NCBI GenBank assembly: GCA_023954415.1
Contig: JAMLIB010000004.1
Span: 62,001 to 126,000 of the forward strand
DNA: 64,000 bases
Direction: 5' to 3'
Source of the DNA: Trueperaceae bacterium
Lineage (GTDB): Bacteria; Deinococcota; Deinococci; Deinococcales; Trueperaceae
The notes under the pieces are model-generated. The model did no database searches, was not told the DNA's origin, and was given only the letters and a program-made list of their open reading frames with translations. Below, one piece after another: positions 1 to 64,000 of this stretch (position 1 is its first letter; every line of letters starts with the position of its first letter). The translations under genes were made by a program, and so were the position numbers.

Positions 1-191
1 CGACCTTCATCAGCTCGCCCGAGCTGAGGACTTTGCCGATCGGCCTGCAGTCGTTCATCGGGCAGTACAGCACCGACTGGAACCTGCTCATGGCCGGCGC
101 GGTCGTCACGACCGTGCCCGTCATCGTCCTGTTCGTCTTCCTGCAACGCTACCTGGTGGCAGGGCTCACGGCCGGGGCGGTGAAGGGGTGA
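1..191 (+). CDS. Sugar ABC transporter permease, C-terminal end (partial)
   Basis: The window opens inside this gene; the frame starts at base 3 and ends with TGA at 189-191, giving about 62 residues. The tail reads like MalG/UgpE-type permeases: a short loop with a conserved LPIGLQSF segment, a periplasmic stretch, one hydrophobic helix ([20 protein letters not shown]) and a short cytoplasmic end. It would form the inner-membrane channel of a binding-protein-dependent sugar importer. Its stop overlaps the GTG of the GntR gene (GTGA), so it heads the same operon and probably imports the sugar handled downstream. Confidence 0.8.
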
Positions 192-946
192 TCACGAGGC
201 TCTCGCCGCCCGACTGGCGCGCGGCCCTCGCCGTGACCGGGAAGGTCGTCGGCACGTCCCAGAGCGAGCACGCGCACAACACCCTCTTCCAGGCGATCGT
301 GCAGGGTCGCGTGGGGCCGGCCTGCCACCTCGCGGAGCAGCCGATCGCCGACACCATCGGCGTGAGCCGCATCTCCGTGCGCGACGCCATCCGGCAGCTC
401 GAGTCGGCCGGCCTCGTGAGCATCTACCCGCATCGGGGCGCGTTCACCGTCAGCTTCACGCCGCAGGACATCGAGGAGATCTTCAGCCTGCGCGCCGCGC
501 TCGAGTCCCTCGCGATAAGGCTCGTGGCCCAGGCCGCCAAGCGCACGGACATCGCGCGGCTCGAGGACGTCATCGACGAGATGGCGGCCGTCGAGGCGCG
601 CGGCGACCGCTACGCGGGGGCGCAGGCGGACGCCAAGTTCCACGGCATCCTGATGGAGGTGTCCGGCCACGGGCGCGCCTTCGCGTCCTGGAAGCGCATG
701 AGCGCGCAGATCACGATGGCCGTCTACAGCGCGGCCTCCTACTACGACGCCATCGGCAACCTGGCCGGGCGCCACGTGACGATCATCGAAGGCCTCAAGT
801 CCGGCGATGCCGACCGCTGCGAGCGGCTCATCGTCGAGCACATCATCAGCGGGAGCCACCTCCTCCTGGAGGCCGTGGGCCGCCAGAAGCTGCTCGAGGA
901 CCGGACCCGCCGCCGTGAGCACGCGGCCAGCGAGGAAGACGCATGA
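188..946 (+). CDS. GntR family transcriptional regulator (FadR-like)
   Basis: The 252-residue protein has an N-terminal winged helix (about residues 25-80; [20 protein letters not shown] followed by a recognition helix and the wing at HRGAFTV) and an all-helical FadR/FCD ligand-binding domain (about 90-230). FCD domains bind small acids or sugars through a metal site; the paired histidines near FHGIL and GRHVTII fit this. The GTG start overlaps the permease stop, and its own stop overlaps the next start (ATGA), so it is translationally coupled in the sugar operon. It most likely represses that operon and is relieved by a pathway intermediate. The effector is unknown. Confidence 0.88.
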
Positions 947-2100
947 GAATCGACCGCATCACCGCCTCCGTCATCCGCTACCCGCTTCCGCGACCCCTGC
1001 GGCCGTCGTGGGCGCCGGGTCGGGAGTTCGGCAGCACCACCTGCACGCTCCTGGAGGTCACGACCGGCGACGGCATGGTCGGCTACGGGGCCGCGCCGGA
1101 CACGGGTCGGATCGGCCTCGCGACCATCTCCGACATGGTCGCGCCGTACGTGCTCGGCAAGGACCCGTTCCAGGTGGAGGAGATCAGCCCGATCCTGCGC
1201 AACGCCGCGCGCGACGGCAGCTACCCATGGGGCTTCGAGACGGCCCTGTGGGACATCATCGGCAAGGCCGCCGGTATGCCCGTGTACCGGCTGTGGGGGG
1301 CGCACAAGCGGCGCATCCGAGCGTACGCGAGCCTCGCCGAGCTCACGAGCGTGGAGGAGCAGGTCGAGCGCTTGAGCGCGCTGAAGGCGCTCGGCTTCAC
1401 GGCCGCCAAGCTGCGCCTGCGGCGCCCGAGCATCCGCGAGGACATCGCCTTCGTGGAAGGGGTGCGCTCCGCCATCGGCGACTCCATGGAGCTCATGGTC
1501 GACGCCAACCAGGCGCACGTCATGCCGAGCCCCGGCCCGCACAACTTCTGGCGCTTCGAGGACGCGCTCGCAGTCGCCAGGGCCATGCAGGACCTCGGCA
1601 TCCTGTGGCTCGAGGAGCCGCTCCACCGCTACGACTACGGGGGCTTGGCGCGCCTATGCGACGCCGTCGACATCCCCATCGCTGGCGGCGAGCTCAACCT
1701 CGGCCTGCACGAGTACAAGCTCCTCATCGACCGCGGCTGCTACGACATCATCCAGGCCGACTGCGCCTTCTCCGAGGGCGTGTTCCAGCTGCGCAAGGTG
1801 GCCGCGCTGGCCGAGCTCGCCTACAAGCGCTTCATCCCGCACACCTGGTCGAACGGCGTCGGGCTGGCCGCCAACCTCCAGCTCGCCGCCGCCACGCCCA
1901 ACTGCGACTGGTTCGAGTTCCCCATCGACCCGCCCGCCTGGACGCCGGCCGCGCGCGACTTCATGCTCGACCGGCCGTTCGAGGTGGACGCCGACGGCTA
2001 CATCACCGTTGGCGACGCGCCCGGCATGGGCATGGAGTTCGACCGCGAGGCCGTGGCGCCGTACGTCGTCGCGACCTGGGATAGCCGGGCGGCGAGTTGA
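943..2100 (+). CDS. Enolase-superfamily (mandelate racemase/MLE type) sugar-acid dehydratase
   Basis: The 385-residue length and order fit the family: an N-terminal capping domain (about 1-125) and a TIM-barrel. Metal ligands are visible as D187 (VDANQ), E224 (LEEPL) and E250 (GGELN). A K-x-R pair (K156, R158) ends strand 2, and a D273/H300 pair (QADC; PHTWSNG) resembles the Asp-His dyad of the MR subgroup. Family members abstract the alpha proton of a carboxylate; in sugar operons they usually dehydrate aldonates to 2-keto-3-deoxy acids. The substrate cannot be read from sequence. The ATGA overlap with the GntR gene and TTGA overlap with the aldolase show one transcript. Confidence 0.85.
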   Translation: MRIDRITASVIRYPLPRPLRPSWAPGREFGSTTCTLLEVTTGDGMVGYGAAPDTGRIGLATISDMVAPYVLGKDPFQVEEISPILRNAARDGSYPWGFETALWDIIGKAAGMPVYRLWGAHKRRIRAYASLAELTSVEEQVERLSALKALGFTAAKLRLRRPSIREDIAFVEGVRSAIGDSMELMVDANQAHVMPSPGPHNFWRFEDALAVARAMQDLGILWLEEPLHRYDYGGLARLCDAVDIPIAGGELNLGLHEYKLLIDRGCYDIIQADCAFSEGVFQLRKVAALAELAYKRFIPHTWSNGVGLAANLQLAAATPNCDWFEFPIDPPAWTPAARDFMLDRPFEVDADGYITVGDAPGMGMEFDREAVAPYVVATWDSRAAS

Positions 2101-3347
2101 ACGGCCGTATGGCCCTGCAGCAGGCGGCGTACGCCGTGGCCGCCGCGCCGGCCTCCGAGGCGGCCGGGCTCGCGGCCGGGCTGCTCGCGGAGTGCGCCCG
2201 CCTGGGCGTGGCGCCCGCGCCGGTCGGCACCGTCTACCGCGCCCTGGCCGAGGGGCGGATCGCGCCCCTCACGGTTCCCGCCTTCAACGTGCGGGGCCTC
2301 ACCTTCGACGTGGTGAGCGCCATCTACCGGCGTGCCACCGAGCAGGACGCGGCCGGTGTGATGTTCGAGCTGGCCCCGTCCGAGGCCGCCGTGGCCGACC
2401 AGTCCTTCGCCCAGTACGCCGCCCTCGTGTGCGCGGCGGCGGCCGTCACCGGCTACCGCGGCCCCGTGCTCGTGCAGGGCGACCACTTCTCGGTCGAGGA
2501 GGCCGCGGACGCCGTTCGCGTCGAGTCGTTGGCCCGCGACGCGCTGGCGAGCGGCTTCCTCCAGATCGACCTCGACGCGGCCGCCCTCGCCGAGGAGGGC
2601 GCGAGCGCGGCGGCGCGCCAGGGCCGCAACGCGGCCGTCACGGCCGGCCTGATGGCGCGGCTCGCGCCGCACGCCCCCGCCGGGACGATCTTCGGCGGCG
2701 AGGTGGGGGAGATCGGCGGGGCGAACACCACGCCGGAGGAGTTGGACGTGTTCGTCGACCTCGTGCGGCGCCATGCGGGGGCGGCCGCAGGGCTCTTCGG
2801 CAAGGTGAGCGTGCAGACGGGCACGCGTCACGGCGGCGTGACCGACGCGGCGGGCAGGAAAGCGCGCATGCCGCTCGACACGGGCCTGGCGCGCGAGCTG
2901 GCCGACGTCGCCCGCGCGAAGGGCCTGCCCGGCATCGTCCAGCACGGCGCCTCGACGCTCCAGAGAGACCAGTTCGCCGCCCTGCCCGGCTGCGGCGTCG
3001 TCGAGGTGCACCTGGCCACGAACCTACAGGACCTCGTGTTCGATTCGCCCGCCTTCCCGCCCGAGCTGCGCGCCGAGCTGGTCGCGGCCGCGCTCGGCAG
3101 CTCCGTCGGCGCGGCCGAGCGCGGCGCGGACACCTCGGGTGTCGGCGACCAGCTCTTCAGGCAGCGCCGCTGGAGCCTCTGGGGGCCGTTCAAGCGCCGC
3201 CTCCTCGACCTCCCGGCCGAGACCCGCGCGAGCCTCGCCGCGGGCGTGGCCGACTGGGCCGGCGAGCTGCTGGTCGCGTTCGGCCTCGCCGGGCGCGCGG
3301 CGGAGATACGCGGCCTTTACGCCGACGCCGCGGCCTCGGACGGGTGA
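2097..3347 (+). CDS. Class II (metal-dependent) aldolase, fructose-bisphosphate aldolase-like
   Basis: This protein resembles class II fructose/tagatose-bisphosphate aldolases: PAFNVRG near residue 61, VQGDH at 126-130 (catalytic Asp129 and zinc His130), FGGEVGEIGG with Glu202, a TRHGG segment with His245 in place of the usual TSHG, and IVQHGAST with His283. At 416 residues it is longer than the usual 280-350, with extra N- and C-terminal parts. It would cleave a ketose (bis)phosphate to a triose phosphate plus an aldehyde. The TTG at 2097 overlaps the dehydratase stop; ATG 2109 is an equally possible start. Its exact substrate is unknown; it may act on the product of the adjacent PfkB kinase. 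Confidence 0.82.
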   Translation: MNGRMALQQAAYAVAAAPASEAAGLAAGLLAECARLGVAPAPVGTVYRALAEGRIAPLTVPAFNVRGLTFDVVSAIYRRATEQDAAGVMFELAPSEAAVADQSFAQYAALVCAAAAVTGYRGPVLVQGDHFSVEEAADAVRVESLARDALASGFLQIDLDAAALAEEGASAAARQGRNAAVTAGLMARLAPHAPAGTIFGGEVGEIGGANTTPEELDVFVDLVRRHAGAAAGLFGKVSVQTGTRHGGVTDAAGRKARMPLDTGLARELADVARAKGLPGIVQHGASTLQRDQFAALPGCGVVEVHLATNLQDLVFDSPAFPPELRAELVAAALGSSVGAAERGADTSGVGDQLFRQRRWSLWGPFKRRLLDLPAETRASLAAGVADWAGELLVAFGLAGRAAEIRGLYADAAASDG

Positions 3348-3417
3348 GCAGGCGCATGAGGGCTCTCGTGCGCGTATGCGTGCTGACCGACGGCCCGGGG
3401 CGAGCGTGACCCCGCGC

Positions 3418-4479
3418 ATGGATGCTCCTATCCTCTTCCTGGGCATGGCCACGCTGGACTTCGTGACCGTCGTCCCGCACCTGCCGGTATCGGACGAGGT
3501 GTTCGAGGTCCGCTCGTTGAGCATGCACGGCGGCGGGCCCGCCGCCACCGCCGCCGTGGCCTGCGCCCGGCTTGGCGGCCGCGCGAGCTTCGCCGGCGCC
3601 CTCGGCCAAGACTCGGTGGCGGAGACCGTCGCGGCGGAGTTGGTCCGCGAGGGGGTGGACACGAGGCTCCTTGGGCGCGCGCGCAACGCTGCCACGCCTT
3701 CCGCCGTGATCCTAGTGGAGGAAGGCCTTGGCCACCGCGCGATCCTCTACTCGAAGGGGACCGCGCCAGAGCCCGAGTGGACAGCGGAACTCGAAGCGTC
3801 CGTGCGGGGCGCGGCCATGCTGCACATCGACGGCTTCCATCCGCTCACCGCCATCCGCGCCGCCCGGGCGGCGCGCGCCGCCGGGGTGAGCGTGTCGTTC
3901 GACGGCGGCGCCGGCATCCGCTGGCCCCACCTCGACGAGTTGCTGCCCCTCGTCGACCTGCTCGTCGTGGCCCGGTCGTTCGCCGAACGCGAGGCCGGCG
4001 AGGGCGACCCTGCCGCGGCCGCGCGGGCGTTGGCGCGGGCGTACGGTGCACGCGAGGTCGTGGTCACCGACGGGGCGCGCGGCGCTTGGTACTTCGTGGC
4101 CGGTGAGGGTGTTCGCGGGGGCGGTGCGGCCAGTGGTGGCGCGGCCAGTGGTGGCGCGGCCAGCGACGGTGCTGCGGGCGCCGGTGCGGTCGGTGCCGGC
4201 GGTGCCGGTCGCGGTGCGGGCGGTGAGCCCGGCGAGGGCCACGTGCCCGCCTACGCGGTGGACGTCGTCGACACCACGGGCGCCGGCGACGTCTTCCACG
4301 GCGCCTACGCGCTGGCGAGGTCCGAAGGGGCGGGGGTGCCGGACGCCGTGCGCTTCGCCTCGGCGGCCGCTGCCCTCAAGTGCCGCGCGCCTGGCGGCAG
4401 GGCGGGCATACCGGGCCGGGCCGAGGTCGAGGCGCTGATCGCCGGCCGCGCGCCGGGCGAAGGGAACGGGAGAACATGA
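3418..4479 (+). CDS. PfkB family carbohydrate kinase
   Basis: This ribokinase-fold sugar kinase has both PfkB signatures: GGGPAATAAVACARLGG near the N-terminus and DTTGAGDVFHGAYALA near the C-terminus, where the Asp of GAGD is the catalytic base. It phosphorylates a sugar or keto-sugar-acid using ATP. An unusual Gly/Ala/Ser-rich insert of about 43 residues (roughly 232-275) lies just before the C-terminal signature and contains a 15-bp tandem repeat. ATG 3418 was chosen because the conserved strand begins a few residues later; GTG 3406, with a nearer GGGG, and ATG 3376 are in-frame alternatives. The stop overlaps the next gene's ATG. Confidence 0.87.
   Translation: MDAPILFLGMATLDFVTVVPHLPVSDEVFEVRSLSMHGGGPAATAAVACARLGGRASFAGALGQDSVAETVAAELVREGVDTRLLGRARNAATPSAVILVEEGLGHRAILYSKGTAPEPEWTAELEASVRGAAMLHIDGFHPLTAIRAARAARAAGVSVSFDGGAGIRWPHLDELLPLVDLLVVARSFAEREAGEGDPAAAARALARAYGAREVVVTDGARGAWYFVAGEGVRGGGAASGGAASGGAASDGAAGAGAVGAGGAGRGAGGEPGEGHVPAYAVDVVDTTGAGDVFHGAYALARSEGAGVPDAVRFASAAAALKCRAPGGRAGIPGRAEVEALIAGRAPGEGNGRT
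4123..4164 (+). repeat. 15-bp in-frame tandem repeat in the PfkB gene
   Basis: Two full copies of a 15-bp unit (GGTGGCGCGGCCAGT/C) at 4135-4149 and 4150-4164, preceded by a 12-bp partial copy at 4123-4134. They encode Gly-Gly-Ala-Ala-Ser repeats inside a longer Gly/Ala insert. Replication slippage is the likely origin. Confidence 0.85.
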
Positions 4480-5795
4480 CCAAGAGCAAGGTCGGACTCG
4501 TGTCCGTTGGCGTGCCGTGGTTCGACGTGGCTCGCGCCGACGAGATGGTCGGCGCCACCCGCGCGGCACTGACGCGGGAGTTCGCCGTCGTCGGGCCCGA
4601 GCGGACCGTCACGGACGGCGCGGAGCTCACCAGCGCGCTCGCCGCCATGCGGCAGGCCGACGTGAGCGCGGCCGTGTTCCAGCTCGGGACCTTCCCGGAC
4701 GGCAACACGCCCGCCCAGGTAGCCGAGACCCTCGGCGTGCCCGTCGTGCTGAGCGGCTTCCCCGAGCCCATCGCGGACGGCCGCGTGCCGAACAACAGCC
4801 TGTGCGGCCTCAACATGGCTACTTACACGCTGGCGGAGCTCGGGCACCGCTACTCGCACGTCTTCGGCGACCCCCGCGAGGCGCGCGCCGCCGCGCGGCT
4901 CGTGCAGCACGCCCGCGCGGCCGCCACGTTGCAGGGCCTGCGCGGCAGCGTGGTCGGCCTCATCGGTTACCGCGCGCCTGGCTTCTACCCCGCGACGTTC
5001 GACGAGCTCCTGCTGCGGCGCACGTTCGGCGTGCGGGTGGAGCACCTGGGCATCCAGGAGGTCACGGACCGGGTGAGGGCAGGGTCGTTCAAGGAGCCGC
5101 CCGTCGCCGCGTTCCCCACCATCGAGGGTGGCGAGCTCGGGCCGGAGGCCGTCCGGTGGCTGGGGAGGTACTACGGCGCGCTGGCCGACGCCGTCGCGGC
5201 CAGCGGGCTGGGGACCGTGGCCATCAAGGACTGGCCCGAGATGGCGCCGTTCGTGCCCGAGATACCGGCCGGCATCTGGCCCGCCCTGAGCTGGCTGCAG
5301 GACGACGGCGTGAACGTGGCGCCCGAGGGCGACGTCAACGGCGCCGTGACCATGGAGCTCCTCGCGCGCCTGACGGGCGGCGGGACTCCGTTCTTCGCCG
5401 ACATCAGCGCGTTCGACGAGGACGCCTCCACGCTCGTCCTCTGGCATTACGGCGGCGGCACCAGGCTGGCGCGCTCCCCGAGCGAGGTCCGGTTCGGCGC
5501 CGACGGGCGCGAGCTCGAGTTCTCCCTCAAGCCGGGGGCGGGTGTCCTGGCGCGCCTAGGCTACAGCCGAGGGGCCTACCGGCTACTGCTCATCGAGGTC
5601 GAGGTCCTCGGCGAGCGCCTGACCCTGCGGCGGGCCGCGGGCCGCGTGAGGACCACGCGCACGAACGCCGCCGCCGTGGTGGAGGAGCTGCTCGGCGGCG
5701 GGTGGGAGCACCACGTGTCGTTCGTGCACGGCGAGGTGGCCGAGGCGCTCGTCGCGTTCGCGAAGCAGGCAGGGTTGCCCGTCACGCGGCTTTAG
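4476..5795 (+). CDS. L-fucose/L-arabinose isomerase-fold protein
   Basis: The 439-residue protein starts at ATG 4476, which overlaps the kinase TGA and follows GGGAG. Its N-terminal half has the Rossmann-like pattern of FucI/AraA-type isomerases (KVGLVSVGVPWFD; later VFQLGTFPDGN and GVPVVLSGFPEP). The second half has conserved acidic segments (KDWPEMAPF, EGDVNGAVTMELL, FADISAFDED) that fit a Mn-binding isomerase active site. Such proteins interconvert aldoses and ketoses. With the kinase and aldolase it suggests an isomerase-kinase-aldolase route. I cannot name the sugar; the family also includes sulfoquinovose isomerases, so the identity should be left open. Confidence 0.75.
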   Translation: MTKSKVGLVSVGVPWFDVARADEMVGATRAALTREFAVVGPERTVTDGAELTSALAAMRQADVSAAVFQLGTFPDGNTPAQVAETLGVPVVLSGFPEPIADGRVPNNSLCGLNMATYTLAELGHRYSHVFGDPREARAAARLVQHARAAATLQGLRGSVVGLIGYRAPGFYPATFDELLLRRTFGVRVEHLGIQEVTDRVRAGSFKEPPVAAFPTIEGGELGPEAVRWLGRYYGALADAVAASGLGTVAIKDWPEMAPFVPEIPAGIWPALSWLQDDGVNVAPEGDVNGAVTMELLARLTGGGTPFFADISAFDEDASTLVLWHYGGGTRLARSPSEVRFGADGRELEFSLKPGAGVLARLGYSRGAYRLLLIEVEVLGERLTLRRAAGRVRTTRTNAAAVVEELLGGGWEHHVSFVHGEVAEALVAFAKQAGLPVTRL

Positions 5796-5885
5796 CGGCC
5801 GTCACTTCGGTATGACCCTGGCGGATGCGCGCTAGGGCGGCGTGGCGAGGGCGCAGCCGCCGCTCACTGGCTGCACGCCTGGCTG

Positions 5886-5891
5886 TACCCT
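5886..5891 (+). promoter_or_regulatory. Leaderless-type -10 hexamer (TACCCT)
   Basis: TACCCT ends 6 nt before ATG 5898, with no purine-rich ribosome site between them, so the transcript would start at or next to the start codon. Confidence 0.45.
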
Positions 5892-5897
5892 GGCCGC

Positions 5898-6353
5898 ATG
5901 ATCGAAGGCGCCCGCTACGCACACACTAACCTCGTCGCCCGCGACTGGCGGGTGTTGGCCGCGTTCTACACGGACCTCTTCGGCTGCCGCTTCGTGCCGC
6001 CCGAGCGCGACGACGCCGGTCCGCTCCTCGAGGCCGGCACGGGCGTGCCGGGAGCAAGGATGGCCGGAGTCCACCTGCGCCTTCCCGGGCACGGCGACAC
6101 GGGGCCGACGCTGGAGATATACGCGTACTCGCCGGTTCTCGAGGCGCCCGGTACGGCGGTCAACCGCCCGGGCTACGGGCACCTCGCGTTCGAGGTGGCG
6201 TCCGTGGCTGGCGCGCGAGAGCAGGTCCTGGCGGCGGGCGGGTCGCCCGTCGGCGAGATCGTCACGCTGGCGCGCGGCAACGGTACGAAGGTCACGTGGT
6301 GTTACGTGACCGACCCCGAGGGGAACATCATCGAGCTGCAGTCTTGGAGCTAG
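5898..6353 (+). CDS. VOC (glyoxalase/bleomycin-resistance) family protein
   Basis: The 151-residue single-gene VOC protein has two beta-alpha-beta-beta-beta modules: the first from YAHTNLVARDWRVLAAFYTD, the second from GYGHLAFEVASV. The metal-ligand positions look filled by His9 (AHTN), Glu (LEIYAY), His (GHLAFE) and Glu near the end (NIIELQ). This set suggests a metal-dependent lyase or dioxygenase rather than a drug-binding protein. The substrate is unknown. The gene is monocistronic, preceded by a leaderless-type -10 element. Confidence 0.82.
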   Translation: MIEGARYAHTNLVARDWRVLAAFYTDLFGCRFVPPERDDAGPLLEAGTGVPGARMAGVHLRLPGHGDTGPTLEIYAYSPVLEAPGTAVNRPGYGHLAFEVASVAGAREQVLAAGGSPVGEIVTLARGNGTKVTWCYVTDPEGNIIELQSWS

Positions 6354-6403
6354 GGCTACGCTCCATTTCTAGAGCAGGCTAGGTCCAACGAAGGAGGTCG
6401 GCG

Positions 6404-6856
6404 ATGGCTGGTACCATGTTCGTTCCTACCCGCTCGGCGCCCCCCGTGCTTGGCGTGCGCACCCTCGGCCTCCAGGCCGCCAACGAGTTCGAGGTCGCGG
6501 CCCGTATCAAGGCAGGGCTACCAAGCTAAGCCGTCCACGCTCTGGCCAAGGAGCTCGATCGCCCGAGTAAGTACGTTCTGGAGGTCACCGGCATCCCTGA
6601 GAGCACCTTCCACAATCACCAGAAGGCGCGCAAACCGCTCTCGCCCGACGCGTCGAGTCGGGTGTACCAGGTGGCCAGAGCGGTGGAGGCGGCCGAGGAG
6701 TACTTCGACGGTGACAAGGACACGGCGCAACGCTGGCTCACCCACCCGAAGGTCGCCCTTGGCGGTGAGGTCCCTCTCGAGTTCGCCGCTACCCCACAAG
6801 GTAGGGACTACGTCGTCAAGCTCCTGAGCCGCATGGCGCACGGGATCATAAGCTGA
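6404..6856 (+). pseudogene. Xre/MbcA/ParS-type antitoxin, interrupted by an in-frame TAA
   Basis: A strong ribosome site (AAGGAGG) precedes ATG 6404. The frame runs 150 codons to TGA 6854-6856 but has TAA at 6527-6529 (codon 42). The part after the stop is a clear RES-partner antitoxin: a helix-turn-helix (AVHALAKELDRPSKYVLEV, GIPESTFHNHQK) followed by the DUF2384 toxin-binding domain (AEEYFDGDKDTAQRWLTHP). Because the reading frame is intact on both sides, a single-base change (for example from CAA or GAA) explains the break. Translation of only 41 residues would give no functional antitoxin. A sequencing error is possible. Confidence 0.78.
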
Positions 6857-6903
6857 GCCGCACGACCTACAGGATCAGCAAAGCGAAGTACCGGGACGGC
6901 ACC

Positions 6904-7374
6904 ATGATGGACGTCGGAGCGCGCCTCTACGGCGGGCGTTGGAACTCGCCTGGTCACGACGCGATCTACACCAGCGGCAACCTCACTCTCGCGATGCTCG
7001 AGGTGCTCGTGCATGTCGACGACGCGGAGGCGTTCGGAAGGATCCCGTACGTCTTCCACGCGGTGAGCTTCGCGGACATCGCCGTCGCCACCCTGGCATC
7101 GGCCGACCTTCCCGCGAACTGGAACGCAAGACCTGAGGCCGGCGCCACACAGGTCGCAGGCGACGAGTGGCTCGAGAGCCTCATCACGCCGGTGCTCGCT
7201 GTCCCAAGCGTCATCGTCCCGCTCGAGCTCCGGTACGATCCCGCCTACCTCAACTACGTCATCAACCCCAAGCACCCTGACTTCGCGACCCGGGTCGTGT
7301 CAGGACCCATCCACGATCTCGTGTGGGATCCACGGTTCCTGGTTCGGGCATCCGAGCCGCGATCAGGGCGGTGA
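6904..7374 (+). CDS. RES domain toxin (NAD+-degrading type)
   Basis: This is the toxin partner of the Xre-type antitoxin directly upstream. The RES core is present: GARLYGGRWNSPG with the conserved Arg, IYTSGNLTLAMLEVLVH with Tyr and Glu, and VLAVPSVIVP with the conserved Ser, then the YVINPKHPDF end. RES toxins consume NAD+. The family normally begins about 17 residues earlier; in this frame that segment (TYRISKAKYRDG) is present, but the only codon near its beginning is CTG 6853, overlapping the antitoxin stop. The first ATG is 6904, which clips the first strand. The gene may therefore be poorly expressed or may use a CTG start. Confidence 0.82.
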   Translation: MMDVGARLYGGRWNSPGHDAIYTSGNLTLAMLEVLVHVDDAEAFGRIPYVFHAVSFADIAVATLASADLPANWNARPEAGATQVAGDEWLESLITPVLAVPSVIVPLELRYDPAYLNYVINPKHPDFATRVVSGPIHDLVWDPRFLVRASEPRSGR

Positions 7375-7446
7375 AACGAGTAGGGTCGTGCTAGAGATCA
7401 CGTAGGACGCCGCGGAGGCGGCTCGTGTTCGGGAGGCTTAGGGTCT

Positions 7447-7983
7447 ATGGAGCGGATCGAGGAGTACTACCCCCACGCGCTGCTGCAACGGTTCGGTGAC
7501 ACCGTCGCGGCAGCAGGGAAGCAGGCCGTGGCAGCGGTGGAGGACGTGATCGGAAGGCTCGATGTGCTCGACCCCGAGATGCTGAACACCCCGGTGGCGC
7601 CAGGCAAGTGGACCGCACTGGAGGTTGCCGATCACCTGCAGCGCGTCACCGAGCTGTACGTGCATGGCTTGGCGCGGGTGCGGCGCGGTCAAGAACCGTT
7701 CAGGACGGAGAAGGGTTTCATCGCCGAAGACGGCGGTCTAGTGGTGAACCTCCCGGAAGTGGAGCCCGGCGAGGACCTGACGTTGGAAGGGGTGACGGTG
7801 GCCCTCAGGCGGTCGACGCTGAGGCTGATCGAGGCAGCCGATGCCGCCGAAGCGGAAGGCCTCAAGGACGCGGTCGTCAACATGAACCCGTTCTTCGGCG
7901 AGCTGACGCCACTCGGTAGCGTGCAGATGGCGGCGCTGCACGCTCGACATCACATCAGACGGCACCTGGCGCGCGCCTCGTGA
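7447..7983 (+). CDS. DinB/YfiT-like four-helix-bundle protein
   Basis: The 178-residue protein has the DinB-2 pattern: an early PGKWTALEVADHLQRV helix with a metal-ligand His, and a C-terminal helix ending in HARHHIRRHL, where two further His complete the metal site. The fold belongs to the bacillithiol/mycothiol S-transferase-like superfamily, and many members are stress-induced. GGGAGG at about 7431 provides a ribosome site. Three other DinB-type proteins occur in this window (43016, 45668, 56255), all single-copy and not neighbours. The substrate is unknown. Confidence 0.8.
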   Translation: MERIEEYYPHALLQRFGDTVAAAGKQAVAAVEDVIGRLDVLDPEMLNTPVAPGKWTALEVADHLQRVTELYVHGLARVRRGQEPFRTEKGFIAEDGGLVVNLPEVEPGEDLTLEGVTVALRRSTLRLIEAADAAEAEGLKDAVVNMNPFFGELTPLGSVQMAALHARHHIRRHLARAS

Positions 7984-8135
7984 CGGTTCGAGTGGGCCGG
8001 CGGCAGTTGGCGCCCACCCTTCACCGGGCCGGCATGAACGTTGACACCCCGTCGGAGGTGTCGGTACACTGACCGTCGCCCCGTTAGCCGGGTGGCTGTT
8101 TCGCATAAGGCTAGGGGTAGCAAGACCTTCGTCGT

Positions 8136-8212
<77 letters not shown>

Positions 8213-8226
8213 GGAAAGTACGACGG

Positions 8227-8254
8227 GAACGGCGCTTCTACGGAGGCGCCGTTC
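8227..8254 (+). terminator. Hairpin just downstream of tRNA-Ala
   Basis: Perfect 9-bp stem GAACGGCGC (8227-8235) with GCGCCGTTC (8246-8254). There is no T-run, so it may be a terminator or processing hairpin on the island side of attL. It is followed at about 8267-8289 by a doubled GGTTGGTAGCA. Confidence 0.5.
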
Positions 8255-8491
8255 GACATTTGGCCGGTTGGTAGCAGGTTGGTAGCAGGATGCACCGCGA
8301 ACGGGCTCCGGCAGCACATCCCGGAGCTTGATCACGAGCCCTTCGTCATCCGCTCTGGCCTTGAGGATTTTGAACCCGCGAACGGGTTCTAGACCCCGGA
8401 AGACCTCAGGAGCTGGGACCACAGTCCGCGTGCTGGCGGCCTCGCCGACGCTCCCGACTAACACGCCCTCCACGCCCAAATCGAGTCGGCC

Positions 8492-8698
8492 ATGTCCACA
8501 GTCGAATTTCTGTCAATCGAGTTACCATGTGCAATCGATTCTGGCGGAGGTCTCTTGTTGGGGGAAGATCCAGCAGTTCGCAAACCCGAAGCGACAGGCC
8601 CCATCGGTCGCGCTGAAGCCACCGCCACGGCCATCACCTGCCTCGTAGTCGAAGTCATCGTAGTCATCCTCGCCGTCGTCATCTTTGTACTGCTATGA
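8492..8698 (+). CDS. Possible small membrane protein (uncertain)
   Basis: A 68-residue open frame whose last 22 residues are strongly hydrophobic (ITCLVVEVIVVILAVVIFVLL), like a C-terminal membrane anchor. The N-terminal part has no recognisable domain and there is no clear ribosome site. It lies in the first part of the island. It may be a chance frame. Confidence 0.25.
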   Translation: MSTVEFLSIELPCAIDSGGGLLLGEDPAVRKPEATGPIGRAEATATAITCLVVEVIVVILAVVIFVLL

Positions 8699-9435
8699 GT
8701 TATACGGTAAGGTCTTGCACCGACTACTCAAAGGGTAAGAACGCCGTGATGGGACAAGGTATAGGGTCCAAGAATCAACAACTAGCGGAAGGCTCGGGGA
8801 GCCCTAGGCGTACTTCAAGTCGGAACCAGAGGAGAACATATGCGATACCACAGGGGATTCCTTCTCACCCAGCATCCGCGGCTCTGCTTGCTGGAACGGC
8901 CCGCACACAGAGCATCAACTTGCTAGCAGGGACGATCGACACCCAGGCCATCTGCGGTCTCACACTCTATGACCTGACGGCAAGCCTGGGACGCCCCTCA
9001 GCCGTAGAGGCTCCCAACGCGCTGGTCGCCAAATACATCGGCCCAACCGTGTCCTACCACCAACGAGGCCTCAAGGTTCTCTTCCAACCTGGAGCAACAG
9101 GATCAGAGAAGGTCTGGTCCCTATCCGTGTATATGAGCCGCACCTGGGATGAGGACAACCTCCAGACGTTCGAAATCTTCAACGACGCCCTAGAACCACC
9201 GCTCTCCGCCGATTGGCGAATTGAGAGAACGTCAGCCACGATCGCTGGAGCCGGGTACGAAGCGATTGATGAAACTCCCGAGTACAAGCAAGAGGAATGG
9301 AAGAAGCTGGGCATCCCTGGCTCTGCTAACCCAAGCCACGACCTGCACATTCATCTCATGAATGGCTCGGACGTTGTATTCGTCCATGAACCGGTAACCA
9401 GGTGCCTGGAGAGAGCGGCATTTACATGTCCCTGA
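8695..9435 (+). CDS. Hypothetical island protein, possibly frameshifted near its start
   Basis: A 246-codon open frame with no recognised domain; the middle (ICGLTLYDLTASLGRPSAV to VYMSRTWDEDN) looks like real mixed alpha/beta protein. The annotated start is unconvincing because the first 50 codons read like intergenic sequence. A good ribosome site (AGAGGAGAA) and ATG lie at 8840 in the neighbouring frame, which starts like a signal peptide (MRYHRGFLLT) but stops after 28 codons. The long frame at the same place reads PASAALLAGTARTQ, so a frameshift inside a signal peptide is a plausible explanation. Codon use is less GC-biased than in the flanking chromosome. Confidence 0.4.
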   Translation: MSYTVRSCTDYSKGKNAVMGQGIGSKNQQLAEGSGSPRRTSSRNQRRTYAIPQGIPSHPASAALLAGTARTQSINLLAGTIDTQAICGLTLYDLTASLGRPSAVEAPNALVAKYIGPTVSYHQRGLKVLFQPGATGSEKVWSLSVYMSRTWDEDNLQTFEIFNDALEPPLSADWRIERTSATIAGAGYEAIDETPEYKQEEWKKLGIPGSANPSHDLHIHLMNGSDVVFVHEPVTRCLERAAFTCP

Positions 9436-9584
9436 CTTGGCTACCGCAAGCTCGTTGTTAAACGGTATCGGGTTGAGCGGGAGGGCATCGTCCTGTACCC
9501 TCTTGCGGCCACCGCCCCGGTGCTTGTGCTGCCGCACGAGGACGACGTGAACATCCTCGGCGTCGTCATCTGGAGAGAAGGGTA
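9436..9584 (+). pseudogene. C-terminal remnant resembling LexA/S24-type phage repressors
   Basis: A 48-codon open stretch after the TGA at 9433-9435, with no start codon. It resembles the end of an S24/LexA-like peptidase domain: KLVVKRYRVEREGIVLYPL (the strand carrying the catalytic Lys region) and then DDVNILGVVIWREG (the final strand, compare vrILGxVv). No N-terminal HTH or catalytic Ser is attached. I read it as a phage repressor remnant; the similarity is by eye and short. Confidence 0.4.
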
Positions 9585-9589
9585 AGGCC

Positions 9590-10315
9590 ATGCTCAGGCG
9601 TCGCAATCAACCAGGCCAAGAAGCCAAGCCCGTCACGCCGCAAGAACCTGCAGTAGACGGCCTCATCGCGTACTAAGGCCTCACGGACTGGTGGCTCGCA
9701 GCCTTCACCCCGGAAGAACGCGACTACATGGAAGCCAGATACCAGCCAATGGGAAGCAGCGGTCTCGTCACGCTCACCAAAGGCCACGCCCAGAACATTG
9801 ACACCCCCAACGGACAAGCATCGACCCCCACGCACTTCCTCAACGGCCTCGCAACCTGGTTCCGGACCAAGAAGGACGCCTCCATCGGCCTTCGTATAGC
9901 AGACCGTGCAAGCAAGGAATCGGGCGTTAAGGCTTGCGATGAGCACTTCCGACTCATCAACTACATACAGACCAGGTACAAGCAGCGCGACACCGACCCA
10001 GCCGCGCTCGACGACGTCATCCAGGCATGCAGACGAGCCATCGCTATCGCTCCGAAAGTAATCATTGGATTCAAAGAGCAGCATCGACTCGAAGAGGACC
10101 AAGCAGCCGACCTGTACGCGAAGATGGGCGAGCGCTATAAGCGCACACCGTTCCCTGGAGTGCCCAACTCGCCGTTCTACAAGCGGCTGGCCATCATCCT
10201 GCGTAAGCAGGGTCGCAAGAAAGAAGCCGCCGCCATCGAGGCCCGGTATGAGACCGAGTGGCTACCCCACACGATTGATCACCGCAGAGCAAAGCAGGGA
10301 GCTTCCCGTGGCTAG
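9590..10315 (+). pseudogene. Hypothetical island protein interrupted by an in-frame TAA
   Basis: ATG 9590 opens a frame broken by TAA at 9674-9676 (codon 29) that then continues in the same frame to TAG 10313-10315. Sequence on both sides of the stop looks like one protein (DGLIAY, stop, GLTDWWLAAFTPEERDYMEARYQP); a tyrosine codon at the stop position would read naturally. The C-terminal half is helical and basic (FKEQHRLEEDQAADLYAKMGERYKR; FYKRLAIILRKQGRKKEAAAI). A product starting at ATG 9728 (195 residues) could still be made. Function unknown. Confidence 0.5.
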
Positions 10316-10438
10316 CGACCGCCAACTGAGCTCGGGAGCGGAGCGCACTGGCGTGCCCATAGGCCAGCGGGAACGCAAGACCAGGTTCGCATCGTCGGAG
10401 AGGTCTACGGCCGCATGGATTGTGAGGCCATTCACTAG
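10316..10438 (+). pseudogene. Coding-like tail, second S24-type remnant
   Basis: Forty codons without a stop, in frame with the preceding gene after its TAG, ending TAG 10436-10438. The end reads QDQVRIVGEVYGRMDCEAIH. VRIVGEV resembles the last strand of LexA/S24 domains and the remnant ending at 9584 (VNILGVV). The last 14 codons recur at 11309-11350 with mostly synonymous changes. Confidence 0.35.
10397..10438 (+). repeat. Degenerate coding repeat, copy 1 (GEVYGRMDCEAIH-stop)
   Basis: 42 nt matching 11309-11350. Of 14 codons, four are identical, eight differ only synonymously and two change an amino acid (Met/Val, Cys/Tyr). This is the signature of a shared coding ancestor rather than a structural DNA repeat. 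Confidence 0.6.
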
Positions 10439-10524
10439 GGCGGTCAGAACGCTGTGATGGGGCAAGGCGCATAGTGAGAGGATCATAAGAACACACCGCG
10501 ATTAGCGGCTAGGAGGGGGATGGA

Positions 10525-11313
10525 ATGAAGAAGGTGATTACAGTTCTAGCGGTGGCAGCGGTCGCCGTTCCCGTAACCTACTTCATCATCCAGACGCAAG
10601 GCCAAGAACGAGCCAGGCTAGCCGCAGCAGCTGGGCTGCCAGAGAAAGCCGTCTTCACCACCGTCGGGGGAACACCCGTGAACATCACCATCACGAGCGA
10701 TCCCACTAACGCCATGGTTATAGTCTCCGACCGCACTGTCGGCAGGACCCCGGTCACCGTCCAGGTCGATGCCGGAACCTCCCATACCTACAAGGTCTCA
10801 GCCGACGAACCATACGCCGACTACAAGCTGTACAAGCTATTCATCGGCCAGTTCACGGCCTCGGAGCCGACCACCATCAGCGTATGGATCGACAGGACTA
10901 CTGCCGAGGAACAAGCCGCTGAACGCCAAGCCGCAGAGGACAAGCGCCGCGCAGCTGAAGCAACGAGGCAGGCAGAGGAACAGGCGCGCAAGGCCGCGGC
11001 TGAACGCGCTGAAGCCGAGCGGCAACGCCGTATCGAAGCCGAGCGTCTCTACTACAGAATCGAGACCAACTGCCGCTACGGCGCAGACCTCACTTACTCG
11101 AACGCCTACGGGGACACCACCCAGCAGTCCAACCAAGGCAACGACTGGTATTACTACTTCGTCCCGACCAAGGGTCAGTTCCTCTACCTATCCGCCCAGA
11201 ACCAGTGCGACAGCGGGTACGTCCGAGTGAAGCTCGTAAAGGACGGCACGACCATCCGTGAGAACACGTCCAATGGCGCTTACGTGATTGCCACTGTTAG
11301 CGGTCAATGGTGA
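10525..11313 (+). CDS. Membrane-anchored PEGA-domain protein with coiled coil
   Basis: 262 residues. An N-terminal hydrophobic segment (VITVLAVAAVAVPVTYFII) acts as signal anchor. A PEGA-like beta domain follows (about 50-115: VNITITSDPTNAMVIVSDRTVGRTPVTVQV), then a TolA-like Ala/Glu/Arg coiled coil (about 128-178), then a C-terminal Tyr/Asn-rich beta domain (about 180-262) containing two Cys that could pair. PEGA domains are found in cell-surface proteins. A good ribosome site (AGGAGGGGG) precedes ATG 10525. It is an orphan within the island; its role is unknown, possibly envelope-spanning. Confidence 0.72.
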   Translation: MKKVITVLAVAAVAVPVTYFIIQTQGQERARLAAAAGLPEKAVFTTVGGTPVNITITSDPTNAMVIVSDRTVGRTPVTVQVDAGTSHTYKVSADEPYADYKLYKLFIGQFTASEPTTISVWIDRTTAEEQAAERQAAEDKRRAAEATRQAEEQARKAAAERAEAERQRRIEAERLYYRIETNCRYGADLTYSNAYGDTTQQSNQGNDWYYYFVPTKGQFLYLSAQNQCDSGYVRVKLVKDGTTIRENTSNGAYVIATVSGQW

Positions 11314-11350
11314 GGTGTACGGACGTGTCGACTACGAGGCGATCCACTAG
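11309..11350 (+). repeat. Degenerate coding repeat, copy 2 (GEVYGRVDYEAIH-stop)
   Basis: Second copy of the 42-nt coding tail, in a different frame from the PEGA gene whose stop (11311-11313) it overlaps. The frame stays open upstream for only a few sensible codons (LLAVN), so it is a detached tail. Confidence 0.6.
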
Positions 11351-11709
11351 GCAATCAAAGGCACCCGCTTAGGCATCAGCCCGTTTACGGGTAGATGGAA
11401 CAATAGGAGAATCAAGAACCCAAGCGCCATCTAGCGACTCTGCCAGCAAGAAGGGAGGCCCGAGTGCACTCGGGGGTTACGGAGCATCACTGCACAATCC
11501 CCACCCCCGACGTGCCGCCCGCAATCGAGGAAGGCCTTGTCCCCAACTCAAGGGGGACACCGGATTTCGGGAAGGATTAAGGGGCTGTTAGATGTCAAGA
11601 GGTAGAGCGAGGAGAGCCTGTGCAGCTGCCACCACTCAAGCTGAATGAAGGGGGAGTGTCGCCGACATGAGGCTGAAGACACATCACATGCCAACAATCG
11701 AGTACTAAA
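11314..11709 (+). other. Non-coding island stretch (396 bp)
   Basis: No convincing gene. It holds the end of the copy-2 coding tail and a 16-bp perfect palindrome (11459-11474). From about 11580 there are purine-rich segments resembling ribosome sites, but they are not followed by long frames. Confidence 0.6.
11459..11474 (+). promoter_or_regulatory. Perfect 16-bp palindrome
   Basis: CCCGAGTGCACTCGGG is a perfect inverted repeat without spacer. It could be a dimer operator for an island regulator, or a hairpin ending the PEGA transcript. No T-run follows. Confidence 0.4.
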
Positions 11710-12075
11710 GTGAAGCCGGTTACAAGGAAGGAGCCCACCGAGGGGATGCCAGGAGACCCACAGCCAATGAGCCCGAATCAGCCCACCGACACGGGCGACA
11801 TCCATGCCCCTTTCATCTATGCAAATGCCGTCAGCATCGCCGTTGGCGTATATGACATCCAACTCGACTTCGCCGTTGAGATCGATCAGAAGCGGACGCG
11901 AACCGCGCGCGTTGCCATGAGTCCACAGCATGCAAGGTCGCTGCAGTTGCTCCTCGAGCGGGTCCTATCCGACTACGAAGACAACGTCGGGCGCATAGCA
12001 CTGCCCCGGGACTTAGAGTCCCGGCTGCGCGAAAAAGCCCCCGCGAACGAGAATAGCAACGAGGATCCATCATGA
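11710..12075 (+). CDS. DUF3467 family protein
   Basis: The 121-residue protein matches the DUF3467 pattern: IYANAVSIAVGVYDIQLDF, then an ARVAMSPQHARSLQLLLERVL helix and YEDNVGRI. DUF3467 proteins are small and uncharacterised, often near phage-like or regulatory genes. The GTG at 11710 is poorly supported by a ribosome site; ATG 11746 and ATG 11767 are in-frame alternatives. Its stop overlaps the next ATG (ATGA), so it is coupled to the following gene and probably forms a complex or module with it. Confidence 0.72.
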   Translation: MKPVTRKEPTEGMPGDPQPMSPNQPTDTGDIHAPFIYANAVSIAVGVYDIQLDFAVEIDQKRTRTARVAMSPQHARSLQLLLERVLSDYEDNVGRIALPRDLESRLREKAPANENSNEDPS

Positions 12076-12479
12076 AGCCGCCGACATTCAGATTGACTGT
12101 CGACAACGTCGAGTCGTCTCCACCTGTCTCTTACTGGTACATCCTAGACTTACCCTCTGTCGTGATGGTGGAGACCGAGGGTTATGAATCCGTCGCGTCG
12201 CTCGTTATGGGGGATGTCGACGACATCTTCGGTGCTGGCTCGAACCCCGCTGAAGCCATCGAGGATCTGCGCATCACGCTGCGCGAAGCCCGGACCCAAC
12301 TGTCCGGTATGCGAGACCGGCTTACTCCGCGGCTGTTAAGGCAACTCAGCGCGCTTGAAACGATGGCTACCTTCACCGGCTTCTACGGACCCACTAGTTC
12401 TGCCCAAGATAGCCGCGAGCGAGCGGCCGCCCCGATCACCTCGAACTCAGCTGACTATATTCGTCGATTCAAAGGCTAA
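12072..12479 (+). CDS. Small island protein with HicB-like pattern
   Basis: 135 residues, translationally coupled to the DUF3467 gene. The core (YWYILDLPSVVMVETEGYES, then FGAGSNPAEAIEDLRITLREA) resembles the degraded RNase H fold of HicB antitoxins, where a product-strand is followed by a Gly-x-x-x-EEAI helix. A long amphipathic helix and a polar tail follow. The similarity is only by eye. The next gene is a candidate partner 7 bp downstream. Function unknown. Confidence 0.55.
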   Translation: MKPPTFRLTVDNVESSPPVSYWYILDLPSVVMVETEGYESVASLVMGDVDDIFGAGSNPAEAIEDLRITLREARTQLSGMRDRLTPRLLRQLSALETMATFTGFYGPTSSAQDSRERAAAPITSNSADYIRRFKG

Positions 12480-12486
12480 ACGCGCC

Positions 12487-12768
12487 ATGCCATTAGATGC
12501 ACGGAGGGTGAGGTCGTGCCTCGAGAACAAGCTGAAGTGCGACGTTAAGGACACCGACCATACGTACTTCAACTTGGTAGAGAATGGCACGGTCATTGCG
12601 TGGACGAAGATGTCTCATGGTTCCAAGGAGATCGGCAAGCCACTTGAGTCCAAGATGGCTAAGCAGCTAGGGGTCAGCGTCCAGACCTTCCGCGACTGCG
12701 TCTCATGCATGTTAGACCGCGACAACTTCATCGCTGCTCGCCAGGAAAACCCAAACGAGTCTGCATAA
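12487..12768 (+). CDS. Small basic island protein, HicA-like partner candidate
   Basis: 93 residues from ATG 12487. The pattern is a first helix (RRVRSCLENKLKC), strands with DHTYFNLVENGTVIAWTKMSHG, then a helix (LESKMAKQLGVSVQTFRDCV). This beta-hairpin-His-Gly arrangement recalls small dsRBD-fold RNA-binding proteins such as HicA, but the gene order is reversed and the catalytic assignment is unproven. Three Cys are present (SCLENKLKC and the later DCVSC). It is the last gene of a three-gene set with 11710 and 12072. No function is claimed. Confidence 0.6.
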   Translation: MPLDARRVRSCLENKLKCDVKDTDHTYFNLVENGTVIAWTKMSHGSKEIGKPLESKMAKQLGVSVQTFRDCVSCMLDRDNFIAARQENPNESA

Positions 12769-12848
12769 CTTAACGAAGCGCACAGGCACGTTATGTGGGT
12801 GGTCCGGGCGCGCCCATACAGGCGCAATTCAGAGGAGGGATAATCGCC

Positions 12849-12968
12849 ATGCCTCGCAAGCGCAACCGTCGCGCCCCCGGCGAAGGCGCCATCTACGAAC
12901 GCCCCGAACGCGGCACGTGGATGGCGGCCATCGTCCCAGGGCAAGCTAGGGCAACGACTCGAGCGTCC
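12849..12968 (+). pseudogene. Tyrosine integrase, N-terminal stump
   Basis: A good ribosome site (GAGGAGGG) and ATG 12849 begin a protein typical of phage integrase N-terminal arm-binding domains (MPRKRNRRAPGEGAIYERP, then GTWMAAI). Forty codons later it runs directly into the attachment-site copy at 12969 and no catalytic domain remains. The recombinase that moved the island was probably lost by deletion between this point and attR, so the island is no longer self-mobile. Confidence 0.7.
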
Positions 12969-13011
12969 ATGGCATTCAGAAGGTCAGGGGTTCGGATCCC
13001 TCAGCTCCACC
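12969..13011 (+). repeat. attR: partial tRNA-Ala copy, right boundary of the island
   Basis: This 43-nt copy of tRNA positions 8167-8210 has one substitution and a one-base deletion, so it is not a functional tRNA. The chromosomal terminator that normally follows a tRNA lies right after it (13058-13078), as expected if this was the original tRNA 3' flank. Confidence 0.85.
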
Positions 13012-13366
13012 GTCGTTGTGAGTCGCGGTGTGATTCGCGACATAAGTGACTAAGTAGGCCTCGGCCATCGGCCGGGGCTTCTTAGTTGATTGCCACAGTA
13101 GTTCTTGTTGGGGTCGATGACGGTTGCGGTGTCGTTGTCGACGAGGACCTTGACGTGCCTGCCGGATAAGCGCGGACGCGTGTCTCGGGCGGTGCTTTTC
13201 CGGCTGTCTATGACCACCAAGGCGAGTTCCAATCTGGCTTACCGAGCGCATGTAAGCCAGGGCCAAGAGCCTAAGGCGGTGGCCCAATCAACTTGGACTC
13301 GAAGGTTGACTTTATTCTCGACCGATGAAACACTGCCAGTGAACTACAATCACGTGGGGCGATTCC
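13012..13366 (+). other. Intergenic stretch right of attR (355 bp)
   Basis: It contains a small hairpin (GTCGCG 13022-13027 with CGCGAC 13036-13041) and a terminator (13058-13078). The minus-strand frame at 13050-13232 includes GRHVKVLVDNDTATVIDP, faintly like the C-terminal beta barrel of IS481/Mu-type transposases. I would not call it a gene. Confidence 0.5.
13058..13078 (+). terminator. Rho-independent-type hairpin, probable original tRNA-Ala terminator
   Basis: GCCTCGGCC (13058-13066), loop ATC, then GGCCGGGGC (13070-13078) with one G-T pair, followed by TTCTTAGTTGATT. It probably ended the tRNA transcript before the island split the two. Confidence 0.65.
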
Positions 13367-13918
13367 GTGAATCGGGTGTTTATACCTGGTAATAGAAAAC
13401 CGTTCACAATCACTCGATTAGGGGCTGCGTCACTGCTTCTGATTGCCCTATCCTCCTGCGTCATCGGTGGGGAAGTGACTCTCCACTTGGTGAACAAACT
13501 CGTCACGACGGACGTCGCGACCGCCCCTACGGGCGCCCCTGTCACAGCCACCCTGGAGGTGCGCGGTAGTTGGCGGTTCGGGGCCACGGCGGCCTATGCT
13601 GTGGCCGATGGCCGTATCGAGCTATGCGCAGTGCCGTCGCCTAACGATCCTAGCGACTATTGTCGTGAAGCACCATCGGGTCATCTGCCGCCTGACGTCA
13701 CGTTGCTTCCGGGAGAGACGTTGGGTAAGGACGTGCGCATGCGGGTCGACAGGAAGAACAGAGGTGAGATGCCCGTCGACACGCACACGGTCGCGTTCAC
13801 GAGTAGCGCGCCGCAAGATCTGATCCTCATCACCAGGTTCAAGGGCGCCGAGGCTGACAACTGGACCTTCCACTTCGAAGGACGACAGGCTACCGTGACC
13901 TTCGATCCAGACGACTAG
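13367..13918 (+). CDS. Hypothetical lipoprotein
   Basis: The 183-residue protein starts at GTG 13367. It has a basic N-terminus, a hydrophobic core and a lipobox (LIALSSC, Cys near residue 31), so it should be lipidated and exported. The mature part is beta-rich with two Cys (ELCAV; DYCRE) that could form a disulfide. No family is recognised. It lies just outside the island and is followed by a convergent terminator. Confidence 0.65.
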   Translation: MNRVFIPGNRKPFTITRLGAASLLLIALSSCVIGGEVTLHLVNKLVTTDVATAPTGAPVTATLEVRGSWRFGATAAYAVADGRIELCAVPSPNDPSDYCREAPSGHLPPDVTLLPGETLGKDVRMRVDRKNRGEMPVDTHTVAFTSSAPQDLILITRFKGAEADNWTFHFEGRQATVTFDPDD

Positions 13919-13926
13919 CTCGACGC

Positions 13927-13954
13927 GATGACCGAAGCAGGAGCCTCGGTCATC
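13927..13954 (+). terminator. Terminator hairpin between convergent genes
   Basis: GATGACCGA (13927-13935) pairs perfectly with TCGGTCATC (13946-13954), and the stem extends inward after one mismatch to a small loop. It serves the lipoprotein gene and possibly the convergent PLP-enzyme gene. Confidence 0.6.
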
Positions 13955-14027
13955 GGGCGGGGGCTGAACGGCAACCCGTGGGCGTACCACCCTCGCAAGG
14001 TGGTCCGGGATGGGTAACGCAGCGTCC

Positions 14028-15140
14028 TCAGGCCAACTTGTCCAGCACGGCGGCGATCTCTTCCCACAACACCTCGGTAGGCTCGCAGCCCACGGACAGT
14101 CGCACGTAGCCTTCCGGGACGTCGTCGCCCCACCGGGCGCGCCGCTCGGCCGAGCTATGCGTGCCGCCGAAGCTCGTGGCCGGCACGATCAGGCTCGTGC
14201 CCCCGATGAACCGTTCGGCCGCGTTCGCGTCGGCGAACGTCAGCCCGATGATTGTTCCGAAGCTCGTCATCTGCCGCTTCGCGACCTCGTGGCCCGGGTG
14301 CGATACCAGGCCCGGATAAGTGACGGACCTGGTCGCGGGGTGCTGTGAGAACCGCTCGGCCAGGACGGCGGCCGTTGCGGACATCCGCTCGTAGCGGACC
14401 TCGAAGCTCTCGAGCCCGCGATGCACGAGCCAAGCCTCGAACGGACCGGGGATGACCCCGACGAACTTCCGCCAATCCCGGATGGGCTCCAGCAAGCGCG
14501 TGTCGCGCGCGGCGACGTGCCCGAACAGGACGTCCGAATGGCCGTTCGTCGCCTTGGTGTCCGACGCGACCACTAGGTCCGCGCCGAGGTCGAGCGGTCG
14601 CTGGCCGAGCGGCGTCATCGTGGTGTTGTCGGCGACGACGAGCGCCCCCGCCGCCTTGGCCCGGCCGGCTACGTCTGCAATATCGCAGATGTTCAGCGTC
14701 GGGTTGGAGGGCGTCTCCAGGTAGACGAGCTTGAAGCCCGAGAGGTCGCGCGTGGCGTAGTCCGCCGTTGCGCACTGCTCCACCCGTATGCCGTGCGGCG
14801 CGAGGTACTTCTCGGCCAGGACGCGGGTCGTGTAGTAGCCGTCGCTCGGTAACAGCATGCGGTCGCCCGCTTCGAGGTGCGTCATGAACACGGCGGCGAT
14901 GGCGGCCATCCCCGATGGGAAAACCGTGACTTCCGCGTCTTCGAGGACGGAGAGCGCGTCTTCCAGGGCCTGCCAGGTGGGGTTGCTCCACCGGCCGTAC
15001 TGGTGCTCGGCGCTGGGCATGCCGGGGAGGAAGTAGATGCTGGCGAGCGCCAGCGGCGCGGGAACGGGCTGGCCCGGCTCCAGGTTCCCGGTGCGGCGAT
15101 GGAGCATCCGCGCGGCGATCCGATCGTTGTGTGAGCTCAT
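14028..15140 (-). CDS. PLP-dependent Cys/Met metabolism enzyme (cystathionine gamma-synthase family)
   Basis: 370 residues, normal for the family. The PLP lysine is in SDTKATNGHSD; the upstream VADNTTMTP carries the PLP-nitrogen Asp, and TVFPSGMAAIAAV and SNPTWQALE carry the cofactor-phosphate and substrate-binding parts. Family members catalyse gamma- or beta-elimination or replacement on cysteine, cystathionine or homocysteine substrates, in the cytosol. The start at 15140 is supported by AGGAGAAGG 8 bp upstream; an upstream ATG (15173) is less likely. It is monocistronic, so the exact reaction is not fixed by context. Confidence 0.88.
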   Translation of the reverse strand: MSSHNDRIAARMLHRRTGNLEPGQPVPAPLALASIYFLPGMPSAEHQYGRWSNPTWQALEDALSVLEDAEVTVFPSGMAAIAAVFMTHLEAGDRMLLPSDGYYTTRVLAEKYLAPHGIRVEQCATADYATRDLSGFKLVYLETPSNPTLNICDIADVAGRAKAAGALVVADNTTMTPLGQRPLDLGADLVVASDTKATNGHSDVLFGHVAARDTRLLEPIRDWRKFVGVIPGPFEAWLVHRGLESFEVRYERMSATAAVLAERFSQHPATRSVTYPGLVSHPGHEVAKRQMTSFGTIIGLTFADANAAERFIGGTSLIVPATSFGGTHSSAERRARWGDDVPEGYVRLSVGCEPTEVLWEEIAAVLDKLA

Positions 15141-15200
15141 GGTCTGGTCCTTCTCCTGCCGAGACGCCGACATATCGCGTTCGAGAGAGTGAGCGTACTC

Positions 15201-15335
15201 CTAACTTCTCACGACCTTGAAGGGGCGGTTGACGATCGACATGTCGAGGATGGCGTCCCCGCTTCCCGCTTCCTCGAGGGACGCGCTCTCGGGCTTGTAG
15301 GGCGGGGAGAAGCTCCTCTCGACCACGAGAGCCAT
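15201..15335 (-). CDS. Possible small protein (44 residues)
   Basis: A short minus-strand frame (MALVVERSFSPPYKPESASL to IVNRPFKVVRS) with GAGAGGGG before its ATG. It reads like a real small soluble protein but matches no family I recognise. It lies between the PLP-enzyme gene and the MazF pair. Confidence 0.25.
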   Translation of the reverse strand: MALVVERSFSPPYKPESASLEEAGSGDAILDMSIVNRPFKVVRS

Positions 15336-15513
15336 TCTAGTGCCCCTCTCCGAGCTGCCGGGGCGGGCGTCATAGTCAGTTAGGCAAGTGATGGGGAGGT
15401 CTTTGCAGCTGTCGTGGTCGTGGACTTCTCGTGTGGTGGATGTAGTTAGATGGGTTATGGCGTCTTCGTTCGAAGGGCTCTCGTGCCATATCGCGATGCC
15501 GGAGGGAGTGGTC

Positions 15514-15741
15514 ATGAGAAGCGAGGCGGAAGAACCGGTCCCGATAGCAATGGACGCTAGCGCTTCCAAGGCGACTGAACCGGGCTGTGAACGAGCGAGC
15601 CGGATGTCTGCCGGCGGTTCGGGCGCGGATACGGCTTGGCTCGAGGCCTCGGCTGTCGAACTGGGTCGCTCCCTACGAGAGCTGGAAAGTGACCTGCCCG
15701 AAGAGGCGATTAGCGAGTGGCTCGCTGCCTTCGAAGAGTAG
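15514..15741 (+). CDS. Putative antitoxin of a MazF-type pair
   Basis: 75 residues from ATG 15514, with GGAGGGA 6 bp upstream. The C-terminus (ELESDLPEEAISEWLAAFEE) is acidic and helical, like the toxin-wrapping tail of MazE-type antitoxins; the N-terminal part is polar and shows no clear DNA-binding motif. It ends 3 bp before the MazF-like gene. Identification rests mainly on position and tail. Confidence 0.6.
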   Translation: MRSEAEEPVPIAMDASASKATEPGCERASRMSAGGSGADTAWLEASAVELGRSLRELESDLPEEAISEWLAAFEE

Positions 15742-15744
15742 GCG

Positions 15745-16098
15745 ATGTTCCAGACGGGAGACATCGTCATAGTCGACCTACTGCCGGTCGTCGGCCACGA
15801 GCAAGGCTCGCTCGACGCCCGCCCGTGTCTGGTTGTTGCCACGTCCCCGGAAAGATGCGGCCGCTACTATGAACTGCTGACTATCGTGCCCTTCACGACA
15901 ACACTTACGAGGGGCTGCGGTGCCTTGACGCCGGTCCTGGCGACCCCGACCAAGAGAGATCCGGACCGCCGAAGCAGGGTACTAGTCCCACAGTTAAGAT
16001 CCATCGATCCTCAACGCGTCAAGCGCAAGGTTTCGTCGGCACCTGTTAGCGATGTGGACACGGTTAGGAAGGCGATGAAGGACTACCTACAGGTCTAG
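15745..16098 (+). CDS. MazF/PemK-type mRNA interferase toxin
   Basis: 117 residues. The start (FQTGDIVIVDLLPVVGHEQG) is the typical PemK/MazF barrel strand with a G-x-E-Q/x-G loop, followed by ARPCLVVAT, LLTIVPFTTT and RSRVLVPQLRSID. MazF toxins cleave RNA at short single-stranded motifs and stop growth when the antitoxin is degraded. It forms a two-gene operon with 15514-15741. All core strands are present, so it looks intact. Confidence 0.85.
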   Translation: MFQTGDIVIVDLLPVVGHEQGSLDARPCLVVATSPERCGRYYELLTIVPFTTTLTRGCGALTPVLATPTKRDPDRRSRVLVPQLRSIDPQRVKRKVSSAPVSDVDTVRKAMKDYLQV

Positions 16099-16151
16099 AG
16101 TTCTCGGGCACTCAGTGCGCGAGACGATCTCGCCTATCGCGAAGACCCTGA

Positions 16152-16424
16152 CTAGAAGCCCGAGGCTCCCAGCAACTCACCGAGCTCCGCGAACGTTGCC
16201 TCCACGTCGTCCACCGGACACGTGCGCCCGAGGACCTGCCTGAGCGTCATGTGGTTGAGCGCCGCGCTGTGGCAGCGCTGCAGCGGGTCGACGCCGCGAC
16301 GCCGCAGGACCGAGCGCGCCTCGGGGACTTCGGCCAGGAGTCGGCCCATCTTCATCGAGGTCAGGTCCTTGGTCACGGAAGCAGGGTCGCACTGCCGAGG
16401 GCGGGGCGCCAGGACCTCGGTCAA
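16152..16424 (-). CDS. DUF1858/ScdA_N-like small protein
   Basis: The 90-residue frame has its conserved part from about residue 17 (TKDLTSMKMGRLLAEVPEARSVL, then GVDPLQRCHSA and MTLRQVL). This is the helical pattern of the DUF1858 / ScdA N-terminal domain found in iron-sulfur repair and disulfide-related proteins, with one Cys at the usual position (RCH). GTG 16376 is a likely alternative start nearer the domain. Function unknown. Confidence 0.6.
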   Translation of the reverse strand: MTEVLAPRPRQCDPASVTKDLTSMKMGRLLAEVPEARSVLRRRGVDPLQRCHSAALNHMTLRQVLGRTCPVDDVEATFAELGELLGASGF

Positions 16425-16436
16425 GCTGGCTGCAGC

Positions 16437-16660
16437 TCAGCCGTACCAGGGCAGGTAGCTGCTGTATGCGTTGATGGCCGACACCTTGCCTATAAGCACG
16501 TAACGGACGCGGGAACCGGCGTGGAAGTAGCCCTTGCGCATCAGGTCGATGAGGCCCCGCATCGACCTGCCCTCGTACACGGAGTCCGTCATCATCTGTC
16601 ACGCGCGTGTCAGCCCCCTGCGCCAAGGCCTCGGGCGTGGCGGCATCGGTGGGACCCTGG
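16437..16660 (-). pseudogene. C-terminal remnant of an ACC deaminase / D-cysteine desulfhydrase-like enzyme
   Basis: The last 52 codons (16437-16595) read as the end of this PLP family: DSVYEGRSMRGLIDLMRKGYF, then INAYSSY. Just upstream, in another frame, TPEALAQGADTR matches the preceding family segment (PTPEAL), so a frameshift separates them. The rest of the roughly 330-residue enzyme, including the PLP lysine, is absent. It is a decayed gene. Confidence 0.7.
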
Positions 16661-16662
16661 GA

Positions 16663-16809
16663 TCAGTCGCTGAAGGCGAACCAACAGATCGAGTTGCGCC
16701 TCTGCTGGCCCGCCATGCGGAAGCGCTCGACGAAGCCCAGGCGGAGATAGAGTTCCGCCACTCGCTCGACGTTACTCGCGTACAGGAGCGGGAACGCGCG
16801 TAGAGCCAT
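16663..16809 (-). pseudogene. Truncated VOC- or GNAT-like fragment
   Basis: A 48-codon frame (MALRAFPLLYASNVERVAEL, then LRLGFVERFRM) ending TGA at 16663-16665. The opening looks like the first module of a VOC protein, but RLGFVERF is also typical of GNAT C-termini. The rest of either domain is missing; it abuts the ACC-deaminase remnant. Call it a gene fragment. Confidence 0.5.
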
Positions 16810-16958
16810 GCGCTATCCTGAAACCGCTCGGACGCCTGACGCGGTGCTCGTCGCGCCCTTCCTCTACTCGGTCTCTCTCGCAAGTCCGGTCGCGAGCTCC
16901 GTCGTCCCGGGCTGGCGCCGACTGGTGGCGGAGACCCGCTGCCCCTAGGAGGAACCAC

Positions 16959-17558
16959 GTGGGCAAGGTGTACTGCGACATCGCGGTATCGGCGGACGGC
17001 TTCGCGACGGGTCTGAACCAGCGCGAGGAGGCGCCTTTCGGCGACATCGACGACGGTTGGTTGCACCGCTGGATGTTCGACACCTACGAGGAGAACCGCG
17101 CCGAGGTTGACGCGATCCTCGACTCGGGCGCTACCATCATGGGGCGCAACATGTTCGGCCCCGTCCGCGGCGAATGGGACCGCGACTGGCGCGGGTGGTG
17201 GGGCAAGGAGCCGCCGTACCAGGGGCCAGTCTTCGTGCTCACGCACTACGCGCACGCGCCTATCGAGATGCTGGGTGGCACTACGTTCTACTTCGTCACG
17301 GACGGCATCCATTCGGCACTCGAGCAGGCGCGCGCGGCCGCCGGTGAGCGGAAAATCTCCATCGCCGGCGGCGCCCGCACCGTCAATCAGTACCTCGCGG
17401 CCGGCCTGCTGGACGAACTGCGGCTCCATGTCACAGCTTGCGTCCTTGGTGCGGGAGAGCGGGTGTTCGACGGCGTGCCGCCGCAGCAACTCGAGCGCGT
17501 GTCCGTGAGGGCCGCTTCGCTCGTGACGCACGTCACGTATCGGCCGGTGAGGCGTTAG
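16959..17558 (+). CDS. Dihydrofolate reductase family protein (RibD C-terminal type)
   Basis: 199 residues from GTG 16959, with AGGAGG 8 bp upstream. The RibD_C/DHFR-like fold is visible: KVYCDIAVSADGFATG, TIMGRNMFGPV (NADPH-binding loop), VFVLTHY, then ISIAGGARTVNQYLAAGLLDEL. These YwjB/YyaP-type proteins reduce small pterin- or flavin-like substrates with NAD(P)H, mostly unassigned. Monocistronic, convergent with the alcohol dehydrogenase gene. Confidence 0.87.
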   Translation: MGKVYCDIAVSADGFATGLNQREEAPFGDIDDGWLHRWMFDTYEENRAEVDAILDSGATIMGRNMFGPVRGEWDRDWRGWWGKEPPYQGPVFVLTHYAHAPIEMLGGTTFYFVTDGIHSALEQARAAAGERKISIAGGARTVNQYLAAGLLDELRLHVTACVLGAGERVFDGVPPQQLERVSVRAASLVTHVTYRPVRR

Positions 17559-17613
17559 GCAGGCCGGACTCGGGCGGCGTTCATCTGGGCCTTGGTGAAG
17601 CCGGTCGGCGACA

Positions 17614-18651
17614 TCACCGCGCCGGGTAGATCATGGTCATCCCCGCGACGGTCGCCCGGTCGAACCGCGGCAACAGCTCGGCGGCCTCGGCGAGACCGAT
17701 GGTGCGTTCTATCAGTCGCTGCGGCTGCAGGACACCGCGTTCGATGAGCTCGAGCATCTTCGGGTAGTCGACTGCGGCCATGCCGTGGCTGCCTAGCAGG
17801 TCGAGTTCCCAGGCGATCGCCCTGGCCATCGGCACCCGGGGGTGACCGGCGACGGGCGGCAGGAGGCCCACCTGGACGTGACGACCCCGGCGCCGCAGGC
17901 TCAGGATCGAATCGGCGCACGCCTGCTCGTTGCCGACCGCGTCCACGGCGACGTGGCTGCCGCCGTCCGTCAGCTCGGCCACGGTCGTGGGGATGTCGGT
18001 TCCGTCCGTGGTGAGGACGTGGTCGGCGCCGACTCGTTCGGCGACCGCCAAAGCCTCGGCGTTGCGATCGACGGCTATCACGTGGGCACCCATGGCGTGG
18101 GCGATCATCACGGCGCTCAAACCCACTCCGCCGACGCCGATGACGGTCACCCACTCACCCTCGCGCACGCGGGCGCGGGCGGACAGGGCGCGGAAGGCGG
18201 TCGCGAACCGGCAGCCAAGGCTGGCCGCGGTCGCGTACTCGACCTGCTCAGGGATGGCCACGAGGTTCGTGTCTGCGGCGTGCAGGGCCACGTACTCGGC
18301 GAACGAGCCCCAATGGGTGAACCCGGGCTGCTGCTGGTCCGGGCAGACCTGCGCGTTGCCCGACTCGCACCACTCGCAGCGGCCGCAGCCGCACACGAAC
18401 GGCACGGTCACCCGGTCGCCCGGGCGCCAGCGTCTCACCTCAGGGCCCGTCTCGACGATCACCCCGGCCAGCTCGTGGCCGGGAACGTGCGGGAACGCGA
18501 TGTCCTCGTGGCCCGCCCAGGCGTGCCAGTCGCTGCGGCACATGCCCGTGGCCATCACCCGCACCACCACGCCGTCGGCGGGAACCGCCGGCTCGGGTAC
18601 CGAGCGGACCTCCGGCCGGGCCCTTACCGCGTCCAAGACGATCGCGCGCAT
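17614..18651 (-). CDS. Zinc-dependent alcohol dehydrogenase (MDR family)
   Basis: 345 residues. Catalytic zinc ligands are C38 (GMCRSD) and H59-E60 (GHE). The structural zinc site is the CGCGRCEWC cluster plus a later Cys (QVC). The Rossmann cofactor motif is GVGGVG, followed by VIAVDRN, whose acidic residue favours NAD+. It would oxidise an alcohol or polyol to the carbonyl; substrate unknown. A leaderless-type -10 (TAGGAT) lies 6 nt before its ATG. Confidence 0.9.
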   Translation of the reverse strand: MRAIVLDAVRARPEVRSVPEPAVPADGVVVRVMATGMCRSDWHAWAGHEDIAFPHVPGHELAGVIVETGPEVRRWRPGDRVTVPFVCGCGRCEWCESGNAQVCPDQQQPGFTHWGSFAEYVALHAADTNLVAIPEQVEYATAASLGCRFATAFRALSARARVREGEWVTVIGVGGVGLSAVMIAHAMGAHVIAVDRNAEALAVAERVGADHVLTTDGTDIPTTVAELTDGGSHVAVDAVGNEQACADSILSLRRRGRHVQVGLLPPVAGHPRVPMARAIAWELDLLGSHGMAAVDYPKMLELIERGVLQPQRLIERTIGLAEAAELLPRFDRATVAGMTMIYPAR

Positions 18652-18657
18652 ACGCCC

Positions 18658-18663
18658 ATCCTA
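18658..18663 (-). promoter_or_regulatory. Leaderless-type -10 hexamer (TAGGAT)
   Basis: TAGGAT on the minus strand ends 6 nt before the ATG of the alcohol dehydrogenase gene; no ribosome site lies between. Confidence 0.45.
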
Positions 18664-18721
18664 TCCAGGCGCCGCGCGCGGTGCTCGGGCCTTCAGCAGC
18701 ACGCCGGCGACGCGGTCGGTG

Positions 18722-19201
18722 TCATAGCGGCATCACGGCCACGATCTCGTCGCCGTCCAACTCGCCGGTCTCCCTGAACCCCAACTGCAAGTACAGCGCC
18801 TTGGCGATGTCGTTGCCCGGCACGAAGCTCGTGGCGACGTGGCTTCCAGGACCGAGGGGCTTGGTGCGCAGGATGGCGATGGCCTGCTCCAGTGCGCGGC
18901 GGCCGATGCCGCGGCGCTGGTGACGCCGGTCAACCATGAACCGGTACATCTCGTAGAACGGCTCGTCGCCCTCGTTCTCCGCGGGTTGGTGAGCGATGGC
19001 GATCAGACCCACCACGTCGTCGTCCAGGAAGATCCCGTAGACGCAAGGAACGAACTCGCCCGTCGTCAGCGCGAGGTACGCCTCCGCCAACGTGTACTCG
19101 TTCGGGGCCACGAACTTGTCTTGACCCTCGGCGAGTTCCAAGGCGAGGACCGCGGAGAGGTCGTCGGTCGTCAGCGTGCGTAGCGATACTTGTGGCTCCA
19201 T
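18722..19201 (-). CDS. GNAT family N-acetyltransferase
   Basis: 159 residues from ATG 19201; the conserved domain starts within the first few residues (SLRTLTTDDLSAVLAL). The acetyl-CoA site is RHQRRGIGRRALEQAI, and the C-terminal strand is ALYLQLGFRETGEL. It resembles SpeG/Bltd-type diamine acetyltransferases (YEMYRFMVDRRHQ), but the substrate is not certain. It follows the alcohol dehydrogenase gene upstream on the same strand with a 70-bp gap. Confidence 0.85.
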   Translation of the reverse strand: MEPQVSLRTLTTDDLSAVLALELAEGQDKFVAPNEYTLAEAYLALTTGEFVPCVYGIFLDDDVVGLIAIAHQPAENEGDEPFYEMYRFMVDRRHQRRGIGRRALEQAIAILRTKPLGPGSHVATSFVPGNDIAKALYLQLGFRETGELDGDEIVAVMPL

Positions 19202-19487
19202 GGTGGACGCATGGTGCACTGCGGCGCGGCTTCCAGGCAAGGGGTCAAGTCGAGACCCAGGGGCCGGCGGTCGTGAGCCGCCCGAGGGGGCGACGGCGCC
19301 AGGCCACGCCCTGGCCTCAGGGGCGACGCTTGCGTGCTAGAGGAGCCCGGCTGCCGGCGATAATGCCGAGGATGGTCGGGAGGACGCTCATGGACGGCAA
19401 CACCCGCGAGCCGAGCTACCGACCGCCTTGCCTGCCCGAGCCCGCCTACATGCTCGCGGTTCTAAACCCCCGAGCGGAGGAGAAAGC

Positions 19488-21158
19488 GTGACGGAACTGC
19501 TGGTCGTACTGGTGACGGGGTTGCTGGTGATCGCCGGGGCGACGGTCATCGGCCCGCGCTTCGGCGTCGCGTCTCCGCTCGTGCTGGTGGCCATCGGCGT
19601 CGCGGCCAGCTTCCTTCCCATGTTCGGGGCGTTCGAGATCGACCCCGAATGGATCCTGGAAGGGCTACTGCCGCCGCTGCTGTACTCCTCGGCCGTGTCG
19701 TTGCCGACGATGAACTTCCGCCGCGACTTCGGGACGATCAGCGGCCTGTCCGTGCTCCTCGTCGTCGGCACCGCGCTCGTGCTCGGCCTGTTCTTCATGC
19801 TCGTCGTGCCCGGCCTCGGGTTCACGTGGGGCGTGGCGCTCGGCGCGATCGTCAGTCCGACCGACGCGGTGGCGACCTCGATCGTGAAGCGCTCCAACGT
19901 GTCTAGGCGCGTCGTGACGATACTGGACGGCGAGAGCCTCCTCAACGACGCGACCGCCCTCGTGCTCCTGCGCACGGCCATCGTCGCCACGGCAGCCTCG
20001 TTCTCCTTCTGGGGCGCCGTCGGGACCTTCGCGTACGCCGTCGTCCTCGCGCTACTGATCGGCGCGGCCGTTGGCGCGCTGAATCTGGCCGTCCGCAAGC
20101 ATGTGACCGACGCGACCGTCAACACGGTGATCTCGTTCGCCGTGCCGTTCGTGGCCTCGATCCCGGCCGAGCTGCTCGGCGCGTCCGGCCTCGTGGCGGC
20201 CGTGGTGGCCGGCCTGATCACGGGCTTCCGAGCGCCGCGGGTGCTGTCGCCGCGCAACCGGCTGTCCGACTCGCAGAACTGGCACACGGTGGAGCTCGTG
20301 CTCGAGGGCACCGTGTTCCTGACCATGGGGCTGCAGCTGACCTCGATCCTGACGCACGTGCATAACGACCATGCCGGCATCGGCACCGCCGTGCTGGTGG
20401 CCTCGGGCGCCTTGCTCCTGACGATCCTCGTCAGGGCGGCTTACGTGGCCCCGCTGCTCGGCATCCTGTCGGCGCGCGGCCGCATCTACGGCAAGATGCG
20501 GCCGCGCTTCCAGGGCCTCCAGGAGCGCATCAGCACGCAGGAGGGCAGGCAACGGACGCTAGACAGGCTGAACGCCGCGGGACGTAAGGCCACGGAGCAA
20601 GACCTCGACCGGTTCGCTGTGAGGGTCACGCGCGGGCTCGCCGACATCCAGTACCTCCTGCGCGCCCCGCTCGGCTGGCGGGAAGGAGCCGCCGTCGTGT
20701 GGGCGGGCATGCGGGGCGCCGTCACGGTGGCTGCGGCCCAGACGCTCCCCGCCGACACCCCGCAGCGGTCGGTCCTCATCCTGATCGCCTTCGCGGTCGC
20801 GGTCGCGTCGCTCCTGCTGCAGGGCGGCACCCTCGGCCCGCTGCTGCGGGTCATGGCGCCGAAAGGGGGTCAGGCGGCGCTGGCGGAGGATACGGCCGCC
20901 GAGCGCGCCAGGATAGTGGCTCTCATGCGCGAGACCAGCGAGGCCGTTCCCGAACCCGCCGTCCCGGACGGCGCCACCAGACAGGAGCAGTTCGCGCTGT
21001 CCACCGGTCATCGCTTGGCCGTGCTCGACGCCCAGCGGTCCACCTTGCTCGACGCGCGCGACAACGGGGTCTTCGACGCCGACGTGCTGGAAGACGCCCT
21101 GATCGACCTGGACGCCGCGCAGATCGCCATCGAGCTGCGGGGAAGGTACGCGCACTGA
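19488..21158 (+). CDS. CPA1-type Na+/H+ antiporter
   Basis: 556 residues from GTG 19488, supported by GGAGGAG 6 bp upstream. About 12 membrane segments follow. Hallmarks are SPTDAVATSIVKR and GESLLNDATALVL, the discontinuous helix with the ion-binding Asp; another conserved part is AGMRGAVTVAAA. It should exchange cytoplasmic Na+ for external H+. A cytoplasmic C-terminal tail of about 90 residues could be regulatory. Monocistronic. Confidence 0.88.
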   Translation: MTELLVVLVTGLLVIAGATVIGPRFGVASPLVLVAIGVAASFLPMFGAFEIDPEWILEGLLPPLLYSSAVSLPTMNFRRDFGTISGLSVLLVVGTALVLGLFFMLVVPGLGFTWGVALGAIVSPTDAVATSIVKRSNVSRRVVTILDGESLLNDATALVLLRTAIVATAASFSFWGAVGTFAYAVVLALLIGAAVGALNLAVRKHVTDATVNTVISFAVPFVASIPAELLGASGLVAAVVAGLITGFRAPRVLSPRNRLSDSQNWHTVELVLEGTVFLTMGLQLTSILTHVHNDHAGIGTAVLVASGALLLTILVRAAYVAPLLGILSARGRIYGKMRPRFQGLQERISTQEGRQRTLDRLNAAGRKATEQDLDRFAVRVTRGLADIQYLLRAPLGWREGAAVVWAGMRGAVTVAAAQTLPADTPQRSVLILIAFAVAVASLLLQGGTLGPLLRVMAPKGGQAALAEDTAAERARIVALMRETSEAVPEPAVPDGATRQEQFALSTGHRLAVLDAQRSTLLDARDNGVFDADVLEDALIDLDAAQIAIELRGRYAH

Positions 21159-21192
21159 CGGCCTACCGACCCGAGACGGTCGAGTAGGCTCT

Positions 21193-21561
21193 ATGACCAT
21201 GCGCAGCCCGCTGGTCAACCCAGCCAAACCACGTCCGGGCGACAAGGTGGCGGTCCTCTCGCCGTCGTTCGCCGCCCCGGCCGTCGCGCCCGCGGTGCAT
21301 GAGCAGGCGCTGCGACGCCTGGCCGAGGTCACCGGGCTCGTGCCGGTCGAGTTCCCGACCACGCGCAAGGTCGGAGCTTCTCCGCGGGAGCGCGCCGCCC
21401 AGCGCGACGCGGTGCTCGAGGAGGCGAGCGCCTACAACCCCGAGGCCGTGGTCTGCGTCGGGCCGCCCTTCGGCCACACCAGGCCGCAGTGGATCCTGCC
21501 GTACGGCGGCGAGGTCACCCTCGACGGCGTGAACCGGCGGGTGACGGCTTCCTACGTATAG
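21193..21561 (+). pseudogene. S66 peptidase (LD-carboxypeptidase/MccF-like) with large internal deletion
   Basis: The first 70 residues match the N-terminus of S66 peptidases (PRPGDKVAVLSPSFAAP; VPVEFPTTRKVGASPRERA). The frame then jumps directly to the family C-terminus (YNPEAVVCVGPPFGHTRPQW, then LPYGGEVTLDG), which carries the catalytic His in FGHT. The central 200 or so residues, including the nucleophilic Ser and Glu, are missing; intact members have about 340 residues. The deletion is in frame. The product cannot be catalytically active. Confidence 0.78.
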
Positions 21562-21683
21562 TCGGCCCGTCGCGGGCGTCCTGCTGCGCGTAAGTAGCTG
21601 CGGATCGGCTTCCTAACATGACGTATAGCGCTCACCCTGGCCGGTCCCGGCCGCTACGCCGTAGTGCCGGACGCGAGCACCGT

Positions 21684-22304
21684 TCAGCTGGCGGCGACGG
21701 GCTGCCTGAGGATCGTGCGCAGCCTGGCGGGGGCGACCTTGCGCAGGTCGCTGAGGTAGATCTCGTGATGCTTCCCGGTCATGCGCAGGCCGTGCGCGGG
21801 GATGAACTCGTCGTGCATCCGAGTCAGAACGCCCGCCTCGTCGTCGAACGAGCCGACGTGCAGCGTCTGCACGCACCGGCCCTCGGACAACGTTTCGAGG
21901 CGGACCTCGCGGAGGCGTGCCGGCGGGGTCTTGGCCCTGGCCTGCTCCACGGCGGTCTCGAACGCGCCGCGGTCGAGCCAGTCGGGGACCATGAGCATCA
22001 CCGTCCAGTCCCAGCGCGACTTGTCGCGTGACGTCGTGAAGGCGTTCATGCTCTCGGCCCACCACAACCCTTCGGGCGGCGGCACGACGTAGTCGCGCCC
22101 GAGCTCGCGCTTGCTGAGGAACTTGAGCTTGTAGGCCACCGGGTACAGCGCCTCGAGGGCCGCGGCGAAGGCGGGCGACGTGTTAGGGTCCCCGTGCCCG
22201 TCGACCATCAGGTACTGCATGTCGGGCACCTCGACGAGCTCGAACCGGTCGGGTCGGGCTTGGTAGCTGTCTAGCGTCTTCTTGAAGTCGATCTTCTCAG
22301 CCAT
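21684..22304 (-). CDS. GyrI-like small-molecule-binding domain protein
   Basis: 206 residues with the GyrI-like/SOUL-type pattern: YQARPDRFELVEVPDMQYL, ALYPVAYKLKF, EGLWWAES, and the second half RCVQTLHVGSFDDE and HEIYLSDLRK. This stand-alone subgroup lacks a DNA-binding domain and binds, or in some cases hydrolyses, hydrophobic small molecules. The exact ligand is unknown. Monocistronic. Confidence 0.85.
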   Translation of the reverse strand: MAEKIDFKKTLDSYQARPDRFELVEVPDMQYLMVDGHGDPNTSPAFAAALEALYPVAYKLKFLSKRELGRDYVVPPPEGLWWAESMNAFTTSRDKSRWDWTVMLMVPDWLDRGAFETAVEQARAKTPPARLREVRLETLSEGRCVQTLHVGSFDDEAGVLTRMHDEFIPAHGLRMTGKHHEIYLSDLRKVAPARLRTILRQPVAAS

Positions 22305-22433
22305 CTCGTATCCGCGCTCCCGTCACGTGCCACCACCATTCTGTGTCCAAGAGGCTCCGGTGAGCGAAGGGGCGTCGCCCCCTTCCCGAGTACCGGCTTC
22401 GCCCTGGACGACCGGCAGCCCCTGCGCTACGCG

Positions 22434-23171
22434 GTGCGTGAACTGCTTGGGGAGGGACCGGCGACGCGCGCGGAGCTCCGAGCCCACCTCGTCAAGAGCC
22501 CGACCTTACGCCACCTTGCTACCGATGCCACCGGCGCTGGCGCCGACGCCCTGTACAAGCCGCTGCACTGGCGGGGCGACATCTGCTTCGGACCCACGAA
22601 GGCCGGGCAGACAACTTTCCGCCTCTTGAGCAACGACCCGGCTTGGCCGGGCCTCCCCGCCGTGGGCGAGGCCGGACGCCGAGCGATCGAGCTGTACTTG
22701 CGGAGTTACGGCCCCGCGACGCTCGCCAACCTCGCCTACTGGCTCACCGAAGGGCTCAGCGTCCCCCGCCGCCGTCTCACGACCTGGATCGCCGACCTCG
22801 GAGGCGCCGTGACCACGGTCAGCGTCGCAGGCGTTCAAGGGTACGTTCTGACCGAGGACCTGGATGGACTTGGCTCGGTCGAGCCCACCGACGTCGTTCG
22901 GCTGCTGCCCGGGTTCGACCCGTGGCTTTTCGGTCCCGGCACCGCCGACCAGCGCCTGCTCGCGCCGGCGTGGCGGGCGCTGGCGACGAAAGGCTCGAAC
23001 CTGGTCATCCGAGGCGGCGTGGTGTCGGGCACCTGGCGGGCTCGTGGCACCGACATCGAGGTGGCTTGGTTCGACGAGCTAGGACCCGAGCCGACCGCTG
23101 CGCTCGAACGCGAGGCGGAGCGGCTCGCGACCGTCCTAGGACGGGCCGAACGCGCGCCGCGAACGGTTTAG
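22434..23171 (+). CDS. AlkZ/HTH_42-like winged-helix protein, N-terminally short
   Basis: 245 residues from GTG 22434. The sequence fits the AlkZ-type winged-helix family (COG3214-like): GPATRAELRAHL, then LHWRGDICFG, LANLAYWLTEGLS, VVRLLPGFDPWLFGPG. AlkZ proteins are DNA glycosylases for crosslinks and usually have 350-390 residues, so about 110-130 N-terminal residues are missing. The frame is open a little further upstream (GFALDDRQPLRYAV) but offers no start codon. It may be a 5'-truncated gene or a shorter subfamily. Confidence 0.65.
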   Translation: MRELLGEGPATRAELRAHLVKSPTLRHLATDATGAGADALYKPLHWRGDICFGPTKAGQTTFRLLSNDPAWPGLPAVGEAGRRAIELYLRSYGPATLANLAYWLTEGLSVPRRRLTTWIADLGGAVTTVSVAGVQGYVLTEDLDGLGSVEPTDVVRLLPGFDPWLFGPGTADQRLLAPAWRALATKGSNLVIRGGVVSGTWRARGTDIEVAWFDELGPEPTAALEREAERLATVLGRAERAPRTV

Positions 23172-23215
23172 GCGCTGCTTAAGCTGCAGCCTCTGATCCG
23201 AGGGACGGTACGCCC

Positions 23216-24388
23216 TCAGGCGTTCGGCCACCCGTCGGGCAGGCTGTAGAACTCGTCGCTGAGCTCGTGTATCGACGGGCACCCGAGCAGCCTGAGCATG
23301 CGCTCGAGCCCGGAGCGCAGGATCTGGATGGTCGCCGCCACGCCCGCCTTCCCACCGGCGGCGAGGCCATACGCGTACGCCCTGCCGATCAGCACGGCCC
23401 TGGCGCCCACGGCGAGCGCCGTGGCCACGTCGGCGCCGCTCCTTATGCCGCCGTCTAGGAGGACCTCGACCTGGTCGCCAACGGCCTTTACGACTTCGGG
23501 CAGGGCGTGCAGCGAGGGCGCCACGCCGTCGAGCTGCCTGCCGCCGTGGTTGGAGACGACGACCGCGCTCGCGCCCGCGTCAACGGCTCGCCGTGCGTCA
23601 TCCGCGACGTGGACGCCTTTGACGATGATCGGCCCGTCCCACAGCTCCTTGATCCAGTCGAGGTCGGTCCACGCCACCGCCGCGGCGGCGAGCTGGGCGC
23701 CGATGTCGCCGTACTTCATCGGGCCGTCCGGCAGGACGACGTTCGGGAAGTTCATGACGCCGCCCTCCTGGAAGAAATCGAGGAGCCACCACGGTCGCGC
23801 GATGACCTGCGGAACGTAAGGCAGCATGGCCGGGAACTTCCTCGCGATGAGCTGAGGCGCGCCGTCGCGGATGTCGCGCTCGCGCATGCCGGCCACGGCC
23901 GTGTCTATCGTCACCACCAGCGCCGAGTAGCCGGCCGCCTTGGCACGCGCTATGGCGCTCGCGGCCACGTCGCGTCCGCCGCACAGGTAGAGCTGGTACC
24001 AGCACGTGCCCTGGCTGGCGGCCCGCACGTCTTCCAGGCGCGTGCCGGACAGGGTGGAGAGGGTGTAGATCGTGCCCGCTTCGCCGGCCGCCGCCGCTGC
24101 CGCCTCCTCGCCGTGCGGCCAGAACATCCGCGACGACCCGACGGGCGCGAGGATGATGGGGAAGGGCAGGCGCTGGCCTAGTACGGTCGTGCCGAGGTCG
24201 ACCTCGCCGAACTTCACCGCGCCCCTCGGGCGCCACACGATGTCCCGGAACGCCGCGGAGTTCGAGCGCATGGTGCGCTCGTTGTCCGCCCCACCGTCGA
24301 TATAGTCGAACACCATGCGGGGCAGCCTGCGCTTGGCCCGGCGCCTCAGGTCCTCGATGCTTGCTACTCCCGCCGGCAACCCGCTCAC
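23216..24388 (-). CDS. FMN-dependent alpha-hydroxy-acid oxidising enzyme
   Basis: 390 residues from GTG 24388. The FMN-barrel hallmarks are all present: DYIDGGADNERTMRSNSAAF, LAPVGSSRMFWPHGE, WYQLYL, VVSNHGGRQLDG (catalytic His and substrate Arg) and DGGIRSGADV with GRAYAYGLAAGG. The family includes lactate oxidase/monooxygenase, glycolate oxidase and L-lactate dehydrogenase; sequence alone does not choose between them. Monocistronic. Confidence 0.9.
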   Translation of the reverse strand: MSGLPAGVASIEDLRRRAKRRLPRMVFDYIDGGADNERTMRSNSAAFRDIVWRPRGAVKFGEVDLGTTVLGQRLPFPIILAPVGSSRMFWPHGEEAAAAAAGEAGTIYTLSTLSGTRLEDVRAASQGTCWYQLYLCGGRDVAASAIARAKAAGYSALVVTIDTAVAGMRERDIRDGAPQLIARKFPAMLPYVPQVIARPWWLLDFFQEGGVMNFPNVVLPDGPMKYGDIGAQLAAAAVAWTDLDWIKELWDGPIIVKGVHVADDARRAVDAGASAVVVSNHGGRQLDGVAPSLHALPEVVKAVGDQVEVLLDGGIRSGADVATALAVGARAVLIGRAYAYGLAAGGKAGVAATIQILRSGLERMLRLLGCPSIHELSDEFYSLPDGWPNA

Positions 24389-24512
24389 GACCGCTTGCCT
24401 CGGTTGGCAGACACGCTCATCTTCCCGTCCTTCCGACCCTCGCCTTCACGCGGCTCACGCCCCGGCGCCGCGTACGGGGGACGCCGCATGGTAACGCCCG
24501 GTCGCCATGAGC

Positions 24513-24536
24513 AGCGGCCCCGCGTCCGGGGCCGCT
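24513..24536 (-). terminator. Terminator-like hairpin
   Basis: Perfect 10-bp stem AGCGGCCCCG (24513-24522) with CGGGGCCGCT (24527-24536), loop CGTC, just after the end of the minus-strand VOC gene. No T-run. Confidence 0.5.
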
Positions 24537-24581
24537 CGGAGCCTGCTCTCCAGTGGCTTGGGGGTTGGGGCCGGTTCGGCC

Positions 24582-24989
24582 TCAGTGGTACTGGACGATG
24601 CGGATGTGGTTACCGAAGGGGTCGCGGATGCCGAAGTCCGTGCCGTAGTCGCGTTTCGTCGGCTCGTCCGTGATCTGGACGCCTTTGGCCTTGAGGGTCT
24701 CGTACATCGCCTGGGCGTCCGTGGTTATGAAACCGACCGTGAAGCCCGTGGCGCCCTTCGTGACGATCTCCCTCACTTGAGCGGCCGTCTCCGGGTCCAT
24801 GCTGGGCGGTGCCGGCACCTCCAGAAGGATCTCCGGGCCGCTGCCGCCAGGTACCCTGACCGTCAGCCAGCGCATGAACCCGAATTCGACGTCGTTGCTC
24901 ACCTCCAGACCGAGCTTGCCGACGTAGAAGTCGAGGGCCTCGTTCTGGTCTAGGACTAGCACGTTGGAGATGTTGATCCCTTTGAGCAT
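24582..24989 (-). CDS. VOC family protein
   Basis: 135 residues, starting at ATG 24989 with GGAGGAAG close upstream. Two VOC modules are visible: NISNVLVLDQNEALDFYVGKL and TVGFITTDAQAMYETLKAKG, ending FGIRDPFGNHIRIVQ. The metal positions are only partly conserved (the N-terminal position is Asn rather than His), so it may bind a ligand without a metal. The AraC-type gene lies just upstream on the same strand, a common pairing in which the regulator controls the VOC gene. Confidence 0.87.
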   Translation of the reverse strand: MLKGINISNVLVLDQNEALDFYVGKLGLEVSNDVEFGFMRWLTVRVPGGSGPEILLEVPAPPSMDPETAAQVREIVTKGATGFTVGFITTDAQAMYETLKAKGVQITDEPTKRDYGTDFGIRDPFGNHIRIVQYH

Positions 24990-25042
24990 CGGTCTTCCTC
25001 CCGGCCGCTCGCGGCGGCGTCGCTCGTGGCGAACGCTTGACT

Positions 25043-25495
25043 CTAGCCGTCCCCGTCGGCAGGCGCTTCTCCAAAACTGCTCGGACGGGCCCAGGCCTTG
25101 AAGAAGCACGTCGGGACGGCGACGGGCGGGTAGAGCCCGCGATACTCGGAAGGGGAGACGCAGACGATCTCCTTGAACGTGCGGCTGAACGTGCCGAGGC
25201 TGTTGAAGCCGACGTCGAAGCAGACGTCGGTGACGCTCCGCCGCGACTGCCGCAGCGCGAACATGGCGCGCTCGACGCGCCTGCGCTGGAGGTAGCGGTA
25301 CGGGGTCTCGCCGAACACGGCCTTGAACGTGCGGATGAAGTGCGCCTCGCTCATGTCGATGCTCGCTGCGAGTCCGGGCACGTCGAGGGGCCGCGCGTAA
25401 TGCCTGTCCATCGCGTTGCGCACCCGCAACATCAGGCGGTTGCGGGCCTCGGCGGGAGCCGGCGCGCTCGTGGACGTCGCGGTTGGCGTCGGCAT
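25043..25495 (-). CDS. AraC family transcriptional regulator
   Basis: 150 residues with two HTH motifs of the AraC/XylS domain: LDVPGLAASIDMSEAHFIRTF and VTDVCFDVGFNSLGTFSRTFK, ending PSEYR. There is no N-terminal effector domain, only a short Ala/Pro-rich leader, so any effector would bind elsewhere. It lies 53 bp before the VOC gene on the same strand and likely regulates it. Confidence 0.88.
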   Translation of the reverse strand: MPTPTATSTSAPAPAEARNRLMLRVRNAMDRHYARPLDVPGLAASIDMSEAHFIRTFKAVFGETPYRYLQRRRVERAMFALRQSRRSVTDVCFDVGFNSLGTFSRTFKEIVCVSPSEYRGLYPPVAVPTCFFKAWARPSSFGEAPADGDG

Positions 25496-25544
25496 GATGG
25501 CGCTTAGGGTAACGGAAGAGGGCTACGGGTGGCCACGCTTGGGC

Positions 25545-25931
25545 TCACCAGATCACGCGTACGCCGAGGTCGGAGAACGCCGGATCGCGCGTGATCAGGT
25601 GGAGGTCCTCGACCTGCGCCTGCGCCGCCAGCATGCGGTCGAACGGGTCCCTATGCGTGCCGGGCATGGAGCCGGCCAGAACGGCGTGCTCGTGACCGAT
25701 GGAGATCAGGCTCGCTCGAAGATCGGCGAGCACGAGTTCGAAGGACTCGAGGAGTTCTCCGCCTTGTGGAAGCTTGCCGATGCGCTGCTTGGTCGCTATC
25801 TCCCACGACGTTGCCGAGCTGACGAACAGTCGGTTGACCGGGTCCAGGAGGGTTGTCGTCGCGGTCTTGGAGAGGCGCTCCGGGTCGGTGGCGCTCCAGA
25901 CGAGCACGTGGGTATCCAGCAGGAGTCTCAC
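25545..25931 (-). CDS. vapC: VapC-type PIN-domain toxin
   Basis: 128 residues. The PIN acidic residues are present: Asp in LLLDTHVLVW, Glu in SSATSWEIATK, Asp in DPFDRMLAAQA and Asp near LITRDPAF. PIN toxins cleave tRNA or rRNA using Mg2+ or Mn2+. GTG 25931 overlaps the VapB stop (GTGA), giving tight coupling. It appears intact. Confidence 0.9.
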   Translation of the reverse strand: MRLLLDTHVLVWSATDPERLSKTATTTLLDPVNRLFVSSATSWEIATKQRIGKLPQGGELLESFELVLADLRASLISIGHEHAVLAGSMPGTHRDPFDRMLAAQAQVEDLHLITRDPAFSDLGVRVIW

Positions 25932-26203
25932 GCCGTCTGGCCCCCCTCCCAAGCATGGAGCTCTTCCTCTGGTAGGGCGTCGAAGAAAGCGGAGTCATCG
26001 ATCGGGGGTATGAGCCCCACGAGGCCTCCCAGCACGCGAGGTTCCGTTTCCGGTGCCTCCAACGGTACGAGTCGCGCGTAAGGCTTGCCCGCCTTGGCAA
26101 GGATTATCTCCTCGCCTGCGTGCGCGCGTTCCAACAGCCTGGACAGTTGGGTCTTGGCCTCGTGCACGTTCACGACCGGCGGTTTCATGCTGCCCCTCTT
26201 CAT
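25928..26203 (-). CDS. vapB: VapB/Phd-type antitoxin
   Basis: 91 residues with the Phd/YefM DNA-binding fold (NVHEAKTQLSRLLERAHAGE, then IILAKAGKPYARLVPL) and an acidic C-terminal tail that would cover VapC. The ATG at 26203 follows a TAAACT hexamer by 6 nt (leaderless type); ATG 26188, with AGAGGGG upstream, is the alternative. The upstream inverted repeat TTAG-5-CTAA at 26213-26225 could be its autoregulatory operator. Confidence 0.87.
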   Translation of the reverse strand: MKRGSMKPPVVNVHEAKTQLSRLLERAHAGEEIILAKAGKPYARLVPLEAPETEPRVLGGLVGLIPPIDDSAFFDALPEEELHAWEGGQTA

Positions 26204-26209
26204 ATCCTT

Positions 26210-26225
26210 AGTTTAGTCTAGCTAA
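26210..26225 (-). promoter_or_regulatory. vapBC promoter -10 and inverted repeat
   Basis: On the minus strand TAAACT (26210-26215) ends 6 nt before ATG 26203. It overlaps TTAG-TCTAG-CTAA (26213-26225), a small inverted repeat fitting VapB autorepression. Confidence 0.45.
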
Positions 26226-26323
26226 GTCTATCTACCACAACCATCATGTCTTGATCGCCACCACCAGGGTCTTGCGCGGGGCTCGTCTTCGCCAGCGACC
26301 GAAGCCTAAGGAGCGTCGGCGTG

Positions 26324-26413
26324 GTTCCAGCCAGCGCGGTTGTCCGCGGCTGCGTTCCGGCCCCCGCGGTTGTCCGCGGTCGCGTTCCAGCCCCCGCGGT
26401 TGCGTTCCGACCC
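26324..26413 (+). repeat. 30-bp tandem repeats upstream of the DtxR-type gene
   Basis: Units beginning GTTCC start at 26324, 26354 and 26384 (30-bp period), then a shortened 20-bp unit leads to another at 26404. Each contains CCCGCGGTTG-like sequence. The array ends just before the operator/-10 at 26421. It could be slippage-prone, or bind a protein. Confidence 0.75.
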
Positions 26414-26420
26414 GCGCTGC

Positions 26421-26433
26421 CCTAACGTTTAGG
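26421..26433 (+). promoter_or_regulatory. DtxR-type palindrome over the regulator's own start
   Basis: CCTAA-CGT-TTAGG is a perfect 5-bp inverted repeat with 3-bp spacer, ending 1 nt before ATG 26435. It contains the leaderless -10 TAACGT (26423-26428, 6 nt from the ATG). Binding of the regulator here would block its own promoter. Confidence 0.6.
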
Positions 26434-26434
26434 C

Positions 26435-27265
26435 ATGGCTAAGGAGCGCAAGGCGGTGAACGAGGCCGAGGCGAACGGGGTCGCGGCGGACGCGGGCGCC
26501 GTCCTCGCGTCAAGCCGGAGCGGTGGCGAGGAGATGATCGACCCGGCGGACGCCGCCGCGGCCCAGCACAAGGACGACGGCGCCGCCCGCCTCTCCAGCT
26601 CCGTCGGCGACTACCTGAAGGCGATCTGGTTGCTGGCCGGCGACGGCGTGGCCGGTACCGGCGAGATCGCGCGCGAGCTGGGTGTCACCGCTCCGTCCGT
26701 CACGGCCATGCTGAGCAAGATGAGCGGCGCGGAGCTCGTCGCGTACGAGCCGTACCGCGGCGCCTCGCTCACGCCGGCCGGGCGCCGCGAGGCGCTGCGG
26801 CTGGTCAGGCGCCACCTGCTCCTCGAGATGTTCATGGTCACCCAGCTCGGCTTCGGTTGGGACGAGGTGCACCAGGAGGCGGAGCTCATGGAGCACGTCG
26901 TCTCCGACGTGTTCGCGGAGAGGCTGGCCAAGCACCTCGACGACCCGGAGTTCGACCCACACGGTTATCCGATACCGAGAGTGGACGGCAGCGTGCCCGT
27001 AGCCCCGACCACGCCGTTGGCCGACCTCGCCTTGGGTGGGCGGTTCCGCGTCCATCGGCTCCTGACCCGCGACCGCGCCGTGCTCGCCTATCTCGAGTCG
27101 CGCTCGGTCGAGCCGGGTGCCGAACTCGTGCTCCGTTCGCTCGAGCCCGGCGGCAACCTGCTGCACCTGGAGTTCGTCGGCATCGGCGACGGCGCGCGGG
27201 GGCGCAAGGTCGCGCTGTCTCGCGAGCTCGCCTCGCTCGTTCTGGGCGAGAACCTGGTCATCTAG
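26435..27265 (+). CDS. DtxR/MntR family metal-dependent regulator
   Basis: 276 residues. An unusual Ala/Asp-rich leader (about 1-48) precedes the standard parts: winged helix (SVGDYLKAIWLLAGDG; GEIARELGVTAPSVTAML), dimerisation/metal domain (HQEAELMEHVVSDVFAERL with the metal-ligand Glu and His; HGYPIPR) and a C-terminal FeoA/SH3-like domain (LLTRDRAVLAYLESRSVEPG). It senses Mn2+ or Fe2+ and represses uptake genes. The neighbouring transporter has Mn-type ligands, so MntR-like is my inference. It lies before the transporter operon and shares TTAG/CTAA operator motifs with it. Confidence 0.88.
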   Translation: MAKERKAVNEAEANGVAADAGAVLASSRSGGEEMIDPADAAAAQHKDDGAARLSSSVGDYLKAIWLLAGDGVAGTGEIARELGVTAPSVTAMLSKMSGAELVAYEPYRGASLTPAGRREALRLVRRHLLLEMFMVTQLGFGWDEVHQEAELMEHVVSDVFAERLAKHLDDPEFDPHGYPIPRVDGSVPVAPTTPLADLALGGRFRVHRLLTRDRAVLAYLESRSVEPGAELVLRSLEPGGNLLHLEFVGIGDGARGRKVALSRELASLVLGENLVI

Positions 27266-27304
27266 CGGCCTTCGACACGCCTGCGAGTGGTCTTCGAAAA
27301 CGTA

Positions 27305-27331
27305 AGGCGCGCGGGTCATGCCCGCACGCCT
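27305..27331 (+). terminator. Terminator-like hairpin after the DtxR-type gene
   Basis: AGGCG-C-GCGGG pairs with CCCGC-A-CGCCT around a TCATG loop, with one internal mismatch. It separates the regulator transcript from the transporter promoter. Confidence 0.5.
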
Positions 27332-27362
27332 CCGGTCGGTGAGGCGTGCCCGCCGAGGGCGC

Positions 27363-27391
27363 TTGACGCGCTCGAACCGGCACGCTAGATT
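27363..27391 (+). promoter_or_regulatory. Sigma-70-type promoter of the metal transporter operon
   Basis: -35 TTGACG (27363-27368), 17-bp spacer, -10 TAGATT (27386-27391). This is the best conventional promoter in the window. The predicted transcript has a leader of about 75 nt before ATG 27475. Confidence 0.75.
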
Positions 27392-27403
27392 AGGCGAGGC
27401 TAA
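27390..27403 (+). promoter_or_regulatory. DtxR/MntR-type operator overlapping the -10
   Basis: TTAGGCGAGGCTAA has TTAG/CTAA half-sites, as in the DtxR consensus and in the palindrome at 26421. It overlaps the last two bases of the -10 hexamer, the right place for repression by the upstream regulator under metal excess. Confidence 0.65.
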
Positions 27404-27474
27404 ACCGCGCACTAGTCGCGGCGAAGAAACTGCCGGACCGGCAGCCGGCGTGAGCCGAAACCACTGGAGGCAAG

Positions 27475-28410
27475 ATGCGTAGCCCGTCCCAACACGCTCG
27501 ACCACTCGCCCTGGCTCGCGCGGTCACCTTGAGGCTGGCACTGCTCGGCGGCTTGGTCTTCCTAGGCGCCTCGACGGCGTTCGCCCAGGAGCGGTTCAAG
27601 GTCGTCACCACCTTCACGGTCATCGCCGACATGGCGCGCAACGTCGCCGGCGACGCCGCGGTGGTCGAGTCCATAACGAAACCCGGCGCCGAGATCCACG
27701 ACTACCAGCCCACCCCCGGCGACGTGCGTCGGGCGCAGGACGCCGACCTCATCCTCTGGAACGGCCTCAACCTGGAACGTTGGTTCCAGCGCTTCTTCGA
27801 GAACCTCAAGGGCGTCCCCAGCGTCGTCGTCAGCGACGGCATCGAGCCCATCGGCATCTTCGAGGGGCCTTACGAGGGCCTCCCCAACCCGCACGCCTGG
27901 ATGTCGCCGACGAACGCCCTCCGTTACGTCGACAACATCCGCGCCGCGCTGGTCGAGCACGACCCGGCGAACGCGGCCGTGTACGAGGCGAACGCCGAGG
28001 CTTACAAGGTTCGGATCGAGGGCGTCATCGGCCCGATCAGGGAGTCGCTCGCTGCCGTACCGGAAGAGCAGCGGTGGTTGGTGACGAGCGAGGGCGCGTT
28101 CTCGTACCTGGCGCGCGACTTCGGGTTCAAGGAGCTCTACCTCTGGCCCATCAACGCCGACGCGCAAGGCACCCCGCAACAGGTCAGGAAGGTCATCGAC
28201 GTCGTGCGCGCGAACGCCATCCCAGTGGTGTTCTCCGAGAGCACCGTCTCGGACAAGCCGGCGAAGGAAGTGGCGCGGGAGACGGGCGCGCGTTACGGCG
28301 GCGTGCTCTACGTCGACTCGCTCACGGACGCCGGCGGCGCCGTGCCCACCTACCTGGACTTGCTACGCGTGACCAGCCAGACGATCGCCAACGGTTTCCT
28401 GGGGGAGTAA
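27475..28410 (+). CDS. Metal ABC transporter substrate-binding protein (Mn/Fe type)
   Basis: 311 residues with a signal peptide (cleavage near AFA-QE at about 37-38). The four metal ligands are clear: H75 (EIHDYQ), H140 (NPHAWMSP), E206 (TSEGAFSYLA) and D281 (YVDSLT). A His-His-Glu-Asp set is characteristic of Mn/Fe binding (PsaA, SitA, YfeA) rather than the His-rich zinc ZnuA type. No His-rich loop is present. It captures the metal outside the membrane and delivers it to the two permeases encoded downstream. Confidence 0.92.
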   Translation: MRSPSQHARPLALARAVTLRLALLGGLVFLGASTAFAQERFKVVTTFTVIADMARNVAGDAAVVESITKPGAEIHDYQPTPGDVRRAQDADLILWNGLNLERWFQRFFENLKGVPSVVVSDGIEPIGIFEGPYEGLPNPHAWMSPTNALRYVDNIRAALVEHDPANAAVYEANAEAYKVRIEGVIGPIRESLAAVPEEQRWLVTSEGAFSYLARDFGFKELYLWPINADAQGTPQQVRKVIDVVRANAIPVVFSESTVSDKPAKEVARETGARYGGVLYVDSLTDAGGAVPTYLDLLRVTSQTIANGFLGE

Positions 28411-28419
28411 GAGGCAGGT

Positions 28420-29283
28420 ATGACCGCAGGATCCGAGACGACAAGCGACCACGGTGCGAGCGCCGGCATCAGGGTCGAGGACGTGACCGTCACGTACCGT
28501 AACGGTCACACGGCCCTCAGCGGCGCCAGCTTCGCGATCCCGGTGGGGACCATCACGGCGCTCGTGGGGGTGAACGGCGCGGGCAAGTCCACGATGTTCA
28601 AGGCCATCATGGGCTTCGTCAGGCCGGCGCGCGGCGAGATCAGCGTCCTGGGCCGCTCCGTCGCGAAGGCGTTGCGTCAGAACCTCATCGCGTACGTTCC
28701 GCAGGCCGAGGAGGTCGACTGGAACTTCCCCGTGCTCGTCGAGGACGTCGTGATGATGGGGCGGTACGGTCACATGGGCGGCCTGCGCATACCGCGGCGC
28801 GCCGACCGGGAGGCCGTGGGCGCGGCCTTGGAGCGGGTCGGGATGAGCGAGCTCCGCAAGCGCCAGATCGGCGAGCTCTCCGGCGGCCAGCGTAAGCGCG
28901 TGTTCCTCGCCAGGGCACTCGCACAGGACAGCCGCGTGATCCTGCTCGACGAGCCGTTCAGCGGCGTGGACGTCAAGACGGAGGAGAGGATAGTCACCCT
29001 GCTCGCCGAGCTGCGGGGCGAAGGGCGCGTCATGCTCGTGTCGACCCACGACCTGGCTTCGGTGCCCACGTTCTGCGACCACGTCGTGCTCGTCAAGGGC
29101 ACCGTCCTCGCTTACGGCCCGACTGACGTGACGTTCACCAAGGAGAACCTGGACCGGGCGTTCGGAGGGGTGGTCGGACGGCGGTCGCCGGACGGCCCGT
29201 TCTTCGGGGCGCTGGCGGGCATGGAGGAGCGCTCCGGGGGGCCGGCACTCGACGGCGCGCGGCTGGGACGCACAGAGAACTGA
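28420..29283 (+). CDS. Metal ABC transporter ATP-binding protein
   Basis: 287 residues. Walker [10 protein letters not shown] (about residue 50), Q-loop [10 protein letters not shown], signature [15 protein letters not shown], Walker [13 protein letters not shown] and switch His in VSTHDL. The sequence resembles the MntB/SitB group. It starts 9 bp after the binding-protein gene and its TGA overlaps the ATG of the first permease. Confidence 0.93.
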
Positions 29284-30182
29284 TGACGACGCTGCTCGAG
29301 CCGTTCACGTACGGCTACATGCAGAACGCCATGTGGGTGTCCGCCCTAGTCGGTTGCGTGTGCGCGTTCCTCTCGTGCTACCTGATGCTCAAGGGGTGGT
29401 CGCTCATCGGCGACGCGCTCTCGCACGCCATCGTGCCGGGCGTGGCGGGGGCGTACATGTTCGGGCTGCCGTTCTCCGTCGGGGCGTTCGTCGCCGGGCT
29501 GTTGGCGGCCGGCACGATGTTCGTGCTCAACCAGCGCACGAAGTTGAAGGAGGACGTGGTCATCGGGCTCATCCTCGTCACGTTCTTCGGGCTCGGGCTC
29601 TTCATGGTGTCCGTCTCGCCCGTGCACGTGAACGTGCAGACCATCGTGCTCGGCAACGTCCTCGCGATCACCCCGACGGACACGCTCCAACTCGCCGTCA
29701 TCGGGTTCGTGTGCCTGGCCGTGCTCCTCCTCAAGTGGCGGGCCTTGGTGCTCACCTTCTTCGACGAGAACCACGCCCGCTCCGTGGGCCTGCGGCCGGG
29801 CAGGCTCAAGGTCATGTTCTTCACGGTCCTCGCCGCCGCTACCGTGGCGGCGCTCCAGACGGTCGGGGCGTTCCTCGTCATCTGCATGGTCGTGACGCCC
29901 GGCGCCACCGCCTACCTGCTCACGGACCGCTTCCCGAGGCTGCTCGCCATAGCCGTGAACATCGGGACCGTGACCAGCTTCGTCGGTGCCTACGCCAGCT
30001 ACTTCCTCGACGGCGCGACGGGCGGCATCATCGTGGTGCTCCAGACGGCGATCTTCCTCACCGCCTTCACGTTCGCGCCCAAGCACGGCGTGTTGGCGGC
30101 CAGGCGGAGGGCGCGCCTGGCCCTGCGCGGCGCGGCGCAACGGGGCTCGGACGCGCAGGCGCTGCGAGAGGCGGCCGGTTGA
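29283..30182 (+). CDS. Metal ABC transporter permease 1 (ABC-3 family)
   Basis: 299 residues with about eight or nine membrane helices and the ABC-3 permease pattern: SCYLMLKGWSLIGDALSHAIVPG, the permease-specific GDALSHA motif, GLILVTFFGLGLF, and VGAFLVICMVVTPGATAYLL near the end. It overlaps the ATPase stop (TGATG). The C-terminal tail is basic and cytoplasmic. It pairs with the second permease as a heterodimeric channel, as in SitCD. Confidence 0.92.
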   Translation: MTTLLEPFTYGYMQNAMWVSALVGCVCAFLSCYLMLKGWSLIGDALSHAIVPGVAGAYMFGLPFSVGAFVAGLLAAGTMFVLNQRTKLKEDVVIGLILVTFFGLGLFMVSVSPVHVNVQTIVLGNVLAITPTDTLQLAVIGFVCLAVLLLKWRALVLTFFDENHARSVGLRPGRLKVMFFTVLAAATVAALQTVGAFLVICMVVTPGATAYLLTDRFPRLLAIAVNIGTVTSFVGAYASYFLDGATGGIIVVLQTAIFLTAFTFAPKHGVLAARRRARLALRGAAQRGSDAQALREAAG

Positions 30183-30184
30183 GC

Positions 30185-31039
30185 ATGCTCGAGGTCCTCC
30201 TGGCGCCGTTCCGGTTCGAGTTCATGAACGAGGCCTTCCTCATCACGACGCTGGTGGCCGTGCCGGCCGCCCTCCTCTCCTGCTTCCTCGTGCTCAAGGG
30301 GTGGGCGCTGCTGGGCGACGCGGTCAGCCACGCCGTCTTCCCCGGCGTGGTGCTCGCGTACGTCCTGGGCTGGCCCCTCGCCGTCGGGGCGTTCCTGGCC
30401 GGCATGTTCACGGCGGTCGCCACGGGCTACCTCGGGGCGAACAGCCGCATCAAGCAGGACACGGTGATGGGCGTGGTGTTCGCCGGCATGTTCGGGCTCG
30501 GCGTCGTCATGTTCGTGAAGGTCAAGACGGACGTGCACCTGAACCACATCCTCTTCGGGAACATGCTCGGGGTGAGCTGGGGGGACGTTGTCCAGACCGG
30601 AGCCATAGCCTTGGTCGTGACGGGGCTAGTCGCGTTCAAGTGGCGCGACCTCCTCCTTTACGTCTTCGACCCGGCCCAAGCGCGCGCGGTCGGCCTGAGG
30701 GTGCAGGTCCTGCACTACGGGCTCCTAGCCCTCATCGCGCTCACCATCGTGGCCGCCCTGCAGGCCGTCGGCATCATCCTGGCGGTAGCCATCCTCATCG
30801 CGCCGGGCGCCATGGCCTACCTGCTCTGCCGCACGTTGCGCGGCATGCTCGTCTGCGCGGCGGCGGTCGCCGCCACCGGCGCGTTCCTCGGCGTCTACCT
30901 CTCGTTCTTCATCGACAGCGACCCGGCCGCGACGGTCGTGCTGGTCCTGGCGCTCGGCTTCGTCGTTGCGTTCGTTCGCAGCGCCGTGCGTGTCAAGCGC
31001 ATGGAGCCCGGGACCGCCGGTAGCGGAGCGCGAAGCTGA
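30185..31039 (+). CDS. Metal ABC transporter permease 2 (ABC-3 family)
   Basis: 284 residues from ATG 30185, two bases after the first permease's stop (TTG 30179 is an alternative). Same family signature (SCFLVLKGWALLGDAVSHAVFPG; GIILAVAILIAPGAMAYLL), but it is clearly a paralogue rather than a copy. Both permeases in one operon are typical of Mn/Fe importers of the SitABCD/YfeABCD type. Confidence 0.92.
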   Translation: MLEVLLAPFRFEFMNEAFLITTLVAVPAALLSCFLVLKGWALLGDAVSHAVFPGVVLAYVLGWPLAVGAFLAGMFTAVATGYLGANSRIKQDTVMGVVFAGMFGLGVVMFVKVKTDVHLNHILFGNMLGVSWGDVVQTGAIALVVTGLVAFKWRDLLLYVFDPAQARAVGLRVQVLHYGLLALIALTIVAALQAVGIILAVAILIAPGAMAYLLCRTLRGMLVCAAAVAATGAFLGVYLSFFIDSDPAATVVLVLALGFVVAFVRSAVRVKRMEPGTAGSGARS

Positions 31040-31053
31040 GAGCGGCGCCCGGA

Positions 31054-31059
31054 TAGAAT
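31054..31059 (+). promoter_or_regulatory. Leaderless-type -10 hexamer (TAGAAT)
   Basis: TAGAAT followed by CCCCC and GTG 31065; a five-base spacing and no ribosome site. Confidence 0.5.
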
Positions 31060-31064
31060 CCCCC

Positions 31065-32120
31065 GTGGACCCAAGAGTCAACTTCATAACTTTGGCCGTC
31101 GCCGACGTGGGCGTCTCGCGCGCGTTCTACGTCGACGGTCTCGGCTGGCAACCCGCGTTCGAGGCCGCAGGCGAGGTCGTGTTCATCCGGCTCTCGCCCA
31201 CGCTCGTGCTCTCGCTCTGGAGCGCAGCTGGTTTCGAGGCCGAGGTCGGCCCGCTCGGCCCTCGCGCGGGCCATCCGCCGTTCACGCTGGCCCACAACGT
31301 GCCGGCTAGGGAGCTCGTCGACGAGGCTCTGGCAGCTGCACGAGCCGCCGGCGCCACCATCCTCGAGCCTGCCGCCCAGCGCGATTGGGGCGGTTACTCC
31401 GGCTACTTCGCCGACCCGGACGGCTTCGCGTGGGAGGTCGCCTACAACCCGGGCGCGGTGGGGGTGGCCCTCATGGACGCGGTCGCCGCCGAAGCAGAGC
31501 CGACCGCGGAGCCGACAGCGGAGCCGACCGCGGAGCCGACCACGGTCGACGTGATCCGCACCCGCCGCTCCGTCCCGCAAGCGAAGCTGACCGGCGGGCC
31601 GGCGCTCGACCATCGCGAGGTCGTCGCGGCCGTCGAGTCCGCCCGCTGGGCGCCGAACCACAAGCGCACCGAGCCGTGGCGCTTCTACCTGCTGGACGAC
31701 GAGCGGATAGCGCGGCTCGCCGGGCTCTGGGGCGAACAACTGGAGCGGACCGGTTCCAAGCCCGACCGGGTGGAGGCCAAGCGCCGCGACTGGGCCGAGG
31801 TACCCGGCGTGCTCGTCGTCACCTGCACGAGCGCGGAAGGTGCCGATGAGACCACGCGGCGGGAAGACTACGCCGCCGTGGCCTGCGCCGTGCAGAACCT
31901 CTGCTTGCACCTGTGGTCCAAGGGCATCGCCACGAAGTGGTCGACGGCCGCCGTGACGGAGCATGAGGGCTTCTGGCCGCTCCTGGGCCGCGAGCGCGCG
32001 CCGGACGGCACGCGCGTCGTGGCCCTCATCTTCTACGGCCTGGCGGAGGAGCTGCCGAAGCCCCACCGCAAGCTTCCCGTCGAGCACGTCCTCGTCGACC
32101 ACCGCCATAGGGCAGGCTGA
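31065..32120 (+). CDS. VOC domain - nitroreductase fusion protein
   Basis: 351 residues in one frame. Residues 1-130 are a VOC domain (INFxTLAVADVGVSRAFYVDG-type start, GYFADPDGFAWEVAYNPG end). A linker of four Ala-Glu-Pro-Thr repeats (about 144-159) follows. Residues 160-345 form an FMN nitroreductase (VIRTRRSVPQAKL; SARWAPNHKRTEPWRFYL; YAAVACAVQNLCLHLWSKG; VVALIFYGLA). A VOC part could bind or rearrange the substrate reduced by the second domain. The GTG start follows a leaderless -10. I know of no standard family with this architecture; both halves look intact. Confidence 0.87.
   Translation: MDPRVNFITLAVADVGVSRAFYVDGLGWQPAFEAAGEVVFIRLSPTLVLSLWSAAGFEAEVGPLGPRAGHPPFTLAHNVPARELVDEALAAARAAGATILEPAAQRDWGGYSGYFADPDGFAWEVAYNPGAVGVALMDAVAAEAEPTAEPTAEPTAEPTTVDVIRTRRSVPQAKLTGGPALDHREVVAAVESARWAPNHKRTEPWRFYLLDDERIARLAGLWGEQLERTGSKPDRVEAKRRDWAEVPGVLVVTCTSAEGADETTRREDYAAVACAVQNLCLHLWSKGIATKWSTAAVTEHEGFWPLLGRERAPDGTRVVALIFYGLAEELPKPHRKLPVEHVLVDHRHRAG
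31494..31541 (+). repeat. 12-bp tandem repeat encoding the (AEPT)4 linker
   Basis: Four copies of a 12-bp unit (GCGGAGCCGACC and variants) encode Ala-Glu-Pro-Thr repeats between the VOC and nitroreductase domains. Copy number may vary between strains. Confidence 0.9.
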
Positions 32121-32170
32121 CGGGAGCGCCGGCTCCTCACGCCAACTGCGCCCGCTTGCCCGCGACAGCC

Positions 32171-34354
32171 TCAGCAGATGACGGCGAAGCGCAGTACCAC
32201 GTAGTCCTCGCCCACGCTCCCCTGCGCGTCCGTCACCCTTACCCGCAGCCGGATGAGCGTGTTGACTTCGCAGACGTTGCCTTCGAAGCCCGGGAGCTGG
32301 GAGACGCTCCACCTGCCCTGGTCATCCGGCACCACCGCATAGAGGGCCGTGCCGGTGCCGGTGCTCGGGTCGTAGCCGACCAGCGCGTCCCAGACCGTGC
32401 TCACGAGGTCGTCGCCCTCCGGGTCAAGGGCGTCGAAGCTTAGGGTCAACGGCTCGAACTGCGGCGCGTAGCTGTAGTCCTGCGGGCTGGTGATGGTGAC
32501 CCGCGGTGGGTAGTTGGCGGGCGCGGGGCCGATGGCCAGGCTGACTTGTGCCGTGCTGACGGCGCCGTGGCTGTCGGTGGCGGTGAGGGTGACCGTGCGG
32601 GCCCCTTGCGTGAAGCCGTCGGTCACGGTCAGGGTGCAACCCGTCCCCAGCGCGGCTCCGGCGCTCCAGGCGAGCTGGTCGCAGGGCACGGCGTACTCCT
32701 CCTCGTTGGGGTCGTAGTTGAAGGAGCGGAAGCGCACCGGCTGGCCGGCGTAGAAGGTCTGACCGTTGTAGGGCGCCGTGATGGTCAGCTCCGGGGCGGT
32801 GTTCTCCACGCCGAGCGTGACGGTCTTGGTGGTCTCCTTGCCGCCCGAGTCGACCGCCTTCACCGTGATCGTGCGGGTCCCGGTGGTGGCGAAGACGACG
32901 GGCACCTCCGGCGTCGGGCCCGTGGCCGTCCCCAGGAGCCCAGAGGCGCCGTCAGTCGGGTCGCTCGAGCGGAAGGTGGTGGAGCAGCACGCGTTCCCGT
33001 CCTCCGCGTCGCGAACCGAGGCTCGGAGGTTTATGCCGTTCGGTCCGACCTGCACGGGCCCCTGGGTCAGGATCGTCAACTCGGGCGCGGTGTTGTCCGA
33101 CTGGGCCACCTGCCACTCCAGGTCGATGAGCTTGGCCTGCCAGTCCTTGCTGAAGAGCCAGACGTCGATGGTCATGCCCGCGTTGGCCGCGAGGCCCGCG
33201 GTGAGCTTCCAGATGGGCGCGCGGGGGTAGGCGATGTCGACTCCCACGGACGGCACGATCTCCGCATAGGTCCCGACCATGCCGTAGAGCAGCAGCTCGC
33301 CGCGGATGGCGCCCTTGAGCTTGGCCTTGGCCACCACTTGGACGAACGACGGGGACTTCACGGGCTGCGCCACTTCCTCGTGGCTGGCGTCGCTGATGTT
33401 CGACCACTTGCCGTTCTTGTACTGGCCGCCGGCCTTCAGCGTCAGGGTCTCCTGCACCTCGTAGCTGACGCTGAAGCCGATGGAGCCGTCGATCCGCAGC
33501 TCAAGCTTGAGCTTGGGGACTATGACGACCGGGACCGGCCCGATGGAGAAAGTGATGGCTTTGCCCGTGATGGTCGCGAGCGGGATGGCCTTGCTGAGCG
33601 TGAGCCCCACCGGCGTCTTGCTGTCGAGCGCCAGGCGCGCGATCACCTGAGCGCCCACCTCGAACTTGAAGTAGGGGTTGGTCTCGAGGCACAAGTAGCT
33701 GCAGTTCAACGCGAAGGCCAGGTCGAAGATGGGCTGCGCGCCAACGTCGCCCTTGACCAGGACCTGGTCGCTCTTGGTGCTCAGGTTCCCGTCCGCGTCG
33801 TAGACGACCAGGTCGTCGAAGCTCCAGCCGATGAAGCCGGACGGCAGGGAGAGGGGCGAGAGGCCGTCCGCTGCCGCTGCCGCCAGCCGCTGGCGCTCGG
33901 CCGGCTCGGCGGGGTCGAACAGGCGCAGGCCGTCGACGTGGTACTCCACCGTGGCGACGTCGTCCGGCGTCATCGCGAAGCTCTCGTAGAGCGAGCCGGA
34001 CTCCAGCGCCATGTCGAGCGACGCGAGCTCGGTCTGCAAGGTGAGCTCCCCCGCCACGGAGTCGTCGACGCCGGTGACGCGTCTCAGGATGCCGTTCGGG
34101 GCCGCGGCGGTCGGTTCGGAGACGACGACGTTACCCACCGCCAACGCCGGTAAGTCTGCGCCGGAGAAGACCAGCACTCCGCTGTCCTGGTCGTAGGCCT
34201 GTAGGGCGTCACGAGCGGCCGCGTCGAGGACCCTGGTGTCCGCGTTGGGCACGGCCGGGTAGTGCGGCTCGTCGTCGGGCGGCGTGGGGGCGCCGCAAGC
34301 GACGAGCAGCGTGAGCACCGCGACCGCGAGCCTGCCGAGGGGGCGTTTCTTCAT
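32171..34354 (-). CDS. Large surface lipoprotein with Ig/PKD-like repeats
   Basis: 727 residues. A lipobox (LTLLVAC, Cys near residue 20) ends the signal peptide. An N-terminal part resembling an exported adhesin-like domain (about 40-400) is followed by three cadherin/PKD-like modules, each opening with an APELTI or PPRVTI strand and containing Asp-rich turns (RDAEDGN, DPNEEE, DPEGDD). Several Cys pairs are present (CCSTTF; CSYLC). It probably sits on the cell surface. Its ATG overlaps the stop of the upstream lipoprotein gene. Confidence 0.78.
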   Translation of the reverse strand: MKKRPLGRLAVAVLTLLVACGAPTPPDDEPHYPAVPNADTRVLDAAARDALQAYDQDSGVLVFSGADLPALAVGNVVVSEPTAAAPNGILRRVTGVDDSVAGELTLQTELASLDMALESGSLYESFAMTPDDVATVEYHVDGLRLFDPAEPAERQRLAAAAADGLSPLSLPSGFIGWSFDDLVVYDADGNLSTKSDQVLVKGDVGAQPIFDLAFALNCSYLCLETNPYFKFEVGAQVIARLALDSKTPVGLTLSKAIPLATITGKAITFSIGPVPVVIVPKLKLELRIDGSIGFSVSYEVQETLTLKAGGQYKNGKWSNISDASHEEVAQPVKSPSFVQVVAKAKLKGAIRGELLLYGMVGTYAEIVPSVGVDIAYPRAPIWKLTAGLAANAGMTIDVWLFSKDWQAKLIDLEWQVAQSDNTAPELTILTQGPVQVGPNGINLRASVRDAEDGNACCSTTFRSSDPTDGASGLLGTATGPTPEVPVVFATTGTRTITVKAVDSGGKETTKTVTLGVENTAPELTITAPYNGQTFYAGQPVRFRSFNYDPNEEEYAVPCDQLAWSAGAALGTGCTLTVTDGFTQGARTVTLTATDSHGAVSTAQVSLAIGPAPANYPPRVTITSPQDYSYAPQFEPLTLSFDALDPEGDDLVSTVWDALVGYDPSTGTGTALYAVVPDDQGRWSVSQLPGFEGNVCEVNTLIRLRVRVTDAQGSVGEDYVVLRFAVIC

Positions 34355-36069
34355 GCCTGCGCTCCTTGCTTACCTGACTGGAGGGACGTGCCTATCCCGG
34401 GTTCGCCGCACTGGAACGAACCCGAGTAGGGTTGCGGGGTGGACAGGATGAGGCGCCCGGCGCTGCCCTGCTCGTAGACCCTGTCGAGCCGCCAGACGTA
34501 GGTCGTACCCGTGCAGTTGTAGTTGCTGGGCGGGTAGTAGGTGATCGTCAGACCGTCGCCGCTCAGCTGCACCCTGGCCTGGGTGATGGTGTCGAACAGC
34601 GCTCCGCTGCCGGTGCGGACCTCGCCCGCGATGTTGTCCACCTGCACGGGCTCGCTGAACGTCCAGGTGATCGGTTGGCTCGGGTCGTTCGTCCGGGGCG
34701 GGAGGCCGAGCCGCGACGGCGCGGGGGTGAAGCTGACCAGCCGCGGCTTGAAGTTCAGGGTGTCGAAGTCGCCGTTCCAGGGGGCCGTGAGGCCGTTGCC
34801 CATGAGGTCGCGCGCTTCCACCGTGAACTGCACGGCGTAGCTCTGCAGTTGGCGCAGACCGGCGACCGTGCAGCTCGCCTGGGCCGGTGTCGGCCACGCC
34901 CAGGCGCAACTCATGGCGGGGGCGCTGACGAAGGCCGCCTCGGCGGCGGTCTGGTCCATCGGCTCGCTGAAGTCGAAGGTGAGGACGCCGCGGCCCGTGT
35001 CCACGTCGACGTCCTGGGTGAAGCCGAGCACCTCGGGCGGGATCACGTCGGGCACGAAGCCGGCCATGAAGGAGACGGTCGTGGGGGTCGGCAGCGCGTT
35101 GCCGGCCAGGTCCTCGGCCACGAGTTGGAAGCGGTAGGCCTTGTCGCTCTCTATGAGGTCGGGGGCCACGTCGTCGAACTCGACCAGCGTTCCGCTGGGG
35201 CTCCAGGACGGGGCACCGAGCAACGTCGTGTCCAGCGTTGCCTCGACGGGCGCTCCCGGGTCGAGAGGGTCGCCCTCGGCGGGCGCCTGCACCTGGTAGA
35301 GGAAGACTTCAAGCGAGCCTGGGTCGATGGGTTCGGAGAACGCGAAGCGCACACGCGTCACCAGTCCGACGCCCCGCAGTCCGTCGGACGGTTGGCTGGA
35401 GACCAGCGTCGGCGGCGTGGTGTCACCCGGGGTGGCGGTCAACGTCGCCGAGGGTGTCGAGCGGTTGCCGGTACCGTCCTCCGCCACCAGGTAGACCGCG
35501 TACGTGGTGCCGTTCTCGAGCGGCGTCAGTACGTGCTCGGTCGGCGCCGTCGGCAGGGCCGCGACGCCCGTCGGCGCGTCGGGGTCCTCCCCCCAGAAGA
35601 GGAGGTAGCCCGCGAGGTCCGGTTCGGTGTTGGCCGTCCACGTGAGCCGGATGGCGCCGTCCATGGCCTCGGCCGCCAGTCCGGTGGGCGCCGCCGGCGG
35701 CTCTTGGTCGTCGAGCGTGGTGAAGCTCAGGTCCAGGCTGCGGGTGTTGCCGGCGTCGTCCTCCGCGACGATGGCGAAGCCGAGCGCCGTGCCCGCCGGC
35801 CAGGCGGGCGCCGGGGCGATGGTCACCACCCGACGCGCCTCGTCCCACACTGGGGCGGCCAGCCCCACGAGCGGCGAGGGGGTCACCTGCAGCTTCTTCA
35901 CTGGCTTGCTGAAGGTGAGGACGACGGCCTCGTTCAGAGCGACGTCCGTGGCGCCGTCGGCGGGCGAGGCGGAGAGCAGCGTCGGCGGCGTGGCATCGCC
36001 GCCCTGCGGGCCGCAGGCGGTGAGCCAGGCGAGGGCTGCCAGGCTGATGAGGACGGTTCGGATACGCAA
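34351..36069 (-). CDS. Lipoprotein with Big_5 and fibronectin III-like domains
   Basis: 572 residues from TTG 36069, chosen because GAGGAAGAG precedes it and the signal sequence begins there (RIRTVLISLAALAWLTAC, lipobox Cys). Repeated Ig-like modules start with PPTLLSASPADGATDVALNE and PPTLVSSQPSDGLRGVGLVT (Big_5 type), separated by a fibronectin III domain (PTGLAAEAMDGAIRLTWTAN). It looks like a multi-domain surface protein. The stop overlaps the next lipoprotein's start, so the two are co-translated and probably act together. Confidence 0.8.
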   Translation of the reverse strand: MRIRTVLISLAALAWLTACGPQGGDATPPTLLSASPADGATDVALNEAVVLTFSKPVKKLQVTPSPLVGLAAPVWDEARRVVTIAPAPAWPAGTALGFAIVAEDDAGNTRSLDLSFTTLDDQEPPAAPTGLAAEAMDGAIRLTWTANTEPDLAGYLLFWGEDPDAPTGVAALPTAPTEHVLTPLENGTTYAVYLVAEDGTGNRSTPSATLTATPGDTTPPTLVSSQPSDGLRGVGLVTRVRFAFSEPIDPGSLEVFLYQVQAPAEGDPLDPGAPVEATLDTTLLGAPSWSPSGTLVEFDDVAPDLIESDKAYRFQLVAEDLAGNALPTPTTVSFMAGFVPDVIPPEVLGFTQDVDVDTGRGVLTFDFSEPMDQTAAEAAFVSAPAMSCAWAWPTPAQASCTVAGLRQLQSYAVQFTVEARDLMGNGLTAPWNGDFDTLNFKPRLVSFTPAPSRLGLPPRTNDPSQPITWTFSEPVQVDNIAGEVRTGSGALFDTITQARVQLSGDGLTITYYPPSNYNCTGTTYVWRLDRVYEQGSAGRLILSTPQPYSGSFQCGEPGIGTSLQSGKQGAQA

Positions 36070-36213
36070 GGTCTCTTCCTCACTCGACGCGCTTACTGGG
36101 GGCGCCGGCCTCGAGCTTCTTCCCGGAGCACATCCTGCCCGCCTGGTGCCACAAGGGCGCCACAAGGCGCGGGGCCGGGGCGTGCCGGATCGCGGCCGCT
36201 CACGAGCGTCTGG

Positions 36214-36219
36214 TACGTT
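36214..36219 (+). promoter_or_regulatory. Leaderless-type -10 hexamer (TACGTT)
   Basis: TACGTT ends 6 nt before GTG 36226 of the ABC-2 exporter ATPase gene. Confidence 0.45.
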
Positions 36220-36225
36220 ACTGGC

Positions 36226-37185
36226 GTGATACCCGCCAACCCCACCCCGGAGGCGCTCCTGGAGGTCAGGGACCTGAGGAGGAGCTTCGGCGCCTTGCAG
36301 GCCGTGCGCGGCGTGTCGTTCACCGTGGCAAGGGGCGAGACCTACGGCCTGCTCGGTCCGAACGGGGCAGGCAAGACGACCACGATCTCGATGGTCGCCG
36401 GCATCTTGAGGCGAGACGGCGGCGCCGTCGTGCTGGACGGCGAGCCGGTCGCGGCGACGAGCGTCGCCGCCCGCCGGTCCATCGGCCTCGTGCCACAGGA
36501 CCTGGCCATCTACCCGGACCTGAACGCGCGCGAGAACCTCGCCTTCTTCGGCAGGCTGTACGGGCTCGGGGGGAAGGAGCTCGCGCGGCGGTGCGACGCC
36601 GTGCTCGACACGGTCGGACTGCTAGACCGCGCCGGTCAACTCGTTCGCGAGTACTCAGGGGGCATGAAGCGCAGGCTCAACATCGCCGCCGGGCTCCTCC
36701 ACGAGCCCAAGCTGCTGATCCTGGACGAGCCGACCGTCGGCGTCGACCCGCAGTCGCGCAACGCCATCCTCGAGACGATCGAGCTGCTCGCGGACGGTGG
36801 CCTCGCCGTGCTCTACACGACCCACTACATGGAGGAGGCGGAGCGCCTCTGCGACCGGATCGGCATCGTGGACGACGGCCGCCTGGTGGCCGAGGGCACG
36901 CGCGCCGAGCTCGTGCGGCTCGTGGGCGGCGAGGACGACGTACGCGTGAGCGCGACGGGGAACCTCGCCGCTGCCGCCGAGCGCGTGCGGGGCGTCGAGG
37001 GGGTCTCGCGCGCGGACGTGGCGGACGAGGGCCTGCGGCTGGCGGCGAAGGGCGCGAGCGGCCTCCTCACGCAGCTGGTCCACGCGCTGGACGCCCCCGG
37101 CGTCAACGTCACCGGCATCGAGGTGAGGGAGCCGGACCTCGAGGCCGTGTTCCTCAGCCTCACGGGCAAGGCCCTGCGGGATTGA
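36226..37185 (+). CDS. ABC-2 type transporter ATP-binding protein
   Basis: 319 residues from GTG 36226. Walker A GPNGAGKTTT, signature YSGGMKRRLNIA, Walker B LLILDEPTVGVDPQSR, switch His in YTTHYMEEAERL. The DrrA/CcmA-like C-terminal extension (about 225-319) is typical of drug or polymer exporters. The two genes that follow supply two different membrane subunits. The long frame runs far upstream without a start, so GTG 36226 is set by the leaderless -10. Confidence 0.9.
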   Translation: MIPANPTPEALLEVRDLRRSFGALQAVRGVSFTVARGETYGLLGPNGAGKTTTISMVAGILRRDGGAVVLDGEPVAATSVAARRSIGLVPQDLAIYPDLNARENLAFFGRLYGLGGKELARRCDAVLDTVGLLDRAGQLVREYSGGMKRRLNIAAGLLHEPKLLILDEPTVGVDPQSRNAILETIELLADGGLAVLYTTHYMEEAERLCDRIGIVDDGRLVAEGTRAELVRLVGGEDDVRVSATGNLAAAAERVRGVEGVSRADVADEGLRLAAKGASGLLTQLVHALDAPGVNVTGIEVREPDLEAVFLSLTGKALRD

Positions 37186-37186
37186 C

Positions 37187-38401
37187 ATGAACGCCGTCCT
37201 CCTAATCGCCTGGAAGGACCTCAGGCAGCGGCTGCGCGACCGCTCCTTCTTCATCTACGGCGTCGCCGCGCCGCTCGCCCTCGCTTACGTCTTCAGCCTT
37301 CTCCTCGGACCGCTGGCGCGGGGCATCCCCGATCCGCCGACCATCGGTCTCGTCGACGCTGACCGCTCCGCCGTCTCGGCCGGCCTGCGCTCGTTGCTCG
37401 GCGCCGTTCAGGACGCCGGCGTCATCTCATGGCGGGAGGTGGCGCTCCCGGTCGGCGCGGTCGAGCCGGCCCCCGCGGACCTCGCCAGCGCGGTCGAGGG
37501 CGAGGCGCGCCGAGCGCTGGCGGCGGGCGAGCTGGACGCGGTCATCGTCGTGCCTGGGGGGCTGCTCGGGGCGCTGGGGCGCGAGCCGGCCACGGTGAGG
37601 GTGCTGGGCACCACGAGCTCGCTCTTCGGGACCCAGCTCGCCGAGACCCTGGCGGATTCGTTCCTCGCCCGGCTCCGCGCGGGCACCTGGGCCGTCGCCG
37701 CGCTGAGCGAGCGGGGCGGCGTGGTCCTCGCGCCGCTCGTCATGGCCCAGGTCGCCTCGGCGGCGCAGCCGCTCGTGCTCGTCGACCGGCGGACGTCGGA
37801 GCGCCAGCTCGATCTGGTCACGTACATGGCAGCCGGCATGGCCGTGTTCTTCGTGTTCTTCATCGTGCAGATGGGGGTGGCCGGCCTGCTCGACGAGGAG
37901 AAGGACGGCACGCTCGCCCGCCTCCTGGTGGCGCCCATCGCGCGGCGCTCCATCATCGGCGGCAAGGTGCTCGCCAGCGTCTGCGTCGGGGTGCTGAGCC
38001 TGCTCGTGCTCTGGGGCGCGAGCACGCTCCTCATGGGCGCCAGGTGGGGCGAGCCGGCCGCGGTGCTCCTGCTCGTCCTCAGCGTCGTCGCCGCGGCCGC
38101 CGGCGTGCTCATGGCCGTGGCGGCGTTCGCGCGCAGCGCCGAGGCGGCGGGCAACGTCCAGTCGATCGTGGCCATCACGCTCGGGGTGCTCGGCGGCACG
38201 TTCTTCCCCCTGCCGGAGGCGGGCGGCGCCTTGTCGCTCCTCATGCGCGTCTCGCCGCACTTCTGGTTCTTGCGCGGCATGGCGGACGCGGCGGGCGGCG
38301 GCGTCCAAGCCGCCCTGCCCGACGCGCTCGCCATCCTCGTGTTCGCCGCCGTGGCGGGCGGGCTCGGCTGGGCGGCCTTCGGCAGGAGGCTCACGCGGTG
38401 A
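37187..38401 (+). CDS. ABC-2 type transporter permease 1
   Basis: 404 residues. An N-terminal membrane anchor (residues 20-45) is followed by a large extracytoplasmic domain (about 50-205) and five or six helices near the C-terminus (YMAAGMAVFFVFFIVQMGVAG; GVLGGTFFPLPEAGG). This is the ABC2_membrane_3 layout of YhgE/DrrB-type exporters. It starts one base after the ATPase stop. The stop overlaps the next permease start (GTGA). Confidence 0.88.
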   Translation: MNAVLLIAWKDLRQRLRDRSFFIYGVAAPLALAYVFSLLLGPLARGIPDPPTIGLVDADRSAVSAGLRSLLGAVQDAGVISWREVALPVGAVEPAPADLASAVEGEARRALAAGELDAVIVVPGGLLGALGREPATVRVLGTTSSLFGTQLAETLADSFLARLRAGTWAVAALSERGGVVLAPLVMAQVASAAQPLVLVDRRTSERQLDLVTYMAAGMAVFFVFFIVQMGVAGLLDEEKDGTLARLLVAPIARRSIIGGKVLASVCVGVLSLLVLWGASTLLMGARWGEPAAVLLLVLSVVAAAAGVLMAVAAFARSAEAAGNVQSIVAITLGVLGGTFFPLPEAGGALSLLMRVSPHFWFLRGMADAAGGGVQAALPDALAILVFAAVAGGLGWAAFGRRLTR

Positions 38402-39558
38402 CCAAGGTCCTCGCGATCGGCATCAACAACCTCAAGCGGTTCCTGAGGGACCGCTCCAACTACTTCTTTGCCCTGCTCCTGCCCATCGGACTGATCTTCA
38501 TCACGGGCGTGACGTTCGGCGCGCAGACGCGGGCGCGCATCGCCGTCCATGGCGACGGGCGGCTCGTCGAGCGCTTCGCCGCCGCGCTCGACGGGCGCGA
38601 GGGCCTCGAGGTCGTGCGCGTGCCCGACGAGGCCGGGCTACGCGAAGGGGTCGAGCGGGGAGGCTACGTGGTCGGGGTCGCTTTCCCGACCGGGCTCGAC
38701 GACCTCGTGGCCGGCGGCGCCTCGGCCGAGGTCGCCTACTACGGGCAGGCCGGCGGGACCGGCCAGAACTACCGCCTCGACGTGCAGGCGGCGCTCGAGT
38801 CGGCCACCGCCGACGCGCTCGCCGCCGGTCACCTCGCCAGGCGCACGGGCGAGCCGTTCGCCGAGGCGCTCGGCGCCGTCCGCGAGGCAGCGGCGCGTGT
38901 GCCGGAACTGAGCCTGGACACCGTCATCGTCGACGCCGGCGGCGCCCGCAGGAACTACCTCGGCTTCGGGCTCGTCTCCGCGGCCGAGTTGGTCCTGTTC
39001 GTGTTCCTCACGGGCCTGACGAGCGCCACCAACCTGGTCGAGAGCCGCAAGCTCGGGGTCACTAGGCGCATGCTCGCCTCCCCGACCGGCTCCCTGACCA
39101 TCGTGGTGGGGGAGGGGCTCGGGCGCTTCCTCGTCGCCCTGTTCCAGGGGATGTACGTGGTCGTCGCGTCCAACCTCGTGTTCGGCGTCGAATGGGGCGC
39201 CCCGCTCGCCGTCCTCGTGCTCCTGGGCGCGTTCTCCGCGGTGGCGGCCGGCGCCGGCATGCTGATCGGCTCCGTCTTCTCGTCCGCGCAGCAGGCCGGC
39301 GGCGTGTCGGTGATGCTCGGGCTCGTCCTCGCCGCGCTCGGCGGCTGCATGGTCCCGCTCGAGCTGTTCGGCAGGACCATGCGCGAGGTCGCCAAGGTCG
39401 TGCCGCACTCCTGGGCGCTGGAGGGCTTCAACGTCCTGGTGCGCCAGGAGGGCGGCCTCGGGGCCGTGCTGCCGTACGTCGGCGTCCTGCTCGGCTTCGC
39501 CGTCGTGCTCTTCGCGTTGGCGGGTTGGCGGTTGCGCGCGGCTATCACGCAGGCCTAG
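38398..39558 (+). CDS. ABC-2 type transporter permease 2
   Basis: 386 residues from GTG 38398, coupled to permease 1. Same layout (N-terminal helix, external domain, C-terminal helices with LIGSVFSSAQQAGGVSVM and LGGCMVPLELFG). With the ATPase it completes an exporter whose substrate (drug, lipid or polymer) is not indicated by neighbours. Confidence 0.88.
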   Translation: MTKVLAIGINNLKRFLRDRSNYFFALLLPIGLIFITGVTFGAQTRARIAVHGDGRLVERFAAALDGREGLEVVRVPDEAGLREGVERGGYVVGVAFPTGLDDLVAGGASAEVAYYGQAGGTGQNYRLDVQAALESATADALAAGHLARRTGEPFAEALGAVREAAARVPELSLDTVIVDAGGARRNYLGFGLVSAAELVLFVFLTGLTSATNLVESRKLGVTRRMLASPTGSLTIVVGEGLGRFLVALFQGMYVVVASNLVFGVEWGAPLAVLVLLGAFSAVAAGAGMLIGSVFSSAQQAGGVSVMLGLVLAALGGCMVPLELFGRTMREVAKVVPHSWALEGFNVLVRQEGGLGAVLPYVGVLLGFAVVLFALAGWRLRAAITQA

Positions 39559-39676
39559 GCGCGCACATCGAGGCCAGGTTGACGCGGTGGCCCACAGGCC
39601 TGGGCGCGTGGCGCGCGCTCCTGAAGGTCGACGCCCTGGCGCCCGCGAAGCGGGTCCGGATCGCCACCAGGACGCG

Positions 39677-39682
39677 TATGCT
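39677..39682 (+). promoter_or_regulatory. Leaderless-type -10 hexamer (TATGCT)
   Basis: TATGCT ends 5 nt before ATG 39688. Confidence 0.45.
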
Positions 39683-39687
39683 CGTGC

Positions 39688-41130
39688 ATGCCAGCACAAG
39701 GCCTCAAGGACCTGGACGCCGTCGTCGAGCAGTACGCCACCGGCAACTTCAGCCCCAGCGGTATCGTCACCGTCGCGAAGGGCGGCGAGATCGTCGAGAC
39801 GCGTACCTGGGGCGGCGACGGCTACGACGTCACGACCCCCTTCCGCATCGCTTCCTGCACGAAGAGCTTCACGGCCCTCGCCCTCCTGATCCTGCGGCGC
39901 GAAGGTCGGCTTGGGCTCGACGACGAGGTCGTCCGGCACGTCCCCGAGCTGCAGGTCGTGGCGCCGGAAGGGTGGCCGGTGCTGCGCCTCCGCCACCTCC
40001 TCGCCATGTCCGGAGGCCTGGCGACCGACAACCCGTGGGGCGACCGGCAGGAGTCGCGCTCGCGTGAGCAGCTGAGCGCTTGGCTCGCGGGCGGGTTGCG
40101 CCTCGACTCCCCTCCGGGCGACGCGTACGAGTACTCGAACCTCGGTTACGCGGTCCTCGGCGAGGTCATCACGCGCGTGAGCGGGCAGGACTTCAAGGAG
40201 TTCGTTCGGGAGCGGATCATCGACCCGCTCGGCCTGTTGGACACGCGCTTCGCGGCCGACGACCTCCCCACGACCGCCCGCGGCTACCACCGCGAGCCCA
40301 TGCTTCCCGGCCAGCCGGGCGGCTGGACGGTGCAGCGGGCCTCCGGCCCCGGCGTCTTCTCGCCGATCGGCGGCCTGTACTCGAGCGCGCGCGACCTCGT
40401 GGCGTGGGCGCACCTCCACATGCACCAGGCGGTCCCCGTGGGCGCCACGTTCACGGCCGCCGACCTCGCCGAGGGGCAGCAGCCGCTCACGCACGTCGAG
40501 ACCTCCCACGCGCCGCGGCCGCTGCGCGGCCTCGTCACCCGGGCCTACGGCTACGGCCTCAACGTCGAGCGGTTCACCGACCACGGCGTGCTCGTGTCCC
40601 ACGCCGGCGGCTACCCCGGCTTCACCGCCTACATGTGTTGGCACGCGGACTCCGGTCACACCGTGATCGCCTCCGCCAACGGCACGCACTCGGGCGTGCC
40701 CGACCTGGCGCGGCGCGTGATGTTCCCGCTCATGGCGGCGGGCGGCGGGTCGCCCGCCGCCATCGAGCCCTGGCCCGAGACCCTCGCGGCGGCCAGGGCG
40801 GTCGACGACCTCGTCCGCGAGGCGCGGACCGGCTCACCCGCCGAAGTCGCCGAGCGCTACGCGCGCGTGTTCGCCGAGAACGCCGAGCTTGACTTCCCGC
40901 TCGCGCGGCGTGTCGAGTACCTGCGCCAGGCGTTCGTGAACCTGGGGGAGCTCCGGCCGCGGGGCGAGCCGGCGCTCACGCACGAGCGGCCCGCCCGCGC
41001 CGGTTGGTCCGTACCGGCCGAGTTCGGCAAGCTGGAGCTCTACATCGAGCTGGCGCCCGTGGCCCCGTTCGGCGTCCAGACTTTCGAGGTGGTGGTCCAG
41101 AACGGCTGGGGGAAGGTGGAGCTGTTCTGA
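39688..41130 (+). CDS. Serine hydrolase, beta-lactamase class C/esterase-like
   Basis: 480 residues. The serine hydrolase motifs are SCTK (Ser56-Lys59), YSN (149-151) and HAGG (about residue 310). No signal peptide is seen, so the enzyme is probably cytoplasmic, more like an esterase or D-amino-acid peptidase than a secreted beta-lactamase. A C-terminal domain of about 130 residues follows the catalytic domain. The start is fixed by a leaderless -10. Confidence 0.87.
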   Translation: MPAQGLKDLDAVVEQYATGNFSPSGIVTVAKGGEIVETRTWGGDGYDVTTPFRIASCTKSFTALALLILRREGRLGLDDEVVRHVPELQVVAPEGWPVLRLRHLLAMSGGLATDNPWGDRQESRSREQLSAWLAGGLRLDSPPGDAYEYSNLGYAVLGEVITRVSGQDFKEFVRERIIDPLGLLDTRFAADDLPTTARGYHREPMLPGQPGGWTVQRASGPGVFSPIGGLYSSARDLVAWAHLHMHQAVPVGATFTAADLAEGQQPLTHVETSHAPRPLRGLVTRAYGYGLNVERFTDHGVLVSHAGGYPGFTAYMCWHADSGHTVIASANGTHSGVPDLARRVMFPLMAAGGGSPAAIEPWPETLAAARAVDDLVREARTGSPAEVAERYARVFAENAELDFPLARRVEYLRQAFVNLGELRPRGEPALTHERPARAGWSVPAEFGKLELYIELAPVAPFGVQTFEVVVQNGWGKVELF

Positions 41131-41154
41131 GTCGCGTTCGTGCCCGGACGGCGC

Positions 41155-42063
41155 TCAGTCGCCCCGCGGCGCCGAGCGCACCACGACGAGGACGCTGAGC
41201 ACGATCACCGTCATGCCGGCGAGCGCGGGCAGCGTCAGGCGCTCGCCGGCGAACCAGGCCCCGAGCAGCACGGCCACCACGGGGTTCACGTACGCGTAGG
41301 ACGTCATGAGCGCGGGCCTCACGCGCTGGTTCAGCAGGTAGACGTACGCGCTGAAGCCGATCAGCGAGCCGAACAGGATTAGGTAGGCGAGCGCTAGCGC
41401 GGGGCCGACCGACGGCCATGCGCCGAGGCTCTCGCCGCGTAGGAGCCCGAGCGGAACGAAGAGCGCGCCGGCCGCCAGCATCTGCGCCGCCGACCCCATC
41501 CCGCCCGGCGCCTGCGGCAGCTTGCGGCTGAGCGCCGACCCCAACGCCCAGGAGAACGGCGACACGAGCAGCAGGACGGCCGCCAAGGGGTTGCTGCGCA
41601 GGCCGCTGTCGAGGTTGAGCAGCAGCACGCCGACGATGCCTAGGCCCATGGCCACGTAGTCGCGCCTGCCGGTCCGTTCGCCGCCTAACGCCAACAGGAG
41701 CGTCAACCAGAGGGGCATGGTGGCGATCATCACGGCCGCGAGTCCTGACGGCGCCCCGAAGGCCTGGGCCAGGCCGACGCTGCCCATGCCGCCGACGAGC
41801 AGGAGCACACCGACGGCCGCCGAGCCGAGCCACTGCAGTCCTGACGGGTGCGGGGCGCCGCGCGCGCGGGAGAAGACGTACATGATGGCGCCGGCGCTGC
41901 CGAAGCGCACCGCCAGCATGAGGTACGGCGGCAGCTCCTCGACGGCGATCTTGATGGCGAGGTAGGTCGAGCCCCAGACGAGGTAGAGGATCGCCAGCGC
42001 CGCGGCCACCTCGAGCGGCACCGCCCCGGGCGCGCGCCTACGAGGACCCCCGGTGTCAGGCAC
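41155..42063 (-). CDS. EamA/DMT family transporter
   Basis: 302 residues with ten membrane helices in two EamA repeats (LYLVWGSTYLAIKIAVEELP; PFSWALGSALSRKLPQ). RhaT/YdcZ-type DMT proteins export amino acids or metabolites. The start GTG 42063 sits 5 nt after the -10 TAGAAT. Its end faces the serine hydrolase gene (convergent). Confidence 0.88.
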   Translation of the reverse strand: MPDTGGPRRRAPGAVPLEVAAALAILYLVWGSTYLAIKIAVEELPPYLMLAVRFGSAGAIMYVFSRARGAPHPSGLQWLGSAAVGVLLLVGGMGSVGLAQAFGAPSGLAAVMIATMPLWLTLLLALGGERTGRRDYVAMGLGIVGVLLLNLDSGLRSNPLAAVLLLVSPFSWALGSALSRKLPQAPGGMGSAAQMLAAGALFVPLGLLRGESLGAWPSVGPALALAYLILFGSLIGFSAYVYLLNQRVRPALMTSYAYVNPVVAVLLGAWFAGERLTLPALAGMTVIVLSVLVVVRSAPRGD

Positions 42064-42068
42064 GAGCC

Positions 42069-42074
42069 ATTCTA
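42069..42074 (-). promoter_or_regulatory. Leaderless-type -10 hexamer (TAGAAT)
   Basis: Minus-strand TAGAAT ends 5 nt before GTG 42063 of the EamA gene. Confidence 0.5.
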
Positions 42075-42182
42075 CGTTCGGGGCCGCACCTCGCTCGAGC
42101 CCTCGGGTCTGGTCGGGTGGCCCGCCGGTCCCATGAACGACTCTGGCGGGCTCGCCGAACGGCCTCTCTCCGGGCGGCTAGG

Positions 42183-42659
42183 TCACTTGTAGAACCCCTC
42201 GCGCAGGTTGATGCCGTGTTCGACCCACGCCTTCAGCGCCGCCAGCATGCCGGTCCAGCCCTCGCAGTTGCCGAAGGCGCTCTTGGCGCCCGCCTGCGTC
42301 CCCAGCCAGGCGGCCTCGGTGATGGTGACGAGCGTGCGCGCGTTGCCGTCGAGCGGCTCGAAGTCGAACGTCGTTCTGGTCTTGCCAGTGGGGTCGAGCG
42401 TGTTGTTGCCGCCCCACTCGATGACGATGCGGCGCGGCGGGTCCGCCTCCAGGACCGTGACGGGGAACGCGCCGGGGAAGTCGTGGAAGTCCCACGTCAC
42501 GTCGCCGCCGGCTTCGAGCCGCCCGCGCGCGCCGCCGGTCGTGAAGTACCTGGAGAGTTGGGCAGGGTCGGCCACCGCCTCGTAGACCTCCTCGCGAGGG
42601 CGTGAGACGCGCGCCGAGACCGTGAAGGACAGGCTTTCCAACCGCTCCGAGTCTGTCAT
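42183..42659 (-). CDS. SRPBCC/AHSA1-type START-like protein
   Basis: 158 residues of Aha1-type START fold (SARVSRPREEVYEAVADPAQL; GGDVTWDFHDFPGAFPVTV; RIVIEWGGNN; TLVTITEAAWLG; MLAALKAWVEHG). These bind hydrophobic ligands. It is divergent from an ArsR gene only 16 bp away, a pairing common for this family, so it is probably controlled by that regulator. Confidence 0.87.
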   Translation of the reverse strand: MTDSERLESLSFTVSARVSRPREEVYEAVADPAQLSRYFTTGGARGRLEAGGDVTWDFHDFPGAFPVTVLEADPPRRIVIEWGGNNTLDPTGKTRTTFDFEPLDGNARTLVTITEAAWLGTQAGAKSAFGNCEGWTGMLAALKAWVEHGINLREGFYK

Positions 42660-42675
42660 GTTATAGTTATATCAC
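42660..42675 (+). promoter_or_regulatory. Shared 16-bp divergent promoter/operator
   Basis: The whole intergenic region between the START-like and ArsR genes is the AT-rich sequence GTTATAGTTATATCAC. TATAGT (42662-42667) fits a -10 for the plus gene; TATAAC on the other strand fits the minus gene. Its TATA-type inverted symmetry makes it a probable ArsR operator that would silence both genes. Confidence 0.6.
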
Positions 42676-43005
42676 ATGTTGCCGGCCGACGGTAGCGACC
42701 AGCTCGACGACTCCGACGACGACCGCGTGTTCAAGGCGTTGGCGTCAGCCACGCGGCGGCGGATGCTCGACGCCCTGCGCCGCTCGTCCATGACGACGGG
42801 CGCCCTCTGCGACCTCCTCCCGAACCTCGACAGGACGACCGTCCTGCAGCACCTCCGCGTCCTGGAGCGCGCCGAGCTCGTGATCGGCCGCAAGGTGGGG
42901 CGTGAGCGCGTCCTCACGCTGGCGCCGCTGCCCATCAAGCGGATCTACGACCGCTGGATAGGCGAATACGCACGCGCGGCCGTCGAGCTGCTGGAGCGGT
43001 TGTAG
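42676..43005 (+). CDS. ArsR family transcriptional regulator
   Basis: 109 residues. Winged helix typical of the ArsR/SmtB family: DDRVFKALASATRRRMLDAL, LCDLLPNLDRTTVLQHLRVL, ELVIGRKVGRERVLTL. No metal-binding Cys is present (the CDLL Cys is single), so the effector is probably organic, or binding is unregulated. It overlaps a shared divergent promoter with the START-like gene and probably controls it. Confidence 0.88.
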   Translation: MLPADGSDQLDDSDDDRVFKALASATRRRMLDALRRSSMTTGALCDLLPNLDRTTVLQHLRVLERAELVIGRKVGRERVLTLAPLPIKRIYDRWIGEYARAAVELLERL

Positions 43006-43015
43006 GCTTTGACGC

Positions 43016-43531
43016 ATGACAGAGGACGCCGTGCCAGGACCCGACCCCGCGGCCGCCGCCGTGGCAGCCGCTTACGACCACCTCAGCGACGCGAGCCACG
43101 ACGGCTTCACGCCCTTCGACAGGGCCCTGGATGGCCTGAGCGGCGAGGTGGCCGTCAGGAAGCCGGCAGGGAGCCCGTACAGCCCGGCCGAGGTCCTCGC
43201 CCACATGCTGTTCTGGCAGCAGCGTCACCTGGCCATCCTGGACGGCGCTCCGCCCGTGCCCGTCGCCACCGCCGCCGTCGGCTGGCCCAGCGCGTCGGCC
43301 GCGGACTGGGACGGCATGGTCGAGAAGTACCAGGCCGGCCTGGCCCGCTACCGCGCCGTCGTCGCGAAGCCGGCGGCGGTCGCACGTCCGGTGCGGGAGG
43401 GGAGCAGCGTGTCGGCTGCCACCAGCACCATGTCGATGTTCATCCACGACGCGCACCACCTCGGCCAGATCATCCTGTTGCGCCGCATGCTAGGCGCCTG
43501 GCCCCCGCCCGGGGGCGGCGACACCTGGTAG
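43016..43531 (+). CDS. DinB-like protein
   Basis: 171 residues. DinB fold marks: PYSPAEVLAHMLFWQQRHL with a metal-ligand His, and FIHDAHHLGQIILLRRML with two His. It starts 10 bp after the ArsR stop and is probably transcribed with it. Substrate unknown. Confidence 0.82.
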   Translation: MTEDAVPGPDPAAAAVAAAYDHLSDASHDGFTPFDRALDGLSGEVAVRKPAGSPYSPAEVLAHMLFWQQRHLAILDGAPPVPVATAAVGWPSASAADWDGMVEKYQAGLARYRAVVAKPAAVARPVREGSSVSAATSTMSMFIHDAHHLGQIILLRRMLGAWPPPGGGDTW

Positions 43532-43576
43532 GACCGGCGCAGGGCGGCAAGGCCTGATGAGACCGCCGCTGGGCGG

Positions 43577-44938
43577 CTAGGCGCTCTCCTGCGAGGTGGC
43601 AGCCGGTCCGGCCCGGTGACCGTCCGACCGGGGAGCGGCGCGGGCCAGCCGGTCGAGCGCCAGGTACAACGTCACGCCGAGGGCCAGCACCCCCGCGCAC
43701 ACGCCCCAGGCCGCCGCGATCGAGGTCGCCTGGGCCAACGGCGTCAGGACCAGGCTGCCTAGGAAGCTACCCGCGAACCCGGCCAGCGACAGGACGGAGA
43801 GCATGACCGAGCGGCGCGCCGCCGGCACCGCGGCGTTGAAGAGCGCCAGGTGTGGCGAAGACCAGCCGGAACGCGCCACGTAGGTCAACCAGAAGAGCGC
43901 GGTCGCGCCCGCCAGACCCGTCTGCCGGGCCAACAGGCCGAACGCCGTCGCCTGCAGCAGCTGGAGGAGCCCGGCCGCTAGGGCGTCGCGCCCCTTCAGG
44001 AACCGGGTGAGCCGTGTGGCCATGACGTTGCCGAACACGCCCATGGCGAAGCTGCCGCCGAGCACGAACCCGAGCGCACGCGCGTCCGCGGCGGCCGTGG
44101 TGCCAAGGAGCGCGCCGACGAGCCCCGTGACACCGGGTTGGGCGGCGCTCGGTCGGGCGTCGTGCAGCAGCCCGGCTAAGAACGGCTGCCAGAGCGTCTC
44201 GGAGGTCATGAGCGCGATCCCCACCAGGCACTCGCCGGCGAGCAGCAGCCGGAGCGGTCGACTGCCGCGCGCGAGGGCGGCGGCGTCGGCCACCACCGTG
44301 CGCACGGCGGCCAGCCCGGCTCGCCATGCGAGCCGCTCCGAGGCCGGCCGCGGGTCGCGCACGAGGAGCGCCGTCAGGGCGATGACGGCGGCCTGCATCA
44401 CGCCGGAGGCCACGACCGTCACCGACAACGGGGTGAGCACCGCGGCGCCGTCGCTCGGCAACCATGCGAAGAGGCCCGGCAGCAGCGCGCCCGTCACCGT
44501 GCCGGCCGCGAGCCCGATGAGGTTGTAGGAGCCCGCGGCCGCGAGGGCGGGTTGCAGCGCGGCGCCCGGCTCGCGCTCCTGGAGGGCGTCGATGAACCAC
44601 GCGTCGAGCGCCCCGGAGCTCAAGGCCCGGGACGTGCCCCAGAGGAGCGAGTAGAGGACGAAGCCGGTCAGGTCGAACGCGCCCAGGAACAGGACCTTGG
44701 CGAGCAAGGCCAGGACGCAGGCGAGCAGGTACGTGCGCTTGCGTCCGAACGTGTCGGCCAGCGCCCCGGACGGGAGCTCGAGCAGCACGATCGTGAGGGT
44801 GTACACGGCTCCGTACATGCCGACCTGGCTCAACGACAGCCCCCGCGACTGCGCGAGCAGGACGGAGACGGCCATCGGCACGACGTTGGCGAACCAGTTG
44901 AGGGAGCTCACCAGGTAGTAGGTGGCGCGAACGTTCAT
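43577..44938 (-). CDS. MFS transporter
   Basis: 453 residues with twelve membrane helices. The cytoplasmic loop after helix 2 reads GALADTFGRKRTYL (MFS motif A). The N-terminus NVRATYYLVSSLNWFAN is typical of the YfkF/MdtG-like subgroup. Probably a drug or metabolite exporter. A winged-helix gene is divergent 31 bp away and may regulate it. Confidence 0.87.
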   Translation of the reverse strand: MNVRATYYLVSSLNWFANVVPMAVSVLLAQSRGLSLSQVGMYGAVYTLTIVLLELPSGALADTFGRKRTYLLACVLALLAKVLFLGAFDLTGFVLYSLLWGTSRALSSGALDAWFIDALQEREPGAALQPALAAAGSYNLIGLAAGTVTGALLPGLFAWLPSDGAAVLTPLSVTVVASGVMQAAVIALTALLVRDPRPASERLAWRAGLAAVRTVVADAAALARGSRPLRLLLAGECLVGIALMTSETLWQPFLAGLLHDARPSAAQPGVTGLVGALLGTTAAADARALGFVLGGSFAMGVFGNVMATRLTRFLKGRDALAAGLLQLLQATAFGLLARQTGLAGATALFWLTYVARSGWSSPHLALFNAAVPAARRSVMLSVLSLAGFAGSFLGSLVLTPLAQATSIAAAWGVCAGVLALGVTLYLALDRLARAAPRSDGHRAGPAATSQESA

Positions 44939-44969
44939 CGAGAAGAGCGTGGCGGTTACTCTACTTGTG

Positions 44970-45707
44970 ATGACAGAGGCGGATTCAGGTAGGAGAGACC
45001 CCTCCGTGGTGGGGCTCGCGGCGCCGGACGCCCCCGCGCCGGGCTCCGCCCGCGACCGCGGCGCCGCCGACCGCGACTACCACCGCGTCACGGACCCCGA
45101 GCAGGCGCGCCTGCTCACGGAGCCGGCGTTCGAGGACGCCTTTCGGCCGTTCCTGGCGCGCGAGCGTTCCGTGAGCGAGGCCGCGGCCGAGGCGGGCACG
45201 ACGCTCGACGCCATGCTCTACCGCGTGCGCGGGCTGCTGAAGGCCGGGCTGCTGGAGGTGGCGCGCCTGAGGCCGCGCGCCGGGCGACCCATCAAGCTGT
45301 ACCGCTCCGTGCACGACGCCTACTTCATCCCGTACGAGCTCACGCCGTTCGCGTCCTTGGAGGAGCGGCTCTGGCGACAGTTCATGCCGGAACTGAAGGA
45401 GCGACTCGCCATCCAGGCGCGGCGGCTGCGCGCGCGGGGCTTCGACGGCCAGCGCCTCTACCGCAACGACTTCGGCGAGACGTTCATGGAGTCCGCGCCC
45501 GACGCCGTGAGCCAGCTCCACTTCCTCGACCCACAGCGCGAACCGGCCACCGACTACTGGACCAACCTCGAGTTGACGGAGCCGCAGGCGCGCGAAGTGC
45601 AGCGCACGCTCTACGACCTCTGGCGCCGCTCACAGGCGCTCGAGGCTGGCGGGGCGGAGAAGAAGCGCTACCGGCTGGCCGTGGCGTTCGTGCCGCTCGA
45701 CGACTGA
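44970..45707 (+). CDS. Winged-helix regulator (ArsR/TrmB-like), divergent from MFS gene
   Basis: 245 residues from ATG 44970. The central winged helix (SVSEAAAEAGTTLDAMLYRVRGLLKAGLLEV, then RPIKLYRS) is followed by a helical domain ending with a transcription-factor-like dimerisation region (about 130-245). It is the natural regulator for the adjacent MFS gene. The C-terminal part resembles no ligand domain I recognise. A TACTCT -10 lies 7 nt upstream. Confidence 0.72.
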   Translation: MTEADSGRRDPSVVGLAAPDAPAPGSARDRGAADRDYHRVTDPEQARLLTEPAFEDAFRPFLARERSVSEAAAEAGTTLDAMLYRVRGLLKAGLLEVARLRPRAGRPIKLYRSVHDAYFIPYELTPFASLEERLWRQFMPELKERLAIQARRLRARGFDGQRLYRNDFGETFMESAPDAVSQLHFLDPQREPATDYWTNLELTEPQAREVQRTLYDLWRRSQALEAGGAEKKRYRLAVAFVPLDD

Positions 45708-46255
45708 GCCAGCCACTTCCTGACCGAGCCCCTGATCGCGTACAGGTGGCCCGCCTCGTGCTCGATGAGGTGCCACACGATCCATTCGGGCGTCACGGCG
45801 TACTCCTCGCCTGCCGGCTCGCTCATGCGTCGCCATGCGGCCGGGTCCAGCCCGCCGACTATCTCGAGGAAACGCGCGCGCGACGCGTTCAACCGGGCGA
45901 CATGCTCGCTCAGGGCGACGCCGGGCACGTGCTGGAGGGCGCCCTTCGCATCACGGTCAGGGTAGGGGAAGAGCTCGTGCACGTAGGGTGGGAACTCCTG
46001 CATCAGCAGGTCCGTGTACAGCCAGCCGAGCTCGACGCCGGCCACGTGGTAGAGGAGCGAGCCGACCGAGTTGTCGTCGCCGTTCACGCCGCGCCAGTCG
46101 ATGAACTCCTGGCCCAGGCCGCCGGCGTCGATGCGCTCGACCGTGCGGAGCAGGGCCTGCCTGATGCGCTGCAAGCCCCCGAGCCACAGGCCGGCCTCCG
46201 GCGTGACGCTCGGGTAAGGCTCGATGAAGAGCTGGGTCCGTGCTCCTGCGTCCAT
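45668..46255 (-). CDS. DinB superfamily protein
   Basis: 195 residues from ATG 46255, with GGAGGAC upstream. Metal-ligand histidines: SLLYHVAGVELGWLYTD, and WHLIEHEAGHLYAIRG. The C-terminus overlaps the end of the preceding plus-strand gene by 40 bp (tail to tail). It is a second DinB protein close to the one at 43016. Confidence 0.83.
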   Translation of the reverse strand: MDAGARTQLFIEPYPSVTPEAGLWLGGLQRIRQALLRTVERIDAGGLGQEFIDWRGVNGDDNSVGSLLYHVAGVELGWLYTDLLMQEFPPYVHELFPYPDRDAKGALQHVPGVALSEHVARLNASRARFLEIVGGLDPAAWRRMSEPAGEEYAVTPEWIVWHLIEHEAGHLYAIRGSVRKWLAQSSSGTNATASR

Positions 46256-46352
46256 GTGTCCTCCGCCGCGTAATATAGCGGTCGCGGCGGGCCGGACGTT
46301 CGAGCCCCGCACACGGCGTTCGCGCCGGAACACAGCTCGGAAGAAGGCTTCG

Positions 46353-47300
46353 ATGAACCGCTACAACTGGCTGGGGCTGGCACTCGCTTTGGCTTCTTCA
46401 GCCGCGTTCGGCACCTCAGGGTCGTTGGCCAAGGGGCTACTGGTGGCCGGCTGGTCGCCTGCGGGAGCCGTGACCTGGCGCGTCGGCCTCGGCGCCCTGG
46501 CGCTGCTGCTGCCGGCCGCCCTGGCCATGCGCGGCCGCTGGGGGTCGCTGGCGCGCGGCTGGCCCACCGTCCTGCTCTTCGGCCTCGTGGCCGTCGCCGG
46601 TTGCCAGCTCGCCTACTTCCTGGCCGTCGAGCGCCTCTCCGTCGCCATCGCCCTCCTCCTCGAGTACCTGGGCGTGATCCTCGTCGTCGTCTGGCTCTGG
46701 CTGCGGCGCGCTCAGCGCCCCCGGCCCCTCACCCTCGTCGGCGCCTGCCTGGCCGTCCTCGGCCTGGTGCTGGTGCTCGACGTGTTCGGCGCCGTCACCA
46801 TCGACGTCGTCGGCGTCGTCTGGGGCCTCGTCGCCGCCTTCGGGCTGGCCACCTTCTTCGTCGTCTCGGCCGACGACCGCAGCGGTCTGCCTCCCATCGC
46901 CATGGCGTCTGGCGGCCTGCTCGTCGGCGCCGCCGTGCTCCTCCTAGCGGGGTGGGCCGGGGTCGTGCCGTTCGCTTGGAACACCTCCGATGTCCTCCTG
47001 GCCGGGTACCGGGTGCCGTGGTGGCTCGACATCGCTCCGCTCGGCCTCTTCGCGGCGGCGTTCGCCTACGTTGCCGGCATCTTCGCGGCGCGGCGCCTCG
47101 GGTCGAAGCTCGCATCGTTCGTGGGGCTCTCCGAGGTCCTCTTCGCCGTCCTGTGGGCCTGGCTGCTCCTCGGCGAGCTCCCCGTCGCCGTCCAGCTGCT
47201 CGGCGGAGCGCTCATCCTCGCCGGCGTGATCCTGGTGAAGCTCGACGAGGGTCCGCGTCGGGAAGGCGCTACCGCAGCGGCCGGGACCGCTCCGCGCTGA
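46353..47300 (+). CDS. EamA/DMT family transporter
   Basis: 315 residues from ATG 46353, with GAAGAAGG upstream. Ten helices in two EamA repeats (GTSGSLAKGLLVAGWSPAGAV; LFAAAFAYVAGIFAARRLG). Likely exporter of amino acids or related metabolites. It is divergent from the DinB gene. Confidence 0.88.
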   Translation: MNRYNWLGLALALASSAAFGTSGSLAKGLLVAGWSPAGAVTWRVGLGALALLLPAALAMRGRWGSLARGWPTVLLFGLVAVAGCQLAYFLAVERLSVAIALLLEYLGVILVVVWLWLRRAQRPRPLTLVGACLAVLGLVLVLDVFGAVTIDVVGVVWGLVAAFGLATFFVVSADDRSGLPPIAMASGGLLVGAAVLLLAGWAGVVPFAWNTSDVLLAGYRVPWWLDIAPLGLFAAAFAYVAGIFAARRLGSKLASFVGLSEVLFAVLWAWLLLGELPVAVQLLGGALILAGVILVKLDEGPRREGATAAAGTAPR

Positions 47301-47423
47301 CGGACGCCGGTCGCCACCTGACCACGGTCGCTCCCGATGCCCGTCACGGACCCCTTGCCGGCTCCGGCCCGCCTCCAGCCTGAGAAGCTATCCTGGTCGG
47401 GACAGTCGGCGAGGAGGCGCGAC

Positions 47424-47906
47424 ATGCAGAAGGTGACCCCGTTCCTATGGTTCGACGACCAAGCCGAGGAGGCTGCCGCCTTCTACTTGGCCGTCTTCGA
47501 CGACGCCCGCAAGGTCTCCAACGTCGTCGACGACGCGCGCCAGGTCTCCCTGGACGGGCGGCCGGGCAAGGCCTCGGGCATCACGATCGAGGTGGGCGGC
47601 CAGCGCCTCTTCCTCTTCAACGGCGGCCCCTACTTCAAGCTCAACGAGGCCTTCTCGCTCTTCATTGACTGCGGCACCCAGGCCGAGGTCGACTACTACT
47701 GGGAGCGGTTGACGGCCGACGGCGGCCAGGAGTCCCAGTGCGGCTGGCTGAAGGACAAGTTCGGCGTCTCCTGGCAGGTCGTGCCCGAGGTCCTCACGCG
47801 TGGTCTCTCCGATCCGGACCCGGAGGTAGCCAAGCGCGTCGCCGCGAGCATGATGACCATGACCAAGCTGGACGTCGCGGAGCTCGAGAGGGCCTACGCG
47901 GGCTAG
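47424..47906 (+). CDS. PhnB/VOC-like protein (3-demethylubiquinone methyltransferase-like fold)
   Basis: 160 residues from ATG 47424, with GGCGAGGAGG upstream. The PhnB type: VTPFLWFDDQAEEAAAFYLAVF, GQRLFLFNGGPYFKLNEAFSLFI, YWERLTADGGQESQCGWLKDKFG, WQVVP. The family is often misnamed after UbiG; here it is a single VOC-fold protein of unknown substrate. Confidence 0.88.
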   Translation: MQKVTPFLWFDDQAEEAAAFYLAVFDDARKVSNVVDDARQVSLDGRPGKASGITIEVGGQRLFLFNGGPYFKLNEAFSLFIDCGTQAEVDYYWERLTADGGQESQCGWLKDKFGVSWQVVPEVLTRGLSDPDPEVAKRVAASMMTMTKLDVAELERAYAG

Positions 47907-48029
47907 CTCTCGGTCGAAGCGCCTTCGGACGACTCGAGCCTGGGCGCCCGCCCGCGCGCACGACCCGCTGGCCTGGCGTGCCTCACGCCGCCGAGGCGCC
48001 GCCCGCGTGCCGGCCCGGCGCCCGGATGC

Positions 48030-48035
48030 TAGATT
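48030..48035 (+). promoter_or_regulatory. Probable extended -10 (TGCTAGATT) of the peptide transporter operon
   Basis: TAGATT preceded by ATGC lies 52 nt before ATG 48087; no convincing -35 is seen. It fits an extended -10 start with a leader containing AAAGGCAGG. Confidence 0.4.
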
Positions 48036-48086
48036 CTTCACAGGGAGTCGCTACTTCCACTCGTTCCAGCGAAAGGCAGGTTCCAG

Positions 48087-49646
48087 ATGACCTGGTCGAC
48101 CGTCAAGCGCGCGCTGTTCGTCTTCGCCGCGCTGCTACTAGCCGTACCGGCCGCAGCTCAGGAGACGCCCGTCAAGGGCGGCACCGCCATCGTCGTCCTC
48201 GGCTCGGACCCCGAGCACCTCAACGTCGGCATCAGCACCAGCTACCCCGTCGCCGCGGTCGGGGCGAACATCTACAGCGGCCTCGTCAGGTCGCGCGCCG
48301 ATGGCCGGCCGGAGGGCGACCTCGCCAGCAGCTGGACGGTGTCGGACGACAACCTGACCTACACCTTCAAGCTGCGGCAGGCGAACTTCCACGACGGCAC
48401 GCCCGTCACGAGCGCCGACGTCGTCTACTCCATGCTCCAGATCGAGGCGCCGAACCACGGCCGCTTCAAGACGGCCTACGACCAGATCGCCTCCATCGAG
48501 GCGCCGGACGCGGAGACCGTCGTCATCACCCTGAAGGTGCCTTACGCGCCGCTCCTGAGCCTCCTGACGGTGTTCGACGCCCCGGTCCTGCCGAAGCACG
48601 TCTTCGAAGGCACGGACCCCCTCACGAACCCGGCCAACGACGCCCCCATCGGCAGCGGCCCCTTCAAGTTCGCGAGCTGGGTGCGCGGCGAGCGTGTCGA
48701 GATCGTGCGCAACGACGACTACTTCCTCGACGAGGCCCTCCTCGACAAGATCATCTTCCGCATCGTGCCGCAGGATGTAGCGCGCTCAACGGCCCTCGAG
48801 GTCGGGGAAGCCGACCTCCTGTGGGGCTTCTACATGCCGCCGGCCGACCTGCCGCGCCTCGCGTCCGACCCGAACCTCAACACCTGGACGGGCATCACCA
48901 TCCCGGCGCTCTACTTCGTCTTCATCAACACGAACACCCCGGGCTTGGACGACGTCCGCGTCCGCCAGGCCATCATGTACGCCGTCGACCGCGAGCAGGT
49001 CGTCGAGCAGGCGCAGGGCGGCCTCGGCCAGGCCGGCTCCGGTCCGTTCGGCGCGGGCTTCGCGTACGCCTACGACGAGTCGACCGACTACCGCACCAGG
49101 TACCCGTTCGACCAGGAGAAGGCCAAGGCGCTCCTGGCCGAGGCGGGCGTGAGCGGGCTTCAGCTGCGCTTCGTCTACGACTCCGCGCGCGGCGCCTTCG
49201 CCGCCGCCGGCGACATCATGCGCGACCAGCTGCGCCAGGTCGGCATCGACCTCGTGCTGCAGCCGGCCGAGCGCGCCGTGATGGTGGATCGCGTCTACAA
49301 CGGCGACTACGACCTCACCATGCAGTCGTTCACGTCGAGCGGCGACCCGACGATCGGCTACCACCGCATCTACCGCAGCGCCGCTCCGGGTACCCCGTTC
49401 GTCAACGCCACGGGCTACTCCAACCCCGACATCGACGCGTGGCTCGACCAGGCGGGCGGTCTCGCCGATCAGGACGCTCGCGCCGAGTACTACGCCAGGA
49501 TCAACGAGGTGCTGGCGAACGACGTGCCCGTGATGGTGATGTTCGACGAGCTGGCCTCCGAGGCCTCCTCGGGGAACCTGCGCGGCATGCGCACGCTCCT
49601 CGACCAGCGCGACGGGCTCGAGTTCCTCTGGTTCGCCCAGCCCTAG
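48087..49646 (+). CDS. Peptide/solute-binding protein of an ABC transporter (SBP_bac_5)
   Basis: 519 residues with signal peptide (RALFVFAALLLAVPAAAQE, cleavage after AAA-QE). SBP_bac_5 features: KGGTAIVVLGSDPEHLNVG at the mature N-terminus, NIYSGLVRSRADGRPEGDLA, TYTFKLRQANFHDGTPVTSADVVYS, and the C-terminal RAEYYARINEVLANDVPVM. DppA/OppA-like; binds a peptide or similar solute outside the membrane. First gene of an operon with two permeases and three salvage enzymes. Confidence 0.92.
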   Translation: MTWSTVKRALFVFAALLLAVPAAAQETPVKGGTAIVVLGSDPEHLNVGISTSYPVAAVGANIYSGLVRSRADGRPEGDLASSWTVSDDNLTYTFKLRQANFHDGTPVTSADVVYSMLQIEAPNHGRFKTAYDQIASIEAPDAETVVITLKVPYAPLLSLLTVFDAPVLPKHVFEGTDPLTNPANDAPIGSGPFKFASWVRGERVEIVRNDDYFLDEALLDKIIFRIVPQDVARSTALEVGEADLLWGFYMPPADLPRLASDPNLNTWTGITIPALYFVFINTNTPGLDDVRVRQAIMYAVDREQVVEQAQGGLGQAGSGPFGAGFAYAYDESTDYRTRYPFDQEKAKALLAEAGVSGLQLRFVYDSARGAFAAAGDIMRDQLRQVGIDLVLQPAERAVMVDRVYNGDYDLTMQSFTSSGDPTIGYHRIYRSAAPGTPFVNATGYSNPDIDAWLDQAGGLADQDARAEYYARINEVLANDVPVMVMFDELASEASSGNLRGMRTLLDQRDGLEFLWFAQP

Positions 49647-49670
49647 CGTAAGTCGGGGAGGTGGCGCGAC

Positions 49671-50660
49671 ATGGCTGCTGAGGGCGGCGGCAACGGCCTG
49701 GCGCTCTACGCGCTGCGCAGGCTGATCAACGCCGTGCCGCTCGTCCTCGGCGTCGTCGTCGTCAACTTCGTCCTCATCGCCCTCGCACCGGGTGACCCCG
49801 TCATGTCGCTCATCGGCGAGTACCCGGCGCCGGCCGAGTACGTGGAGCGGGTGCGGCAGGACTTCGGGCTCGACAAGAGCGTCCCCGAGCGGCTCTGGCT
49901 CTACCTGGTGAACGTGGCGAAGGGGGACCTCGGGTTCTCCTTCGCCAACCGCCAGCCCGTCCTCGACCTGCTCCTCCAGCGGCTCGGGCGCACCCTGGTG
50001 CTGATGTTGAGCACCGTGGTGGTCGCCTCGACGGTTGGCCTCTTCCTGGGGGTGATCGCGGCACGCAAGCCCGGTTCGGTCACGGACCGGGGCGCGACCG
50101 GCTTCGCGCTCGTCGGCTACGCGGTGCCGGAGTTCTGGCTCGGGCAGATCCTCATCCTCGTGTTCGCCGTGCTGCTCGGCTGGTTGCCGGCCGGCGGCTT
50201 CCGCAGCGTCAGGGTCGAGTACACGGGCCTGGCGGCCGGCCTCGACATGTTCAGGCACATGCTCCTGCCCATGGCCGCGCTTTCGTTCAGGTACATGGCC
50301 ATCACCACGCGCCTCACGCGCGCGTCGCTCCTAGAGGTGATGAGCTCCCAGTACATCGTGGCTGCGCGGGGGCGGGGGCTGTCGGAGAACACCATCCTCT
50401 GGCGCCATGCGCTCCGCGCGGCCGCCCTGCCCGTCGTGACGGTCATCGGCTACAACTTCGGCTTCATCGTGGCGGGCTCGGCGCTCGTCGAGACCGTCTT
50501 CGGCTGGCCAGGGATAGGCCGCCTCATGTACGACTCCATCTACACGCGCGACTACCCCGTGCTCCTAGGTATCTTGCTGTTCGTATCCATAACGGTCATC
50601 GCCGTCAACCTCATCACCGACGCGTTCTACGCCGTCCTCGACCCGCGGGTGAGGTACTGA
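49671..50660 (+). CDS. ABC transporter permease 1 (DppB-like)
   Basis: 329 residues. Six-helix oligopeptide-permease type with the EAA-loop region LRAAALPVVTVIGYNFGFIVAGS. The end DAFYAVLDPRVRY is characteristic of DppB. Ribosome site GGGGAGG upstream. The stop overlaps the start of the next permease (TGATGG). Confidence 0.93.
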   Translation: MAAEGGGNGLALYALRRLINAVPLVLGVVVVNFVLIALAPGDPVMSLIGEYPAPAEYVERVRQDFGLDKSVPERLWLYLVNVAKGDLGFSFANRQPVLDLLLQRLGRTLVLMLSTVVVASTVGLFLGVIAARKPGSVTDRGATGFALVGYAVPEFWLGQILILVFAVLLGWLPAGGFRSVRVEYTGLAAGLDMFRHMLLPMAALSFRYMAITTRLTRASLLEVMSSQYIVAARGRGLSENTILWRHALRAAALPVVTVIGYNFGFIVAGSALVETVFGWPGIGRLMYDSIYTRDYPVLLGILLFVSITVIAVNLITDAFYAVLDPRVRY

Positions 50661-51529
50661 TGGAAACCGCTGCAGCTCCCGCCGCCGGGCGCTCGAACGC
50701 CAGCGCGGCCTGGCGCCGCTTCAGGCGGAGCAGCTCCGGCGTCTTCGGCCTCGCGCTCGTCGTGCTCCTCACGCTCGTCGCCGTCCTGGCGCCCGTACTC
50801 GCGCCGTACGACCCGCACACGACGTCGCGCGCCGCCTTCGTGCCGCCACTCTCCACCGGTCACGTCCTCGGCACCGACAACCTCGGCCGCGACGTGCTCA
50901 GCCAGGTGATCTGGGGTTCGCGCGTCTCGCTCATGGTCGGGCTCGCGGCGGCGGCCACGGCGACGCTGATCGGCGTCCTCGTCGGCGCCCTCGCCGGCTA
51001 CCTCGGCGGCTGGTTCGACGAGCTCCTCATGCGCATCACGGAGTTCTTCCAGGTGATCCCGCGCTTCGTGCTCGCGCTCATCGTGGTGGCGTTCTTCGGC
51101 TCCGGCCTCGTCAACCTCATCCTCGTCATCGGGGTGCTGAGCTGGCCGCAGACCGCGCGGTTGGTGCGCAGCCAGTACCTGAGCCACAAGACCCTGCCGT
51201 ACGTGGACGCTGGCCGCGCCCTCGGCATGCGCAAGTTCCGCATCATGTTCATGCAGATCCTGCCGAACGCCATGGGGCCCGTGCTCGTCGTCGCTTCGCT
51301 CGACGTGGCGCAGGCCATCCTGCTGGAGGCCAGCCTCGGTTTCTTCGGCCTCGGCGACCCGAACCTGACGAGCTGGGGCGGCATGCTCAACACGGCCCAG
51401 ACCTTCATCCGCCGCGCCTGGTGGATGAGCGTGTTCCCCGGCATCGGCATCACCCTGGCCGTGCTCGGCTTCAACCTGTTCGGCGACGGCCTCACCGAGG
51501 CGTACGACCCCCGCATGGCGCCGCGCTGA
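50660..51529 (+). CDS. ABC transporter permease 2 (DppC-like)
   Basis: 289 residues. N-terminal membrane helix (GLALVVLLTLVAVLAPVLAPYDPH), then HVLGTDNLGRDVLSQVIWGSR, a DppC/OppC hallmark, and the C-terminal NLFGDGLTEAYDPRM. With DppB-like protein it forms the channel. No ATPase gene follows in this operon. Confidence 0.93.
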   Translation: METAAAPAAGRSNASAAWRRFRRSSSGVFGLALVVLLTLVAVLAPVLAPYDPHTTSRAAFVPPLSTGHVLGTDNLGRDVLSQVIWGSRVSLMVGLAAAATATLIGVLVGALAGYLGGWFDELLMRITEFFQVIPRFVLALIVVAFFGSGLVNLILVIGVLSWPQTARLVRSQYLSHKTLPYVDAGRALGMRKFRIMFMQILPNAMGPVLVVASLDVAQAILLEASLGFFGLGDPNLTSWGGMLNTAQTFIRRAWWMSVFPGIGITLAVLGFNLFGDGLTEAYDPRMAPR

Positions 51530-51555
51530 AGCCGCCGCGCCCTAGGAGAGCTTCG

Positions 51556-52293
51556 ATGTCAGACATCCAACGCCACCTGCGCGCCAAGACGGGCGACGTC
51601 GCCCCGTACGTCCTCATCCCCGGCGACCCCGGCCGCGCCGAACGCATCGCCGAGACCTTCGTCGAGCCCAAGCTGATCGCGCGCAACCGCGAGTACACGC
51701 TCTTCACGGGGCGCACGGCGGCCGGTACGCCCATCAGCGTCTGCTCGACGGGCATCGGCGGACCGTCGGCGTCCATCGCCGTGGAGGAGCTCGTGCGGAT
51801 CGGGGCCACGCACTTCATCCGCGTCGGCTCGGCGGGCGGCAGGCAGCCCGGCACCCCCATCGGCTCCGTGATAGTCGTGACGGCGGCCTTCAGGGGCGAG
51901 GGGACGTCCCTCGACTACATCCCGCTCGGCTACCCGGCGGCGGCCGACCTCGACGTCACGCTCGCCCTGCGCCGCGCCGCCGAGGCGTACCTCGGCAAAC
52001 GCGCCATCGAGGGCGTCGTGTACACGCGCGACGCCTTCTACCGCCGCGACGACGGACTCAACCAACGCCTCACCGAGGCCGGCGTGGTCGCGGCCGAGCA
52101 GGAGTGCTCCACCGTCTTCGTCGTCGGCGCCCTCCTGGGCGTGAAGGTCGGGGCCGTGCTCGGCACGGACTCGAACATCTACCTCGACCCCCAGCCGACC
52201 CGCGAGGAGAAGGAGGCGCTCTACCGGCAGGTCGAGCGCGAGACCATCGCCATCGCGACCGCCGCCGTGGACCGGCTCCACACCGAGGCGTGA
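51556..52293 (+). CDS. Nucleoside phosphorylase (uridine phosphorylase-like)
   Basis: 245 residues. Uridine-phosphorylase-type signatures: VLIPGDPGRAERIAETF, STGIGGPSASIAVEELVRIG and RVGSAGGR; AEQECSTVFVVGALLGVKVGAVL is the ribose-binding part, with Glu-x-Glu-like residues (EQE). It splits uridine (or a related nucleoside) with phosphate. AGGAG precedes the ATG. The stop overlaps the next GTG, so it is coupled to the adenine deaminase gene in a nucleoside/base salvage set. Confidence 0.85.
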   Translation: MSDIQRHLRAKTGDVAPYVLIPGDPGRAERIAETFVEPKLIARNREYTLFTGRTAAGTPISVCSTGIGGPSASIAVEELVRIGATHFIRVGSAGGRQPGTPIGSVIVVTAAFRGEGTSLDYIPLGYPAAADLDVTLALRRAAEAYLGKRAIEGVVYTRDAFYRRDDGLNQRLTEAGVVAAEQECSTVFVVGALLGVKVGAVLGTDSNIYLDPQPTREEKEALYRQVERETIAIATAAVDRLHTEA

Positions 52294-54128
52294 GCCCTAC
52301 CGCGTCCGGTCGGAGCGAGCGGGCGGTGCCGGGAGCCGCCGCCGGTCCCGAGGCGCCCTTCGCCCCGAGCCTCACGGAGCGCGACCTGCTCGTGACGGGC
52401 GCGACGCTCGTCGACGTGGTCACCCAGTCCACCTACCGCGGCTGGTTCACCGTCTGGCGCGGGCGGTTCGTCGAGGTCGAGGCGGGCGAGCCCTCCGAGG
52501 CCGACCTGGCCGGCCTGAGCATCGCCGAGCGCCGCGACCTCGGGGGCGCCCACGTGCAGCCGGGCATGCTCGACGTGCACATGCACATCGAGAGCAGCCT
52601 AGTCACGCCGCGGCGCTTCGCCGAGGCCGCCCTCCCGCACGGCACGACGACCATCCTGCAGGACCCGCACGAGGTGGCCAACGTGCTCGGCGCGCCCGGC
52701 ATCTTGGCCATGCACGCCGCCTCGCGCGGGCTCCCGCAGCGGGTCTACACGGCCGTGTCGAGCTGCGTGCCCGCGACCTCGGCGGACATCGAGACGCCCA
52801 ACGCCGCCATCGCCCCGTCCGACGTGGCGGAGCTGGCGCGCGACCCGGAGGTGATCGCGCTCGGCGAGGTCATGGACTACCAGGGCCTCGTGGCGGGCGA
52901 CGGGCACCTGCGGGCCATGGTCGCCGCCGCGCACGGAGCGGGCCTGAGCGTCGAGGGGCACGTGCCGAGCCTCGCCGGCGCCGCCCTCTCGCGCTACGTC
53001 GCTCACGGCGTGCGCTCCGACCACACGCTCGCCACGCCCGCCAAGCTCCTCGAGGAGCTCCGCAAGGGCTTGTGGGTGATGATCCAGGAGAAGTCGCTCA
53101 CGCCCGACGTCGCGCGGGAGATCGTCGCCCTGCCCGACCGGAGCCGCGTGCTGCTCATCACGGACGACGTGATGCCGAACCGCCTCCTCGGCGGCCACCT
53201 GAGCCGCCTCGTCGCGCTCGCCGCCGAGCTGGGTTGGCCGGTCATGGACGCCATCGCGTCCGCCACGCTGCGCCCGGCCACCTACCTGGGCCTGGGCGGG
53301 CTCGGCGTCGTCGCGCCCGGCGCGCACGCCGACTACCTCGTCACGGACGGGCTGGCCGCCTACCCGCCGCTCGAGACGCATGTCGGGGGGCGCTTGGTGG
53401 CTCGGGGCGGCACGACGGTCGTCGACTGCTCACCCCCGGAGCTGCCGAGCGCCGGCTCGACCGCGGCGGCCGGGCTCCCGGGCGCCGGCCAGGCGTACGC
53501 GGCGGCGAACGTGGCGCGAGACGCCCTCGGGTTCGGTGGGGGCGCTACGCGCCGTCAGGCCCGCGCCCGCGTAATAACCGTGAACAAGGTGAACAGCTTC
53601 ACCACCTTGCGCGAGGCCGACGTCGAGCTAGTGGGCGGCGTGCCGACCGACCCCGGCATCGCCCTCGCCTGCGTAGTGCCGCGCGCCGCGCTGCTGCCGG
53701 GCGCGGGCGCGTACGCGCCCGTCGTCTGCCTCGTCGAGGGCACCGGCCTGCGCTCCGGCGGCTACGCTTCGACCTTCGCCCACGACAGCCACAACGTCTT
53801 CCTCTTCGGGCGTAGCCTGGACGCCATGGCGACCTCCCTGGCCCGCGTCGCCGCCGAAGGCGGCGGCATGGCGTTCACGACCGACTCAGGCACGACCCTC
53901 CTGCCCCTCCCCATCGCGGGGCTACTGTCCGACGACCCGGTGAGCGTCGTCGGTGCCGGCTTCGCGGCGCTCGAGCGGGCGCTCGGGGAGGCCGGCATGG
54001 ACGTCAAGGCGCCCGTGCTCCTCCTCACGCTCCTGCCCCTGAGCGTGAGCCCGGACTTCAAGGTGACCGACAAGGGCATCGTCGACGTGCAGGCGCGGCG
54101 CATCCTCGCGCCCGAGGTGACCGCGTGA
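52290..54128 (+). CDS. ade: Adenine deaminase
   Basis: 612 residues from GTG 52290. Metal ligands: LDVHMHIESS near residue 95 (HxH), Glu and His further on (VEGHVPSLAG, SDHTLAT, ITDDVMPN). The C-terminal half has the adenine-deaminase-specific domain (NKVNSFTTLREADVEL; FAHDSHNVFLFG, AAEGGGMAF). It converts adenine to hypoxanthine and ammonia. Coupled by overlap to both neighbours (GTGA at each end). Confidence 0.9.
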   Translation: MSPTASGRSERAVPGAAAGPEAPFAPSLTERDLLVTGATLVDVVTQSTYRGWFTVWRGRFVEVEAGEPSEADLAGLSIAERRDLGGAHVQPGMLDVHMHIESSLVTPRRFAEAALPHGTTTILQDPHEVANVLGAPGILAMHAASRGLPQRVYTAVSSCVPATSADIETPNAAIAPSDVAELARDPEVIALGEVMDYQGLVAGDGHLRAMVAAAHGAGLSVEGHVPSLAGAALSRYVAHGVRSDHTLATPAKLLEELRKGLWVMIQEKSLTPDVAREIVALPDRSRVLLITDDVMPNRLLGGHLSRLVALAAELGWPVMDAIASATLRPATYLGLGGLGVVAPGAHADYLVTDGLAAYPPLETHVGGRLVARGGTTVVDCSPPELPSAGSTAAAGLPGAGQAYAAANVARDALGFGGGATRRQARARVITVNKVNSFTTLREADVELVGGVPTDPGIALACVVPRAALLPGAGAYAPVVCLVEGTGLRSGGYASTFAHDSHNVFLFGRSLDAMATSLARVAAEGGGMAFTTDSGTTLLPLPIAGLLSDDPVSVVGAGFAALERALGEAGMDVKAPVLLLTLLPLSVSPDFKVTDKGIVDVQARRILAPEVTA

Positions 54129-55360
54129 GCGGTAAGGGCGGCGCTTCGGGCGGACGCGACGGTTCCGACGCGCGCCGCGGCGCTACCGACCTGCAGGGCG
54201 ATGGGCGCGCGGCCGACCCGATGCTGGTTGCCCGCCTCCTGACGCACCTAGTGGACCTATGCGGGACGGCGAGCCCGAGCCGGAACGAGCGCGAGGTCGC
54301 GGACAAGCTCCGAGGCGAGTTCGAGGCCTTGGGCATGACGGTGCGCGAGGACGACGCCGGCTCCAGCACGGGCGGGAACGCGGGCAACCTGATAGCGGAG
54401 CTGCCGGGCGGCCTCCCCGAGCGGGTGGTCTTGGCCGCGCACATGGACACGGTGCCGTTGGCGCAAGGGGAGCCGTTGGCGCCCATAGTCGAGGGTACCG
54501 TCGTGCGCACGACCGGCAGGCAGATCCTCGGCGCCGACGACAAGGCCGGCGTGTGCGTCGTCCTCGAGCTGGCGGCACGCGCCGCTGCGACGCCCTTCGC
54601 CGAGCGCCCGACCGTCGTGGCGGTCGTCACCGTCTGCGAGGAGCTCGGCCTGCTCGGCGCCAAGCACTTGGACGTCGCGGCGTTGCGGGCCGACCACGGC
54701 TACTCGTTCGACGGCGAGGTGCCGGTCGGCGAGCTCGTCACCGCCGCGGTCTTCAAGGAGGACGTGACGTTCATGGTCGAGGGCCGCGCCGCCCACGCCG
54801 CCCTCGAGCCGGAGCGCGGGGTGCACGCGATCAAGGCCGCCGCCGCGGTCGTGGCGGCCATCCCGCTCGGCCGCGTGGCCGACGACCAGGTCCTGAACAT
54901 CGGCGCCATCCAAGGGGGCGGGTCGACCAACGTGATCCCGGCGCTGGTGAGCATGCGCGGCGAGTTCCGGTCCTTCACCGCCGAGCGCCTCGAGGAGCTG
55001 GCCGAGCGCGTGCTCCGCCTGGCGCAAGCTGCCGCGACCGAGCACGGCGCGCGTTTGAGCGTCGAGCGCAAGCGCCTCTACGCCGGCTACTCCCTGCCCG
55101 ACGACGCCGTTCCCGTGGGGCGCCTGGCCGAGACGGCGGCGGCCAACGGCATCGAGGCGCGCACCGTGTCCTCGATCGGCGGCTCGGACACGAGCATCTT
55201 CAACCAGAAGGGCCTGCCGACCGTCAACGTCGGGGTCAACATGCACGAGATCCACTCCGTGAACGAGTGGATCGACGCGGCCGACCTGGCGCGGGTCGTC
55301 GCCTGGGTGTCGGCGGCGATGGGCCTGCGAGGCGTACACCTCGCAGGCCCCGGCAGCTAG
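54125..55360 (+). CDS. M20 family peptidase (tripeptidase/PepT-like)
   Basis: 411 residues from GTG 54125. The di-zinc ligands are visible: AAHMDTVP (His and Asp), GADDKAG (bridging Asp), CEELGLLG (Glu pair), FDGEVPVG (Asp) and MHEIHSVNEW (His). Middle lid domain about 210-320. An N-terminal Gly/Ser/Arg-rich leader of about 35 residues is unusual and could be unstructured. It may hydrolyse peptides imported by the upstream transporter. A 12-bp perfect hairpin lies within its last codons. Confidence 0.88.
   Translation: MSGKGGASGGRDGSDARRGATDLQGDGRAADPMLVARLLTHLVDLCGTASPSRNEREVADKLRGEFEALGMTVREDDAGSSTGGNAGNLIAELPGGLPERVVLAAHMDTVPLAQGEPLAPIVEGTVVRTTGRQILGADDKAGVCVVLELAARAAATPFAERPTVVAVVTVCEELGLLGAKHLDVAALRADHGYSFDGEVPVGELVTAAVFKEDVTFMVEGRAAHAALEPERGVHAIKAAAAVVAAIPLGRVADDQVLNIGAIQGGGSTNVIPALVSMRGEFRSFTAERLEELAERVLRLAQAAATEHGARLSVERKRLYAGYSLPDDAVPVGRLAETAAANGIEARTVSSIGGSDTSIFNQKGLPTVNVGVNMHEIHSVNEWIDAADLARVVAWVSAAMGLRGVHLAGPGS
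55321..55350 (+). terminator. Terminator-type hairpin inside the 3' end of the M20 peptidase gene
   Basis: GGGCCTGCGAGG (55321-55332), loop CGTACA, CCTCGCAGGCCC (55339-55350): a perfect 12-bp stem encoding the last residues of the M20 protein and lying between convergent genes. No T-run follows. Confidence 0.55.
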
Positions 55361-55361
55361 C

Positions 55362-56123
55362 TCACCCGGCCAACCAACCCCCGTCGATGGGGTAGTAGGC
55401 GCCCGTGATGTACGAGGCGTCCTCGGAGCAGAGGAAGACGATGAGCTTGGCGACCTCGGCCGGTTCTCCGAAGCGCCGCATCGGCGTGACGCTCTTGAGC
55501 CAGGCCGTGGTCTGCTCGTCCGCGAAGATGGCCTCCGTCATGCCGGTCCGCACGACGCCCGGCCCGACACAGTTCACGCGCACGCCCGCGGTGGCGTAGG
55601 TCAGGGCCGCGGACTTGGTGAGGCCGCGCACGGCGTGCTTGCTCGTCGGGTAGGACGGGTCGCCGGCCGTGGCGCGATCGCCCATGGTGCTCGCCAGGTT
55701 GACGACCCCGCCCCCGCCCACCTTGAGGAGCTCGGGGATGGCGTGCTTGAGGCCGAGGAAGGTGCCGACCACGTTGACGTCCAGCACGCGCTTGAACGCC
55801 TCGACCTCCACCTCGTGCAGGGGCACGTTCGGTCCGGCGGCGGAGATGCCGGCGTTGTTGACGAGGTAGTCGACGCGCCCGAACGTTGCGACCGTCGCAG
55901 CCACCATCTCCTTGACGGAGGCCTCGTCGGCCACGTCCACCTTGACGGCCGCCGCCCTGCCTCCGCCGGCCACCACCTGGCGCACCGTCTCCTCGGCGCC
56001 GGTCAGGTTGAAGTCCGCGACCATCACGGCCGCGCCCTTCGCAGCGAACTCGAGCGCCACGGCGCGTCCGATACCGGACCCCGCGCCCGTCACCAAGGCC
56101 ACCTTGCCGGTCATCGTGTCCAT
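55362..56123 (-). CDS. Short-chain dehydrogenase/reductase (SDR)
   Basis: 253 residues from ATG 56123. Cofactor motif TGAGSGIG, then VADFN (Asp at strand 2 end, NAD(H) preference), NNAG, YPTSKHAV (active-site Tyr and Lys) and a Ser in NLASTMG. Classical SDR family; the closest by eye are glucose-dehydrogenase-like and 3-ketoacyl-type enzymes. Substrate unknown. Its stop sits one base after the convergent M20 gene. Confidence 0.9.
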   Translation of the reverse strand: MDTMTGKVALVTGAGSGIGRAVALEFAAKGAAVMVADFNLTGAEETVRQVVAGGGRAAAVKVDVADEASVKEMVAATVATFGRVDYLVNNAGISAAGPNVPLHEVEVEAFKRVLDVNVVGTFLGLKHAIPELLKVGGGGVVNLASTMGDRATAGDPSYPTSKHAVRGLTKSAALTYATAGVRVNCVGPGVVRTGMTEAIFADEQTTAWLKSVTPMRRFGEPAEVAKLIVFLCSEDASYITGAYYPIDGGWLAG

Positions 56124-56242
56124 GCGACACCTCTTTCCCGCCTCCAGCGTAAGAGGGGAGGCGTAGGACAGATGGCCTCGTCGGGCTGGTCGGCACGCCA
56201 CCACCCGCGCCCATCCACGCCACGGCCGCGTCTTCCTGGCGG

Positions 56243-56248
56243 TACCAT
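56243..56248 (+). promoter_or_regulatory. Leaderless-type -10 hexamer (TACCAT)
   Basis: TACCAT ends 6 nt before ATG 56255. Confidence 0.5.
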
Positions 56249-56254
56249 CTGCCC

Positions 56255-56770
56255 ATGGACGAGCATCCGAGCCAGGCAGAGTTGGGGACCGTCTTCGTCG
56301 CCGAGATCGAGCGCGGTTACCGTGCGCAGAAGCTCCAGGCCGAGCGGGCCCTTGACCAGCTCGAGGCGGCCGACTGGCACCGCACCCTCGACGACGACGG
56401 CAACTCGATCGCGGTCATCGTGCGCCACCTCACGGGCAACCTGCGCTCGCGCTGGACGGACTTCCTGACGAGCGACGGCGAGAAGCCCGACCGGAACCGG
56501 GACGGCGAGTTCGAGTCTGGTCGGCAGGGCAAGGAGGAGATGCTGGCCGCCTGGGACGAGGCGTTCGCTGTCGTGTTCGACGCGTTGGCCGCGCTCACGC
56601 CGTCCGACCTCGGCAGGACTATCACGATCAGGGACCAGCCCCTGGGGGTCGTGGCGGCCATCCTGCGCAACTACGAGCACACGGGTCACCACGTCGGACA
56701 GATCGTGCTGCTCGCCAAGCATTGGCGCGGCCCCGAGTGGCGGACGTTGTCCATCCCCAAGAAGCGCTGA
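56255..56770 (+). CDS. DUF1572/DinB-like protein
   Basis: 171 residues. DUF1572 pattern: LDDDGNSIAVIVRHLTGNLRSRWTDF, FDALAALTPSDLGRTITIR, LRNYEHTGHHVGQIVLLAKHW. The His pattern (RHLTGN; HTGHHVG) resembles DinB metal sites. Related to stress-induced four-helix proteins; function unassigned. Confidence 0.87.
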   Translation: MDEHPSQAELGTVFVAEIERGYRAQKLQAERALDQLEAADWHRTLDDDGNSIAVIVRHLTGNLRSRWTDFLTSDGEKPDRNRDGEFESGRQGKEEMLAAWDEAFAVVFDALAALTPSDLGRTITIRDQPLGVVAAILRNYEHTGHHVGQIVLLAKHWRGPEWRTLSIPKKR

Positions 56771-56790
56771 GGGCCGGGCCCGCGCTGTAG

Positions 56791-56813
56791 CCGCCCCTCC
56801 CGGCCCGGGGCGG
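56791..56813 (+). terminator. Terminator-like hairpin between convergent genes
   Basis: CCGCCCC (56791-56797) pairs with GGGGCGG (56807-56813), with a GC-rich loop; it lies between the DUF1572 gene and the convergent EamA gene. Confidence 0.45.
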
Positions 56814-56837
56814 ACGCCACGCGCTCTCGCGGGCCCG

Positions 56838-57842
56838 TCAGTTACCCGGCCGCAGGCCTCGCATGGCGCGCTGCTCCTTGAGCGAGATGGCGACGCCGGC
56901 GCCCACCACGATCACGATGCCGAGCCAGCCAAGCGCGTCCGGCACGAAGCCGTACGCCAGGTAGCCGTAGCTGACCGCCGTGAGCATCTCGAAGTAGCCG
57001 ACGGGCGCCAGCCACGTCGCTGGGGCGTAGTCGAACGCCTTGATGAGCAGGAAGTGGCCGCTCGCCGCGAGGACGCCGAGGAGGGCGAGGACGGCGAGGT
57101 CGGCCGGCGCCGGTCGTTGCCATACGAGCGGCAGGACGAGGGTCATCACGATCGCGCCCACCACGGCCGTGTAGCCCAGCGTGAGGAGCGGCGGCGCGCT
57201 GCCGGCCAAGCGTCGCGTGAAGACCATGTAGAAGGCGTGCACGACGCCGGCCGCCAAGGCCAGCGCCGCGCCCCAGCCGAGTGCCCCGGAGCCCGGCCGC
57301 AGGATGAGGACGATGCCGAGGAAGCCGACCAGCACGGCGATGACCCTCCACGGGCCGACGCGCTCGCCGAGGAGGAGCGGCGCGAGCATGGTGACGACTA
57401 GTGGCGACACGAAGAAGAGCGCGAGCGCCGTGGCCTGCGGCAGCATGGCGAGCGCGAAGAAGAAGAGCGCGGTGCCGGCCAGGAGGAGCGAACCCCTGAC
57501 GAGCTGGAGCCCCAACTGGCGCGGGACGAGCGCCCGGGGTCCGAAGCGGACCAGGAGCAGCGGCAGCAGGCAGAGCAGGTGGAAGAAGTAGCGCGCCCAG
57601 ATGATCATGGGCACGGGCAAGCGCTCGGAGAGGCCCTTGGCCAGGCCGTCCATGATGGGCAGGAGCACCATCGACGCCACCATGAGGCCGGTGCCGAGGG
57701 CGAGGTTCGTGGCCGGCACGACGCGGCTGCCGGGTGGCGCCGTGGGCGGCGGGTCGGTCAGCCGGAACGGCGTCGCCGTCGCCGTCGCCTCCGTGAGGCG
57801 CTCGACGTCGACGGCATGGGCGGACGGACCCGGCGCTGGCAC
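56838..57842 (-). CDS. EamA/DMT family transporter
   Basis: 334 residues from GTG 57842, chosen because TATCAT lies 6 nt upstream (leaderless). A frame extends upstream (to ATG 57881) but overlaps the neighbour's promoter. Ten helices in two repeats (DGLAKGLSERLPVPMIIWARYF; GVVHAFYMVFTRRLAG) after a soluble N-terminal tail. Similar to RarD/YdcZ-type exporters. Divergent from a GNAT gene with 45 bp between starts. Confidence 0.85.
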   Translation of the reverse strand: MPAPGPSAHAVDVERLTEATATATPFRLTDPPPTAPPGSRVVPATNLALGTGLMVASMVLLPIMDGLAKGLSERLPVPMIIWARYFFHLLCLLPLLLVRFGPRALVPRQLGLQLVRGSLLLAGTALFFFALAMLPQATALALFFVSPLVVTMLAPLLLGERVGPWRVIAVLVGFLGIVLILRPGSGALGWGAALALAAGVVHAFYMVFTRRLAGSAPPLLTLGYTAVVGAIVMTLVLPLVWQRPAPADLAVLALLGVLAASGHFLLIKAFDYAPATWLAPVGYFEMLTAVSYGYLAYGFVPDALGWLGIVIVVGAGVAISLKEQRAMRGLRPGN

Positions 57843-57848
57843 CAGCAG

Positions 57849-57854
57849 ATGATA
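57849..57854 (-). promoter_or_regulatory. Leaderless-type -10 hexamer (TATCAT), minus strand
   Basis: Ends 6 nt before GTG 57842 of the EamA gene; the -35 region overlaps the divergent GNAT promoter. Confidence 0.5.
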
Positions 57855-57875
57855 AGTGAGGGAGCGCGCCTCGCA

Positions 57876-57881
57876 TATCAT
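57876..57881 (+). promoter_or_regulatory. Leaderless-type -10 hexamer (TATCAT), plus strand
   Basis: Ends 6 nt before GTG 57888 of the GNAT gene. With 57849-57854 it forms a back-to-back pair of identical TATCAT hexamers. Confidence 0.5.
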
Positions 57882-57887
57882 CGACGC

Positions 57888-58835
57888 GTGCCACGACCCT
57901 TCACGCTCAAACGCTTCACGGACCCTCACGCCTTCGTCGCGGCGGCCGAGCCGTTCATGCTCCAGCGGGAAGCGGCCAACTGCCTCCAGCTCGGCCTCCT
58001 GCCGGCCGTCGTCGCCGGCCTCTTCGACGACGCCTACCAGGCGATCGTCGAGGGTCCGGAAGGCGACGTCGCCCTCGTGGCGCTCCAGACCCCGCCGCAC
58101 CGGCTCATCCTGAGCGACGTGGTCGTCCGAGATGCGGCCTCGGGGAGCGCCGCGGCCGGCGCCGAGACGGTGGCGGAGCTCGCCGAGACGCTGGTCGAGG
58201 CGTTGCTCGAGCCTCCGGTCGACGAGCCGGCTTGCGACGGGCCCCTCGACGTCCCCGGCGTCCTCGGCCCCGTGGCGCTGGCGGCGGCTTTCGCCGAGGC
58301 TTGGGCCGAGCGCCGCGCCGTCCCGGTGAGCAGGACCGTGCAGGAGCGCGTCTACGTCTGCACCGAAGTGACGCGGGTGAGCGGCGTGCCGGGCGCCATG
58401 GTGAAGGCGGGCCTCGATCAGGTCGACCTGCTCGTGGACCTCGTCGCGCGCTTCAGGGAGGAGGCGCTGCCGTACGAGCAGCCTTCCACGCGCGAGCAGG
58501 TGGCGGACGTCGTGCGCCGCGACCTCGCCTCCGACAGCGGCGGGCTATGGCTGTGGGAGCACGCTGGGCGGGTAGTGAGCCTGGCGGGCGCCCGCGGGGC
58601 GACCAGGCACGGCGTCCGCGTCGGGCCCGTCTACACCCCGCCGGAGCTGCGTGGCCACGGCTACGCCACGGCCCTCACGGCGACCCTGACCGAGCATCTC
58701 TTGGCGAGCGGCCGCAGGCACGTGACCCTGTTCACCAACCTGGCCAACCCGACGTCGAACGCCATCTACCAGCGCATCGGTTACGTGGGCGTCACGGACC
58801 GCGACGTGTACGACTTCGGTCAACCCGTCGGCTGA
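57888..58835 (+). CDS. GNAT family N-acetyltransferase with N-terminal extension
   Basis: 315 residues from GTG 57888 (leaderless). The C-terminal GNAT domain (about 180-310) shows the acetyl-CoA loop VYTPPELRGHGYATALTATL and the final LFTNLANPTSNAIYQRIGYV. The N-terminal 170 residues are a second domain of the YjdJ/FR47-like type seen in bi-domain GNATs. Substrate unknown. The end overlaps the convergent FMN reductase gene by 16 bp. Confidence 0.87.
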   Translation: MPRPFTLKRFTDPHAFVAAAEPFMLQREAANCLQLGLLPAVVAGLFDDAYQAIVEGPEGDVALVALQTPPHRLILSDVVVRDAASGSAAAGAETVAELAETLVEALLEPPVDEPACDGPLDVPGVLGPVALAAAFAEAWAERRAVPVSRTVQERVYVCTEVTRVSGVPGAMVKAGLDQVDLLVDLVARFREEALPYEQPSTREQVADVVRRDLASDSGGLWLWEHAGRVVSLAGARGATRHGVRVGPVYTPPELRGHGYATALTATLTEHLLASGRRHVTLFTNLANPTSNAIYQRIGYVGVTDRDVYDFGQPVG

Positions 58836-59449
58836 GCCCGCAGGAGCCGCTGCTCCGCGACCGCCTTGGCGAGGGCGACGAGCATGGCCCGGCCCGCGGC
58901 TACCATCGTCTCGTTCGCGTCCACCGTTCCCGCCTCGCCGACGACGTTGGCGACGAACGGCACGTTCACGGCCTGCGGTAGCACGCGCATCCCGAGGGCG
59001 ACCGCCACGGGCTGCAGGGCGACCATGGCACGCGTGCCGGCCGACACCCCGCCGTACGTCAGGTAACCGAGCGGCTTGCCCCGCCATTCGACGCTCAGGT
59101 AGTCGATCGCGTTCTTGAGCCCCGCCGGGTACGAATGGTTGTACTCAGGCGTGACGAACACGACCGCGCTGGCGCGCTCCACGCGCCGCGACCACGCCTT
59201 CGTGTGCTCGTGCTGGTAGCGCTGGAGCCGCGGATGGTACGGCTCGTCGAGCAGGGGCAGGCCGAGCTCCGCCAGCTCCACGACGTCGACGTCGAAGGCG
59301 CCCTGCTCGTCGGCGAGGCCGCGCAGCCAGTCGGCCAACGCCGTGCTCTTGCGTACGGGACGCGTGCTGCCGCTGATGACGAGGAGGACGGGTCGGCCGT
59401 CGCTGGAGGCGTCGGGCTGGCCAGGTTCGGTGGTAGCGGTGGTTGGCAT
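58820..59449 (-). CDS. NAD(P)H-dependent FMN reductase
   Basis: 209 residues from ATG 59449. Flavodoxin-like FMN-binding motif LLVISGSTRPVRKS, then VVFVTPEYNHSYPAGLKNAIDY and PLGYLTYGG (FMN_red family). It uses NAD(P)H to reduce FMN or quinones. The -10 TACGGT lies 6 nt before the ATG. Confidence 0.9.
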   Translation of the reverse strand: MPTTATTEPGQPDASSDGRPVLLVISGSTRPVRKSTALADWLRGLADEQGAFDVDVVELAELGLPLLDEPYHPRLQRYQHEHTKAWSRRVERASAVVFVTPEYNHSYPAGLKNAIDYLSVEWRGKPLGYLTYGGVSAGTRAMVALQPVAVALGMRVLPQAVNVPFVANVVGEAGTVDANETMVAAGRAMLVALAKAVAEQRLLRAQPTG

Positions 59450-59455
59450 CGGGCC

Positions 59456-59461
59456 ACCGTA
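59456..59461 (-). promoter_or_regulatory. Leaderless-type -10 hexamer (TACGGT)
   Basis: Minus-strand TACGGT ends 6 nt before ATG 59449 of the FMN reductase gene. Confidence 0.45.
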
Positions 59462-59638
59462 TCTTGACCCCGTGCTCCGGCATGTAGGGCGCGCCACGGC
59501 GGCGGCCTCCGACGGCGGCGCCCTCCGGGCCGGCCGCAGCGCGGGGCCATCCCGGCCGAGGCGCGGGCTACGATGGACCGCGTGTCTAGAGCGCCGGCAC
59601 CGGATCCGGGCCGGGCGCACCCCACTTAGGAGGACACC

Positions 59639-60076
59639 ATGCCAGTCACCAAGGCAGACGCGACCTGGAAGGGCTCTCTCAAGGAAGGTCAGGGCACGAT
59701 GAGCCTGGCCAGCGGCGCCTACAGCGGGCCGTTCTCGTTCGTCTCCCGCTTCGAGAAGGGCGCCGGCTCCGAGACGGGCACGAACCCGGAGGAGCTCCTG
59801 GCGGCCGCCCACGCCGGCTGCTTCTCGATGGCGCTATCGGGCCGCCTGTCCGGCGCCGGGCACGTGCCGGAGAGCATCGCCACGACCGCGGCCATCACCA
59901 TGGAGCGCGTCGACGGCGCCATGACCGTGAGCAAGAGCCACCTGGTGAGCAAGGTGAGGGTCGTCGGCTTGGACGAGGCGACGTTCCAGGAGCACGTCCA
60001 GGCCGCCGCGGCCACGTGCCCCGTGTCGCGCGCTCTGGCCGGCGTCGCCATCACCGTCGAGGCGACGCTGACCTGA
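59639..60076 (+). CDS. OsmC family peroxiredoxin
   Basis: 145 residues with AGGAGGACACC just before the ATG. The two redox Cys are in AAHAGCFSMAL and AATCPVSRAL, the OsmC/Ohr organic-peroxide-reducing pair, and the conserved Arg/Glu region is TGTNPEELL. It reduces organic hydroperoxides using thiols. Followed by a very strong terminator. Confidence 0.9.
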   Translation: MPVTKADATWKGSLKEGQGTMSLASGAYSGPFSFVSRFEKGAGSETGTNPEELLAAAHAGCFSMALSGRLSGAGHVPESIATTAAITMERVDGAMTVSKSHLVSKVRVVGLDEATFQEHVQAAAATCPVSRALAGVAITVEATLT

Positions 60077-60092
60077 CGGCCCGCACAGGCGC

Positions 60093-60131
60093 GTGAGGGG
60101 CGCCGGCCGCGCGTTGGCCGGCGCCCCTCAC
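60093..60131 (+). terminator. Strong bidirectional-type terminator hairpin
   Basis: A perfect 16-bp stem: GTGAGGGGCGCCGGCC (60093-60108) with its complement (60116-60131), 7-nt loop GCGCGTT. It lies between convergent osmC-type and DUF454 genes, so it can end both. Confidence 0.8.
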
Positions 60132-60178
60132 CGTACATACGTACGTCCGCTCGCGCCGCGGACGGCGCGTTCGAGCGC

Positions 60179-60730
60179 TCAGCCGGGTCCGCCGCCGCCC
60201 GCTGCCTTGGCCGGCGCTGCCGCCTTCGTCGGCACATGGTTCACGTACCAGACGCCGTACAGGGCGACCGCGGCGATGACGATGCCCACCAACGTGTTGC
60301 CGCGCTTGAAGCCGACCAGCCAGACGCTGAACGCGGAGAAGCCGATGATCATCGCGGAGGCGTACCACTTGACCCAACCGGGTATCCCCTTTCCTGCCCG
60401 GTAGTCGCGGATGAGCGGCCCGAAGGCGCGATGGTTGAGGACCCAGTTGTAGAACCTGGGGCTCGACTGGGCGAAGAACCACGTCGCGATCAAGAAGAAC
60501 ACGGTGCCAGGCATGCCCGGCACGATGTAGCCGACGATCCCGAGACCCACCGATACGAGCCCAGCGACGACGAACACCGCCCGTAAGGCGGGGTTCCTGA
60601 AGACGCGCAACTCCGCGCTGTAGTCGACCCAGTCGGCACGCGGCGAGGGGTTGGCGGTCGCGACCGGCGCCGAGCGAGCCGAGCTCGGCTCGCTCGGCTG
60701 CGGCTCTGGTGACGAAGGGCTGACCGGCAT
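60179..60730 (-). CDS. DUF454 (YbaN-like) membrane protein
   Basis: 183 residues. A Ser/Pro-rich N-terminus is followed by the DUF454 core: two helices (AVFVVAGLVSVGLGIVGYIVPGMPGTVFFL), then RFYNWVLNHRAFGPLIRDYRAGKGIP, and two further helices (MIIGFSAFSVWLVGFKRGN; VGIVIAAVALYGVWYV). Small inner-membrane protein; function unknown. Confidence 0.87.
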   Translation of the reverse strand: MPVSPSSPEPQPSEPSSARSAPVATANPSPRADWVDYSAELRVFRNPALRAVFVVAGLVSVGLGIVGYIVPGMPGTVFFLIATWFFAQSSPRFYNWVLNHRAFGPLIRDYRAGKGIPGWVKWYASAMIIGFSAFSVWLVGFKRGNTLVGIVIAAVALYGVWYVNHVPTKAAAPAKAAGGGGPG

Positions 60731-60804
60731 CACTGACAGAGTGTACCCGTGCGGGCCGCTCGCTCGCGCCGGGACGGCCCGGGCTGGCGTTCGCGGCGCT
60801 GCCT

Positions 60805-61464
60805 TCACCGCTCTGCGCCGACTACCACCATCCCCGGCGCCAGCCGCGCGCGGCGCAGGCCGCGCAGGGAGTTGCCGAGGTAGAACTCGCCCGCCTCGAG
60901 GTCGGCGAGGGTCAGCTCGCCGACCTCGCAGTCGCCGGAGCCGAGCAGTTCGCCCCGCAGCACGCCGGGCAACGCCCCGGCGTCGACGGGGGGCGTGACG
61001 AGCAGGTCGCCTCGCGGCACGAACACGTTCGAGATGGCGCCTTCCGCTACGGTGCCGCGCCGGTTGAGGAACACGATGTCGGCGAGGCCGAGGGCCTGCG
61101 CTCGCGACGTGGCCTCGTCGTAGAGGCCGCGCGCCGTCGTCTTGTGGCGTCTGAGGGGGTCGGTCTCGTCGACGAGCTCGAAGGCGACGCCCACCGGCAC
61201 GACCGCGTCGGCGGCCGGGGGCAGGGGGGCGGTCGTCACGACCGGCGCGCCTGACGCGGTGATGAGCAGACGCACGCGCGCCGTCCCACCGAGCCCGGTC
61301 GCCGCCGCGGCGAGCGCGGAGCGCGCCGCCGAAGCCGAGAACGTCACGCCGAGGTAGCCGGCCGAGCGGGCCAGGCGCGCGAGATGGGCTTCCAGTCGCA
61401 CGAAGCCGCCGGCGGCCGCTTCCCAACGCAAGGTCTCGAACGGTTCGGGAGCTGCTGGCTGCAT
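60805..61464 (-). CDS. Class IV aminotransferase (aminodeoxychorismate lyase/BCAT-like)
   Basis: 219 residues, short for the class (usually 250-300). The PLP lysine is likely in RHKTT, Glu in GTVAEGAISNVFV, and the C-terminal loop is GVLRGELL. The size and missing N-terminal strand suggest aminodeoxychorismate lyase (PabC) type rather than branched-chain aminotransferase. No PabA/PabB gene is adjacent. The start ATG 61464 is conservative. Confidence 0.78.
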   Translation of the reverse strand: MQPAAPEPFETLRWEAAAGGFVRLEAHLARLARSAGYLGVTFSASAARSALAAAATGLGGTARVRLLITASGAPVVTTAPLPPAADAVVPVGVAFELVDETDPLRRHKTTARGLYDEATSRAQALGLADIVFLNRRGTVAEGAISNVFVPRGDLLVTPPVDAGALPGVLRGELLGSGDCEVGELTLADLEAGEFYLGNSLRGLRRARLAPGMVVVGAER

Positions 61465-61712
61465 GTGGCACCAAGGTTAGCCCGGCGCCTCCCCGGGCGG
61501 GTCCGGATGCCGCGTTGGGCCAACGGCCGCGGTCTCCTGCCCGGTCGGCGGGCCGGCGCCCGGTCGCGCCCGACGTGGCGGCGGTCGTGGCGCCCGATGT
61601 GGTGCGCATGCGGCGCACGCCTGCCGCGCAGTGCGAGAATGCCACGCGTGATCCTAGTCCCGCTTCGTCTACTCCTGCTTCGTACCGTCGGCTGCCGTAG
61701 ACCGGCTTGCGC

Positions 61713-63638
61713 ATGATCGAGGCCAGGGGGGTCAGACCCCCACCGAAGGCCCCCGAGGCCACCGCACCCATCTCGCTGCGCCAGCAGCTGCGCGACCTGA
61801 GGGCGACCCTCGGCCTCGTGTTCTCCGCCAGCCGCGCCTCCACGGTCGGCCTGGTCGCGCTGAGCGTCGTGCAGGCGCTCATGCCCGCCGCGAACCTGTG
61901 GGTCGCCAAGCTCCTTCTCGACGCGGTGGCGGCGGCCATCGGCGGGGGGTTCGGCTCGCCTGCGGAGGCCTTGAGCCGCATGCTCACGCTCCTGCTCGTC
62001 CAGGTCGGTCTCACGGCCGTGACGAGCGCGCTGAGCACGTTCCAGCGCTCCACTCAGGAGCTCCTCGGCGACTCCCTCCAGAACCGCATCAGCCGCCTGA
62101 TCCTCGCCAAGGCGTCGCAGCTCGAGATGGCGCAGTTCGAGGACCCGAAGAGCTACGACGCCCTCCAGAACGCCTACCGCGAGGTCGGCTCTAGGCCGCT
62201 CGGGGTCTTCACGCAGGTCGTGTCGCTCGGGCAGTCGCTCCTGACCCTCGGCTCCGTGAGCGCCATCATGCTTCAGCTCGGCTGGGCGGTAGTGCCGCTG
62301 GTGCTCGTCGCCTCCGTTCCGAGCGTCATCTCGTCCTCGCGCTTCGGCACCGAGGGTTACCGCATGCTCAGGCGCTTCGCCGAGGACGCGCGCCGCCAGA
62401 ACTACCTCGGCTCGCTCCTCACGAGCGACCAGGCCGTCAAGGAGATCCGGCTCTTCGACTTCGGCGGCTACCTCATGGAGCGCTGGCAGGAGTACTACCT
62501 CAAGTTCAGGGCGCAGCTCGTGTCCATGATCAGGCGGCGGAGCGGCTGGGGGTTGGCGACGTCGCTCTTCTCCACCGGCATGGTGGGCACGGCCACCTAC
62601 CTCGTGCTGAGGCGCGCCGCGGCCGGCCTCCTCACGGTCGGCGACTTCGGCATGTTCATCCAGGGCATCTCGCAGCTGCAGAGCCAGTTTGGGAACCTCC
62701 TCTCCGGCTTCAGCGGCATCTACCAGAACCTGCTCTACATGCGCAACCTCTTCGAGTTCCTCGAGCTCCCGACGAGCGGAGCCGAGGCGGGCGAGGAGTG
62801 GGCCGGACCGATCACCGAGATCGAGTTCCGCGACGTCAGCTTCCGCTACCCCCTCACGGAGAGCGACGTGCTCCACGGCGTGTCGTTCGTGGTGCGCAAA
62901 GGGGAGACGCTGGCGCTCGTCGGCGAGAACGGCGCGGGCAAGTCGACCATCGTGAAGCTCATGACCGCCCTCTACCGCCCGTCGCGCGGGCAGATCCTGG
63001 TGAACGGCCAGGACTCGGCGCGTTTCAGCGCGGCCAGCCTGCGGGCCGAGATGAGCACGGTGTTCCAGGACTTCGGGCAGTACCAGATGACGGTCCGCGA
63101 GAACATCGCCATCGGCAAGGTGGCGCTCGGCATGCCGCACGGCAAGGAGCCCGCGCCTGAGCTCGACGCCGCCGTCCGCGCCGCGGGCCGGCGCGCGGGC
63201 GCGGACGGCTTCGTCTCGAACCTGCCCGCCGGCTACGACAACATGCTGGGCCGGTGGTTCGAAGGCGGCAGGCAGCTGTCGGGCGGCCAGTGGCAGCGCA
63301 TCGCCCTGGCGCGGCTCTACTACCGCGGCGGGTCGGTGCTGATCTTCGACGAGCCCACGAGCGCCCTCGACGCCGATGCCGAGTTCGAGGTCATCGAGAC
63401 GCTGCGTCAGCAGGCGCGCGGCCGCATCGCCGTCGTCGTCTCGCACCGCTTCAGCACGGTAAGGCTCGCCGAGCGCATCATCGTGCTGACCGCCGGGCAC
63501 ATCACCGAGCGCGGCACGCACGAGGAGCTGATGGAGCTGGGCGGCACCTACGCGCGCATGTTCACGCGGCAGGCGCGCGGCTACCTCGACGGTTACGGCG
63601 ACGCGACGGGCTCGGAAACGGCGGAGCCGGCCGGCTAG
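61713..63638 (+). CDS. ABC transporter with fused permease and ATPase
   Basis: 641 residues from ATG 61713 (TTG 61707 also possible). An N-terminal exporter membrane domain has six helices (about 35-330). The ATPase domain follows (about 360-630): Walker A GENGAGKST, Q-loop STVFQDFGQYQM, signature LSGGQWQRIALARLYY, Walker B VLIFDEPTSALDADAEF, switch His in VVSHRFS. It is a homodimer or half-transporter type. No partner half-gene is adjacent. Substrate unknown. Confidence 0.9.
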   Translation: MIEARGVRPPPKAPEATAPISLRQQLRDLRATLGLVFSASRASTVGLVALSVVQALMPAANLWVAKLLLDAVAAAIGGGFGSPAEALSRMLTLLLVQVGLTAVTSALSTFQRSTQELLGDSLQNRISRLILAKASQLEMAQFEDPKSYDALQNAYREVGSRPLGVFTQVVSLGQSLLTLGSVSAIMLQLGWAVVPLVLVASVPSVISSSRFGTEGYRMLRRFAEDARRQNYLGSLLTSDQAVKEIRLFDFGGYLMERWQEYYLKFRAQLVSMIRRRSGWGLATSLFSTGMVGTATYLVLRRAAAGLLTVGDFGMFIQGISQLQSQFGNLLSGFSGIYQNLLYMRNLFEFLELPTSGAEAGEEWAGPITEIEFRDVSFRYPLTESDVLHGVSFVVRKGETLALVGENGAGKSTIVKLMTALYRPSRGQILVNGQDSARFSAASLRAEMSTVFQDFGQYQMTVRENIAIGKVALGMPHGKEPAPELDAAVRAAGRRAGADGFVSNLPAGYDNMLGRWFEGGRQLSGGQWQRIALARLYYRGGSVLIFDEPTSALDADAEFEVIETLRQQARGRIAVVVSHRFSTVRLAERIIVLTAGHITERGTHEELMELGGTYARMFTRQARGYLDGYGDATGSETAEPAG

Positions 63639-63741
63639 GGGCCGTAGCTTCACGGCGTCGGGCATGAGCGCGCCGCATTAGAGTGGCGCAGGCCGTTCCT
63701 TCACGTACCGGTCCTGTCTAGGCAGATGCCGCAGACGTCAC

Positions 63742-63770
63742 TTGCCATGGGGTCGCCGCTGTCGTAGTAT
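63742..63770 (+). promoter_or_regulatory. Sigma-70-type promoter of the cold-shock gene
   Basis: -35 TTGCCA (63742-63747), 17-bp spacer, -10 TAGTAT (63765-63770). Start near 63777 gives a leader of about 104 nt before ATG 63881, typical of cold-shock mRNAs with thermosensitive leaders. Confidence 0.65.
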
Positions 63771-63880
63771 TCGAGGCGTTCCGGGAAAACCTGAAGGGTG
63801 TTTCCGAACAGGGCCTACGGGTCCGGAAATCGTGTGTCGGGCTCGGCCTCAAGCCAAGCACGACAGTAGGGAAATGGAAA

Positions 63881-64000
63881 ATGGCAACAGGCAAGGTCAA
63901 GTGGTTCAGCAGCGAGAAGGGCTTCGGCTTCATCGAACAAGGCGGCGGTCAGCCCGACGTCTTCGTTCACTTCTCCGCCATCCAGGGTGCGGGCTTCCGT
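63881..64000 (+). CDS. Cold-shock protein, 5' part (partial)
   Basis: The window ends inside the gene after 40 residues. [16 protein letters not shown] is RNP-1 with the three aromatic residues; DVFVHFSAI is RNP-2. CspA-family proteins bind single-stranded RNA and prevent structure at low temperature or during growth shifts. The long leader supports post-transcriptional control. An ATG at 63874 is out of frame. Confidence 0.92.

Follow-up and report, generated by a model that had tools for sequence, protein, structure and literature searches.

Whether two protein domains that share one reading frame also share one substrate is a question raised by a gene in the 64,000-nucleotide stretch of DNA analyzed here (the window), which comes from a genome (G000) of an uncultured genus of Trueperaceae (Deinococcota). 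A single open frame on the forward strand (31065-32120) begins with GTG and encodes 351 amino acids in the order VOC, (AEPT)4 and nitroreductase. The VOC half, of the glyoxalase/bleomycin resistance fold, spans residues 1-129 (31065..31451, GTG start included). It matches the Pfam family Glyoxalase PF00903 over residues 4-125 (E = 4.6e-12; 46.8 bits, cut-off 20.6), which places it in the VOC superfamily, and VOC folds are among its structural matches. The nitroreductase half covers residues 161-351 (31545..32120, stop codon included) and belongs to PF00881 by its match over residues 164-295 (E = 1.1e-14; 55.4 bits, cut-off 23.5). Between them lies a linker (residues 130-161, 31452..31547), which includes the VOC domain's own C-terminal tail with Met137 (ATG at 31473) and the AEPT array (residues 144-159, 31494..31541), an array of 12-bp units that reads AEPTAEPTAEPTAEPT. 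The first-pass annotation had described a VOC domain joined to a nitroreductase in one frame, and with both domains above their Pfam cut-offs and no stop in the frame this description holds. Its four perfect AEPT repeats are perfect as peptide; the 12-bp DNA units differ at two third-codon positions.

Two neighboring genes can appear as one through an assembly or read error, and the records of two fused genomes (L026 and L027) are indeed metagenome assemblies. However, a spanning and stop-free match was found in four of the six genomes of the genus included in the search, namely G000 itself and G003, G005 and G004, whose proteins are 97%, 83% and 70% identical to that of the window. A frameshift separating the two genes, which had been raised at the outset as a possible refutation, was thus not borne out, the frame being unbroken in three further genomes. 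The GTG start lies at the identical place in these three and in G001, where the VOC domain stands alone. Furthermore, pairwise dN/dS among the four fused genes (Nei-Gojobori) ranges from 0.15 to 0.34 in the VOC half and from 0.13 to 0.23 in the nitroreductase half, values that are rough for pairs with G004, in which synonymous distances of 0.76-0.88 are near saturation. Such ratios indicate purifying selection on both halves, and so a constraint at the codon level on either side of the join. Given unbroken frames in four genomes and this constraint, an artefact is refuted for practical purposes, and we leave it virtually no chance.

The fusion is confined to the genus as far as it was searched. 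No spanning match was found in the other 55 relatives (61 genomes searched, own included), and in the phylum-wide search it was found in four of 111 Deinococcota, all four in the genus, and in none of the 105 genomes outside it. Among the matches listed, none was spanning in 396 genomes of the actinobacterial phylum to which a Tessaracoccus locus belongs (215 with some match, up to five candidates scored per genome) or in 235 genomes of the myxobacterial phylum to which a Polyangiaceae locus belongs (126 with some match, up to nine candidates scored). Among plasmids, 111 records gave a match, and in none of them does a single stretch account for 80% of the query. In a genome collection, two of 79 loci are fused (L026 and L027, both Deinococcota), the 79 having been kept from the best 80 of 178 by search patterns that lay in the VOC half only. 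As judged by titles and the beginnings of abstracts, none of the papers listed by literature searches for such a protein describes a VOC-nitroreductase fusion. The earlier statement that no standard family has this domain order therefore agrees with everything searched, in which the order was found only in this genus. It is apparently a new arrangement of two very common known families, within searches that covered Deinococcota, one actinobacterial and one myxobacterial phylum, plasmids and one collection, and that would miss fusions of other VOC or nitroreductase subfamilies.

The linker had been called variable, with a possible role in tuning domain distance, and the comparison among genomes bears the variability out: the number of AEPT units is four in G000, two in G003, one in G005 and zero in G004. 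Placed on the species tree, these counts rise toward the window's own lineage. With counts of this kind, the repeat is a young expansion and not a conserved device. The array has a TRF score of 84-92. When the codon order of the gene was shuffled, none of 1000 shuffles reached a score of 84 (maximum 68, against 92 for the gene), thus the array is not a product of chance within this gene. In third-order Markov simulations of the 64-kb window, 2 of 40 reached 84, so the repeat is only moderately unusual within the whole 64 kb. The structure model has pLDDT below 50 over residues 148-183, and the copy number is most simply read as the result of replication slippage in a disordered tether that tolerates changes in length.

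The tail NPGxxGVxLM is common to the fused protein and to single-domain VOCs of Tessaracoccus. All four fused proteins have Met137, as might be expected if the nitroreductase were also made separately from an internal start at this codon, with the cell holding a fused and a single form. However, the same methionine is present in the tail of the single-domain Tessaracoccus VOCs, which have no nitroreductase, so its conservation needs no such reason. The internal start is thereby weakened as an explanation, and we regard it as very unlikely.

The species tree estimated from rpoB and gyrB is (G002,((G001,G004),(G005,(G000,G003)))), in which the pairing of G001 with G004 has support of 91/94, below the starred level. 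G002, the outermost member of the genus, has the nitroreductase without the VOC (L006), as does G017 of another genus (L005). G001 carries the VOC alone, as a protein of 146 amino acids with its own stop, and this single-contig genome has no nitroreductase match at E = 0.001. The G001 VOC gene lies directly before an ABC ATPase gene whose product shares 69% identity with the one encoded at window 36256-37182, and this shared neighbor makes the VOC locus probably orthologous. The G001 interval is without the nitroreductase half and without the two genes of window 32171-36165. The most economical history is a fusion in the ancestor of the five genomes (G000, G003, G005, G004 and G001), followed by loss of the nitroreductase in G001; the loss depends on the pairing of G001 with G004, and if the pairing is wrong, G001 could predate the fusion. 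The fusion has persisted at least since G004 diverged from the three remaining fused genomes.

The two halves appear to differ in their origin. In the VOC tree, the fused VOCs and that of G001 group together (SH-aLRT 96) inside a group of 11 rows (94) that also includes Tessaracoccus and Mobilicoccus/Agilicoccus; four other Trueperaceae VOCs lie elsewhere in the tree. This grouping suggests transfer from Actinomycetota, in a tree of 140 columns and 86 rows with many unresolved forks and an outgroup of our choice, the rows of which are the best hits of VOC-only patterns. Close VOCs are also present in genomes of the myxobacterial phylum, which counts against an actinobacterial origin. Judging from the sequences, the VOC half was probably acquired, and the actinobacterial single-domain VOCs group with it. 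Among the best 80 of 178 loci, these VOCs (from Tessaracoccus, Nocardioides and others) are 50-65% identical to the VOC half over residues 1-130 or more and have T9, H77, N78, W108 and E124 in common with it; unlike the fused protein, they end after the VOC domain. In the nitroreductase tree, the fused halves group with the single-domain copies of Trueperaceae (98/96). This tree conflicts with the species tree by placing G004 outside the branch that holds G002 and G017, and its long branches were flagged.

The single-domain nitroreductases of Trueperaceae (L005 and L006) are 56-57% identical to the nitroreductase half and have no VOC in front. Its nearest solved relatives by sequence are 2i7h of Bacillus cereus (E = 3.4e-12) and YdjA of E. 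coli (4e-7); structural comparison also puts both among the closest matches (Z = 13.2 and 12.9), on a model that is of moderate confidence here because only three rows cover this half. Neither of them has a VOC domain in front, unlike the fused protein. We rejected naming the half as YdjA, BluB or FbiB, as all scores are under the NCBI cut-offs: 37.3 vs. 183 bits for the YdjA model NF008088, 23 vs. 150 bits for BluB (TIGR02476) and 28.9 vs. 249.55 bits for the C-terminal domain of FbiB (TIGR03553). A comparison with up to 32 single-domain nitroreductase relatives gave 23 positions that at least 85% of them conserve; 20 of these are kept in all four fused proteins, position 268 is kept in three of the four, and positions 290 and 320 differ in all four. 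By its family, the half is expected to bind FMN and to perform NAD(P)H-dependent reduction.

Among solved structures, the sequence of the VOC half comes closest to 3bqx (E = 6e-20), a "glyoxalase-related enzyme" of Fulvimarina pelagi that ends after the VOC domain. We asked whether the half keeps the metal ligands of FosA, which we take to be His, His and Glu. The residue aligned with the FosA glutamate, E124, is the same in all 86 rows. H7 of FosA aligns with F7, a position that is F in 76 of the 86 rows and H in none, and the second FosA histidine aligns with no histidine, at a position adjoining an alignment gap. Two of the three ligand positions are therefore not kept, and the FosA-type three-ligand site is not present as such. 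A histidine close by, H77, is present in 85 of the 86 rows, and the VOC half may conceivably hold an unusual metal site. The models of FosA-type fosfomycin resistance transferases give scores below their cut-offs (NF000496, 16.9 vs. 180 bits; best of the group, 21.2 vs. 275). With two ligand positions lost and the mitomycin-binding protein MRD as the best match by structure, glyoxalase chemistry is unsupported, and the VOC half is probably metal-free.

These observations bear on the first-pass proposal that the two domains carry out a two-step transformation of one substrate, read here as a metal-dependent, glyoxalase-type VOC reaction and a flavin reduction in succession. Both domains are in one chain, the glutamate at the FosA place is invariant, and the structural matches include metal-bound VOC enzymes such as 3b59, although at a lower Z (11.7). 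Against these points stand the phenylalanine in place of the first histidine, the lack of a histidine at the second position and the separability of the halves in evolution. A further point comes from the fused VOC of G004. Of 81 outside rows, at least 93% agree at each of 45 sites; the G004 protein departs at eight of these (R4K, V38I, L51F, H77Y, D86N, Y111H, D117C and D119N), compared with zero, zero, one and one in the other members of the genus; the four distant Trueperaceae VOCs depart at 6-11 sites, and every other row at three or fewer. The occurrence of single halves in close relatives and the departures in G004 make an obligatory two-step coupling unlikely. Glyoxalase-type metal chemistry is weakened by the two missing ligand positions, and the two-step proposal finds no support in the comparison; we consider it highly improbable. 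As a separate matter, the site changes in G004 (L004:1498-1900) may represent a loss or change of VOC function inside the fusion.

A different form of coupling is suggested by structural comparisons, in which the VOC half matches the mitomycin C resistance protein MRD best (1kmz; Z = 15.1, rmsd 2.5, 123 aligned residues, 20% identity) and the phenazine-binding protein EhpR (3sk2) stands at rank 50 of the Foldseek list. Nitroreductases reduce quinone-, phenazine- or nitroaromatic-type compounds. A metal-free VOC could capture a planar redox-active molecule of this kind (quinone, phenazine or nitroaromatic) and present it to the FMN half, which would amount to detoxification within one protein. 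The VOC half contains conserved aromatic residues, including W52, W108, Y114 and W123. According to the EhpR report (PMC3175449), the flat aromatic ligands of EhpR and MRD are held in place by stacking interactions, and the residues for FosA activity are not conserved in EhpR. MRD and EhpR have the VOC fold in common with the half studied here, which likewise does not keep two of the three FosA positions. Nevertheless, MRD is only 20% identical to it, MRD and EhpR are single-domain proteins, unlike the fused one, and a shared fold does not show a shared ligand, so that the ligand stays putative. Each half is also found without the other in relatives, and in G004 the fused VOC has changed at several conserved positions. 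Gene neighborhood offers no link either: a VOC match lies within 1.5 kb of none of 30 single-domain nitroreductases, and no nitroreductase match was found around the other 77 VOC loci, with up to about 3 kb examined on each side. We accordingly rejected a functional link by neighborhood, and hold capture and reduction within one protein as a tentative possibility. In its extended version, the binding module would be metal-free and MRD- or EhpR-like, and a slippage-prone AEPT linker would allow the distance from binding site to reducing site to differ among lineages; this version seems unlikely.

The explanation that we favor, at about even chances, is a young, genus-restricted fusion of two separately working domains by passive joining. 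A single-domain VOC gene of actinobacterial type would have entered the Trueperaceae genus, and by loss of its stop would have become joined to a small nitroreductase gene already in the lineage. The halves would fold separately, tethered by the disordered linker, which may since have grown by slippage of the 12-bp unit. The C-terminal half would be an FMN reductase that uses NAD(P)H to reduce aromatics of the nitro or quinone type, and the N-terminal half probably a metal-free VOC that binds a small molecule, so that the fusion would mainly keep two proteins together, each with its own function. Against passive joining, both halves are constrained on average in the fused genes, and with its persistence through several speciations this constraint suggests that the join may be useful. 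The fusion gives the impression of two common proteins joined in an ordinary way. It is a recent domain fusion caught together with its parts: VOC alone and fusions with zero, one, two and four repeats in one genus, and the nitroreductase alone in a member of the same genus and in one of another. Should both halves bind one ligand, the fusion would point to a partner and a possible activity for a VOC family that is uncharacterised; should they not, the case warns against deducing pathway steps from fused genes.

Upstream of the fused gene, ZnuA-type importer genes lie outside the fusion on the same strand (27475..31039, forward), encoding ZnuA (PF01297), an ATPase (PF00005) and two ABC-3 permeases (PF00950 twice), and the operon ends 25 bp before the fusion. 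A frame like that of the last permease is also upstream of the fusion in G003 and G005, whereas G004 and G001 have a different upstream gene on the opposite strand. Co-transcription, if any, would thus be local to one branch, and a link to metal uptake was not adopted given the other neighbors in G004 and G001. About 1 kb upstream of the importer genes is the strongest tandem array of the window (26324-26416; 30-bp unit, 2.6 copies, score 123). Downstream, two Ig-domain genes on the reverse strand (window 32171-36165; Big_5, fn3 and a weak Big_7 match) converge on the fusion.

VOCs close to the fused one also occur with other C-terminal partners, which differ from a nitroreductase. Mobilicoccus VOCs, from the same 11-row subgroup as the fused VOCs, have a DUF4440-like C-terminal domain (L050:3001-3801, L060:3001-3810 and L103:3001-3861), which passes the Pfam cut-off in L050 only. 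In a Janibacter MAG, a similar VOC and a GNAT acetyltransferase are in one frame (L035:3001-4122). Finally, Nocardioides sp. zg-1230 has two VOC genes with an identical product on two scaffolds (L032 and L034), which is either a duplication or a repeated assembly.
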